A stretch of DNA of 64,000 nt from Sipunculus nudus (taxonomy: Eukaryota; Annelida; Sipuncula; Golfingiida; Sipunculidae), in contig CM049315.1 in assembly GCA_026874595.1 (NCBI GenBank), positions 10,912,664 through 10,976,663 of the forward strand, in the 5' to 3' direction. The notes beneath the pieces were generated by a model. The model ran no database searches and was not told the DNA's origin. It saw nothing but the letters and a program-made list of their open reading frames with translations. Within the stretch, counting starts at the first letter, position 1, and each line of letters opens with the position of its first letter. A program made the translations under genes and the position numbers. Positions 1 to 64,000 of the stretch are shown here, in pieces.

Positions 1-3000
1 GACTGAGAACATCTGTTCTCTTGACGCATACACCATGTGTCAGCTAACATTCATAAGTAAAAAGTAGTTCGGCCAAGGCCAGGCTCCGGGGAATGTTTGT
101 GCACCAGGGCCTCGCCGAATCTGTAATTCTAAGAACACAGTGTCGGAAGAACTGAAGCATCAACAAGTCATAGTGATGGTAACATGTTGTTAGAATCCGA
201 TGCTCAAGATTCTGTGCCTGACAGACAAAACAGATCAGCTCAGATGGTTCACATGGATGTGGTTTTATATCGTGTCAATCTGTAAAACCAGGAGTGGCTT
301 TTTGAGTTTGCCTTAATTCACTATAAATATGAAGGAGTTTGTTACACCAAAATGTGTGAATAAATGCCCAGTCAATATATATATATATGTTAAGACAGTA
401 TAAAAACAACTATATGATTTCTTAAACGCCATTGTTACCCGTCCCATATACGTTTCAGGTAACTGATAACTGCAGGTTTGAAGTTATTATACAATAAACT
501 ACACGTATTAAATTATTTACTGAGTGGGGGGGAGATGCCATGGGAAGGGGGGGGGGGGGGAGCGCTTGTATTTTGAAGCGCGTACATCATGGACAGGCGG
601 AGGGAACGGGCATTGTCCCCAGGCATTTTGTAAGGTTAACTGCATGAGTGCGCGTCAGTAAACATGTCCAGTGAGGTGACTTCAAGTCTATCTGTAAGTA
701 GAACGTTCATGAAAACCCGGATCAGTGAGCACCCTGGACCGGATACTTCAAAGTCGTCTGCTCAGAGAGAAGCAGGATGTGATAGTACCGGTGGGGAAAG
801 TCACTCGAGTTTAAGAACAACAGAGGACAATGTGCAAGAGACAACGTAGTAGTACCCCTAACACTCCATCCATTCATTGGTAATATCTTGTGGTATGGCC
901 AAGCCACATTTGGTCTTATTTCTACTATAAGAACCCTGATAATGCTATCATGGTTTCTTACGGCCGCACGTTTGCCTCTCTGACATATAAGAGACTACCT
1001 TTATGACAAATAAGGCTCAGTGGTATAATTGGAAAACATAATGAGTCATGTTTCAACGACCAAGGTTCATGCTTGACCCAGCTCAGTTTTGTATGTACCA
1101 AAGTATACCATAAACACAATGTTTATTCTGTATATAACATCGTATTGAGCTAATTGATTCATAATTAAAGTCACGATAATGAACCCTTTCATATTATCTG
1201 CGTTGGGGCAGGTCCGTGCAATTCGGTCGTACTCGAAAGGAGAGGGCTTTCTATATGGGCCTAGTTCTCCTGCTGGCGTAGTTTCTTTTAGTTAGGGAAG
1301 CGATAGACCCTTTGCGAAATTTCCCAAATAATATCATATTTATTATGCAGGGTTAATAAAAAGATATGGAAAATGGTCCCCTTAGGACATACTCGTACAC
1401 TTAAAGGGCAAAAGCGGGCTTTTCCGAGGCTTGTTCACGGAAGAGCAGCGTGACACCGATTTGATGTAACCTTCCATATTCAGATATGTTCGTTTGCTGT
1501 TATTTCTACATGAATCCCTAAGGTCACGCCCAGTGGCGACTTTCAGGCATATTCGCATTTAAAGGCCGATAGTCACATGGAAATAACGCAGCTACCATAT
1601 CATGTGAGCGTTCTGATCAGAATGATACGTGTAAATGTTACCACACACACAGTCAAACACGCGGCCCCCCTCGTGCACACATGAGAATAAAGTTCCAGTT
1701 AACCATGTGGCAAAAGTTGATATCTTATTGAAAACCTGTCTGGTTTTCATATATTATATAAATCCCTGTTTCTGGGGACTGGCTCAATTACTTGTGAATT
1801 GAAACAAAATGTCTGTTTTACCATTCTCTTATTGCTATAACTTTTTTTGAATCTGTAATATTCAACTTAATACAATTCATTGTAATCAAGCTCCCTTCTC
1901 GTTCTAACCATACCCCCCCCCCCCAACACACACACACATGCACACACGTACACAGGTACTGTCACGTATAGACAGGCCATGAGCAGGGCTCACCAAACTA
2001 AACATTAAATATAAGGTTATATTTTTTTAAAGGGAGTGTAACTGAAGGATTGTTCCTTGATTCGAACCCCTGTCTGGTTCCATACAAATCCAACGTTCCA
2101 ACCACCATTAAAGCTAGCTTCATGACGATACAGGTATATATGCCCGCCGTTATATATGCCCTCCCCTTACTAAATGCATCCACAAGCATATTTGCGTGAT
2201 GAGTCTTGTGTACGGTTATTTGGAACTCAAAATGTTCATCCACGTTCACGTAGCAGGTCTGGGCCAGCTTGTTTCAGTGAAGGATGAACGCCTGAACGTA
2301 CAGTAACGTTAGTGTTACCCAACCCGCATATCTTTCTATGAGTATCCCACACGTATATGATGTATGTGAATGACCAGCCTGCTATCCCGGGCGCTGACGT
2401 GCTCAGAACTGAATGCTACATTAGTCAAAGTACTTGTATCAATGTCTAACACCTGTGATGCTTCTGTATATACATACTGAACATCATGAATGCTTATATA
2501 CGCTAGTTATATATACTTCCATATACACCTGTGTTATAATGTAAGAAAGTGTCATAAAGTTGTTTAATTTTTAAAAACAAATTTAGAGATGAGTATTATC
2601 CCATATCCAGAGTATATAGGGATTTAGAAGGAATCCATCGTGTCTTGGTTTGGGATTAAGAACAAGAATTTCTGTAAAATGACTTTCTTATAATCTGCTT
2701 AAAACCGATTTGTGACTCGCCACAGCACTTCATGAAGAGTGGATGACTGCATGTTTTTTTTTTTTCATTTAAATATATACTGATCTGTACGTCCGTGTGC
2801 CTCTGTTAAGTTTACTTCTCTGTTCATGTGAGCAAATTATCATCCATCGATGATTTGAAAATATTTTTTAATTATATAAATTAAAAATAAAACTACTCAA
2901 TACAATGGGCTGGCAGGCAAATAACTAAAATTTTGACATGTCTCATCAGGATTTCCTCTGGATATTTTAAACCTTGAAAATCATATTGGAATAAACCACA

Positions 3001-5607
3001 CAAGTAGACTCACTCCAACTAGATGCAATGGTGAAAAATTTCAGCATGTCTGCATGAGTTGATGTGAACGCTGACTTGGTGAGGCAAATAAGTAAACGTT
3101 TATATATATATTATTATTTATACCCATGCACAGACCTGACCTGCCAGATCCTATGTATGGCTTTGTATGTAGCGCAGATGAAGCTGCAGGTGTCTTCATT
3201 GAGAGACGGTTCTGTGAACATTGACTATATGTATATAATGTAATCTGTGACCTCTTTGAGTCGAATCTATACAAACCTTGTGGATGAGACATATCAGAAC
3301 ACTAAAGAACCACCATGTATAAATGTAAAGCGCGGAGAAAGTGAAACTTTGCATTTTGAAATATATTGATAAAAAATGAAATGAATGTTCGGTGGAAATC
3401 GAACCTCTGAATTAACTTAAATGCCATTGTTCTGTTGACAAGGGAATACCTTTGGAATATTCTATTAGGCTACGGAATCGGGACCAAAGCCCACCTGAAA
3501 GATATTAGCAATGTAGTCTAATTATTCAATGTTATTACTGGTATTAGCCAATGTACACTTTTATTCCGGTATATTGCAGATACAGACTTTTCCTTTGTTT
3601 ATTCCAATGTTGTTCTGCAAGACTGTTGTTACATTTTACCCATAATTTTGCAAGTTGAATGTGCGTGAAATTAACTGGAGGAGGGGAAATCCCCTTTGGA
3701 CTAATCTTCCCGAACGGGAAAATTCCATATCCCAATCTTTTACTTTTTTGGATGTTTCCGGAGCGTATCCCATGGAGATAATGGGAGTGGGGGTGTGGTA
3801 AATATATCCGGCGCCGTGTTCATTTGAAAGATGTGAACAAACCTAATATTTCTTTATAAAGAGAATGAGAAAGAAATGAATTGCTTACATGCTAAGCTTT
3901 GAGAAATAGCACGTAAGAGACACTGCAGGAAGTCTGTTTGACGTCGCACCATGCAGGGACGCTTGAGTTGCTAGTCCCTATATACCCCTTCCCTACAGAC
4001 GTGATTCACGTCTGAGCTGTAATATCTGGTTCACGCTCCCTGTTTCTCGTAATAAAGGGAAGTGGAAACAGAAGTTATAAATAGACCGCCACGCAGGCTC
4101 GGTCTGTTAATCTGAGCGGGCCGCTTTATGACAGATATTATCATAGTATTATATGATTCATCCGACGTGTATGATTAAATTCGTCATCACCACAGTCACA
4201 ATAATCTAATGTATACGTTACAGTACATCGATATTACTGAGGTTGTATATGGCCATAATATTGGACGCATAGGCTCGGCAGTTTATAAAATCTTAGCATT
4301 TATTTCGTTTTTCATGATACAATAGTATAATCATCCTCAAAAGTATTTTGGAGAGTTTGCCTGAAATATGTATTTTCCCCCATGAACATGCGATATGACC
4401 AAACAGCGCAGCTGGTTATTGTCAGGATACGCCGCTGAATGGTCCGAAACGTAGTGACTGCGCGGACATCCTGACAAGCGGAGTCTTTTCATCAGACTCT
4501 CAGAGGCTCGTCATTTCCTTCCCCTAACGTAGTGCGTCGGGGGGCTTTTAATGACGTCACATGTTCTGGCCCCAATTAGCCCTGAAAGCAGTGGACTCGC
4601 AACTCTTACACCCACAGGGTTTACTGCTGATCATACATAAACTGCTAGGTACCTATTTATAGTAACCAAAGTAGTTTAAATATAGAAGTATACTTTTTTC
4701 AAATATCTATTTATAGATTTCCGACTCGGATCTTTTACTAAAGACGGATATCACAAGGAACCGCCTTTTATTGTATACACCCACATTTTCTTGAGCTGAT
4801 TGGAAACAGATTCCAGTTATAAACAAATTAACAACTGTAGAGGTTAGCGAATCTGTTTATGCATGGGATGTAGGCGGAAGTGAAACTGTGAAAAAGATTT
4901 CAAAATAACTTAATGATAAGAATATGACATTAATCATATTTTTATCCGATGACGCTTTCGATTTAACATTCCCTGTACTTTTATTTCATTTGTTAAAAAT
5001 ACTTTGTTTTCTGTACACTTATATAACATATCATTAACATAGAAGACTTTATTCAGCAGTGACTTTATTTACTTCAAGTATATACATTCGTTACAGGTCT
5101 ATCACCTTTCATTGGTGAAAGATTTCTGGTCTAATATGTCAATGTTATAATTTTAAAAAAATCATACGATATTGGTCCCTATCTTTTTCTTTAATTTGAT
5201 TTTTTATAATACAGTATTATAACATAAACTAACTTTATAATAATTCTTGAGTCAATTAAAAGAGACAATCCAGGACTATGATTTCGACTGGAAGTATTAT
5301 TTGCATGTCTGAAACTCTACAATTATTTACAAATTAATTATTCGATATAGGAATCGATGTTGATTGACAGTTACCGATGTTCATAGTGATTTTCTAAGTC
5401 TGAGACACAGAGACATCCTATAGTCTGAATGTTTTGTGGTAAAATTGTATTTTAGAATTGTAGATTGCTTGAAGATAAATTGAGTGATCATGCCCCAGTT
5501 AACACTGTATTACAATTATAAATAATGTTTTGATAAATCAGGCGCTTCTCACATTAAAATATGTATATACTATGGAAGAAATTAGTATTATCAGAATGCA
5601 AGCAATT
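1..5607. other. Non-coding stretch with simple repeats
   Basis: I see no supported gene here. The open frames are short, lack splice context and do not resemble a known family. It holds a 16-base G run near 543-560, a C run followed by (CA)n near 1912-1940, a T run near 2754-2765, short AT tracts, a TGACGTCA palindrome near 4551 and an inverted repeat at 4419-4476. A TATAAATA string near 4076 has no credible exon downstream. Confidence 0.5.
4419..4476. repeat. 58-bp inverted repeat with 10-bp arms
   Basis: TTGTCAGGAT at the left is matched by ATCCTGACAA at the right, with a 38-bp GC-richer loop between them. It could fold as a hairpin or be a very short palindromic mobile-element remnant. 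I see no target duplication. Confidence 0.5.
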
Positions 5608-6091
5608 TAAAGGGGCCAAGTCACCTATATAGCATGTTGAGTTAACATTAAAATAGCTTTTTTCCTTTAAAATAAATCTGTACCTGCCAAAATATTGCCC
5701 TAAAACCGTTTGCTTTCTCCTGTAAACAAATGTTAATACAATGGACCGGGCGCGATGAAAGTTGTCAACATAAACACAGGGCGTGAGGCCGTGTGCATCG
5801 TTGAGCCAAAACACGTATCAATCAGGAGATGCCCGGTCTGACTTAGCCCAAAAAATATAATACATGTTTCTGCTGGCTGAAACACAGCGAGTTTCCCCTC
5901 TAAATCGGACCTCTGATCACTCGGCCTTGTTATGGTAAACAGACTGTATTTACCAACAGAGCCATAACATGAGACACAACAGAGCCATAACATGGTGTTA
6001 AACAGCCGTATGCGAGGAAACGAGACCGTGTGCTGGGATGGCATTGCTGGGAAACATTTGTATAAAGCAAAACTGAACTGATAGTGTGAAA
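5608..6091 (-). repeat. Interspersed repeat family A, copy 1
   Basis: Read on the minus strand, this ~480-bp segment aligns almost end to end with the plus-strand segment at 17508-17947. Shared blocks include the hydrophobic frame around SHYQFSFALYK, the GGGCTAAGTCAG-type block and the terminal TTAAAGGGG. The copies differ by point changes and a ~50-bp insertion near 5745-5795. The 122-codon open frame here is a by-product of the repeat: it has no conserved start and is not maintained in the other copy. One end reads TTAAAGGGGCC and the other copy begins TTAAAGGG, so a TTAA-targeting miniature DNA transposon is possible but not shown. Confidence 0.65.
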
Positions 6092-6349
6092 GAATAGCCA
6101 TATATAATACATATATATACTTTTACTATAAAGTGTTCAGTCGTGTCCACCGCTGTGTTCTAATAAAGCAAAGAGCAAAAAAGTTGATTGTATTTAAAAT
6201 GACAGTAACTGTTGTAATTTCGAAAGAGAACATTAAATGCTGCACGAAATGATCGGTGAAAGTGATGCATGCACGAAACTATATACATGTATAAGGTATA
6301 TACAGAAAAGATGAAATGAATCCTATATATTAAGACTCCCCAGGTAGGT

Positions 6350-8620
<2,271 letters not shown>

Positions 8621-8884
8621 AGGCTAAGGGTCATGGCCCATTGGCCACTTGATTATCAAACAAGACACGTCCACCTCATTTAAAAAACTCCCTATATATG
8701 TTTAGTGGTGTCTATTCACCAGCACCTATCCATAATATATATATCTCAAGAAAGACATTACTAGACAATTAATAAACCTATATATACCTATGCACGGTGT
8801 CATATTGATATATAAAATCCTATATGACTTAACATGTTGTTAAGTCTATTTTATTGACTTTTATAGGTGCCGGTGCATCGGAAT

Positions 8885-8941
8885 TTGATAACGCTATTTA
8901 AGGTACAGGCGCACCTGTTCTCAGGAAAGACTCGTTATCAA
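8885..8941. repeat. Inverted repeat with nested palindrome
   Basis: TTGATAACG at 8885-8893 is matched by CGTTATCAA at 8933-8941. The loop contains CAGGCGCACCTG, itself nearly palindromic. It could be a hairpin or a paired transcription-factor site; no gene is adjacent. Confidence 0.4.
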
Positions 8942-10606
8942 GAATCAAAGGACCGGTTGTACTAGAGATGGATCTACCTGTACCGCCCAGGACACTACAT
9001 GTTATATATAACCTTCATGTTAAGTTTTACAGATAAACAACCATGCTTATTTGTCGTTTATCACGGTCATTACGAGGGGGGAGATAATACATTTGTACAC
9101 TTCTTATTATATCAGTTGTCCACATTCGACTTTGTCCTTTTTGTGTGTGTGCATGTATGTGACATGTGACAGCTGTCAGTTATCATGGGCCCAATTTGCT
9201 GAGAAAATGCGAGGGAGACAACCCTGAGGGGGTACGGGCAGAAACCCCTCCGACAAAAGACACACTATGACACACTATGGGTACGTGTACATGCATATCC
9301 TAGTATAAGTGCTAAATGAGAAAGCTTTAAGTAGACGTATTATTACTGAGTAATCAATGTCGGTTATAATAGAGCATGGTGCACTTCTATTATGAGCACA
9401 CTTACAAACAAAAATAATTTTAACACTCGAACAAATTATATATCTAATAATGGTCATTTGTGAGGGGCAAAGACAATTTGCGATACTCGTTAAGGAAACA
9501 ATCTTTTCATTAGTAAGAAAACAGTGATACTGAAAATAATCAGCTTCAAAAACTGGAGGGCAGGCGGTGCATAATATCAGGGAACTCCTGACAATGGTAT
9601 GTGGAGACTTAGGGTGGTGATATATACGTGCTTGTGAAATTCTCTAGTGTCTTCCTGGTTTGAGAGAACGCGAGCTATCAGAGTACAAATAATTCTTGCT
9701 TGTATGGGCTCACATTTCAAGGCCAGGCACTGGAAGAAAACGTGTGGCAGTTAAACAGCAGACGATTAATAGTTCTCAGGGGCGCTTTGGTATCCGAGTT
9801 TTATCACGCTCTGTTCTGCCTGTATCGAGAGATAACAACGCTGTATGTGATCGGCTGTAGATGTGACGTAGTTCTTTACCCCACAGAACTTAACATTAAC
9901 CCCGCTAGCTTACTGTCAGAGTAATAAACCCGTGAGGAGGCCACACAGCGAGGAAGGCAAGCGAGCAAAAAAAAAAAGAAGAAGAAAAGCACATGTATTT
10001 TTATACGTTTCATCTAATAGGCTGCCCACAGATTAATTTCATTATTTTTTTTATCATATAGGTCCCCCATTTGCTTGTTTGGGTAGAAAAAAATTCGAAT
10101 CTGTCCCGTACTCTCGAGATATATCCTGTGTTATGTTTTATAGCATCTAAAACATATAACCTCCAACATGCGTATTGCGTTTTATATCTTTGGCATATTT
10201 ACACGTCAGGGACTCCGACAGGGTTTTACGGGACGGGTTTTCGGAGGCCGAGTTGACGGGGCCGTATACAGTTTCTGCCAGATGGCGCTGCGATTGAACC
10301 TTCGTGAAACAATGTCAAATTATCAAGGATTAAAAATTACCCCTTAGGACACATATGGAAATCTTCCAGAGACCTCATGACTAAGAGGAGTTTCGTGAAA
10401 ACCGTCGAGTGCAACCTACGTCAAATATAATCTAGATTTTAATATTATCTGGCATTTTAAAGTAGGTACATGTTTTTTTTTTGTTCCAAATATAGTGAAC
10501 ATTTTAATAAAAATCCTTTATGTTGTGTATGTACTCGTGTTTTTTGGTTATATATAACAATTATATAGGCATGATATTATTTTATATGTACAATATATAC
10601 ATATAC

Positions 10607-10639
<33 letters not shown>

Positions 10640-11509
10640 TATATTCATGCAAGTATAAATGACTGCTTGTTATTGAGTAGATGTGAGACCATACCACCCA
10701 TTATTCTGACGTCACATAGACTTAGCACTCAGGTAAGAACATTATTACGGGTACAGAGAGGTTATACAGAGAGGGATTCACAAGTATAGTCAATGGAAGG
10801 GGCTCAAGAGACGGAAGTCATTGAAAGTCCTCCATACACATAGTACGCCCACTGACAAACAGACAGTGTACTGTGTGACCTGGGTTTGTTTGACCGTCAG
10901 CTGACCTGGCCGCAGCCTGGTCACCGACTAATAGTGATTGTTTGGGCGAAGCTTGCCCACACAAATAGCAGTAAACAAGAAAACAATTGCTTACCTAAGT
11001 CCTGACGGGAGAGCCTGCAATTTCGCCGGTGTATTAAATAGTACGCTATATACACCTGCACCGGACTGTACTGGGTGACAGGGCGCAACCACACACGGGG
11101 CGGCCTGGTCCAGTAATTAAATGTAATATCCGGAAAATCGAACCCCAAAGAAACTGCAAGAATTTGTGTTTTCTTTATATTATAGGATCTGTTGAATAAT
11201 GAATAATGTGCAAGTTCCCGAAATAAGACTTCCAAATGGTATTTACAAAACAGCGTCCAAGATGGCCATCGAGCCCTAAAAAAGACATAAATCATTCATT
11301 TTGTGTAATTTTTTTATAGGAATGTCAGGCTTTTTAGGCTCAGGGATCCATAGGAACCAATGAAAACATCTCTATAGTAGTTATTTTTCTGGCAAATCCA
11401 AGATAGGATCCAAAATGGCCGCAGAGTCTCTAAAAGTGCCCATTGAATAATTATGTTTCATCACGGAGCTGTAATTTTGGTATCTACTAGCAGGGTTTCG
11501 GGGCATTCA
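8942..11509. other. Non-coding stretch
   Basis: No supported gene. It holds an AT microsatellite at about 10608-10634 and scattered A and T runs. The open frames at 9700-9924, 10520-10789 and 10921-11295 show no family resemblance and no exon-like splice boundaries. Confidence 0.45.
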
Positions 11510-11640
11510 GGGGCGGATCCAGGATATAGGAAAAAAAGGGGGTCCAACCGAGGAGGACTTATAACAAGGCCTAAAATAAGGTCCCCACACCGCAGAAATT
11601 GGTCTGAAACCCTAAAAAGTGACCCATGGGTAATGACGCT
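11510..11640 (+). mobile_element. hAT-type MITE end (CAGGGGCGGATCC family), truncated
   Basis: Starts with CAGGGGCGGATCCAGGATA and continues with a GGGGGTCCAACC block. This order is also seen in the fuller copy at 61461-61660. The CAGGGGCGGATCCAG-type terminus is typical of non-autonomous hAT elements in invertebrates. The other terminus is not found here. Confidence 0.45.
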
Positions 11641-11649
11641 CAGCTGACT

Positions 11650-13068
11650 AAGAAGACATTCACAAAAGGAATTTTATCATCTGAATGCCAAATTAGGTGG
11701 TATCCCCATTCAACTGGTGCTACAGAATGTGGAAACTGATAAAAAAATTCCATGATAAATATCTATGTAAATAATCATGAGGGTCAATGCATTAGTTGTT
11801 CAGATACTGGAGCTTTTGTATCAAATTATTTTTAATCTGGGGGTACTTCTGAGCCCTATAGCTCGGAGGAAATGCGTATCAGAGACCTAATTTCGGGTTT
11901 CCTTGGAGATTTTTAATGGACCTCCTGAGATGTCACGTTGGAAGATTCCAGTTCTAATGGTTACGATTTGTGCACTGTTAACAGACGACCACATCTTTAA
12001 AGGTCTCAAAAGTTAAGAAAAAAAATCGTAAAAAATGCAGCTGGTGCTACAGACTGTAGAAACTGATGAAACATTCCATGATAAATATCAATGCAAATAA
12101 TCATGAGGATCAATACATAAGTTGTTCAGATACTTGAGCTTTTGTATCAATTTTTTTTATTATTCTGGGGGGGTACTTCTGAGCCCTATACCTTGGAGGA
12201 TATGGGTAACAGAGACCTTATTTCAGATTTCCACGGAGGTTTCTTATGGACCTCCCTGGGTGTCTAGTAAGAAGATTGCAGGTCCAATGGTTACGATTTG
12301 TGCCTTGTTAACAGACGACCACATCTTCAAAGGTCTCAAAAACAGAGAACAAATTCGTTAAAATCGGAATAAATACAGGCGGCGCTACAGACTAAAGAAA
12401 CGTATGAAACACGACATGATCAATATCCATGCAAAGAATCATGAGGATCAATGCATTATAGTTGTTCAGACACTTGAGCTTTTGTATCAAATTTTCCATT
12501 ATTCTTGGGGGTACTTCGGAGCCCCATAGGTTGAAGAAAATGGGTAACAGAGACCTCATTTCAGGTTTCCAAGAAGACTTTCATTGGCCTCTCTGCATGT
12601 TAAAAAAGAAGATCTAGGTCCAGTCATTACAATTTGTGCCCTGTTACCAAAGGACCGCATCTTTTAAGGACTCAAAATAGAGAAAAAATTTATTTAAAAA
12701 TGCGGGTGGAGCCACCAGTCTGCAGAAACTGATGAAACACTCCATGATTAGGATCCATGCAAAGAATCATGAGGATCAATGCATTAGTTGTTCAGACACT
12801 TGAGCTTTTGTATCAAATTTTCCATTATTCTGGGGGGGGGGGGAGTACTTTGGAGCCTCATAGGTCGAAGAATATGGGTAAGAGAGACCTTATTTCAGGT
12901 TTCCAAGGAGATTTTTCATGGACCTCCCTGGATGTCAAGTAAGAAGATTCCAGGTACAGTGGTTACGATTTGTGCCTGGTTAACGGACAGACAGACAGAC
13001 AGACAGACGGACGACGGACAAAGATTGATCGCTATAGCTCAGATGCCGTTCAGTCAGCTGAGCTAAAC
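11650..13068. repeat. ~330-bp tandem repeat, four units
   Basis: The block GTTCAGACACTTGAGCTTTTG recurs near 11798, 12123, 12464 and 12789, at spacings of 325, 341 and 325 bp. Each unit carries an ATTATTCTGGGGG block, a GAGCCC(C/T)ATAG block and a GTTACGATTTGTGCC block. The last unit ends in CAGACAGACAGAC followed by GTCAGCTGAGCTAAA, the same terminus found at 28373-28387, 30590-30603 and 30942-30956. Related units occur at 30250-30956. The 60-92-codon open frames here are repeat-derived. Confidence 0.85.
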
Positions 13069-13195
13069 AAAAAAGTAGCGGCTGAACCCCCCCGATCCGC
13101 TATTTCCATTCAAGAAAATTAAAGCATTGCTAAGTAGTTATATGATTGTAAAATCAAACATGGCTACCCAAATGGCCACTTAGTCCCCGAAAATG

Positions 13196-13197
<2 letters not shown>

Positions 13198-13243
<46 letters not shown>
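13198..13243. repeat. (AT)n microsatellite
   Basis: About 23 AT dinucleotides. Confidence 0.95.
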
Positions 13244-13247
<4 letters not shown>

Positions 13248-14431
13248 GTTGTATATGCCACTCACAGACGCTGAAAAAGGTATATATGTGTGTTTGTGTA
13301 TATATATATTTATATACAAAGTCATCCCCCCCCCACCCTGGAAGAAAAATTGACGCCACTGTGTTCATAACTTGCAATTAAAACGTCTGCTCTTTCATAC
13401 TGACGACGTTCTTATATTGATGAATATAAGATTGCACATGTACTAGGATGTTCATTTTAAGATATTTTTTATTCAGAAAAGAATCATACGAATTCCCACT
13501 CCTTGCAATTAAGAGGTTAGTACTATTTGCTTCTGGTAAAACGTCTTTACTATTTACTGTAAAACCGAATGTACACTCACTAATTGTTAGTAATGTTGGG
13601 AATTTGGTGAACTATAACAGCTATAACTGTATAATTCACGTACCGAGCTGGACATGTATTTAATTGTGATTCCAGAATACATCTCTTAATACCTGTCTCG
13701 TTAACGATCTTGGTCAAGCCATGCATGAACCTTTTTGCTACAAACATTTCAACTGGTAACGAAGATTTTAAGTGTCTATATTTGATGAATTTCTCATTAA
13801 AAAATGCAAAGATAAAATAAAGACAATGTGTAGCCTAAAGTTGTTTGAGTTGTCTCCTTTATCAGTGATTTCAGACCTGCGGTCAAAGTCTCATGTGTAT
13901 AAGTGGTACATATGTGACTAAGTGCATTTACACATTTAACGCACAATCATACAAGCGCTCCACTTTTACGTGTTAAGTAGGTTGATGAATGAGACCGTTA
14001 CCGAAAACACCACGTGGTACAAGTAGGGTAAACTCTGACGTGCAGGTGGCCTCTATTAGTGTAACTGTAAACAGAAAATTTCAAGGACTGAAAATATTTT
14101 TATTGTTGGACCCGTTATTGTGAATTTTCTGTACATATTTGAAGACCTAGCAAAGACGATCCTTCCTGTCTTCTGACAAGGTTTGATCATTAGATACCTT
14201 GTCATGATTTTATTAAAACATCAAACCGAAAGGCTTCTGTCTATATGACGACCCTGATCCCTTGGCCATAAACGGCTTTATATAGTTTATGTAGAAGCCT
14301 CATTTGATGCTGACCTGTTCATTTTAAAAAAAGGTAGCCAGAATATACCCTAGTAACGCAGTGAGAAGACCTATAAAGGTATTGATGTGATTTTATAATT
14401 GAATTACATTTATAAGCGCATTCATTCATTC

Positions 14432-14483
<52 letters not shown>

Positions 14484-14794
14484 GATTCATCGTGTATGGT
14501 CTATGAAGGTTGGGTACCTAGTATCAGGGATAAGTATAGACAGACCTTTGTCTTGCGTGATGTATATGCTCCACTGGCGGGTGTGGAGGAGGGGGAATAC
14601 ATTACAATGATTACATACTCTGGGTTATCTCATATCTGGACATGGGCGCTTCATCATAGAGCCATCCGTCCGGTATCGCTCTGTGAAGTGATGTTTTGGG
14701 GCCGCGTACGTGATCCGGCTAGTTCTGTTGTTGTCTGCTCGTAAGATGTAAGAGGGGACAACTGTTATATCTAAGAGTTGTATATACATACGCG

Positions 14795-14825
<31 letters not shown>

Positions 14826-17507
14826 GTTAAGTGTTAAACTTCCCAATGCGAAATAAATATGTGCAGGGAATTTAGAATATTTGACCCTCTATTAAGATGT
14901 AATTTCAGCTTTTGATATAAATCTGAGCAAAGTTAACTTTGATCGGGTGTAGACTAAGTTTACCCATGCTATATCCATGGACACACAAGGATTACAAGGG
15001 GAGGATATATTGAGAAATCGCCCCTTAAGCTGTTATTTATCCACTATTCATCAGCGTGATCACAAAAATATAAATAGAAATATATTGAAAAAAGCCAGCT
15101 TATCGTATTTTAATGGAATCATACGGATTTTCATTTTTGAGAATTTTATGGAATATCCGTCTGCGGGTCGAGGGTTAGAGAGTTACGTCCTCTCCCACCT
15201 TGCAAAAAATATCACCCAAGTCAAACCCCAACCCCCACCCCGGGCAGTTATGGACCTGTTTGTAGCTATCGGCTTCTCCTTGCGAATGACAAAACCTCTC
15301 TCCGAATTCTGGATCCGCCCTGATATCTATAACAGAGAGCCTTAGTTAATTGATTGGCCCAGGAATAACAGCAAAATATGTGTTGTAAGATCTTGGAACC
15401 CTAGCTGTTACACAGAAATTATGGTATATTAATAACGGAAAGCTTAACATAAAACTTGCAACTCGCAAAATAGTAAACACTGATGTAACCTGACAATGAG
15501 GTTAAGGCCTCGTTTTCAGATTTCTGCTGACCTGTAGCTGTCTGCTGGTTTATTTCTCGTATATCTTGTTTGACAGAGATCGTGTTTGAGGTGGAATTTG
15601 GAACACAGGCGATAAATTCCCCATCTCACGTTTATCCTGGAAACAATTACAGCCAATTCTCTTGACAGATAAACGTTACAATCCGCCTACAGTTAACAAT
15701 ATGTTATCCGAGACTCTCTGTCCGCGGAAACGGACCACTTCCTCTTGTAATCGGACGCGACAGCAGATTCACAACTGTTCGGCAGCTGATTAACATATTG
15801 TCATTGTGTTTAGTCAGGAACTGGCCCGCGAGAACAGTGGTTAAGTTTGCTTAGGTCACGTACGGCACAGGCATGCTAGACTGTACTTAATAATGCTGCT
15901 GGCCTGTTTATCTTTCACGGACTACATGGGGATAACCATGTATACCCTATTGACCAACTGACCCGCAAAGCAATCATACGGATTTATCTTTGTGGATATT
16001 GAAAGAACAATTGGCCTTACTTTAGACCACACAAAGTTTGCAGTTAACAGTTGTCCTGCTGGGTTCAGGCATAATCAAAATCCATTGAGTGACGATTTCA
16101 CAACACGTTTTGGGAACATTACGTGGACTGTTTTTATATTCAAATTTAGTAAAGTTAAACATAAAGGATGTTATGTAGAACATTCTGCAAATTTTGAGGT
16201 TTTTCCAACTATTGAGCGTTTCGATCAATGAACCCCAAGTATTAAAACAAAACCTCTGAAAAATCAAGCTGTCCTTAAATACGAGCATATACAAAATGAC
16301 GTGACATGTCACATGGTAATGATGCTATACTGACAAATTAACGGGTTTTGCTGCATCTGCGACATGCATGTTTGGTCGTGTTTATGTAAGGATGAAAAAG
16401 AAAGACAAATAAACATTCTTGTATGCTATTACTGTGAAACAAATCTTACCTATTATGTCAACTGGTTATGTGTACAACAAATCTGGGCAATACATATTTA
16501 CGTACAAATTTAATTCTACATTTGTTTATATGTATACCTCTTATATAAAATCCATTGAATTTATTACACTATCGTAGCAGTATTTTTTTTTATTTAATTT
16601 TCGGATTTCGGCAGTATCTCAGAACTATACCTATACAATATTGGAGGCTGAACAGGTTTTCATTGTTAAAATACCTATACACTAATACGACTTTATTTCA
16701 ACAAGATTAAAAAGGAAAGTTTCAGCTTTGAATACTCAAGGAACTATAACACAATGCTAACGCTTGTACACACCTATACAGGCCAAACAAAACACAGTAT
16801 AATTATTGAGCAAAGATATCAGAATCCTAGAAATCTGACCGGGGATGGAAGGTGTTGCACCGAGTCAGGAACGGAATGTTTGACATTCAGTATAGGCCTA
16901 CGACTCTCATTCTCCGAACTTTTTGTCGATAGCTAAAGATAATAAAAAACTGTTTTTAATATAAAATATTTAAGTTTTATCTTTTCAACATATCCAGACT
17001 GGGTTGGTGTATACATTGTTTCGCTAACATTCACATAAAATGGTAAACCGATATGAAACGACGGAATTTATTTTTCTGGGGATCATATCTCACGAAGAAG
17101 GTAAAACATGCAATCATGTACTGGTTCCTGTGAAGAAAGTGACGTCATTTAACAGAAAAGAAATGGTCCCACAAATAATCCATTTGTACTATTACGCACG
17201 CATGGTATCTGTAGGTTTTAAAAAATAATGAATCCTCGCTGTGTTAATTGCCTATGATGTATAATGAAACAAGAGCCCTAAATTATCCACTCAGAGAGAA
17301 AATTGACTGACAAACAACACTGATGAAAGATAATGCTAACTTTGACCAACTAATAGTTCATTTTTATATAAAATGTCACGAGCCTCGTTAGGAATTCAAT
17401 AGATTTGATTAATGCATGCTGGTATTTCTACCTATAAACCCGACATCATTCAAAGCAATTGACGAACATTGACTGCAACATGAATTATCCTGCAGGCCAG
17501 CGGCGAT
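13244..17507. other. Non-coding stretch
   Basis: No supported gene. It contains an AT microsatellite (about 14437-14477) and a GT microsatellite (about 14797-14824). Near 15296-15320 there is a reversed GGATCCGCCC terminus that may be a remnant of the hAT-type MITE family seen at 11510 and 61461. The open frames at 14496-14744, 14977-15345 and 15992-16312 have no recognisable domain. Confidence 0.45.
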
Positions 17508-17947
17508 TAAAGGGACATAATCATGAGCAATATTTTGCCTATTCTTTCACACTATCAGATCAGTTTTGCTTTATACAAAAGGTCCCCTAGCAAAACCATC
17601 CCAGCATACAGTCTCAGTACCTCGCTGTTTAACACCTTGTTAAGGCTCTGCGTGTTGATAAACACAGTCAAGGTGTGTATGTTTACCATAACAAGGCCGC
17701 GTGGCCACAGGTCCGCTTTTGATCCGCAGCACGAGCATTTCCAGCAGGATCATTGTATTTCATTTTTTGGGCCAAGTGAGTCAAGGCATCTCCTGATTGA
17801 CACGTGCTGTGTCGCGCTTTGTTCATGTTTACAGGAGTAAGCAAACTGTTCAAAGGCAATATGGTGGCAGGTACAGATTTATTTTAAAGAGAAGAAGCAA
17901 TTTTTCGTGTTAATTTAACATGCATTATAGGTGATTGGCCCCCTTTA
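17508..17947 (+). repeat. Interspersed repeat family A, copy 2
   Basis: Plus-strand copy of the ~440-480-bp element at 5608-6091. It begins TTAAAGGGACATAATCATG and ends GGCCCCCTTTAA. The first and last eight bases are inverted matches (TTAAAGGG / CCCTTTAA), which hints at short terminal inverted repeats and a TTAA target. The 105-codon open frame is the repeat's own frame and not a gene. Confidence 0.65.
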
Positions 17948-18733
17948 AAACTCGGTGGTAAAGGTACCACCTTCGTTGTTTTTAAAGCTGGCTTAACTTA
18001 TATACTTTGTACATCTGCAGAGTTACATTCCCTTTTCTGACTCTATGTCAAACAAGATTATCCTGACGTCAATCAATTATAGGCTCTGTGTTTCGCACCT
18101 GTTGGTCCTTGGTGCGTTACACCGTGGAACCCTCGAAAGGCGCACTCGTTTTTTGAGTGAAACACGATTTTCGGGAACTGTCTACCCATTTCGCCTGCTA
18201 AAAAAAACTCAGCCTGATTGAAGGCCGACTGGGAAAAAATGTCAGATTCTGAGATTCGAACTAACAATCAGCCCGGCCTTGTTTGCTACCCCATGTTCAC
18301 AGAAGTGGGTACTATTTACGGTCTTTCTTTATAAAACAAATTTCATCAGGTTCCAAGATTAGTATTATTATATTACATTATTAAAGATAGGTTGAAAGCG
18401 CAAAGAACAGTAAAAGTATACTCAACCAAAAAGAGCAGTCACTCTTCAAAGATCATTCTCTACTTGTAGTGAGAATTAAACATATCTTAACAGATATCTT
18501 ATTCTATTTCACTCCGGTAGAAAACCATCTGACATATTTGCCTGACTTTGCAACTTGTATACTCAAACCGGAACCGTTGTACGAGAGGATTATCGGCATT
18601 TACCATAATCTTTTTAAACGGCTATTTCGTCATTTTCAAACCAGATTAAGTATTGTGCATAGAAAAACAACAGCAAGCGCAGACAACGCATTATTCGGTC
18701 GGTTTACAACTTTCATACTGTTAGGACAGGTAG

Positions 18734-18743
18734 ATATCATGTC
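18734..18743. repeat. LINE target-site duplication, left copy
   Basis: ATATCATGTC lies directly beside a 14-base T run, which is the poly-A tail of the minus-strand LINE. The same ten bases occur at 24404-24413, beyond the 5' end of the element. Confidence 0.75.
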
Positions 18744-18933
18744 TTTTTTTTTTTTTCTTCTCTTCAAGATGTCTCAGAATATTTTCTTTACCAGTTTGTT
18801 TATTTATTATCTTTTTCATCATCGACATCTCCCGGAACTTAGAATACAAACATTTACATGCATACAAGAGCAACAATGTTATACCGTAAATGTAAGAGTA
18901 TTTCATTTAACTTTTTGAATTATCAAAAATGTA

Positions 18934-21900
18934 TCAACCCAAAGATAACAATATACGTTTCCACTTTTGCTGATGTATTTCTGACTTTTTGTGTTTTTCG
19001 GCAACATTACGTTCCAATCTTTCTAACCTAATCAAATATTTCATAAATATATGAATAGATGGCGGATTTATCTTATCACGATAGGAAAACAGAACAAACT
19101 TAAACATCAACAATAAAATATCTACAATGATCTTATAGGGGAAATTTTTATCACACCCCATATAAATTAAAGCTGGACTCAACCGTGGCATATAAATTCC
19201 AGCACTCTTTGCCCATGCATGTTTTAAGCTGATTATAAAAGGTTTTACTCACATGACACTCGCAGAATATATGTACTACTGACTCATCTTCAATAAAACA
19301 ATATGACCATCTTTTACTATCCATTATTCGCCAGTTGTACAGTTGTTCATTCACCGATAAAATATTAAATAGTACCCTATACTGAAATTGCCGCAGATAC
19401 ATGTCTAAGGTCGTACAATATACATGAATAACTGCCTCATCCCATTTAAAATGGTCACCTAACAGATCATGTAACCTTTCTTTACAAATTGGTTCATATA
19501 GCTTTTTATTAATTACCATCGAATAAACAGTCTTAAACTTCACATTTTCCAAATCAATTTTCGTTTCGTTTACCATCACAATGTTACTCTTCACTTCAAA
19601 GGATTCTATTTCATCTGGAATATTATTTAAAAATATTTCTTGTTTCCATTTCGCGGGTATCGCTTTCTGTACTGATAGCCATGGTAAAAACGTTTTAATA
19701 TACATGGGATTATCTATTGGAACCAAATCTTTTAAATCTTTAACTCTACCATTTTTGTTAAACATCTGAAAGACGTACTTTATACCTAGGTTAGCTATAT
19801 GCATATTAAAAATTGGTCTTTTGTCGACTCTGATACATTTATGGTTCCATACTTGTTGTAAACAAATATTAGCAATTGATTCAGGATTACACATTGTATA
19901 TGACGCCCATGACTGCAAACAGTGAAAATAAAAGGTAGGCAAATTTTTGTCAATATTAGACGGATCAAAATTTGTATCAACATATCTTAAACCACCAATG
20001 CCTCTCAGATATAAGTTTGGTATGACTGTATACTTTGTTTCAAATAAATTCTTTAATCTTACTATCCACATTACTCTTTGACTTTCAATGATAGAAGCTA
20101 TATCCGGCAATCCTATGCCGCCACTTTCTGTCTTACCAATCAATACTTCATACTTGATTTTAGGCCTTCTGCCGTACCATATAAAATCAACAACACAGCT
20201 TTTTATTCGCTTAACAAACTCTCTCGGTGGTTCAATTATATTAACGACATATAATAATTTTGAAATACACATGGATTTCAAGAGAATATTTCTACCAAAA
20301 ATCGTTAGAGATCTAATGTTACACACACTGAGTGTCATTTTCATTTTGTCGTAAATACACTCAAAATTAAGTGAATCGGATAACTTCAGGTTATATGTGT
20401 GCCATATTCCTAATATTTTTATGCCATTTTTATATAAATTAACCCATTTAAAATCTTTGGTGCCAAGTGTATATTCTTTGTTTTTTCCCATATAGGCAGC
20501 TTCACATTTATCATAATTAATCTGTACTGATGAGACTTTCCCAAATTTTTCCAATATATCTATAACCGATTGCATAGACTGAAAATCTTTAAGAAAATAT
20601 GTTGTGTCGTCAGCGAATAGACATTGTTTAATCTCATAGCCGTTGATATCTATGCCTCTAACCGAACTGGAATGACGAACAAGTATTGCCAAAATTTCAA
20701 TGACAAACAGGAATAAATAAGGGGCCAAAGGATCCCCCTGCATGATTCCCCGTTCTAATTTAAAATAGCCAGTATTGTATCCATTGTTTATCACACAGCT
20801 TTCCACGTCAAAGTGTAATAAACGAACCCAGGTTAGAAAATCATGTCCAAAACCAAATCTCTCCAGTGTGGCGAAAAGAAAATTATAATCGATGGAGTCA
20901 AAGGCCGCTGCGAAGTTCGCAGCAAAAATAATAGTGTTTCTATCTTGTAATTTACAGTATTCTAAAATATCAGAAATAAGACGATTAGTGTCAGATATTC
21001 TCCTGCCTTTTATAAATGCGCTCTGATCTTCATGAATTAGTTTTGGAAGAATTGTCTGTATTCGTTTAACTAATACTTTACTTAATATTTTGACATCAAC
21101 ATTTAATAAACTTATTGGCCGCCAAGATGACAGGTGTCTATTGTCCTTGCCTGGTTTCTCTATCAAAGTTATAACGGCTTGTTTTTGACTTGTAGTTAAA
21201 GCTCCATCTCTGAAACACTCATTAAGACAATTTAACAAATCGTCACAAATTAGATCAAAAAAGGTTACATAAAATTCTTTCGGCAGACCGTCGTTCCCCG
21301 GGGTTTTATTATTTTTCATATCTTTTAATGCTATCAATATATCATTCTTTGTGAGTGTACCTTCGCAGCTTAAAATGTCATTTTCAGACAAACGGGGAAC
21401 ATTGACTTTAGAAAGAAAATCAGAGCATTCACGCTCACTGGTATCTGTCTTTCTGGAATACTTTTGTTTGTAAAACAATCTTATTTCTTCCATAATTTCT
21501 TTGGAGCTTGTTAACTCTTTATCCGACTTAATTAATTTCTTAACGGTTGTTCTCGTTTTGTTTTTCCTTGCCATATTTAAAAAAAACCTTAGTATTTCGT
21601 TCCCCTTCTTCAAACCATTCAACACGTGATCTTACTATCTGTCCTGCATTTAAGTTTTCATAATATTCCTCAATTTTCTTTTTAATTTCATTATATATTG
21701 TTTGACTTGATTTTTTGTTTCTTGATAGATTTAACTCTGCATTTTACAGAGCCTTTTCAAGGTTTGACAGTTCCTCCCTCTCTTTTTTCCGCTTTTCTTT
21801 AGAGAATTTAATAGAAAATTCTCGTATTCTAAACTTTAAATATTCCCACCATTGTTTTGCCCCCATATCATTTCTATCCTTGTTCCTCAAACTATTTACG

Positions 21901-22719
21901 TACTCCTTAAATTTACTTATAAACAGAGGGTCCTTTAATAATGATATATTAAGTTTCCAATGTGAAGGCCCATATTCTCGTTCTGGTATCGAGTTAAAGT
22001 GACAAACAACGGCTGAATGATCTGTCAGAATAGCCGGAGCAATCTTTATATTTTTAACATGGGCATTCAGCTCACTATTTAAGAATATGTAATCAAGTCT
22101 GCGCTGCCGCAAAGGGGTTTTTGATCTCCAAGTGTATAGACGTTCATCTGGGTTCCTTATCCTAAACAAGTCAATTAATTCAAACGCTGACATCATATTG
22201 TTAATCAGTTTTACAGATTTAACTTTGGTTTTTAAGCTTGTCTCGTCTGCATCAAGCTCATTCAGACAAACATTAAAATCACCTCCCCATATTTCCTTCA
22301 TTGCAGAGTCAACTTGCAATGAATTAATTTTTTCCCATATATGTTGGTAAAAACGTACTTGCTCTGGCTCTGTATTAGGTGCATACGTATTTATAAATAA
22401 AAAACCATGGCCCTCAACAAGAGCTTTTAGTATTATGTATCTACCATTAATATCAATGTGTCTACTTATTTCTTTAAATTCTAAATTCTTTCCAATCAGG
22501 GTTATTACACCACGAGATAATTTCGTCCCGTGAGAGAAAAAACTAACTCCCTTCCACTGTTTTGTCCATGTTGTTATAAAACTTTCTGTACTGTGCGTCT
22601 CCTGAAGAAAATAACACTGTTGTTTCCTCCTTTATCCAATAACCAGTTGTACATTTCTTGTCTTTTTTCAGTCTCCCTATTCCCCTGACATTTAACGTTA
22701 ATACTGAAAAATTAAACAT
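18934..22719 (-). pseudogene. LINE ORF2 (endonuclease-reverse transcriptase), frameshifted
   Basis: In an active element this protein nicks target DNA and copies the element RNA into it. The frame starts with an ATG at 22719-22717, followed by the endonuclease opening (LTLNVRGIG). Further along come QETHS, INTYAPN, GGDFN and, near 22030, TDHSAV, all hallmarks of APE-type nucleases. The reverse transcriptase lies in an 824-codon open frame at 19151-21625, with RRISDTNRLI, ERGIMQGDPLAPYLF and FADDTTYF. Motif A reads ANFAAAFDSID: the catalytic Asp expected before FAAAF is Asn (codon AAC). The C terminus continues after a frameshift near 19190 to a stop at 18934. Other frameshifts lie near 22670, 22618 and between 21744 and 21625. 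The protein cannot be made intact. Confidence 0.9.
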
Positions 22720-23230
22720 AAAGATTCGGCTTCAGTTATCTTGGATATTTTCATGGCCCGCCAACATATATTACGTACAAAATCACACACATAAATATTC
22801 GGTTTGTTAACAATATCTATCCCCTTGACCAGGTACATCTGAGATAATCTCAAAATATCAACTTTTGTCGTGATAATACAGTAACTGAAGAAAATAACCA
22901 TGCTTATAGTAATAACAAAATTATATATAAGCATATATAGCACTTGGCGCTATTCGATAAAAATTAGATAATGAAGATTATTTTTAAAAAATGAATCAGT
23001 GAATAAAGAATGCGGGAGGTAAAGGTTCAGTGAGAATCAAATGTCACCCGCATCCCTTAAAGAATAGATATAAATACACTGATTTTTTATTACCGAAATG
23101 TGTAGATATATAAGTTGAGACCGGCTCCGGTTTTTTTTTTATATGATTACTCCTCACAATAGCAATACGGGAATATTGAATACAAAATGCAATATGATAC
23201 AGGCAGGCACAAATATTCACGGAGAACGAC

Positions 23231-24159
23231 CTAACTTTCTTGTCCTGGTGTCGACGTTAGTTGTGGATTGGTCTGCATGGCCTCTGAAAATAGCTTTGGC
23301 GGATTTTGTTGTAACACCTGCACCCATGAATAAAATTTACCGCTGCTGTTGAATTTATGACCTTTTGACCCGTGATCCCTAACACACACCTTTCCATCAT
23401 GTGTCCAACAGTCTGTTATAAGTTGCTCTCTTTTCATTCCGAGAGCAGTGTGTAGCATTCCTACTCTGGCTCGAGTGAGGTCCTCGTTGATGTAAATCCC
23501 CCTAGACTCCTCACCTGCCATTTTCAGATGGGATTTCCTTTTAAGTAGAGCTACCTTTGTTTTGTGAGACAAAAACTTAACAAGTATTGGTCTGGATTTA
23601 CCTTGTGGTGCAGGTTTGCCAACTCTGTGAGAGATATCAATATCGTTGGGCTGAATGTCAACATTTAACAGTTCTCTGGGCATGTTTATAACAAGTTTAT
23701 CAGTATCTTCCTCTGTTTTTTTTCTGGCCATGTGTTTGTGATTCTGAGAGAAGTGCGTCTTGAGTATTGTTGTTGTCGGTCCAGTTCATCTTGCATTTCA
23801 CTCAGTTTATTTTCTAAATTGTCCACCTTTTTTGTTAGCTCCTGTATATGGTGTCCATAACATTTCATTCTTTCCTCCACTGCTGCATCTATAATACCTA
23901 TCAAAGCTGATTTAATAGTCTCTGACTGTAAAGCTGTTTCTAAAAGATGTGTAAATTTCTGAGCCTCATCAATAACTAGTATAGGTTCTGTATCTGATTT
24001 CTTTTCCTTAGTATTTAAGCTAGTCAACAGGTATTCCTCTGATGAATTTAAATTATCCATATTGTAACGTTTTCTTTCCTGAAAACTTACAGAGCTACCT
24101 CCTGAAGACTCACTAAGACCTCTTTTCTTTTGGGATATTTTCTGAGACAGACCATACAT
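23231..24159 (-). pseudogene. LINE ORF1 (RNA-binding chaperone-like), one frameshift
   Basis: ORF1 proteins of L1-like elements trimerise through a coiled coil and coat the element RNA. The N-terminal part (24159 to about 23735) has a low-complexity serine-rich head, then a long heptad-like segment rich in E, K and L, then QQQYSRRTSLRI. This last is the usual junction into the RRM-like core. The core continues in another frame (23731-23231) as DTDKLVINMP...DIDISHRVGKP...RPILVKF, typical of L1-type ORF1 cores. One indel near 23735-23745 separates the halves. The ATG at 24159 is the first in frame, about 240 bp from the 5' end of the element. Confidence 0.85.
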
Positions 24160-24403
24160 TTATCCTTGACCTTTTCACGTCTGACTACATATAAACCGAT
24201 TCTCGAGACCAAATATTACAATAATAAACATATGAAAGTTCGTCCCATCCAGATTTTTACCTTCCTAACAATCTATACTTCCTATCTTAACCATAATGAG
24301 TAAGTTTAGACAAACAGTAAGGAATATTTACCTCATATTAGATGCTTTTCTACGGAGCCGGTCTAAAGTGTGTGTTAATCAAATAGCGCCATCTAGTGCC
24401 GAT

Positions 24404-24413
24404 ATATCATGTC
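24404..24413. repeat. LINE target-site duplication, right copy
   Basis: ATATCATGTC, identical to 18734-18743; it marks the 5' end of the minus-strand LINE. Confidence 0.75.
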
Positions 24414-25217
24414 CACATTAACCTTTCACGTGTCCTGAGTGCAGACCATTAGGTTATATTTGTGTCGCGAGTGCAACACACTCGTGGGAGGCTCTTTCAT
24501 ATATCAGAAAGTGGCAAATCTTTAAAAAAAAGCCTGCATCTATCATTGCATGGATAAGACTTCTGATTTCCCTTGATGGATGAAAATCCCTATTTCAATC
24601 CGGGACTTTTTAACGAAATTGAGGAATTGATAGAGGAACTGCATTATTAACAATAAAAAATTACTCATGGTGATTATAGTGCGCACATCCCTAAGAAAGT
24701 CAAATAAATAATGAGAAAAAATTACATTACATTAAAAATTATTTTATTAATTAACATTTTCATTTTACTTTTTTATTTATTTATACAATGAAAAACATTT
24801 GGTTTGTAAATAAACACGATCACAGCAACCTACACTTGTTGATAAATAAGTCCTTATTACGTGGCGAAGCCGTACCAGATATACAGACTGGAGGTGCGCG
24901 GAATCCTTACGGTTGCTTGGGTATATACATCTTATTGTTAAGAACAAAGCCTTAAATTAATATTACAGGTATTTGGTAGACTAGCAACACAGGACTTTAA
25001 ACGTAAATACCCGTCTCTTCGTCTGGGTGTCCAGGCGGTAATTACGTTTCTGTTTAAGGCTGTTTGGACTATACAAGTATGTCGAGGTAAATATTTCTGT
25101 TTATGTCTGTTTAGTTAATGTGTTTTTTTTTCAGAAAGCAACATGTTTCACATGAATAAATAAACTCAGCAAAAGTAGACTCATCAATACAAATTTCTGT
25201 TTAAATTCTTTAGTAAC
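24414..25217. other. Non-coding stretch
   Basis: No gene or clear repeat recognised. The sequence is AT-rich. Confidence 0.4.
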
Positions 25218-25250
25218 TACACTGTAAAAAGAAAAGGTTTTCTAAAGGGT
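25218..25250 (+). repeat. Left member of a distant inverted-repeat pair (TACACTGTAA...)
   Basis: Begins TACACTGTAAAAAGAAAAGG. The reverse complement of 37407-37439 begins TACACTGTAAGAAGAAAGGG, and the two match at about 28 of 33 positions with no gaps. Both are bordered by TA. They could be the two termini of one DNA element with CACTG ends, or independent single ends from one MITE family. The next 200 bp inward are an unusual alternation of AAACCC and GGGTTT-type words. Confidence 0.5.
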
Positions 25251-26383
25251 AATAAAAAGGTTTTTATCGTGTCCTAATACAGAAACCCTTAAATGGTTTT
25301 TTTGAGAAAACCCATTTCCGAAAAACCTTTAATAGGTTTTTTTTTTAAAACCCTTTAAAGGTTTTATTTAAATTACATCAAACCAAATAACCTTTATAGG
25401 GCCATGAAAAAAAAACCCTTTTGAAAGATTTTGTTTATAGGACAAACAAGAAATCTATAGGTCATATCACGCAGTACATATTGTCTTCTAGGGTAACTGT
25501 GCATAATCTGTAAAATAAAACAAGGAAACAATAATTTGCAGAAATCCAGATCTATTTATTTAATATTAAAACTTTACATGAGTATAACATAAACAATTGC
25601 CGCTCATGCTAATTCGACTTAAGAACAACATTCTTAGAAGTCCTATAGATGCTGTTTTGAAATATTAAAAATCTTGCCAGACTTAACTGAAACACAAACA
25701 CCTATACAAAAAATTACAATATGTTTGCACATAAGATTAATCAAAAGATAACATAAGTGATATATAGAAATCACAACTGAGAATTACGCTTAATAGAAAG
25801 CCCATAAAATATATCAGCGCTTCATGTCACAGGTTATCCATTAAAAATTGTCTGAAAATGTAACAAATTCCTCGTTACTGGTATTATTTAGGGGGATGGG
25901 GGATCGAATTAGACACTGCTTGAATTCAAACGATAATAATTTATAAACAGATAGTACCATCAAAATTTTCTTGTATTAAAATGACATCAAAACACATGTC
26001 TTACATGAAATGATGTATAATTTGAAGAATAGCTCGTTTTGTTATCCACTTTCTTAGCATCTTAAGTTGCAAGCCACTTTGCACATATAATAAGCCTTTT
26101 CTGTCAGATAATAAATCAAATAAAATCTTTTATTTATCCTTGACCTATATAAGAAAATGATAATAGGTGTAAAATTGTACATTTAAAAACCAGGTTCTTG
26201 TTTCTGAATATTAGAATTTAAGATATGTTGTTCAACATATTTCATACTTTTAATAATGTGAAGACAATGCTTAAATGTAAAAAAACATATAATTCATTAT
26301 ATGTTATTCATGTGAAATAATTTTATGAAACCTGGTTACTCTATCTTTGGAAACATAGTTTTTTTATAATGGCTTTAAACTTT

Positions 26384-28387
26384 GACCCATGGGTCAATGT
26401 GCTCAGCCGAAGTTGACCTTGAACGTTAAAATATAAAATAAAAACAAAATGGAGATAAAATCTGAGAAGAAGTGGTAATATAGGCCATGATTGGTCGAAG
26501 AAACTGTTGCAAATAATATTTTTTGATCTTACCATGTGTTTCCTAATTTTAAGAATGTATGCAGTTTGTGAATAAAGATCTATATTATTACCATGACCAC
26601 TGATTTGCTTTTTGATAAGCTGTTGACAGTTCAGCAGTTTACACATTTGTTCAATTAGATTCTATTTTTTTATAAAACCAATTTGTTCTCTATTTTATCC
26701 AATGTTTACAGTTCCCATAACATTAACACTCCATAGGTGGAACGACTTGATGGTTGGTGTAACACCTCTGTATACATTTCATTATTTTATAAATGTTGTG
26801 CACTTGCAAATAAAACTATTGTCCAAAGTGCTCAGGTGCAGGGACAAAGTTGATGACAAGGGGGGGGGGGGGGGGGGTGATGAGGGGAGTAACAATTTCC
26901 ATTGAATATACTTCTTACAGGATATAAAATTTAAGTCAACTGTGTTTACAGAAAAAAAGGTTATTTATAATAATTAAATATTTAAAAACAGGTAAAAAAA
27001 TGGAAAAAGAATCAAATCACTTTAATTCCCATTCCATTGAAGCAGGAAAATAATGAACAAATGTTTGCACTAGATCTTCATCTTTTTAATAACATCAATT
27101 TTTTTTCAAGTTTATAAATTTTACTATGCATTCACCGTATAACATATATATCTGAATATCTAAGTTGATTCATAATTCACAAACTGCATCAAAAGTTATA
27201 GCTTATTTGGTCAGGTAACATCACAGTATGTACACAGATCTATTTTTATGATATATATTTCTTAAATTTGAAAAACAATAAAAAATTGAAAATAACACGA
27301 TTTAGAATTCACAATTTTAAGTTGCACCTTGACTTATCCATGATTTGGCTCACATATTATCCAAATTATGCCTACTGATGGGTTTAATTATATTTTAATT
27401 CGCTAAAATTATTTAAAAGGAGATGCCACATTACCACAACACGACATCAACTAGATTACTCTTTGAATGATTATTTCAAGAAAAATTTTGTACACTGGAA
27501 TGTAAACAGCTTCACAATTAAAGAAATACAGTTATTGCAATACACTAGGAGAGGGGGAGGGAGAGGTGCCATAAGAATAAATGTACACCTGTGACAGCTG
27601 GGGTGATCGACTAGCGTTGCATCACTGATAAGGTTACCCAGGCAGGGCTGATCCACCAGAAGTGGATCTTGACAATGCAAATCATTACAAAAGAGCCTCT
27701 GTAGAAAACTTCAGTAACTAGTATAATTTTTTTTTAAACTTTACTTTCAAATTTCAGGTTAAATTCTTATGTTTACCTGCTGTGAATATTAAATCAAATG
27801 TAAAAAAAAATGCAATGGTCAATGTTGGCAAAAATTTAAGGTACTAATTTTATATTTATGCCAATAACATAAAATTTAAAAAAAAATCTATTCTAATTTT
27901 AGGTATACAATTAAATTTTTATTGAATAAAGCCATATAACTGGAAAAAATGCTTTAGCTTCAACAATTATCATGTGAAGGGATTCAGCTTTCTTTCCCTA
28001 TTGTTTTACAAAGTGCATTATGTTTTGGCCCATAAGTTTCACAAATTATACGTCATACTGACCTAATTTCTGGCATGTACATAGGAACTATAGATAGAAA
28101 TAATTATAGTAAATATTAAGGAAAGGAAAGTGATATTAGGCAGTCCTGAAAGTGTTTAATAATAGGTTTTTAATTGAAAATTCAGGTTTTACCTTAATTT
28201 CTCGAAGGAACAAACCTGCAATGACCCAGTGTACGGTTTGGTAGGGGGTCTTGGGAACATCTAACAGTATGCTGAATTTTTTATTCGTTGGTCTGATGGT
28301 TTCAAAACATGCCAGTCTAAAAGGACAGGCTGACGGACAACGGACCATTACTGTAGCTCAGATTACTTGTAGTCAGCTGAGCTAAAA
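26384..28387 (+). repeat. ~2-kb interspersed repeat family B, full copy 1
   Basis: Starts with the perfect palindrome GACCCATGGGTC, followed by a GCTCAGC(C/T)GAAGTTGACC block, and ends with AGTCAGCTGAGCTAAAA. It aligns over its whole length with 42156-44177. Shared landmarks are the TTACCATGTGTTTCCTAA block, an internal G run (near 26862), a TTGCAATACAC block before a second G-rich tract, and the CTTAATTTCTCGAA to GACCCAGT block near the end. CAGCTGAGC-type words in opposite orientation near both ends suggest subterminal inverted repeats. No coding capacity is seen, so it may be a non-autonomous DNA element. Confidence 0.75.
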
Positions 28388-28766
28388 ATGTAACATAAAT
28401 ATGGTTACTTAATGCAGTTGAAAATCTTAATTGTAAACTTTGAAGTAATTTAACATAAATTACAATCCCACTTTTAAAATAAAATATCTCATTGATACAC
28501 TCAAATGCACAACAAGCTAAAATTTAACAAGAACTAGCATTGTATATTAATATTTGGTTCCCAAAGTCTTTGCAAACAAAATGGTCTTAAATCACAATAT
28601 GAAATGTTAAGTTTTGATGCCCAGGTGTCGACTGTAGTGGGCACTTTTGTATCATCTTTGCCAATGGCATACTTTTCTATAAACAAACATGTCTTTTGCA
28701 ACCTCTGAGCGTAATTGATGGCAAATACCCAAAGGTTGTGAACCATGCTGCCATGACCAGTGAAAA

Positions 28767-28865
28767 CTACTTTTCTGCCCCTTCAATAACAAGTTGCTCA
28801 TCCACTTTCAGCTGGAACTGGCCCTTGCCGTCTTCCTTGATGGTGGAGAAAGGTGATGTGACATC
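28767..28865 (-). CDS. Small gene exon 4 (last coding exon)
   Basis: Preceded by ttccattacag. It encodes DVTSPFSTIKEDGKGQFQLK, then VDEQLVIEGAEK and a TAG stop. The GC-richer, codon-like composition stands out from the AT-rich surroundings. It enters in phase 0, matching the phase-0 end of exon 3. Confidence 0.75.
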   Translation of the reverse strand, partial: DVTSPFSTIKEDGKGQFQLKVDEQLVIEGAEK

Positions 28866-31800
28866 CTGTAATGGAAATACCATAGAAATACTCAAGAGAA
28901 TTATCAAAATAGCCAATAAGTGATTGAAATTGATGCTCTTATAGCTGTAATTGTATGCTGCTTTATAATGTTTATTGTCAGTTACTTTAAATTATAATAC
29001 AGCTTTAGATTGAACAGAACGAACAAGGGACCTAGGGGTCCCAGAGCTCAGCTGAAACTGACTCTGAGAACAGTGGCATAATTTCCAAGTGATTGTGTTG
29101 ACTGTGCACCTTCATGGACTACATGAAAGTTGTGGGAGACTCATAATCACATATTTGTGAAAGTTTCAGTATTTCTACTAAGTGATTGGAATATGCATGT
29201 AAAAATACCCAGAGAACTTATAAAACCCTGTAAAGTATAGAATACTGGACATGGACCAAAATAAAATAATAAACATTAATTCATTAGCTGGTATAAAATG
29301 CTGTAAAAAATCAAATGAGCATAAACTAAATTTGACAAGCATGTTAAAACAAGCAAATTATGTAATAATTGCATTTGCACTGTGTAATAAATGACACTTT
29401 TGGCCTCGAATCTATATCTGGACATGTGTCCTGCATCACTTAAACTGTATACATTGCAGCTTCAGCAGGTCCACCACCCTATTTGTCACAACAGGTCACA
29501 AGCTGCTTTGTTTACCTTTTTGAATGCTCCATTGCGTAAGTTACTCATTATATAAATATATCCTTATTCATAGCAGCCTTCAGTGATGAAAACGTCTTCC
29601 ACAGATAACAGACGACTGTCACTCAGATTTATATTTAACATCTTAGTCACCCTTGGTGTCTACCTTATTCACTGAAGTCATCAAATCTGAGTTTGTTCAC
29701 AAAACTGGGGACCATGGGGGTTGATGCTCAGGTAAATTTGTCTATAAAAATATGATTATGAGCTTTTCAAAATATGGGTGCCAGATATATATATATATAT
29801 AGATAACTGTGATCAGTTTGAAGCCAACCTGTCTACCCATATTTGAGTTATCATTCATAAACTAATATATGAATGGATGAGTTCTGTGACTTTGAACTTT
29901 AACCTAGAGACCCGAAAATCAAGAGAAAACTTCCCCTATTGGCAAGTTTGAAATGGAAAGTTTGGCTCAAAATACATCCACAATCTTTTTAAAAGTGTAG
30001 GTCATGTGACCTTGACCTCATGTGTTAGAGATGAGTGAACTATAGGTCAAATTTGAAATCCATATCCAAACTGGAGTTATCACCAGGAAACAAATTTGAC
30101 AGACATACAGAAAGATGAACAGATGGACGGACAGGGTGATTAATATGGGGCATCTCCTTTCTCAAGCGGGGCCCTAATAAATACAAAAGGACACAGTTGA
30201 AACCACAGTTGCGAATCTGATAGTATCAACATAATTTGGCATTCTGAAAATAAAGGAAGAAATGCATAAAAAATACAGGTGGCACCATCAATCTTAGGAA
30301 CTGAAGAAACATTCCATGACCAATAAGCATGCAAAGAATCATGGAGATCAATGCATTAGTTATTCAGAAACTGGAGCTTTTGTATCAAATTTTTCATTAT
30401 TCTGGGGGGTATGTAAGAGTCCCATAGCTCAAAGGATATGGGTAACAGAGATCTAATTTCAGGTTTCTATGGAGATTTTTCATGGACCTCCCTGGATGTC
30501 AAATATAAGATTGTAGGTCCAGCAGTTACAATTTGTGCCTTATTCACGGACGGACAAAGAGTGTTTGTTATAGTTCATATGACTTTTAGTCAGCTGAGCT
30601 AAAAAAATGTAAAAATTATGAAAAATACAGGTTGTGCCACTAGTTTTAGGGAACTGACAAATCTAGTAGTTGTTAACATTCAAGGCAAGATTCATGGCAA
30701 TCCATGCATACATTATCAATATACTGGAGGTTTTCTATCAAATTTTCTATTATTGTAGGGGGGGGGGGGGGGTAACTGCTTGAAGGAAATAGGTTGCAGT
30801 GACTTATTTACATGTTTCCAAGAATATTTTTTATAAACCTACTTGGATTTTAAGTAACAAGTTTCCAAGATTAGCGGTTACATTTTGTGGCTGGACTGAC
30901 GACGGACAATGCGCCACTCTTATACCTAAGTTGACTTTCAGTCAGCTGAGCTAAAACCTGACCTGCATTGTCGGTCTTGTCCTTTTTTGCGGTGTTTCCT
31001 CATCTTTACTGGTCAAGTTCTTCCTCTTTTGCCCACTCTTTCCTCATCTCCCATACTTTGCTTTCGTGTGGCCAGCATCTGGAGTGTCAGTAAGTGGTAT
31101 TCTTATTGCTTTCATCGTGCTGGGAAGGGGTTCCTTCCAGGAATATAAATACTACACAGAAATCACTCATATAAATAATAATACTTGAACCGACTCTTCT
31201 AAATCCACCTTGTGCTAACATTTGTTTACCCTGCAGGTAATAATTCAAAATAAATAACAATTAACAAGTGAAAACAAAAACCATTCTAGTGTACCAACAG
31301 AAATATATTTGTGATTGCTTACAGTTATTATTTCCAACAACATCACTTACTTCAGGTATCAGATGGTCATTGTCATATTTCTTTTTTAGATATGTTTTAA
31401 AATTAAAATAATTCTAAACTATTGTACAGGCTACAACCCATTGATCTTAACAGAAAGTACTTACATATTTTCCTATATGAGGATACTGATGTAACAGGGC
31501 AGTCATTATTCTTTTATATCCTTTCCTGAATTGGCACCTGAAAAGATTAATATTTGATCATTAAAACATGCAACTCGAACAAAGAGGGAGTGTCTCCTGG
31601 TTCCTCTCTCCTTTTCGAGGTGAGCACCTTTATTCTTGACTGTACCACTTCTGTTTCCAGTAAAATTCTGAATCTGCCTATATATGATACCACACATATA
31701 TTACACTGGTAAGTAATTAAAATCAAGGGACCAAAGGGTCACTGTGTTCTGCTGAAGTTGAACTTGAAGGTAAAAATCTAAAATAATATCAAATGGAGAT

Positions 31801-34800
31801 AAAAGGGGAAAAGGCAATATAGTCCATGATGGGTTTGTATTTATGAGTAAGAAATTGTTGCAAATAATGTTCTGTGACCAAACCATGCATTTCCTAATGT
31901 TAAAATTGAAGCATGTGAGCAGGTTGTGAAAATAAGATGTGTATTATTACCAAGATCATTAGTTGGCCTTTTGATACACTGTTGAAAGTTCAATAGTTTT
32001 CACTTTTGTTCAATTTGATCTATTTTTTAATATATATCATTATTATGGGAGTTACAACATCTCTGTATTATTATAGTGTACATACCAGGGTTGGGACCAG
32101 GTACTTGTATCTGTACCTAGGTATATTCGAAAGTACCTGTACCTGTACCTATAGGCACTTTACAAAACTGCTGTACCGGTACCTGAACCTGTACCTGACC
32201 ATTTTTCAATACCTGTTCCTGTACCTAGGTACTGTCACATGTACCTGGACCCAACCCTGGTGTATATACATAGGATTTTCACTTAATTCTACAATGCTTA
32301 CAGAATAAAAAAGTTCATTTACAATTACTTAATATTTAAAATAGGAGAGAAAGACTTAGACACACAAAGCTGATAACAAAGAAGTTTTTTTTAGTCTCAG
32401 TGACCCATTTTGGTAGGAGATTCAGGGGACATCTAGCAGTATGCTGAGTTTTGGATTTGTAGGTCTAACGGTTTCAAAATGTGCAAGTCTAATGGACTGT
32501 AAACAGACGGAGAGACAGACAACAGAAAATGGACCACGACTAGATGACTAATAATCAGCTGAGCTTAAAATAACAAGTGACTGCATTGCCCTATAAGCTT
32601 TAAAACAATTTATTGTGTGTATGAGACTGATATGAGATATTGACATTGACATATTATTATGTATGTGTACCCATCTTCACTCGACATCAAATACATGGAG
32701 GGGGTGGTGAGGGGAGGGGGGGGGGGGTTGAGGTGTTGGAAATGTCAATGTCTCTCTGTTGAATGTTACCAACTTCACACATACGTGTGTACCTGTCTTC
32801 ACTCGACATCAAATACATGGAGTGTGTGGGTGTGTGTGTGTGGGGGGGGGGGGGGAATGAGGTGTTGGACAGTACTCTCTGACAAATGTGACTGGCCTCA
32901 CACACATAGGTATGTGTACCTGTCTTCACTCGACATCAAATACATGGAGTGTGTGTGTGGGGGGGGGGGGGGGGGGAGTGAGGTGTTGGACAGTACTCTC
33001 TGACAAATGTGACTGGCCTCACACACATAAGTATGTGTACCTGTCTTCACTCGACATCAAATACATGGAGTGTGTGTGTGTGTGTGTGTGGGGGGGGGGG
33101 GGGTGAGGTGTTGGACAGTACTCTCTGTCAAATGTGACTGGCCTCACACACATAAGTATGTGTACCTGTCTTCACTCGACATCAAATACATGGAGTGTGT
33201 GTGTGTGGGGGGGGGGGGGGGGGAGTGAGGTGTTGGACAGTACCCTCTGACAAATGTGACTGGCCTCACACACATAGGTATGTGTACCTGTCTTCACTCG
33301 ACATCAAATACATGGAGTGTGTGTGTATGGGGGGGGGGGGTGAGGTGTTGGACAGTACTCTCTGACAAATGTGACTGGCCTCACACACATAAGTATGTGT
33401 ACCTGTCTTCACTCGACATCAAATACATGGAGTGTGTGTGTGGGGGGGGGGGGGGGGGGGAGTGAGGTGTTGGACAGTACTCTCTGACAAATGTGACTGG
33501 CCTCACACACATAAGTATGTGTACCTGTCTTCACTCGACATCAAATACATGGAGTGTGTGTGTGTGGGGGGGGGGGGGGGGAGTGAGGTGTTGGACAGTA
33601 CCCTCTGACAAATGTGACTGGCCTCACACACATAGGTATGTGTACCTGTCTTCACTCGACATCAAATACATGGAGTGTGTGTGTATGGGGGGGGGTGAGG
33701 TGTTGGACAGTACTCTCTGACAAATGTGACTGGCCTCACACACATAAGTATGTGTACCTGTCTTCACTCGACATCAAATACATGGAGTGTGTGTGTGGGG
33801 GGGGGGGGGGGGGGGAGTGAGGTGTTGGACAGTACTCTCTGTCAAATGTGACTGGCCTCACACACATAGGTATGTGTACCTGTCTTCACTCGACATCAAA
33901 TACATGGAGTGTGTGTGTGTGGGGGGGGGGGGGGAGTGAGGTGTTGGACAGTACCCTCTGACAAATGTGACTGGCCTCACACACATAAGTATGTGTACCT
34001 GTCTTCACTCGACATCAAATACATGGAGTGTGTGTGTGTGGGGGGGGGGGGAGTGAGGTGTTGGACAGTACCCTCTGACAAATGTGACTGGCCTCACACA
34101 CATAGGTATGTGTACCTGTCTTCACTCGACATCAAATACATGGAGTGTGTGTGTATGGGGGGGGGGGGGGTGAGGTGTTGGACAGTACTCTCTGACAAAT
34201 GTGACTGGCCTAACACACATAAGTATGTGTACCTGTCTTCACTCGACATCAAATACATGGAGTGTGTGTGTGGGGGGGGGGGGGGGGGGGGAGTGAGGTG
34301 TTGGACAGTACTCTCTGTCAAATGTGACTGGCCTCACACACATAGGTATGTGTACCTGTCTTCACTCGACATCAAATACATGGAGTGTGTGTGTGTGGGG
34401 GGGGGGGGGGGAGTGAGGTGTTGGACAGTACCCTCTGACAAATGTGACTGGCCTCACACACATAGTAATGTGTACCTGTCTTCACTCGACATCAAATACA
34501 TGGAGTGTGTGTGTGTGGGGGGGGGGGGGGAGTGAGGTGTTGGACAGTACTCTCTGTCAAATGTGACTGGCCTCACACACATAAGTATGTGTACCTGTCT
34601 TCACTCGACATCAAATACATGGAGTGTGTGTGTGGGGGGGGGGGGGGGAGTGAGGTGTTGGACAGTACTCTCTGTCAAATGTGACTGGCCTCACACACAT
34701 AGGTATGTGTACCTGTCTTCACTCGACATTAAATACATGGAGTGTGTGTGTGGGGGGGGGGGGGGGGGGGAGTGAGGTGTTGGACAGTACTCTCTGTCAA

Positions 34801-36992
34801 ATGTGACTGGCCTCACACACATAGGTATGTGTACCTGTCTTCACTCGACATCAAATACATGGAGTGTGTGTGTGTGGGGGGGGGGGGGAGTGAGGTGTTG
34901 GACAGTACTCTCTATCAAATGGAGGGGGATGGTGAGGGGAGGGGGGTTTGAGGTGTTGGACAATACTTTCTGTCAAATGTGACTAGCCTCACACACAAAG
35001 GTGTGTGTACCTGTATTCACTCCACATCAAAAACATGGTGTGGGGGTTCAAGGTGTTGGACAGTACTCTCTGTCAAATGTGACTGGCCTCACACACATAG
35101 GTGTGTTTACCTGTCTTCACTCGACATCAAATACATGGATAGTGTGTGTGTGGGGGGGGGGGGGTGAGGTGTTGGACAGTACTCTCTATCAAATGGAGGG
35201 GGACGGTGAGGGGAGGGGGGTTTGAGGTGTTGGACAGTACTTTCTGTCAAATGTGACTGGCCTCACTCACATAGGTGTGTGTACCTTTCTTCACTCGACA
35301 TCAAATACATGGAGTGTGGGGGGGGGGGGGGGAGTGAGGTGTTGGACAGTACTCTCTATCAAATCTATCAAATGGAGGGGGATAGTGAGGGAAGGGGGGT
35401 TTGAGGTGTTGGACAGTACTCTCTGTCAAATGTGACTGGCCTCACACACATAGGTGTGTGTACCTGTCTTCACTCGACATCAAATACATGGAGTGGTTGG
35501 GGGGGGGGGGGGGTTGAAGTGTTGGACAGTGCTTTCTGCTTATGTGACTTTCTTCACACGGGTAGGTGTATATACTATCTTTTCCTACTAATAAATTAGT
35601 ACTATGAGGATGGGGAGATAGTACTCTCTGTCAGATATTACTTTATTAGTTCAAACATGTATGCATGTACCAGTACTTGGAAGAAGAGTGATGGGTTGGA
35701 CATTCAATATTACTCTCTCACAGATAGATACATTTATACATAAAGAAGGTTGCTATACCAAACTCACAACAAGGCCCATAGATGTGTATCAAATCGAATT
35801 ATTTTTTTATTATAATGATACCTTAAAAGTGCTCAGTATAGTACTGTACATATTTTGTGATAGATAATTAAAATTTAATTGAAGAACTTACAAACTGTTG
35901 AATTAGCAGGAGGCACATAACAGTTGTAATTTTCAAATTCAACAAGTTGTCAAAGAAAAAATGCATGGATGTTCTGTTTTATTTTACTTTTTATGCTGGA
36001 AGTTGATCATTGGTCCAAGTATGTGAAAATATTAATAAAGGTTGCTGTCTGGCCTTTATAAATTATATAAACTGTTGTAAGCTTTTAATCATATCATATA
36101 TGTACAGAGGCTACATCATAATGGTATTGTATATATGTATGGAAGAGGTAGGTGAGAAATCACCATTGCAAACTAATTTTTATATTGAGGCATTATGAAA
36201 TACACTGCTGACAAGGCTCTAAAATGGATACTCCTTTTCAAAATCAGCTGGGTATAATTAAAAAACAAAGTGAGTTGACAATGTAAATTCTAATTTAAAA
36301 AAAAAAATAATTTTGAGTTTACCAGCACATGCAATGGAATATATGTACAAAAGTAATTTTTGTATTTTTTTGTAAATCTTAAAGGTTAAATCATTTTTTT
36401 TAAATATGTTGTCTTATAACACCACTTAATATAATCCAATAGAACATAAAATAATTTATCGAAGACATGAACATTCATTAATGTTACTGTTCCTATGTAA
36501 GGACTCAGCATTTTATTTATTCTTTTGTTAACTGTATTCTGTAACTATATAAATATTAAATATATGTGGCCTGGATGACATCCCAGGCATCTGATTTGGA
36601 CTGAACAATATTGTCAATAATAATAATACAACAAAAAATATAATCCGTACATAGCGAAAATGCCCAGTTATGTAATAAGTAAATAAACATGCATGTGTCT
36701 GCTAATAACTTGTACCCAGTATACGTATAACTTGGACACAACACGTTTTGGGATGCAAATGTCGTTTGTTTACATCCCGGGGACGACGGGGGGGGGGGGG
36801 GGCGGTAGCGCTGTTAAAGACCGGCTGAGTAATGCTTTTCAAAGTCGTGTTGCTCCTTGATTCTAATGCAATGCGGATTTTTACATCCGGCAGACCATAT
36901 AGGAATCGTCCTTTGTAGGTGAAATCCGTTAAAAAGCCTTTTCATCGCGAAAACATACCAAGCCACCTGCTTTTGTCTTACCGGGCCGCCAT
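28767..36992 (-). CDS. Small four-exon gene, 81-residue protein of unknown family
   Basis: Not assigned to a family. Four minus-strand segments join with perfect phase and canonical GT-AG junctions: 36992-36982 (ATGGCGGCCCG|gtaag), 31537-31465 (cag|...|gtaagtac), 31413-31351 (tttag|...|gtaagt) and 28865-28767 (acag|...TAG). Together they give 246 nt, 82 codons including stop. The product is basic at the N terminus (MAARCQFRKGYKRIM), then YPHIGKYNYFNFKTYLKKKY, and ends with an acidic, soluble stretch that finishes VIEGAEK. No membrane segment. A short basic start with aromatic/basic helices recalls small mitochondrial assembly proteins (LYR-like or UQCC2-like), but that resemblance is weak. 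The start codon lies within AAGATGGCGGC, a YY1-type motif common at housekeeping starts. Intron 1 is 5.4 kb and full of repeats. Confidence 0.7.
29870..30178 (+). repeat. Interspersed repeat with TGACCTTGACC and GACGGACAGGG blocks
   Basis: Contains AGGTCATGTGACCTTGACCTC, then a stepped GACAGACAT...GATGGACGGACAGGG block, and ends near GGCATCTCC...AAGCGGGGCCCTAAT. This end block is characteristic of an invertebrate interspersed repeat. There is no second copy in the window, so the boundaries are approximate. Confidence 0.4.
30250..30956 (+). repeat. Two more units of the ~330-bp repeat
   Basis: Two units spaced by about 350 bp, both matching the 11650-13068 units: CTGGAGCTTTTGTATCAAA, ATTATTCTGGGGGG, and ends GTCAGCTGAGCTAAA at 30590-30603 and 30942-30956. 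They lie in intron 3 of the small gene. Confidence 0.75.
31351..31413 (-). CDS. Small gene exon 3
   Basis: 63 nt, preceded by atagtttag and followed by gtaagtgatg. It encodes NYFNFKTYLKKKYDNDHLIP followed by E, and starts and ends in phase 0. Confidence 0.7.
31465..31537 (-). CDS. Small gene exon 2
   Basis: 73 nt, preceded by aatcttttcag and followed by gtaagtac. Its first base completes the CGG codon begun in exon 1. It encodes RCQFRKGYKRIMTALLHQYP followed by HIGKY. Confidence 0.75.
31729..32570 (+). repeat. Family B repeat, internally deleted copy with nested MITE
   Basis: Begins GACCAAAGGGTC and aligns with the first ~550 bp of the copy at 42156, then jumps after AAAGCTGATAAC to the terminal GTGACCCA...TCAGCTGAGC block. 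About 1.3 kb of the interior is missing. A 174-bp palindromic-ended element is inserted at 32086-32259. The whole lies in intron 1 of the small gene. Confidence 0.7.
32086..32259. mobile_element. 174-bp MITE with CAGGGTTGGG terminal inverted repeats
   Basis: The left end reads CAGGGTTGGGACCAGGTAC and the right end is its reverse complement with one change (GTACCTGGACCCAACCCTG). The interior is built of short GTACCTGTACCT-like words. It is flanked by GTGTACATAC and GTGTATATAC, a 10-base direct repeat with one mismatch. The homologous family B copy near 42598-42615 has a single uninterrupted GTGTATACATA, i.e. the empty site. The termini look hAT-like, although hAT duplications are normally 8 bp. 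Confidence 0.75.
32650..35520. repeat. ~120-bp G-run minisatellite, about 23 copies
   Basis: The unit has a TGTCTTCACTCGACATCAAA block, TACATGGAG, (TG)3-8, a run of 8-21 G, GTGAGGTGTTGGACAGTAC and a GTGACTGGCCTCACACACATA block. Unit length varies from about 114 to 126 bp, mainly with the G run; the 3' units from 34915 are more divergent and longer. The cysteine/glycine-rich open frames of up to 208 codons on the plus strand and the proline-rich ones on the minus strand come from the repeat. It lies in intron 1 of the small gene, so the transcript would carry the C-run strand. Confidence 0.95.
36982..36992 (-). CDS. Small gene exon 1 (11 coding bases)
   Basis: ATGGCGGCCCG followed by gtaagac. 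The phase (two bases of an Arg codon) fits exon 2 exactly. The region 36780-37330 is richer in CpG than its surroundings, as expected of a housekeeping promoter. The ATG choice is supported by the YY1-type context and the absence of another in-frame start. Confidence 0.65.
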
Positions 36993-36995
36993 CTT
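36985..36995 (-). promoter_or_regulatory. YY1-type motif overlapping the start codon
   Basis: On the minus strand the sequence AAGATGGCGGC overlaps the start codon of the small gene. A second GCATGGCGGCG-like site lies at about 37014-37024. YY1-type AAnATGGCGGC sites at start codons are common in TATA-less housekeeping genes. This is inference from the motif alone. Confidence 0.45.
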
Positions 36996-37406
36996 GAAAA
37001 TCCCACTGCACTAGACGCCGCCATGCGCCTAACATTCCACGGCGTAAAACTAAATGTAGATGTGCCAAGTTGTTTCACCTGTTTACAAGCAATTGCCATG
37101 ATCATCATGATACAAAACTGACTTACCTGAAAGCTTGAATTTCTGAGAGTGACGGATTCTCTGCATAAAAATAGTGATTTCCTGTCGGTCTTTCTGACAC
37201 CTCATGTCACTGGTGAAGCCGCCAAGAAGATACACGTCACGCGTGACGTGTTCAGTCAAACGCCGGCAGTGCACCCTCGCGTTAATATAACGAATTAATG
37301 ACACACTCGCGGGAAAGGGGTTTTTACGGGAAATACATAAAACAAAACCCATTTACAAGAGGCTACGGGTGAGGGAAGAAAGAACAACCCGTTTATCTAG
37401 AAACAA

Positions 37407-37439
37407 CCGTTTTATAAAACCCTTTCTTCTTACAGTGTA
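37407..37439 (-). repeat. Right member of the distant inverted-repeat pair
   Basis: The reverse complement begins TACACTGTAAGAAGAAAGGG. It matches the 25218-25250 terminus and is followed on the plus strand by TATAAC. It lies about 445 bp upstream of the small gene's start codon. Confidence 0.5.
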
Positions 37440-38225
37440 TATAACCCCTACAGATCTGGATTAAGTCTCGTGAATTAATAGGCTCTCAACCTACTAGGCT
37501 AACTATACATTTGTACATACTATCCAGATGATGACATGCATAAGGTCCATGTCATACAAAATCTACCAGATTTGTTTATCGTATAATTGTTTCAAATATC
37601 CGTATATAAAAAAACGGATATGAACAGCTTTATATCTTGTACACAATTTGAGGAGCCGGGGCTTTGTTTCAGTTATATTCTACATTTCATTTTTTCCTTC
37701 CTATGATTTAACATAATATGTTTTTGTATCAAGAAGCCTTGAAATGCTTACCGCTAATCCACGCCTACAAAAGAAAGATGTCTGCCATAACAACCATATA
37801 CACTTATCAGTGGCTTTTCTGAGGGAGAATGAAGCCATAGGTTGACGTTTCAAAACAAGGCTTTATTTTGTGAAACCTTAACTTAGTATGAGTTCAACCT
37901 GTATATAAATTGCCCGGCTATGTTAAGTAACCCACAGAGCTATATATACCGGATTTCGTTGAATCTTGTTTTGGATTGTCGTCATACTGGAACACTACAA
38001 GGTTAATACAATTTATATGAATCAAAAGCCGAGATATAAAAAAATATGAGACATGTGACTAGCACTGGGGTCACGTGGGCCACTTCCCCCATCAGCCGGC
38101 ACAGCAAACGGCAAATGAGATAAAGTCTCACGAGTTTTGAAAAAAAAAATTAAAGAAAAAACTTTTACCTTTGCATTTGTAATAATTATCATGCTACCAT
38201 ACTGATCATTTTATTCTAGAAAGTC

Positions 38226-38265
<40 letters not shown>

Positions 38266-38578
38266 ACTTCAGTCAAGTGTTTCACATGCGCAGAAAATAT
38301 ATAAAACTGACCCAGCTGAGTGTTCATCACGGTTCATCAACAAAGACACCCCCTTGTACGAATAATTGATTTTCACCCTCCCCTAGACCGAAATAAATAT
38401 ATTGACCTATCTCACAATGGTAAAGGAATACATGAACAAAACCTTTTGGTGATCCAAATTGCCTGCAATAAACAACGGATTGTACCCTTGCATGATAATA
38501 CCCTAACTCTCCACATAATGTCATCAAAATTATTCATACTCTAGGAGTAATGTTGCTGATAGAAAAAAACAATGTATG

Positions 38579-38644
<66 letters not shown>

Positions 38645-39219
38645 GTGTCCGGAGACAAATTAACCTGGTGGTTAACGGAGATAATTCCTCAGCGACCCAG
38701 CTTGTCTCTGTGAGGAAGTCACGTGCTCGCTGTGACATCATATAGTAATCTCCCTGACAGTGCCGACATATTAACTTCCGCATGAGTGGGCGGATTCTCC
38801 CTAGTTTTATTTTATGTAAACATGACATTCTGGGAATGGAATAAATTTTATTCAAATATTTACCATGTGTCCCTCCGTGATTAACTGCACACTTGATAGA
38901 AAAACAGACCCCCTCACATCCAAATGTGCCCTGTCAAGAAAACAAAAGGACAATTAGTTTATCTATATTTAGGGTTTATCCTTACTCTTATGCTCTCATT
39001 ATGGTATGTTTTCCCCGACGAAGTCTTAATTTTCTGCTTGACTCAAATAATCGGTCGATGGTGCAATTCCAATTTAGACAGCAAAATACACAGGATGTCG
39101 ATGTTATGCAATTTTAAGCAGGACATGAAAATGATACACTATAATATAATAAATGATCATAATGGGATCTGTATTATAAATTGTCATCATGCATGGCGAC
39201 ATGTTACCTTGTCTGGTTT
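37440..39219. other. Non-coding stretch with two AT microsatellites
   Basis: No supported gene. AT microsatellites lie at about 38225-38261 and 38583-38640. The open frames at 38320-38544 and 38924-39289 have no recognisable domain. Confidence 0.45.
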
Positions 39220-41036
39220 GGGCACCTTGCCACAGTATCGCGACGGTCATCCCAGCGGGACGGTCTTGTTACAGATATTGCCGACATAACGAGATAAACT
39301 TGTTACCGTCATAGTCGACATAGCGAGAACACATTGTGACCGTCATATTCGACATAGCGGGATGGTTTTGTTACCGACATAGTCGACAAAGCGAGATGTT
39401 CTTGTAACCGACAAGGTCGACAAAGCGGGATGGTCTTGTTACCGTCATGGTCGTTATTGCAGGATGGTCGTGTCACCGTCATAGTCGACACAGCGGGATG
39501 GTCTTGTTATCGTAATGGTCGTTATGGCAATTAAGATGGTGTTGTTACCGTCATGCTCGTTATAGCGAGACGATGTTGTTACCGTCACGTTCGTTATAAC
39601 GGAGTGGTCTTGTTACCGTCATATTCGACATAGCTGGATGGTTTATTACCGACATAGTCCACAGAGCGAGATGGTCTTGTAACCGACATGGTCGACAAAG
39701 CGGGATGGTCTTCTTACCGTCATTGACGTAAAAGCGGGATTGTCTTGTTACCGACATAGTCGTTATAACAGGATGGTCTTGTTACCACTATGGTCGTTAT
39801 AACAGGATGGTCTTGTTACCGTTATGGTCGTTATAGCTAGATGGTTTTGTTACTGTCATAGTCGACAGAGCGGGATGGTCTTGTTACCGACATAGTCGTT
39901 ATAACAGGATGGTCTTGTTACCACTATGGTCCTAATAACAGGATGGTCTTGTTACCACTATGATCGTTATTGCGGAATGGTCTTGTTACTGTCATGCTCG
40001 TTATAGCGAGACGAGGTTGTTTCCTTCATGTTCGTTATAACAGGGTGGTCTTGTTACCGTTATGGTCGTTATAGCTAGATGGTTTTGTTACTGTCACAGT
40101 CAACAGAGCGGGATGGTCTTGTTACCGACATAGTCGTTATAACAGGATGGTCTTGTTACCGCCATGGTCATTATTGCGAAATGGTCTTGTTACTGTCATG
40201 CTCGTTATAGCGAGACGATGTTGTTTCCGTCATGTTCGTAATAACGGGGTGGTCTTATTACCGTCATGGTCCTTATAGCTAAATGGTGTTGTTACCGTCA
40301 TAGTTGACACAAGGAGACGGTCTTGTTACCATCACGGTCGTTATAGCAAGATGTTGTTTTTACCGTCATAGTTGACACAGCGAGACAGTCTTGTTATCGT
40401 CATAGTCGTTATAGCAGAATGGTCTTGTTACCACTATTGTTATTCTTGCGAGATGAGGTTGTTACCGTCATGGTCCTTAAAGCGAGACGATGTTGTTACC
40501 GTCATGTTCGTTATAACGGGATGGTCTTGTTACCGTCACGGTCGACATAGCGGGATGGTCTTGTTACCGACATGGTCGTTAAAGTGGGATTGTCTTGTTA
40601 CCGTCACGGTCGACATAGCGGGATAGTCTTATTAGCATTATTGTCGTCAAAGCGGGATGATCTTGTTACCATCATGGTCGTTACAGCGGCATGGTCTTGT
40701 TTCCGCCAAAGTTGCAATAGCGGGATGCTCATGTTAATCGTCATTTGGACATAGCGGGATGGCTTTGTTACCGTTTTGGTCGTGATATCGAGATGGTCTT
40801 GTTACCGTCATTGTCGTTTAGCGGGATGGAGTAGTTATCGTCATAGACGACACAACGGGATGCTCTTGTTACCCTCGTGGTGGTTATAGCGTGACTGTGT
40901 TTATACTCATATGGTCGACATAGCGGGATGTTCTTGGTACCGCCATTGTCGTTATAATGGGATGGTCTTGTAACCGTCATTGTCGTTAATATGGAATGGT
41001 CTTGTAACCGTCATAGTCGACATAGCGGGATGGTAT
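39220..41036. repeat. 34-bp minisatellite, about 50 copies
   Basis: The unit is close to CTTGTTACCGTCATGGTCGT followed by TATAGCGGGATGGT. Variant types alternate (GTCGACATAGC, GTCGTTATAAC, GCTCGTTATAGCGAGACGATG). Blocks of six or seven units recur in order: the GCTAGATGGTTTTGTTACTG variant at about 39828 and 40067 (seven units apart), and the GCTCGTTATAGCGAGACGA variant at about 39984 and 40189 (six units apart). This indicates multi-unit duplication. The open frames are repeat artefacts. Confidence 0.95.
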
Positions 41037-41515
41037 GATATGCGTGATCAATTGATTGAAGGAATATTAAGAAAACGTTACTAAATGGCAAACTGATTGA
41101 CGGGAATTGTGTTTCATACCCCTAAAAATTGAAGGGAACAAAAATTTTGTTCTCCATTTCTTAACAAGTGCTGCGGACATATCCCCCGCCCCCGTGTAAC
41201 AGGATCTAATGAAACAGTACCTCTGTTTTGCCGGAACCGTTTGACTGCACCGTGAAACCCGATCACTGTCTGTAGACAAGAACATCCGGCACAACCAAGA
41301 CAGAGATTTGTGTGGGTAGTGGGGGATGTATCCGGTCTGTGAAGGCCTGAGATCTATTCTCCATTATCTGATACATAATGTTCTATTTATATCTTACTGT
41401 TTAATTTACAGTGGTTTTATTTTTATCCAGCACTGAAATATACATGATAACAAACAAGTCTTTGTTAGAACATCCCACAATAAACGCGTCTATATTCTAT
41501 ATATTACAAAGCATG

Positions 41516-41566
<51 letters not shown>

Positions 41567-42155
41567 TAGTAAGGCATATATTCAGAGGTAGCCAGATTAA
41601 TATAGTAATATTTCCAACATATACGCGAACAAAAGTTAAGTCTTTGTGTGAACAAAGATTCATTCACTCACTTCCGATATATGACCACCATGGACTGTAA
41701 GAGCAACATTTGTTCCTCTGTCATAATATATTATTGACTGTGGCTCTGTATCATTGTCAAGCAACTCCGCCAGGGCCACGCCTCGAACATTTAAGCCAAT
41801 TATAGCCTTGAGGTGTGGGAAAAGATACCAATGTGGATCCTAATTGGGTCATTCATCATACAATTCTCCTAAAATCCCCAGGAACTTGACATTTTTTTAA
41901 TGAAATTACTCGATGGGTCTATCGTAGTGCCAGAAACTTCGCCGGTTTGTCCAGCAATTGAATTTGCGCTCGGTCCATGGAAAACCCGCCCGGGAGGAAC
42001 CCGGCCAAAGTGGTGCATCCTGGGTAAAGTATTATTTGTAAATACATAATAAACAGTTTGACTTTATTTAGTCAGAAATCTGCAGGAGCAATTAGAAATT
42101 GAGAGGTGAATCATGGTATTTATGCATATACAGTCACTATGAGTGTGAAACAAGG
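41037..42155. other. Non-coding stretch
   Basis: No supported gene. An AT microsatellite lies at about 41520-41564. Confidence 0.45.
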
Positions 42156-44177
42156 GACCCATGGGTCACCGTGCTTAGCTCAATTTGACCTCGAAGGTAA
42201 AAACTATAATAATATCAAATGAGGATTAAGTCCGAGATGAAGAGGAAATATTGGACACAGTTGGTTGTAACAATGGGTTTGTTTGATGAGTAAGAAATTG
42301 TTCCAAATAGTGACCTTACCATGTGTTTCCTAATGTTGAAACTGAGGCACGTAAGCAGTTTGTGAACATAACATCTATAGTCTATACTATTATTATCATG
42401 ATCATTAGTTAGCTTTTTGATGAGCTGTTCACAGTTCATCAGTTTACACATTTGTCCAATTTTTTTTATTAATATTAAACCATTGTTTTCAATTTTATAA
42501 AAATATATACAGTTGAAATATAACTAATGTTACCATGCAGTTCACAGGTGCATGGACTTGATGTGGGGTGGGGGGGGGGGGTGGCAGTTGCATCATCTCT
42601 GTGTATACATAAAGGATATGAAACTTAATTCAAAAGGGCTTTCAGGAATAAAAGTTACTGGATATATTTAAAAATGGTCAGACCGGCAGAAAAACAAAGC
42701 TGATTACTTTATCTCGCATTCTGCTGGGGCAGGGATAATAATATATGATGTTTCAATTATATCTTAAATTTTTATTATACTAATTTTCTTTATTCAATAA
42801 ATTTAAACAGTTGCAATAAAACTAGTGTGACTCAGCTTGGGGAGGAGGAAATAGTGGGAGTCACAACACAGTGAATTTCAACAGTGCTAACAGTAAAGAA
42901 AGTTTATTCAAATTAATTAATTATTTTAACATATATATCTGAATATAAAGTTGATTTACAATTCTAAATTACATCAACATTTATCTCTAATTTGCTTAGA
43001 TAAGATCACATTGTGCACACAGATGTATATATATGTATTTAATATCTTTACCACAAAAAAAATAAATATTTAATAAATTTGCGAAACAAAAATATCTGGA
43101 AATAACTCCTAATTCAGAATTCACAATTCTAAATTGCACCCGTATTTAGCCTTAATTTGGCTCATATGTTATCCAGTTATGCATACTGATGGGTTTAATA
43201 ATATTTTTTCGCTTAAACTATTTTAAAGGAAATAAATTTCTTTTAACATGCTGCATTAGCACGACATTTATTACTCCTTAAATTACTTTTTCAAGAAAAG
43301 TTGTGTACATTGGAGGGGAAAACGCTTCGCAGCTAATAAAATACAGTATTTCAGTCACAATTATTGCAATACACCTGCAGGGGGTGGGGGATGGGTGTGT
43401 GTGGCGGGGGGGGGGGGGGGTGTTGAGGTGAAATGAGATAACTGTACACCTGTGACCGTAGGTTGTCTCCCCCAGTGATGCATTACAAATCATGTGCCCT
43501 GGCATAGCTGACCTCCAGTGACCAGAAGTGGTCTGTCTGCAACTTGACAATGCAAATGAATACAATACAGCCTGCCCCCCAAATTCAATAACTAGCTTAA
43601 TTTTTTAAAACTTTTATTTTCATATTTTAGAATTTAACAGATGAAATCTTTATGTGTACGTGCTGTAAAAATTAAATCAAATGTACTTTCAGGATAAATG
43701 TGCCATGGTCAAAGTTGTGCAAAATTTAAATTACTGATTTTATATTTATGCTAATAACTTACAAGATTGTGATCTAATTTCGGGTATATTATTGAAATTT
43801 GATTAAATAATGTTATGTCCTAGGAAAAAGGTCTCTAACTTTAACATTCAACTTGTTAAGTGTGTAAATATCTTTCCTAATTATTGGCATGTTCATAGTA
43901 CATAGATAGGAGAATATTTATAGTTAATATGAAGTAAAACAGATTGTGGTTTTGATATTAGGGAGTCCTGTTAAGCAATAACGGGTGTTTAATGGAAAAT
44001 CGAGTTTTTTCCTTAATTTCTCGAAAGACCGTAGTCGTAGTGACCCAGTTTTCGGTTTGGTAGGAGATTTTCTGGGACATCTTCGTGCGTCTAACGTTTT
44101 GAAAACGTGCCAGTCTAACGGACGAACGGACTGACAATAACTATAAGTCAGATGACTTATAGCCAGCTGAGATAAAA
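42156..44177 (+). repeat. ~2-kb interspersed repeat family B, full copy 2
   Basis: Collinear with 26384-28387 from the GACCCATGGGTC palindrome to the terminal CAGCTGAG block. It carries G runs at about 42566-42582 and 43405-43420 at matching positions. The copies have diverged by many substitutions and small indels, so they are old. No open frame is shared. Confidence 0.75.
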
Positions 44178-45555
44178 ATATGCTAGACACGACAAGGGCT
44201 CTTATGATAAAAACTGATATGTAGGTCAGGTTTTGTATCAGGGAAAACACACTTATACGATGCTCTTAACTCTGGTGCGTCATGATTACTGCTATAAAAG
44301 ATGATATGTCTTGCCGCTGACGATGATAATACAAGGTTAATACATCACATAAATTGTAGGGCAGACCCACTTCAAGCCTTCCTCGAGAAGGTGCGTCATG
44401 CGGTGACACAGGGCATGGAAAAAAGTCCTCACTGGAAATGATATGATTGTTTGCTTCATCTTGTCCTTGGATTCAGTTAATTGAATATTCATGTTTCCTT
44501 TATGTCCTACTAACGAGATAAGAAAGTTCATGAGAGTAACATATATATCCTGTCATATTAAAGTTGTTATCCGCGTTTGAGGACAAGTAATCTAAACAGT
44601 AAACCAATATCAGTTCTCACTGACGATAACTCAGCCGCCATGGCTGGTGAACCGCTCAGCATAGTGTTCCATTATATTTTTTGTTCAAAGGCTAAATACA
44701 GGAAAGAGGGTCATACTCTAAGCCCGAAGCTTCGTCAAACAGCCTTATAATGCTCCATTATAAAAAGTTGTAGTGTGTGTAGGCGTATTAGGTGGTCTCT
44801 GTAATCTGGTTACCGCTACGTCACTTGTGCATTTTTAACCTCAGCAACAAGGACACAGATATCACTTATCCAGCACTCGAAGAGAGCACACCTCTGCCAA
44901 CACTTGATTGTATCTAGAACACCAATCTCATTTTAATTAACTATTCCTAACCTGATCAAACCTTTCGTGAAGCATATGTGCCATTGTATGGGGAATGGAA
45001 TAACTAGGAATTGAAACAAGACCAAGGATATTATTAGGATGCCCTTTCAGGACATATGATTTTTTTTTATACATAAACGTACCCTAGACTACCGATGCCG
45101 GCAACCATTGTAAAAAAAATCCGGCAAATAAACATGATTTCGAAACCTATCATTTCCCCATGATACAATAAATGTGCGCCCCAACTAATGCTGCCATGTT
45201 CCTACACCAGGCGTGGCTGCATATTCATTTTAAATGTGACATCTCTCCATTGTTTCTTGACTATCTAGTTAAGCCTTTTACCGGTCAAACATAACATATA
45301 TGTTATACTTTTAACATGGGTTATCTTGCATTGACGCCATGTTAATTAATAACAAACTGGTTTCATTTCAGTCACAGGCCTATTTCGCGACTCGTGCTCG
45401 TATGACGGTTATTGTATCCCAAGACAAAGTCGGGATAATATGGTTTAATGACAGAAGCGCCGCCGCCGAGATTTCGATTTGGCGCGATAACTCAAATAAT
45501 ATTTTACGGATCTTTACCAAACTTGACAAAGAGGACGAGGCCAATTTAAAATGAG
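44178..45555. other. Non-coding stretch
   Basis: No supported gene or clear repeat. The 71-codon open frame at 45339-45554 runs into the following repeat array and has no family resemblance. Confidence 0.4.
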
Positions 45556-46700
45556 GTCATGATATTTACAAGGAGTGACCTTGACCGTTAATAGGTTCAT
45601 TTTGGGGGGAAAATCACACAAATGGTTAAATATCTCAAGAAATCTTGCATGGATTGATCCAAAAATTAAACTGACCGAAGATTTTAAATAGTGTTGTCAT
45701 GTACCGGAAATTGGTGGCGCCACCTGTTATCCTTTTCTTGTTTTCGAGCCGTTTAATGCCCTCATTATTGCCACTTAACAATTCTCTGAGCATTATAAGT
45801 AAAAAATTCATGGACAGATTTCTTTCATATTATGTATATACATAGACATGGGTTATGGAATGATGTATATTTAAATTGGGGTCATGACTTTTCCCATGAG
45901 AGTGGCCTTGACCTTGAGTATTGCCATATATGGTGAAAATCACACAAAATCATGAATATCTCAATAAGGAATGCATGGATTGGTCCAAAAATCAAATTTA
46001 CCGAAGATCTTGGATAGCATTGACTTCTGCGGAAGACAGGTGGCGCCACCTTCTGTCCTTTTCTTTTTTTTCGGGCCTTTTAATACCCTATCATTGCCAC
46101 TTGACAGTACTCTGAGCATTATAAGTCTAAAACTACAAAACAAATTAGGCTGAAATTGTGCATGTCCATTGATCTTGGATACCTCCATCTTGTTTTCAAG
46201 ACTAGTGATACTATCTACCATCGTTATTGTGTGGCGTCTATCCGTACATGTGCTTTGGGTGAAAATTACTCATATCTCTGGAGTGGTTCAAGGTATAGGT
46301 CCGAAATTTGGCACAGCTATCCGTCATGGAAATTTTTCTCATAAACCACACAGGTGGCGCCACCTACCAACTGTTTTAGTAGAATAAATTGATGCCCTTT
46401 TGTGAGGAGTAATTTGCCATGTTGGCCTGAAAATGTGCCTATCTATAGATCTTGGACTCCTCCATCTTGTTCTTAAGACTGGTGGCGCCATCTGCAATTA
46501 TTTTGGCGTGGCGTCCTTCTGTACATGTGCTTTGGGTGAAAATTTCTCATATTCCTGAATTGGTTCAAGGTATTGGTCTTAAATTTGGCATGTCCATCCA
46601 TCTTGGAAAGTTTTCTCGTGAAACAGACAGGTGGCGCTATCTACCTTCCCGTTTCCGTAAAATAAATTAATGCTCTTTTCTCATGAGAGATTCAACAAAT
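45556..46700. repeat. Tandem repeats carrying GGTGGCGCCACC
   Basis: Two ~310-bp units (about 45600-45830 and 45930-46130) share GTGAAAATCACACAAA, TGCATGGATTG(A/G)TCCAAAAAT, the palindrome GGTGGCGCCACCT, a TTGCCACTT block and CTCTGAGCATTATAAGT. Two further units (about 46220-46400 and 46505-46680) share GTACATGTGCTTTGGGTGAA, GGTTCAAGGTAT and an ACAGGTGGCGC(C/T)A block. The GGTGGCGCCACC or GGTGGCGCCATC word appears near 45714, 46041, 46352 and 46482. Confidence 0.75.
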
Positions 46701-49500
46701 TGGCCCCCATATTTGGTGAAAAATATTGTTTCTCAAGTTGAAAGATTGAGAAACCATAGTCGCTTGCCAGGTGTCAGTATATGTTGCTGAAGATGGGGGG
46801 CCGATTCTTAAAAAAAAGGGGGAGGGGGCATTAATTGTCTGGGGATACTATGGCACCTGCGGTGTCAAGAAATATCTAGTTTCTACCTGCTTTTTAGTCG
46901 AAGGTTCCATGATGAATATGGTTCAGGCGAGATTTTGATTAAACGCATAGAAAGTTGATCAAGATCATAGTTATTAATTGACCTTGACCAAATTGTTCCG
47001 CTCTCGAACCTAATATCCTTACATAGGCACTAGGTCTGTAGGTATGTCTGTTTAAAAGATAAGTGTCTGTGCCATACAGAGTAAACCTGAACAGTTCAAC
47101 TATCTGACCCGCGGGGAGGGGACTTGTCCCCGTGTCCAGAAACTGCTCACGTCCCTAAATACAAGTAGTATACAGTAAAAAATACGATGGTAGGTGCCTG
47201 CCAGTACACGTTTGTACTGCCCTTATACAGGTAGATTTTTTGAGGTCAAACATGCATTGGCGTTAGGACCTAATAAATCATGACTAATGTTCTAATGGTT
47301 AAAACTTTTTGTGACTATTTTTGTGTTGGTAAATGATTCCATTAACTAGTCGTAACCTGAACCAACATCTGCAGAGTTTCTTTCCGGTTTGGGACTGCGT
47401 AGCAGAGCGGTAGCACATGCGTCATTTCATTTATATCTTTATGTTACCCGGTAACTACCCCACCTGCTGATCATTGGTGTATAATCAACCCCATTTCTTT
47501 GTCATAATATTCTTGGAATCCCCAAAATTCGCACTCGGTTATGAATGGTTGTGAATTTATGAAACACAGCTGTAGTGTACCGCCTTCCCATTACACCTGC
47601 AGAGAGCTCACCCTGCATGGGTAAGGACCGCCCGTAACAAATCTCACAAAAGATCTTTCTTCGCAATTACAGTCCAAAGGATTTACCAAATCGAATTGGT
47701 TAATTTTCGATATGCCGCTTTTTTAAAACTCCCCGTGTAATTTTAGGCTATTTCTTATCACTTAACTTAAATTAATGTCCAATCGCTCCCCAAATGTCTG
47801 TAAAATTGTAAATATTATAAATTGTTTTACACTGCAAGTAAATTATCAATGTGTGTACGCAAGAGTTTCGAAATATTTCCATCAAAGTTAAAAAAAAGTG
47901 CGCCTTCTGTCTATTCTAACCGATTGTGGACGCACACTTTGATTACCACACTGCGTGATGTCATCTCAAGTAGGGCTTCTTTACAAACATATACTTTCAG
48001 TTGTAGTTGTGGCAGAGAGCTACATCAAATTATTTGTGTATGTTGGCTGGGGTTATGGGGAAGAATTAACATACAAAGAACATTGGCTTTAGCTGAATAA
48101 AGCCAAACTTAATTATTTCACTTCCTAATGTCCATAAGCGTCCGTGAGTATCCATGAACATCCTTACATATATAATGAACTTGAAAAGTTCAGCTATCTG
48201 AACCCACGGAAAAGAGTTGCATCTCTATCCGTGTCGAGAAGCGTCTCACGTCCTAAAATACGGCCAGTGTACTATAACACACTACCTTAGGAGGCCGATA
48301 TCACACTTCTGCAAAACCCTAAACCCTTCCCCCTATATCTAGCGATTTAACTGGTAATGTCAAAAATATTTCTGCTGGAAAATTCGGTAGTTGTGATGAT
48401 GGAAACGATAAAATATATATCTTCATATCTTTTATTACGACAAGAGTAAATTTAATGACAAAACCAGAAGTGACCAAAATAGCCGGGATAATCTTGTGAT
48501 GAACAGGTATGCGCGCATGCGCAGGCCGGCGAGATTCATCTTTACCTATACGGCTTTTTCTCCCGATAAAAATAAAATCAGCCGGGTAAAATAAAATAAG
48601 TAGATGGCAGCCCGGCTTTACAAGTGACAGAATTCGAGGCAAAACATTTATTCAAGCAAGCTTGTCTTTTTATATTTTATCGCACTATAAGTGATTACAC
48701 ACATAACACCTCAGTGTGTTCAGTGACTTAACATTGAGTATCAACTGAGACGCATACCATTAAATATATGAAACCTCCGGCATATCAATCAGCCAATGTG
48801 AGCCAAAACATGCCTGTTATGCCTGCTAGTATACAAGCTATACCATGGCAACTCATATTTCACATAATACATACAAGTGCACCTGTTACATTAAAATTCC
48901 TCGTAACCACGTTCACATATATATTTTTGATACGGTTTCTAGCTTCGAATTCATGTAAAGAACTATTGTTAATAAAATTTAGTGCACATTATATTTGATA
49001 ATCATAATAATTCACATAATAATGAATAATATCTGTGAATAGGTCTTTTGTATTGTGAGATCGCGATAATGGAACCCTCGCCAAACACTGAAATTTGCTA
49101 AATTTTATTCTCGCAAATATGAAGCAAACAACAGTACTTAATAGACCATTTCGGCATTACAGGCGCGCATGTGCGAAATATTGATTCATTTCCAAAGAAA
49201 AACATATGACAAAGACGCCTGATGGTAATTTATCACATATGGAACAAAATGATCTTTGCTAAATTAATTTTAGTTTCTTCGGTACAACTTTGTATACATT
49301 CATGTAGTGTTAATAATTAGAAAGCACTCACAGAGCGCATACTACCGCCCAGCATTTATCCGCATTCAGGCCGGCACACACTTTCAAAAATTCAAAGAAC
49401 AGAATATCCTTAAGGTGGAGAGATCATCCAGTGGTTCGTCAAGAACTAACCATGTATGTGCGAAATTCCCAGATCTATCGTTTCGTATATGTGTGCGTAT

Positions 49501-49554
<54 letters not shown>

Positions 49555-50999
49555 GTTTCTGATAGCCTCAGTTTGAAGTTTTTGACACATTAGACACAAT
49601 TTATGTTTCGCCTGGTAAGCAATAAATAAGACAAAAACAACGTGATATTATGTGGTGATTTATAAAATTTCACACATTCATAAATATAGTTATGCTTCCG
49701 GCTGAACCACCCGTCTTCCGTCAACGTTGGTGGAAGAAAACAGGAACACACATCTCTCTGTGCATATAACGCTTATTTCAAATATGTTATATAGAGGTGA
49801 ACATGGTGACGTCATGGTGTTTTACAATCCCCGAAACTTCAGTCTGAACATGCTGATTACGTGACTGGGTAAAAAAAAAAACGGAACCAATGGCAACCAT
49901 ACGCCCACTCGGACTTCCAAGGTCACGATATTTACTGTATGATGTATATCAAGATGAAAAGTTCAAACTTGTGTTCGATACAAAAGTTTTGTAAGCAGAT
50001 TTATAATCCGTAAATGTTAAGCGTAAAACATTAGATTAAAGGCCGTCATATAAAAGATATATCGTGAACTTCAAGAATAATCACTTATTACGTTCCAGGT
50101 ATTATAAATCAAATACGTATAGCATAGGGCTGTATAACGATACATCGCTCACGATACAATACACATATCGTCACGGTGATACCTTCTTGACAAAACAATA
50201 AACGGTGTGACACATACAGGGAATATTACAGTTTAGAGTAAGAGTATATATTCTTGTATGGCACTCAAAAACAAATATTAAAGTGCCGGACGTCGATTTT
50301 CATCGAGTTCCGGCAAAAATGGTCTTTACAGGGTCAGTCGACGATACTGTTACGACGGTTGATTCTGTATAATGCATCAATACTCAGATATATCCATAAA
50401 ACCATTGTAAAGTCTTATAATGAGTTATTAAGTATGGCTTAAAACTGAAACCCTAAGTGACAAGATCAGCCAGAAATGACTAAACAATGGCTTCGAAATA
50501 CAGACATGTTCAACGAGTGTTCAAGAAGACTCCATCACGAATTTATGAAGTTTACATACGAGTAGAAGAGTAATAATGTTCCAAACATCATATACTATTA
50601 TTTTAGTCATACAGAAACCACACTGCAATGATCGTCCGTCCTTTTGAAACGTTATCGCTGAGAAAATCTGGTAATATTGTCATCAGATTACGAGCGCGGA
50701 GTGAAAACTAAAGAATACATGTAAACCTACAAACTAAACCATGGATTCAATCTCTAGACTAAACGCCGTCAATTGCGCATGACCAGACTGTCAGTCTCAT
50801 AAAGGAGAGATACAGAAAATCAACAAACATCCAGGGAGATCTGTCCAAATATGCTGAGTAATAAGTGATATTTCACATATGTTTTTTTTTTAATAAAAAG
50901 AACATAATCACATCTTTCGGGTGGCATGGTTTATTTTAAATAACAACGTTACCGAAGGCAACGAGGGGTTGCCAAATTAAGAACCTAATTACAGCCTGA
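46701..50999. other. Non-coding stretch
   Basis: No supported gene. A (GA)n microsatellite lies at about 49503-49551, and a perfect GCGCATGCGC palindrome at 48513-48522. The open frames at 47822-48100, 48319-48642 and 48768-48998 have no recognisable domain. Confidence 0.45.
48513..48522. promoter_or_regulatory. NRF-1-type palindrome GCGCATGCGC
   Basis: A perfect match to the NRF-1 core, in a locally CpG-containing stretch within AT-rich DNA. No exon is recognised next to it, so function is uncertain. Confidence 0.25.
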
Positions 51000-51111
51000 G
51001 AGGGGCAAAACGCCACCAGAGGGGCAAAACGCCGCCAGATGGACAAAACGCCGCCAGAGGGGCAAGACCCCACCAGAGAAGCAAAACGCCGCCGAAAGGC
51101 AAAACGCCGCC
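51000..51111. repeat. 19-bp minisatellite, six copies
   Basis: The unit is GAGGGGCAAAACGCCGCCA, with variants GATGGACAAAACGCC and GAGAAGCAAAACGCC; the last units are 18 bp. It is GC-rich within AT-rich DNA and non-coding as far as can be seen. Confidence 0.9.
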
Positions 51112-51248
51112 AATTCTTTTCTCAAATCAATCCAAACCAACAGCATATTATCGATGTACGTAATCATTTTAGCATAGATTCATACTAATATTTTGCTATA
51201 TATACCAATTTAGCTGGAATGAATATAACTTCACAGTAACATTTATAC

Positions 51249-51251
<3 letters not shown>

Positions 51252-51310
<59 letters not shown>
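51252..51310. repeat. (AT)n microsatellite
   Basis: About 29 AT dinucleotides. Confidence 0.95.
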
Positions 51311-51312
<2 letters not shown>

Positions 51313-52312
51313 TTTGAATACTTCGATACCAACGTGTACACTCGTATGGAAGAAATACCAAGGTAGTAATGGTCAGCCTTATGGAAAAATTAAACACCAG
51401 CTAGAATCAGGAAATTCTTGAATAACACGCCAGGTTCCGCTCGGTATCAACTATCAAGAGGTTATGTTAGCTGTGTATAAATAGTAACTGAAGTATTTGC
51501 CACGACAAGATAATACCTTAGTCACAAATTATCTCCACTCACACAGTAGAAGGCCGTCTAAAATAATCCTCATATGAGATTTTCTGAAGGAATAATTTTG
51601 TTAATTGTCCACATGTCAGGGTGTCGCTCCAATACACGCTACTTCAACTTCTCCAAAAAGTTGAACGTTTCTATAGAAATTCATGCAGAGTTCAGAGTCA
51701 CCGATCACTTAGATTGTATGTGTAGTCATTATGTCTCTGTCTCTTGACACATGTGCAAATTAAATTATACCACCAATCGTCTTATTTCAAATTAAAACAA
51801 AATCATAATAATCATCATATCGTGCTCGTATATTCAAACAATGAAACCATTTGTTTTGTGAGCAAATCATTAAAATATATGTCATACCAGTTTTATTTTT
51901 GCATTCATCTACGACTCAGCAATCATATCAACCTATATACACAGACAGTATATACAATTTCAGAAGTTCACGCTGAAAAAAAAATGGTTATAACAGACGT
52001 TAACCACTCTTTCTTCGATACCTTGAAATAATACCGGGAGAAACATTGTCTACTGAAATTTAGTATGATTTTCACCCACCAGATGTCACTCAGTAAAGCT
52101 AAACTTTACAAAAGGCGAAATCAGGAGGTCCATGGAAAATGATAGATAAAAACGCACAAATCGTTTTTTAACCAGAAATCTTTGACAACAGGATATGTTT
52201 TACATCTAAGTCTGCCCAACAATGCAGGTAATACTTTGTTAATGAAACCTGTTAATTCTGACAAACCTAATTGGCTGCGGAGCTAATGGCTGGGGAAAAT
52301 GAAACATGGCAC
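51311..52312. other. Non-coding stretch
   Basis: No supported gene or clear repeat. Confidence 0.4.
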
Positions 52313-52467
52313 TGTTACGAACAAAAATTGTTCAGGGGAAAAACTTGGCCGATCCGGTATTCGAACACAGGTCGGTGACGCACAAGTCCGGCGTACCAAC
52401 CGCTTCGCCAGCAAAGCAGGCTTCACTCGCAAGACAGTTCGGTCCGCTTTTATGTCACCCCGTAACA
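52313..52467 (-). repeat. TRIM copy 1, LTR (3' LTR in minus orientation)
   Basis: 155 bp, TG...CA ends with 7-bp inverted TGTTACG/CGTAACA. The tRNA-like module is decayed: the B box reads GTTCGAATACC. Confidence 0.75.
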
Positions 52468-52586
52468 CATTTCCTCTTAAGAGCGTTCTGCTATCAGAAC
52501 AAGACTAATTATCCCAGGAGTCACACTTTGGTGAGCTTATTCCCTGGGCCACAAAGTTAACCGTCACGTTAGACGAGCCCCCATTT

Positions 52587-52725
52587 TGTTATGAAGACAA
52601 ATTATTGAGGGGAAAAATCCTGGGCCGATCCGGGAGTCGAACCCAGGTCGGTGGCGCACAAGTCCGGCGTACCAACCGCTTCGCTAGCAAAGCAGTTCGG
52701 TCCACTTTTAAGGCACCGCGTAACA
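52587..52725 (-). repeat. TRIM copy 1, LTR (5' LTR in minus orientation)
   Basis: Begins TGTTATG and ends CGTAACA on the plus strand. The A and B boxes are intact, 43 bp apart start to start. A ~16-bp segment after the A-box side is missing compared with the other LTRs. Confidence 0.75.
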
Positions 52726-53730
52726 GCGCGCAAAACCAACATCACGACAATGGAACTGATGAATTTCGACAGATCTAATAAATTCTTTAAAGGTAAAAGA
52801 TCTGGTTGAAAATAATATAAAACAAAACCAACACGCCAAACCAGTCTCCTTTAAGCATTGATGACATCTCCAGCCCCCCCCCCCCCCCCCCCCATGATTT
52901 TGTCCATTGATTCAATTACATTTAAGCAAACCGATAATGCTAGCACAACCAAGTTGTCCTAATACCAAAATTGCAGTGGTTTGAATGCTCGATTACATGC
53001 TTACATGTAGGAGAGCGAGGACAAAACTCATGACAAAACAGAAAAAAATTACAGTATTACAATAAAACCGAAAACTGACAGCAAATCCATAACATTACAC
53101 ACTCAATGTATCTCAAGGGTCTATAAAATTAATTGATATTTTCAACAAGATTTAATAAATTAATTGGACCCAACTACTTCAACGTATGAGCATGTGACCA
53201 AAACTACAAGGCAGTTACAAATCAGCTGAGAACTGATCTGCCCTTAATATATAACACGAGTATAGTAATGAGAGCAGAGCATCGTGAGACCGAAAACGTT
53301 TTGAATTCTACAAACTTATATAACATATGGAAGACAGAAAAAAGAGAGACACTGTTTAACCCGTCTACCACATATTAAAACGTCACAAAAAACCTCTGAT
53401 ATATGTATAATACATATACATGTATAACAAACATGTTATTCCTTGAACAAGTCATACCAATTCTCAGTTGGTTTTCACAACAACTGCTTTATCCATTGCA
53501 CTCCCTTCAAATTACAAAGGGAGGTAACTCATTCATTGGCTGACTGAACTTTCCACAGGTCAAATATTTAGAACCCATCTGACTTTTTGAGCTCTGGTCA
53601 CGTGATCAGCTATTCATCATAAGTTGCAGCAGTGATCCCTGCTTTTTCCATGGACCTTGAGCTTACGAACTCGCCGTACAAATTACATGTTGAATGGTCA
53701 GTGTAATGGCATCAATACCATGTCGGTGTG
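52726..53730. other. Non-coding stretch, includes the receptor gene 3' flank
   Basis: It holds a 19-base C run near 52876-52894. It presumably contains the 3' untranslated region of the receptor gene, but I could not place a polyadenylation signal with confidence. Confidence 0.4.
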
Positions 53731-54281
53731 TTATAGCACGGGCTTAAAGAGACGGACAAACCCGAGAATACATGCTGTAGGCACAATGATAAAAAACAAA
53801 AACAGCCAGAAGAAGAAACGGTCCACGATTTCAGCAACTTCCTTCCACTCATTCCTCGGCGGAGGTTCTTCCCCCTCAGAGCATGAGCATGATTTCAGTT
53901 TGCTGCGCTCGGGTGTTTGGTTCATGGCCTCCACGTGTGAGTTCTCTACCACATGAGACGGCTTCTTATTAAGAAGTTCCACCTCGACTTCTTCTTGTAA
54001 AGCAAATGAATTGTTTCTATTGGCGTGTTTGCTGTCGTTCTCGTTTGCCTCTCGCCATGAAGCACGTGACCTGCATATAGCGTTACTTTTGGTCATCAGT
54101 CTCTTTTTGTACTTATAGTCTGGGTTATCCATGCGCATGACCTTTGTCATGACGTTAAATACAATGAAGCGGAGCCATCTTGGCGGTTTGTTGTCCGCTG
54201 ATTGAAAGTGCATCTTAATAACGAGTACGGAGGCCGCCACGGACAGGGTAGTCGCCATCATGAAATAAGTAAGGTATATGG
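53731..54281 (-). CDS. Receptor gene last exon: TM3, cytoplasmic loop, TM4
   Basis: Preceded by ttttgtatttcag. It completes TM3 (AIYLTYFMMATTLSVAASVL), then the conserved post-TM3 PPRWLRF helix start, a charged loop with a CSCSEGEE patch, the pre-TM4 helix WKEVAEIVDRFFFW and TM4 (LFLFFIIVPTACILGF). It ends FKPVL and stop TAA at 53731-53733. Confidence 0.9.
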
Positions 54282-55570
54282 CTGAAATACAAAATAAAAA
54301 TATTCAGATATTGCAGAGAATTTTGAGATATTAATATATATATATATAGTAAACGTCCAGTCTGTCATCCGAAAGGAAAATGCTAAACATCCGACAATCG
54401 ACAAAGACAGCACTAAATAACGTAAACGGGTATTCGACGAAGACTGTTTTTCCTTTTGAAAACCACATTTAGATGCACACTGAGATTCAGGGACTCGGTT
54501 AGTTTGTATAACGCTGTGCGTTATGTGTACCTTTTGTCTTTGATATTGCCCATACAACTAGTGTGTGATAATGACGGAGAAATTGATGTAAGTACTGATT
54601 ATTGTTTTTAATCAATTTTTTTGTTTAAATTTAAATTTCACTTATTAAGTTTACTTGCATGAGTTGAAAGTGCATCTCAGAACGATACAAAAGAACACAA
54701 AAAAGGTTGTGACACTAGCTACGTTTGTAATCATCCAATTTATCTGGTTTTAAATATGGAGTAACAACGTATCTCTCACAATCAAGATATGCGTATTCCT
54801 GAATGAACACAAGATGGCGCTGGGATGCAAATGAAGTATTACCGTAATTAATACTGTAGCGCCCAATAAGTAACGAATTCCTCACCTATGATAGGTATGG
54901 CATCGGAGGTGTCTGGAACATTGCTAGCGACAAGGAGAAGAAACACAGATATGGACACAAGGATGGATACACCCAAGGAAACTTTCTCCCCCGAATCCGC
55001 GGGAAGCATAAATATGGTCAAAAGTACCCCACTCAGCATCAAGCACGGAAGTAAAATATACATGAAATAAAACGTGTACTTTCGCCGGATGTAGATAGTG
55101 AAATAAACCTCCGGGAAACTCTCATCTTGGTAATATTTGTATATCATGTTGATGCCCTTGACGTCAGTTTTTAATATTTCCCACTCCCCGTGTTGTATGT
55201 AGGTGTCCAGGCCTACGTAGTCTAATGAGCTGGTCAAATTCACTTTGTCTGCCGTGTAAACCCAGGTTTCGATCTCCATGGTACATTTTTGATCATCGAA
55301 CGGATAGAAGTTCATGTCCAGAGCACAGGCAATAGCGAACACGCCCCCTGGCTGCCAGCGGGCCTCTCCGTTATTCCGCACGGTAATCCAGAAACGCTTA
55401 TAGTGGTCCGAGTCAAACAGCCTGTTGGCGCTGTAACGAATAAAAAAAAAAAAAATTTTTATCAATAACATTTGTTAACGACAAATAACATTATCATCGG
55501 TCTGTATCAAAATGATACATTAACAAAAGAAAATTAAATTACATACACTAAACATTCTATATACATATAT

Positions 55571-55627
<57 letters not shown>

Positions 55628-58600
55628 ATTTTATCATACATTCATAGATTACGTTTCATTTGTGAAATAGTAACTCTGATGATAAAATCTCATACTCTTC
55701 ATTCTTCGCGTTCGATTTTCATAGTAAAAGTATGCAAATTGTTACGAAGACAAATAAATGAGGGAAAAATCCCGGGCCGATTTGGGAGTCGAACCCAGGT
55801 TGGTGGCGCACAAGTCCTGCGTACCAACCGCTTCGCTAGAAAAGCAAGCTTTACTAGCGAGACAGTTTGGTCCACTTTCATGTCACCCCGTAACACACCC
55901 CCTCTTAAGAGCGTTCTGCTATCAGAACAAGACTAATTATCCCATGAGTCACTCTTTGGTGAGCTTATTCCCTGGGCCACAAAGTTAACCGTCACGTTGG
56001 ACGAGCCCCCATTTTGTTACGAAGGCAAATAAATGAGGGGAAAATCCTGGGCCGATCCGGGAGTCGAACCCAGGTCGGTGGCGCACAAGTCCGGCGTACC
56101 AACCGCTTCGCTAGAAAAGCAAGCTTTAACTGGCGAGACAGTTCGGTCCGCTTTTATGTCACCCTTTAACAAAATGCATACAGATTTTTGTTGCGAAGTC
56201 CTTAGTCATGCGAACATAAATGAATGCTTCAAACAATGACCCGCAAAATTGATCAAAATGGAAACTGTACATATATACATTAACAGAATGAAACATATTA
56301 GCTGTAGAACACTTAAGCTCCCACACAGAGTAAGGTTTCCGGAAGATAATGTCCCACAGCAATTGTGGCTACTCTGTTTAGCTCCTTTTAAACAAGCCGA
56401 CCTTTTTTATGATGCTCTTTTCACTTATTTAGCAGATTTATCTGGACCTCCTTATAATTCTTAGGAGAAAGCAATGCTTGATAAATACCCAGTCACACAC
56501 CTGGTTGAAATATATACAGAATTTGAGTGAAGATCGTTCTGTAAGGCGACCTCTGGCGGAGATAGTTACACACCCACCTGTTACCAATAGCGAGTTTGGG
56601 AACCCACATCCTCCGGGGGTCAAGGACGAGTGACGTCAACCCGCCGTAATCCGAGGCATTCCACACTAAGAACTCATCCTTCCACTCCTGCCGGGCGATA
56701 ATAGGTTAAAATTCAGACACGTACGTTACCAGCAACTGGTCACAACTGCTGTCCTACTAAACAATGAACTAATCATAATCCCTAGTAAGGGTGTCATTTT
56801 CTAATATTCGGTTGTTTACTAATTGGTGATTTTTTTTTGGCCTTAGTAGAAAACAATTTGAATGTATGATGAAAATTGTGTCCATTATTTACAATATATC
56901 TAACCAATGTCCAACATTATCATAGGCAATAAATTGGGATTGTCTTGGGTCTAGAACTTATAAAAAATATATGGCAATGAAGATAGCTTGGAATGCGACT
57001 CGTTCTAGTGTCCAGATGAGATAACTGAGTCCCGAGAACTCCATACTCCCCACTGAATAGTTGAGAAGCATGTATTATTTTGAATAAATAAATGTAATAC
57101 TTTGTCTTAGTTGGAATAACCTGTGGAGAATACTTATAGGAAATGAAACTTTCATGCATAAATTTTGTTTCTTTCTCAGATTGCATTTTTTCCATATCTG
57201 CTATGTTTGGAACTATCATGTGTTTTTTACAGGCCTGAACATGCAAGATAAATATGGTTTTCTTCCAAGATCTTATGCCAGAAGTCCTGGATAACATGTT
57301 TAATCACGATGATTTCTACATCCACTTTGCTGTAAATTGACAAAATACATAGCAAAATCGTGAAATATATAAGCAACAACACTTGTATTAAGACAGATAT
57401 GTACGTGTGCAAAATTAAGTGATCAGTAACTGAAAAAAGGCTTTATCAGGTAAAATGAAACAACCACCGCAAGATGATAAGGAGAAACCTTTAAAATTCA
57501 ATCCCTTGTTCTAATAAATATCTGCAGCAATCCTGAAGAAGTTGTTCGGCCAATTTGTAATTTCTCATAGAAGCAGAATTGTACGTGACAAACGGTGACT
57601 TTTTGTTCTTTCTTGACATATTTAAAGATATCAGGCTATCAGGCTTGAGTACACTTTCATGAATGCCATATACAATTCATACAATTGTCGAAAGATGGCG
57701 CCACCGAATTGATCAACTGGATTAATACATAATTATGCAATATATCCAAAACTTTGTGAAACACTACATGTACAGCCATTGCAGAGAAAAAAACTATTTG
57801 TGTCTTTATTTGCCAACATAGACTATAATTAAGTCCGGTTGAAAGAAATGTCTGCGACAATTTTGAAAAAAAAAAATCCCGAAAAATATGCACGTATACA
57901 AAAAATACAGCGAGAATCTGTCCACCATTGCTGGGGTGAAGAAGAGGAGCTGAAGTGGACGATTATTACATAAAACACCGTTTAAAATCACTGAAGCCGC
58001 TATTATTATTCAGGGTATACCAAAGCGGGCTCTTCAGGGTTTTACATATCTGGTTGGATTCAAATTTCTGCTCATAACAAAAGCCTCCCGTATCTTAATG
58101 TCGAAAGGGATATGAATCCTCCATCAGGGGCTGTTTATATGACCCCAGTTGTGGGTAATGTTTTTTAGGTGGTTCTACCGGGTTGGGCCTTTTAACACGT
58201 TTCTCATTACGGATGGCGGTGAACAGGGATGAGAATTGAAGGATCTTCATTTGTTTCCATCGTAACTTGTTACGAATAAATTTAGCACATTTGTTGCAGA
58301 AAAATGCTACGTGGACACAAGTGTTTGCGTAGGAAGAACTTGCCTTAAGGGACTTAGTTTCTGTTTAGATTTTTTAGCCCAATGTGGTACTTCAAATGGC
58401 TACTTTATTTCTTACAAAGGCCACAGGTGAGATGAGGTGTTGATCATTACGTTAGGATGGTGATCATAATGCGAGATTGCGATCGGCCCGTGTAAATATG
58501 ACTATACTAGTGACTGGATGTCAAGTACCGCTTAAAATATCCATGAGCACTGGGGCCGCTGTACTGGGACCCATTCATGAGCTGGGCTGGTGCGGCTAGA

Positions 58601-59616
58601 GGCGGGCGGTGTAAGAACTGTTTCATATGCACAGCACCTGCCTTCCCAGCATGCCTCAGGGCAGTTCCATTATATCAGATTGGGAGTCGGGAACTCTCAT
58701 CAGGGAAGCCCGCAGCCGGCAGCGTGTCGGCATAATCCCCCAGACATGTAAATTAACACTTTCGGCCGTCCAGGGCCACGGGCTTGATGAAAGAATTTTT
58801 AACAATTGTAAACAACAATCCGATACAAGAAACTCACCGCTGTCAGCCAGCCACTCATTTTCAGAATCTGTCGCTTCTCGTCCTGAAATTCCAAAGAAAT
58901 AACATGTTGTAAGAAAATAGGGAAAATATTAAACTCTAATGTCCTGAAAAGGCTTAGGGTCTCAATATTACATTAAAATATCAATTTGCTTGTATTCAAT
59001 TCCCTTAAGTTAAACTATCCAGTATTCAATTTAATATATTTCCTTCAATGTAGAGAAAAAAGTATGTCATTGTAATATTCTAAAATTAACTTCCGATTAC
59101 TTTAAGTAGCAAACCGTTACGAAACGAGCTGCTCAATAATACTTGAAAGCTAAGCTGAACAGTATTTGGAGCAGTCTTAGAGTTAATTCAATTATATTTT
59201 GATGTACCATAGTTGCATCGCAAACAGGTGCAAAACGTGTACTAAATTCAGCTTATTGCTGCATAAAATACTGCCTGTTTCAAATTTAATTACGTTGGAA
59301 TTCATTCACATGTCAAGTTTTCAGGGGCTCTAACTTTCTCTACAAAACCCATTCTTAGGGGTTGGGATTCGTCCAAAAAAAAAAACTCACTTTCTAAACG
59401 TGCCAATGTTGGGAAGAACTTTATGCTCAATACGGCAAAGTTAGGCGTTATTTAACGTTGTCTAGGTATTTAGTATATGCCAAAGCCTGACGTCCAATGT
59501 AACAGCAAGAACCAATATCACGTGATAATGAATAAAAACTGATAACAAATGGGTCGAGGTACCGTTTTTTTTCTCTGAACCAGATTATGCGATATTGTTA
59601 CCCGTGTTAAATTGCC

Positions 59617-59673
<57 letters not shown>

Positions 59674-61280
59674 CGGATAGACAGACAGACACAACAGCTA
59701 GACAGACGGACCGACAGGATGAGACAGAACTCGGAGATTTTGGACACGTCTGACTGCTACCCGTATGAAAGCCTTTGTATATGTAACACACACACACACA
59801 TAGAGAGAGAGAGAGACAGACAGACAGACAAGAGCTAGACAGACAACTAGACTGAGTGACACACATGCAGAATGAGAGAGAGAGAGAGAGAGAGAGTGAG
59901 AGAGAAACAGATGAAGATCAGAGAAGAAGAGGGGAGCCGTCAAGCCGTGCCGCAGATCGATTGCCATGGGTAAGACATGGATTAGGGACAATCTAAACTG
60001 GGAGATGCATGGACACGTGTGACTAACAGCATGGTGGCGTGTGACGACGCATACCGATAACGAGGCTCACCTTTAAGGAACACCGGGAACGATCCTTCTC
60101 TCCTCGTCTAAATCTACAGGTCACGAGTAACTTTACTATTAATAAGTTACAATGAATGGAGAGCCGTGAAAAGTTTAGTATTCCAGCTGCAGTTTGCCGT
60201 GAGGCAAAGATGGATAATTATGCATGGGCCATCCCGAACATGCGTTAAAAAAAAAAGCCACCGGGCAAGAATACCAGTTGATTAAGAGGCTCTGCGCAAC
60301 ACAAAACAGCAGCGGTGGGGGACTAAATTTTATGGATAATTATATTAAATCCGAAAAGGAGGCGTTTGATGTGATCATTACGGTTTAATGACAGGAGGTA
60401 ATATCTGTGTGGTCTATATTTGGTTGGTCTTTTCTCACTCGTTATCTCAAGCTGATCTGCATTGCTGTGTGGTGAACATTAGAGTCTCTCATACGTTTAC
60501 CCTAGCACTGATCTCTATTTGATGAGTATAACGAATATCAAAATTAAAAAAATCCAGTTTTAAAACATTTTTCAAACAGACTTACAATTCCAGAGTGGTA
60601 ACAGTGGTAACACCATAGCAGTAACCATAGAAATGACACACCCAGGATGTATTTAATATATCAAACCTTGGCAGTGCGTATAGTTGTTAAATTTCATGTT
60701 ATTTCTTTGCAATATATTTGTATCAACCTCCAGATTGCATGGTCTCAAATTTCACTCGTAATATTTTGAAGATTGACATCTAAACGATTATTGTGGTAAA
60801 ATAAGGATAGGAATCCGTTTCCTGCATAGGATATGGATTCAGACAACGTACTGGAAGCAATAGGTCAGTACAAGACTTCCATTTATAACGATTTATAAAG
60901 ATATTTTATAATAGGCCCACTTTCTTCTGGTGCAAAATTGCAAAACCTTTATGAATTTTCAGGGAACCAGAGATAACAAATTACGTAACATGAGTTTTAC
61001 ACAATCTGTCTGTCAATCGGAACCCCCGGCAGTCATTCAGATTACTAAAGGTTTGCTATTTTAAGAAACATTATAAAAACAATTGTTAACAAAGTGTGTA
61101 AATGACTGATATTGTGTTTCGATATTAAAGATGGGGTATAACTTACAAGGTCGTTTATCTGCTGCAGGCTGAACCTGACTTTGACCTGGACTGTCTCCAG
61201 TGCGTTGTAGCGAGGACGCACGGTGAAGTCATAGTTGTTGAACAGATCCTTGGTCAGACGATGCTCGTCCGAGAGCGCTG
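53731..61280 (-). CDS. Nicotinic acetylcholine receptor-like Cys-loop channel subunit, five 3' exons
   Basis: A pentameric ligand-gated cation channel subunit of the plasma membrane. Exons on the minus strand are 61280-61147, 58882-58838, 56687-56578, 55430-54886 and 54281-53731; all have GT-AG borders and phases that join exactly. About 461 residues are encoded. In order: first helix (TKDLFNNYDF), loop D region (MSGWLTAEWKDEFLVW), loop A (WVPKLAIGN), the Cys-loop with 13 residues between cysteines and FYPFD inside it, a loop B tryptophan (ETWVY), TM1, TM2 (GEKVSLGVSILVSISVFLLL), TM3, a ~110-residue cytoplasmic loop and TM4. GEK before TM2 fits cation selectivity. Loop C lacks the vicinal cysteine pair, so this is a non-alpha-type subunit. 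N-glycosylation sites NAS and NLT are present. The signal-peptide exon is not found and the 5' end is incomplete. TRIM copy 2 lies in the intron 55431-56577. Confidence 0.9.
54886..55430 (-). CDS. Receptor gene exon: Cys-loop to TM3 start
   Basis: Preceded by attcgttacag, followed by gtgaggaatt. It encodes the outer beta strands, the Cys-loop (CALDMNFYPFDDQKC), ETWVYTADKVNLT, a loop C region without paired cysteines (YKYYQDESFPEVYFTIYI), TM1 with FYFMYILLPC, TM2 and SDAIPII at the start of TM3. The upstream pyrimidine tract contains a 14-base poly-T run on the coding strand. Confidence 0.92.
55561..55625. repeat. (AT)n microsatellite in receptor intron
   Basis: Interrupted AT tract of about 60 bp. 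Confidence 0.9.
55740..55895 (-). repeat. TRIM copy 2, LTR (3' LTR in minus orientation)
   Basis: 156 bp, ends TGTTACG/CGTAACA. The tRNA-like module is intact, with B box GGTTCGACTCC and a five-base T terminator. Confidence 0.85.
55999..56011 (-). promoter_or_regulatory. Primer binding site of TRIM copy 2 (tRNA-Pro type)
   Basis: TGGGGGCTCGTCC on the minus strand, three bases from the LTR end. Complementary to the 3' end of tRNA-Pro as known from retroviral primer sites. Copy 1 has the same site with one change at 52571-52583. Confidence 0.75.
56015..56171 (-). repeat. TRIM copy 2, LTR (5' LTR in minus orientation)
   Basis: 157 bp. The plus-strand right end reads TTTAACA instead of CGTAACA, a change at a former CpG plus its neighbour. 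The A and B boxes are intact. Confidence 0.85.
56578..56687 (-). CDS. Receptor gene exon: loop D to loop A
   Basis: Preceded by cgcccggcag, followed by gtgggtgtg. It encodes EWKDEFLVWNASDYGG and LDPRRMWVPKLAIGN. It contains the W-x-P of loop A, but lysine takes the place of the usual aspartate after WVP. The NAS glycosylation site lies in WNASDY. Confidence 0.9.
58838..58882 (-). CDS. Receptor gene exon: 45-nt MSGWLTA exon
   Basis: Preceded by ggaatttcag, followed by gtgagtttc. It encodes DEKRQILKMSGWLTA. A 45-base exon at this position is the classic small exon 3 of nicotinic receptor genes. Confidence 0.9.
59620..59900. repeat. (GA)n and (GACA)n microsatellites in receptor intron
   Basis: GA tracts at about 59623-59667, 59803-59816 and 59874-59898, with GACAGACAGAC and CACACACA segments between. 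The open frames on the minus strand are artefacts. Confidence 0.9.
61147..61280 (-). CDS. Receptor gene exon: N-terminal helix and first strands
   Basis: Preceded by gttcttccag, followed by gtaagttat. It encodes ALSDEHRLTKDLFNNYDFTV and then RPRYNALETVQVKVRFSLQQINDL. The start is either 61280 or 61277, because two AG acceptors lie in cagcag. The upstream signal-peptide exon is not identified. Confidence 0.85.
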
Positions 61281-61460
61281 CTGGAAGAACAAAAGATCAC
61301 GTGACCAAAACGGATATAATGTGATATATGGTAAAAGTAACCTACATTGTAATGATTCTGTCATATTTAGATATAAAAGTTAGATATTCTTGTAGTCCTA
61401 CGACTTCCTGATAGCCCCACCAGGACCCCTGACGAAGCTTATGCCAATAAAGGGACATCA

Positions 61461-61660
61461 GGGGCGGATCTGGGATGTGAGAAAAATGGGTCCAACCCAG
61501 GATGACTTATGAGTAATCCTAAAGGGGGAAGTCCGGAAAAGGGGGGGTCTAGGCCCAAAAGCGGTCTTAACCCCTTAAATAAGGTGCAGTGACTGAAAAA
61601 AAGGAGGGGGTGTCCGAACCCCCTGTCCCACCCCCCGGATCCGCTTCTGGGTTACGCTTC
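61461..61660. mobile_element. hAT-type MITE, CAGGGGCGGATC family
   Basis: The left end CAGGGGCGGATCTGGGA and the right end CCCGGATCCGCTTCTGG are imperfect inverted repeats. The interior has GGGTCCAACCCAGGATGAC and GGGTGTCCGAACCCCC, a sequence order shared with the fragment at 11510. The 8-bp flanks do not match, so the duplication has decayed or the ends are misplaced. It lies upstream of the first receptor exon seen. Confidence 0.6.
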
Positions 61661-63201
61661 CGTAACATGAGTTTGCCTGGTCAGGTTCACCTGGCATTGA
61701 CTAATGGAGAGGGCTCTCCGTGGACAAATCAGTCACACTGAGTCATAATGGTATATAATCCTGTGAAATAAAACTATATTGTAGTGTTCTAGAGTAGCTC
61801 AAATTATTTAATGGATTGTTGCTTGGGTGTTACTCTAACAATCCACAAAATGTAATCATAATCCGTTCATGCTAACATACAAACCAACGAACCTTCCTGG
61901 CTGAGGTATAATCATCTTGGAAACCGGTCGTGGGAATTGTCTCGGCCCTAACGTTGATATTTGCACCGGTACAACCAACGAAAGCTAAACAAGCTATCAT
62001 CATTTAACTGAAGGATTCGTTTTTTTTTAATTTTTTTCAGTGAACATGTGACCCATTTGATTAAATCTTTTTTATCAATTTTATCCTCTTTGGGAACACG
62101 CGCTTGCTCCTGAATACATGAAAACATAAAAATATAAATGACTTGGTCCTTGTAAAACAGATATAAATCAATTGTTTTTTTTTCTAATTTTTCTTTTCAA
62201 AACAGATTAATCTTTCTACAAGAGCATCTATGACCTTTTGAATTCAAAGTTGTCGATTTGACAACCCTTTGTTTTCAGTGAAATATCTTATTAATCTTTA
62301 ATTGAAGTATATTTGAAATACTTGTTGTTCCCAAACAATCAAATAGATCGGCTGACTACAGGCCCAATTTCCAATGTTGTATGTTGTCGATTGATAAATG
62401 TATACCTTTCCATCACACCTCGCCAAATACAGTAGTTAAACATCTGATTTAAAATCAAAGTTAATGCACGTCATTTAAGAAAATTAATGCATTAACATGT
62501 GAATGTCTTTTAAAACCCCTATTTTTTATCTATGTTAAGAAACAAAATGTGTTCCGGTTTTAGGTAGCATAACCTAAATGTTGAACCTTACCCGAACAGT
62601 GTTTGGAGTAGTCTGTATTATAGTTTCAACCTGTCAAATTCATTATAATTCCCATCCGTAAAAGAAAATTGATATACTTTTCTTTAATAACCTCACATTG
62701 CGCTACAAGCAGGTGCCAAAATAGGTGTACTGTTTGAAATAACAGTTACGTTAAGATTTGCCATTAATATATTTTAAGTCGCTGTTACGCGGCTAGTTTA
62801 CCTGGTGACCTGAGCGTGGTGACTGATTCGTGTTGACAAAATAAACTTGGTGTCAAATTTAATCACGTGGGAGTCCATTCACTGAACACCTTTAAGAGGT
62901 CTTGACGTCTTCCTCTTCATAACCAATTTTCTAAGGTGGTAATTTGCAGCTGAAGCCCAACGTACTTTATTTCAATTTCTTTCTTTCACGTGGTCAGCCT
63001 TGTGCCAGACACATATTTCCTGACTAACAGATTTCACATAACAGGAAGCTTATTTGGTGACTGTTTAAGTATGACATGAGCAAAAAAAAAAGAAAAAAAG
63101 AAAAAAAAGGAAAAATCTGTCTGCATTTATATGTGAACTCCTTTTGAATTAATATATGTTATATAGATATGTTCTCCGGATGGGTAGAGAGTGGTAAGGA
63201 G

Positions 63202-63249
<48 letters not shown>
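61661..63249. other. Non-coding stretch
   Basis: No supported exon was found on either strand, although the receptor's signal-peptide exon could be here or further right. An AT microsatellite lies at about 63207-63249 and an A-rich tract at 63082-63112. Confidence 0.4.
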
Positions 63250-63252
<3 letters not shown>

Positions 63253-63420
63253 TGAAATCCCGCTAACACGACCTCCTGAGGGACTAGTCAAAGTGATCGT
63301 GTTGGTGGGTTGGTCATATGTGAGGACCTTCTGATCATATGAGTACCTTAAAAAACAATGTTCTGTGTTGGAAAGCAATTTTCATTTATTAAAAAAACAT
63401 TTAGTTCACATAAGTATTAC
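63250..63420 (+). mobile_element. pogo/Tigger-like DNA transposon left end
   Basis: A TA dinucleotide is followed by CAGTGAAATCCCGCTAACAC and GACCTCCTGAGGGACTAG, then GTGATCGTGTTGGTGGG. This strongly resembles the CAGTgnAACCccGnTAAcACGA termini of pogo/Tigger-type elements. No matching right terminus is found before the window ends. Extent uncertain. Confidence 0.5.
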
Positions 63421-63733
63421 ATAAAAAAGACATTAAAATGTTTATTGTTCAGAAACAGCTCATGTTCGCATTGCCTAATAATTAAGAAAAATCACAAAAA
63501 TGTCTCAAATCGTTTTTAATGTTTCGGTAACTTCATATTAACTTAAATAGAACCAGTCTGAGTTGAACCACGAATAGTTCACAAAAACCAATGATTTATA
63601 CATAATTTAATAAATAATGCACTTTATTCAATATGAGATTATTTTTTCTGATAAAAGAGCTTATTTCAAATAATTAACTACCATAAAATTCATGTTGGTC
63701 AAACATATGTGTTTTTGTATGAAAACAATCAAT

Positions 63734-63937
63734 TCAAAAGACACGTTTGGTCCGATTTCTTGTGATGCTCTTGCAGAAAAATACAGAATACACGTATCCT
63801 TCAGAAACTGGATCACTGGGATCCTTCCACTTCGTCTTGAACCGCAGACAATATTTTTTTATCTGAGTGTCATGGATTCTCCAAAAATTTTCCCTATAAT
63901 GAATTTTGCTGATGTGAATACCAGTATGTCGAGACAA
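63734..63937 (-). other. 67-codon open frame, unassigned
   Basis: The frame reads protein-like (KYCLRFKTKWKDPSDPVSEG), with W, C and Y spacing unlike translated repeat. I do not recognise a family and see no splice borders. It could be part of the adjacent DNA element or an exon of a neighbouring gene. Confidence 0.2.
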
Positions 63938-64000
63938 TCGTATAACCCAGGCCCGGCGGAAGCATTTTCATTTTGGACAGACAGATACAGACAGATGCAT

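Follow-up and report, generated by a model that had tools for sequence, protein, structure and literature searches.

Helenus (TRIMp3) was named by Kojima in 2024 and includes 51 families of elements from pteriomorph bivalves (PMC10886601). Helenus elements are expected to be transcribed by Pol III. According to the available text of that paper, tRNA-Pro is among the tRNAs matched by the primer sites of the bivalve families, seven of the families can encode tRNA-Thr, tandem arrays are known for Helenus LTR-11_DR, and a Gypsy partner was proposed for animal Helenus from similarity of the primer binding site (PBS) alone. For biv-TRIM, the accessible part of its report gives TDRs of 202–218 bp, an inner domain of 77–80 bp, the polypurine tract (PPT) GGGGAGA in most and no unambiguous PBS (PMC6934838).

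The window analysed here, a 64-kb stretch of the Sipunculus nudus genome, contains a miniature LTR retrotransposon, E1, for which the original prediction knew of no standard description in molluscs. Since Helenus had already been described by Kojima in pteriomorph bivalves (PMC10886601), E1 belongs to a kind that is already known, its membership being judged by features and not by a consensus match.

Anatomy of E1 and other features of the window

Repeat comparison delimited E1 as a complete Helenus-type copy of 432 bp on the minus strand (55740–56171). In the sense direction it consists of a 157 bp 5′ LTR (TGTTA...CGTAACA, 56015–56171), the spacer AAA, the primer binding site TGGGGGCTCGTCC (55999–56011), the rest of the 119 bp internal domain (55896–56014), which terminates in the polypurine tract AAGAGGGGGTG, and directly after this tract a 156 bp 3′ LTR (55740–55895). 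Both LTRs have TG...CA ends, and 143 of their 156 aligned bases are identical, with 13 differences. The primer site starts 3 nt inside the 5′ LTR, and its 13 nt, read from 56011 to 55999, are complementary to the 3′ end of tRNA-Pro. An exact target-site duplication, AAAT, flanks the element (55736–55739 and 56172–56175), and the target with its flanks forms the palindrome GTATGC-AAAT-GCATAC. No stop-to-stop ORF of at least 120 aa overlaps E1.

In both LTRs an A box and a B box lie 43 bp apart, start to start, and are followed by a T run. The A box TAGCGAAGCGG was placed at 56103–56113 in the 5′ LTR, with coordinates derived from LTR position 59, and at 55828–55838 in the 3′ LTR, likewise by derivation; the B box GGTTCGACTCC was found at 56060–56070 and 55785–55795, respectively. 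The T run, a candidate Pol III terminator, has four T in the 5′ LTR (TTTT, 56041–56044, derived from LTR position 128) and five in the 3′ LTR. The two boxes are near the Pol III consensus. The LTR anatomy, tRNA-Pro-type primer site, polypurine tract, box spacing with T run and absence of coding capacity claimed in the original prediction were thus all found in E1.

A second copy, E2, which the prediction did not mention, was located at 52313–52725, also with its sense strand on the minus strand. Its LTRs occupy 52587–52725 and 52313–52467, its internal domain 52468–52586 and its primer binding site, a 12/13 match, 52571–52583. The LTR pair differs at 15 of 136 aligned bases, with 18–19 bp deleted from the 5′ LTR; the flanks, GCAC and GCGC, share three of four letters, and the internal domains of E1 and E2 are identical at 113 of 119 positions. 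Between the two copies, on the same strand, lie exon pieces of a Cys-loop ligand-gated ion channel gene (region 53731–55474; pieces 54848–55423 and 53734–54303, Pfam PF02931 and PF02932), with E1 upstream of these pieces and E2 beyond them.

Elsewhere in the window, a LINE-like run of ORFs on the minus strand (19151–24159) matches a reverse transcriptase (RVT_1) and, slightly below the Pfam cut-off, an endonuclease. A degenerate match to the LTR profile, also on the minus strand (2052–2134, 20.7 bits, B box GGTTCGAATCA), is perhaps an old Helenus LTR from a different family; among 100 simulated windows, 69 gave any match, the best of them at 9.2 bits.

Genomic copies and the tRNA-like part of the LTRs

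A search of the 1.43 Gb assembly with E1 gave 3555 first-look candidates, a figure which is not a copy count, and scoring of 40 among them yielded 60 matches. Thirty loci were fetched, of which 28 were distinct, L017 and L025 being dropped as arrays identical with L009 and L004. These 28 copies are the best matches, selected by similarity to E1, and do not represent a random sample. All were LTR-internal-LTR units or arrays of such units, with primer site and polypurine tract, as expected of the miniature LTR retrotransposon with a tRNA-like promoter sequence that had been proposed; L005 was truncated at one end, and the first two LTR bases were absent from L006.

Exact 4-bp duplications were found at 17 of the 28 distinct copies; in 5000 trials with cross-paired flanks their number averaged 1.7 and never exceeded 7. 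At least three of the four letters were shared in 25 of the 28 (cross-pairing mean 6.3, maximum 13, 5000 trials), and exact matches between flank repeats peaked at length 4. The genome-wide check of duplications asked for by the original prediction was therefore answered in its favour. Arrays of three to six LTRs were also present, with a tandem period near 275 bp, and exact outer-end duplications were found in arrays L012, L018, L021 and L027, that of L018 lying inside an AT repeat. Over 20 simple copies the LTR-LTR divergence was 0.6–9.6%; L007, with a single LTR difference, suggests recent activity. Clustering of LTRs by element was uninformative, the own partner being nearest for 8 of 40 LTRs.

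No element was found in eight 5-kb stretches chosen at round coordinates, and in the vicinity of the 30 loci element fragments occurred near L005 only. The exact LTR-core pattern had 0 matches in viral contigs and 0 in a genome-contig collection. The 12 commonest forms of the primer site in L001–L030 accounted for 38 sites, 20 of them TGGGGGCTCGTCT and 6 TGGGGGCTCGTCC. Sites of these two forms are complementary to tRNA-Pro over 12–13 nt; other subfamilies keep 18 nt. Two further loci, L058 and L068, have Helenus LTRs around a different, longer internal domain of about 155–160 bp, and suggest a second Helenus family in the same genome.

The LTRs carry what is supported as a tRNA-like, Pol III-type promoter sequence. 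A T run of at least four within 35 nt 3′ of the B box was found in 61 of 72 LTRs, and a sense-strand AATAAA or ATTAAA in 1 of 72. Within the family the boxes did not exceed the remainder of the LTR in conservation (permutation p 0.25), and therefore conservation is no evidence here. When the cloverleaf was scored in 42 of the 72 LTRs, the T arm alone paired well; the triplet in the place of the anticodon, by eye, is TGT (Thr).

The check for a tRNA proposed in the prediction gave no call: neither ARAGORN (default, bacterial code) nor Rfam (gathering threshold) found a tRNA in the 64-kb window. Rfam at E ≤1 gave no match over 52000–56500, and at E ≤10 over 55960–56200 gave two weak matches only, one of them on the sense strand to the tRNA-like mascRNA-menRNA family (E 1.7). 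A functional tRNA in the window LTR is unsupported by either program, and ARAGORN with relaxed settings produced noise on the window. Default ARAGORN on 99 loci with a full primer site called one LTR tRNA, a tRNA-Thr(TGT) in the related LTR of L063, which Rfam at E ≤1 did not confirm.

The proposed Gypsy partner, hybrids and fold-backs

A genome search with the full 18-nt tRNA-Pro primer site gave 529 occurrences, and one with the reversed site as control gave 0. We read the first 100 places of this list, which lie on contigs C1–C3, and classed them by fixed thresholds for Helenus (H) and Gypsy (G) sequence on either side. Thirty-eight were Gypsy LTR-Gypsy body and 21 Helenus LTR-Helenus internal; the remaining places were 15 with neither, 13 'H-', 5 '-H', 4 '-G', 3 'HG' and 1 'G-'. 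The labels fold-back, tRNA-bearing and partial hybrid used below are our interpretation of the 13 'H-' rows.

These sites revealed a candidate for the Gypsy-type partner with matching PBS and LTR ends for which the original prediction had proposed to look. Its LTRs are 751–816 bp long at the five loci measured, most of them starting with TGTTACAG and finishing with CGTAACA, and the spacer TAAAAT is followed by an 18-nt primer site identical to that of Helenus. Gypsy and Helenus share the ends TGTTAC...CGTAACA, and a Helenus-like purine tract was present in two Gypsy copies where it could be seen. In one degenerate Gypsy copy, L069, Pfam identified an integrase (rve, 513–872), a reverse transcriptase (RVT_1, 1457–2119) and an RNase H (2472–2744), in this order. 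Integrase upstream of reverse transcriptase is the order marking Gmr1, according to the accessible text of two reports (PMC8220671, PMC6238403), and the partner is called Gmr1-like from the domain order of that single degenerate copy. Pfam matched no family on the gag pieces of one copy; inspection by eye identified gag through a zinc-knuckle-like motif.

In L044, L115 and L136 a Helenus LTR is joined to a Gypsy body through the primer site, and L048 has a partial fourth junction of this type, a short stretch judged by eye. When these loci were extended, C44 (from L044) was found to end in a Gypsy 3′ LTR with an AT repeat on both sides, and L142 (from L136) to consist of a Helenus LTR-internal-LTR part, primer site, Gypsy body and Gypsy LTR. 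L141 (from L115) has a Helenus LTR, primer site, short Gypsy 5′ part and partial Gypsy LTR, followed by the reverse junction, TAAAAT-primer site-Helenus internal-Helenus LTR. A further locus, L081, labelled '-H' by the thresholds, read by eye as Gypsy LTR-Helenus body, which was confirmed in its extension L140. This hybrid, 969 bp in total, is composed of a Gypsy LTR (694 bp), TAAAAT, primer site, Helenus internal domain and Helenus LTR, and its AT-rich flanks, AATT and AATT, are an exact 4-bp duplication. L140 is the only hybrid allowing a clean duplication test, and no clean duplication was found for L141 and L142, which have damaged 5′ ends. Because the exact duplication encloses it, L140 was most likely formed before integration and most likely integrated as a unit. 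The outer LTRs of L140, C44 and L142 differ in parentage, and the spacer goes with the 5′ LTR in L140 and L115, being ambiguous in L044, L048 and L136. The differing end LTRs and the spacer of L140 and L115 fit a transfer, via the primer site, of plus-strand strong-stop DNA from one element to the minus strand of the other.

In two places, L095 and L097, sequence continues past the primer site into a shared extension, identical at 18 of its first 20 bases, which was absent from the Helenus and Gypsy sequences read here. We take this extension to be the complement of tRNA-Pro. In L097 it amounts to about 63 nt of tRNA-Pro-like sequence including the CCA complement, followed by a partial Helenus LTR, with an exact duplication ATAC; in L095 it ends near the anticodon loop, and no duplication was found at the flanks of L095/L143. 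Relaxed ARAGORN read L097 as tRNA-Pro(TGG), one of 23 calls in 12 sequences of which many were plainly spurious, and Rfam at E ≤1 found no tRNA in L095, L097, L063 or L051. L097 departs at positions 56 and 58 from the T loop expected of tRNA-Pro.

Eight places, seven of them independent, are fold-backs in which the primer site is followed by an inverted Helenus LTR, entered at its T arm (L051/L052, L057, L078, L102, L108, L127 and L133); L051 and L052 are near-identical and 2.85 kb apart. Exact duplications were found for L051 (TGGC), L102 (CCTT), L127 (ACAG) and L133 (AGGA). The flanks of L108 share one of four letters, which is no duplication, and the ends of L057 and L078 are ill-defined. 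Six of the seven assessable aberrant copies (L051, L102, L127, L133, L097, L140 and L108) have exact duplications, a number attained in 1 of 5040 pairings by exact permutation, namely the observed one; L057, L078, L046/L047, L095/L143, C44, L141 and L142 stood outside this test. At L046/L047 (C1:7856979-7857056), tandem partial LTRs are each joined to a primer site in direct orientation, with joints in the T arm at CCGG(G)ATCGG.

Eight bases at the 3′ end of the primer site were complementary to the LTR in 14 of 31 full-site LTRs and in 5 of the 72 window-type LTRs, and at least eight complementary bases were found in 0.2% of shuffled window-type LTRs. This differs from Helenus as given in the available text of Kojima, where no complementarity was found between the tRNA-like part of the LTR and the PBS (PMC10886601).

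In retroviral reverse transcription, m1A58 of the primer tRNA ends plus-strand strong-stop DNA after 18 nt of primer sequence; tRNA-Pro bears m1A58, synthesis continues without it, and a minor stop occurs at tRNA position 37, as stated in the accessible part of PMC13191261. The extensions of L095 and L097 and the fold-backs would fit this picture of stop and read-through. The change at position 58 of L097 would fit m1A58 read-through, and a later mutation is as possible.

Mode of transposition and comparison with known systems

We consider E1 to be a Helenus-type non-autonomous TRIM, probably transcribed by Pol III and moved by the Gmr1-like Gypsy via tRNA-Pro priming, and give this reading a probability of roughly 0.84. 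Pol III would start just upstream of the A box of the 5′ LTR, pass the T run of that LTR and terminate at the one in the 3′ LTR. The resulting RNA would be roughly 360 nt long, and its R region, present at both ends, would be the tRNA-like part of about 85 nt. It would be co-packaged with RNA of the Gmr1-like Gypsy having matching ends, primed by tRNA-Pro, and reverse transcribed and integrated by the Gypsy enzymes with a 4-bp duplication. Plus-strand strong-stop DNA may transfer between co-packaged molecules, which would give the hybrids, as their junctions suggest, and fold-back elements would arise if the primer-site copy misanneals to the stretch of the LTR that resembles a T arm. LTR anatomy, 4-bp duplications, primer-site hybrids and tRNA-Pro-like extensions are seen in the sequence; what we infer is transcription by Pol III, packaging of the two RNAs together, and mis-annealing. 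Since there is a T run in the 5′ LTR, full-length RNA needs Pol III read-through; against the main reading, this T run could stop Pol III early.

We lean, with some reserve, towards a further proposal, that the LTR-borne tRNA is more than a promoter. Its T arm would imitate that of the primer tRNA, and therefore strong-stop DNA including the primer copy could misanneal there; such mis-transfer would produce fold-backs accepted by the integrase, and correct intermolecular transfer would produce hybrids. As part of this proposal, the window-type subfamily would have mostly lost both halves of the complementarity between primer site and T arm.

That the family is instead a tRNA-derived SINE, or a LINE-moved tandem of SINE units, mimicking an LTR element is hardly credible. 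A tRNA-like head with A and B boxes and tandem arrays repeating about every 275 bp would suit it, but the outer ends have exact 4-bp duplications, also around arrays L012, L021 and L027, a primer site, polypurine tract and TG...CA ends are present, and the listed flanks have no consistent A tail. The SINE explanation is refuted because 17 of 28 copies have exact 4-bp duplications, and the single-unit copies that the original prediction had named as contrary evidence were not what was found. A plain SINE, with a single unit, variable duplications and a tail, is ruled out by the same 4-bp duplications. Later DNA recombination between genomic copies at the 18-nt site, which would make the hybrids uninformative on co-packaging, is an unlikely source of them. 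The primer site is indeed identical in Helenus and Gypsy, and C44, L141 and L142 have no clean duplication; yet an exact 4-bp duplication encloses the whole of L140, the outer LTRs of L140, C44 and L142 derive from two parents, which for L140 and C44 is what plus-strand transfer would predict, and exact duplications recur in four fold-backs and one tRNA-bearing copy.

Transcription by Pol II as in ordinary TRIMs, with the tRNA-like part as a decayed passenger, is possible though doubtful. A stretch rich in AT and similar to CATAAAAG at about LTR position 14–21, a T run able to terminate Pol III inside the 5′ LTR and a cloverleaf lost save for the T arm (42 of 72 LTRs scored) speak for such a passenger. 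They are opposed by the finding that 1 of 72 LTRs has a polyadenylation signal and 61 of 72 a T run of at least four, by two boxes near the consensus, and by the box conservation across divergent Helenus families. The latter is taken from the available text of Kojima (PMC10886601).

The hybrids whose two LTRs differ, one of which lies within an exact duplication, provide direct evidence at the sequence level for one partner and for reverse transcription in common. If the proposal on the LTR-borne tRNA is true, integrated fossils of single steps of reverse transcription are kept in the genome, recording which partner and which primer were used, how synthesis ran beyond the primer site, and mis-transfer. 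What looks like a trapped copy of the primer tRNA, together with the T-arm fold-backs, would allow the second strand transfer of an LTR retrotransposon to be read from the genome sequence alone. The two would also suggest that an LTR which carries a tRNA pays a price for it. The available text of Kojima contains no Helenus-Gypsy hybrids, trapped primer tRNA or fold-backs (PMC10886601). A literature search, scant in subscription journals, found no account of Helenus hybrids, trapped primer tRNA or fold-backs and no second paper naming Helenus or TRIMp3.

As for the known kinds, biv-TRIM is likewise a TRIM, from bivalves, with tandem copies (PMC6934838, accessible part), but E1 differs from it in having LTRs of 156/157 bp, an internal domain of 119 bp, the polypurine tract AAGAGGGGGTG and a clear PBS. 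Membership in biv-TRIM was rejected, as the sizes differ and the inner segment TGATCCCAAAGGAC was, by eye, absent from the internal sequence of E1. Cassandra of plants is likewise a TRIM with a Pol III-type LTR promoter and tandem arrays, according to the available text of PMC7215508, but its LTRs hold 5S rRNA sequence, which is absent here, whereas those of E1 hold tRNA-like sequence. Membership in Cassandra was rejected, no Rfam family being found in the window (gathering threshold) or over 52000–56500 (E ≤1).

The A box of E1, TAGCG, is without the fifth-position Y typical of most Helenus. With Helenus E1 shares the form of a short LTR element without coding capacity (432 bp), A and B boxes in both LTRs, though no tRNA is called in the window, a PBS and a PPT at the ends of the internal domain, and the 4-bp target-site duplication of the animal families, exact in 17 of 28 copies.
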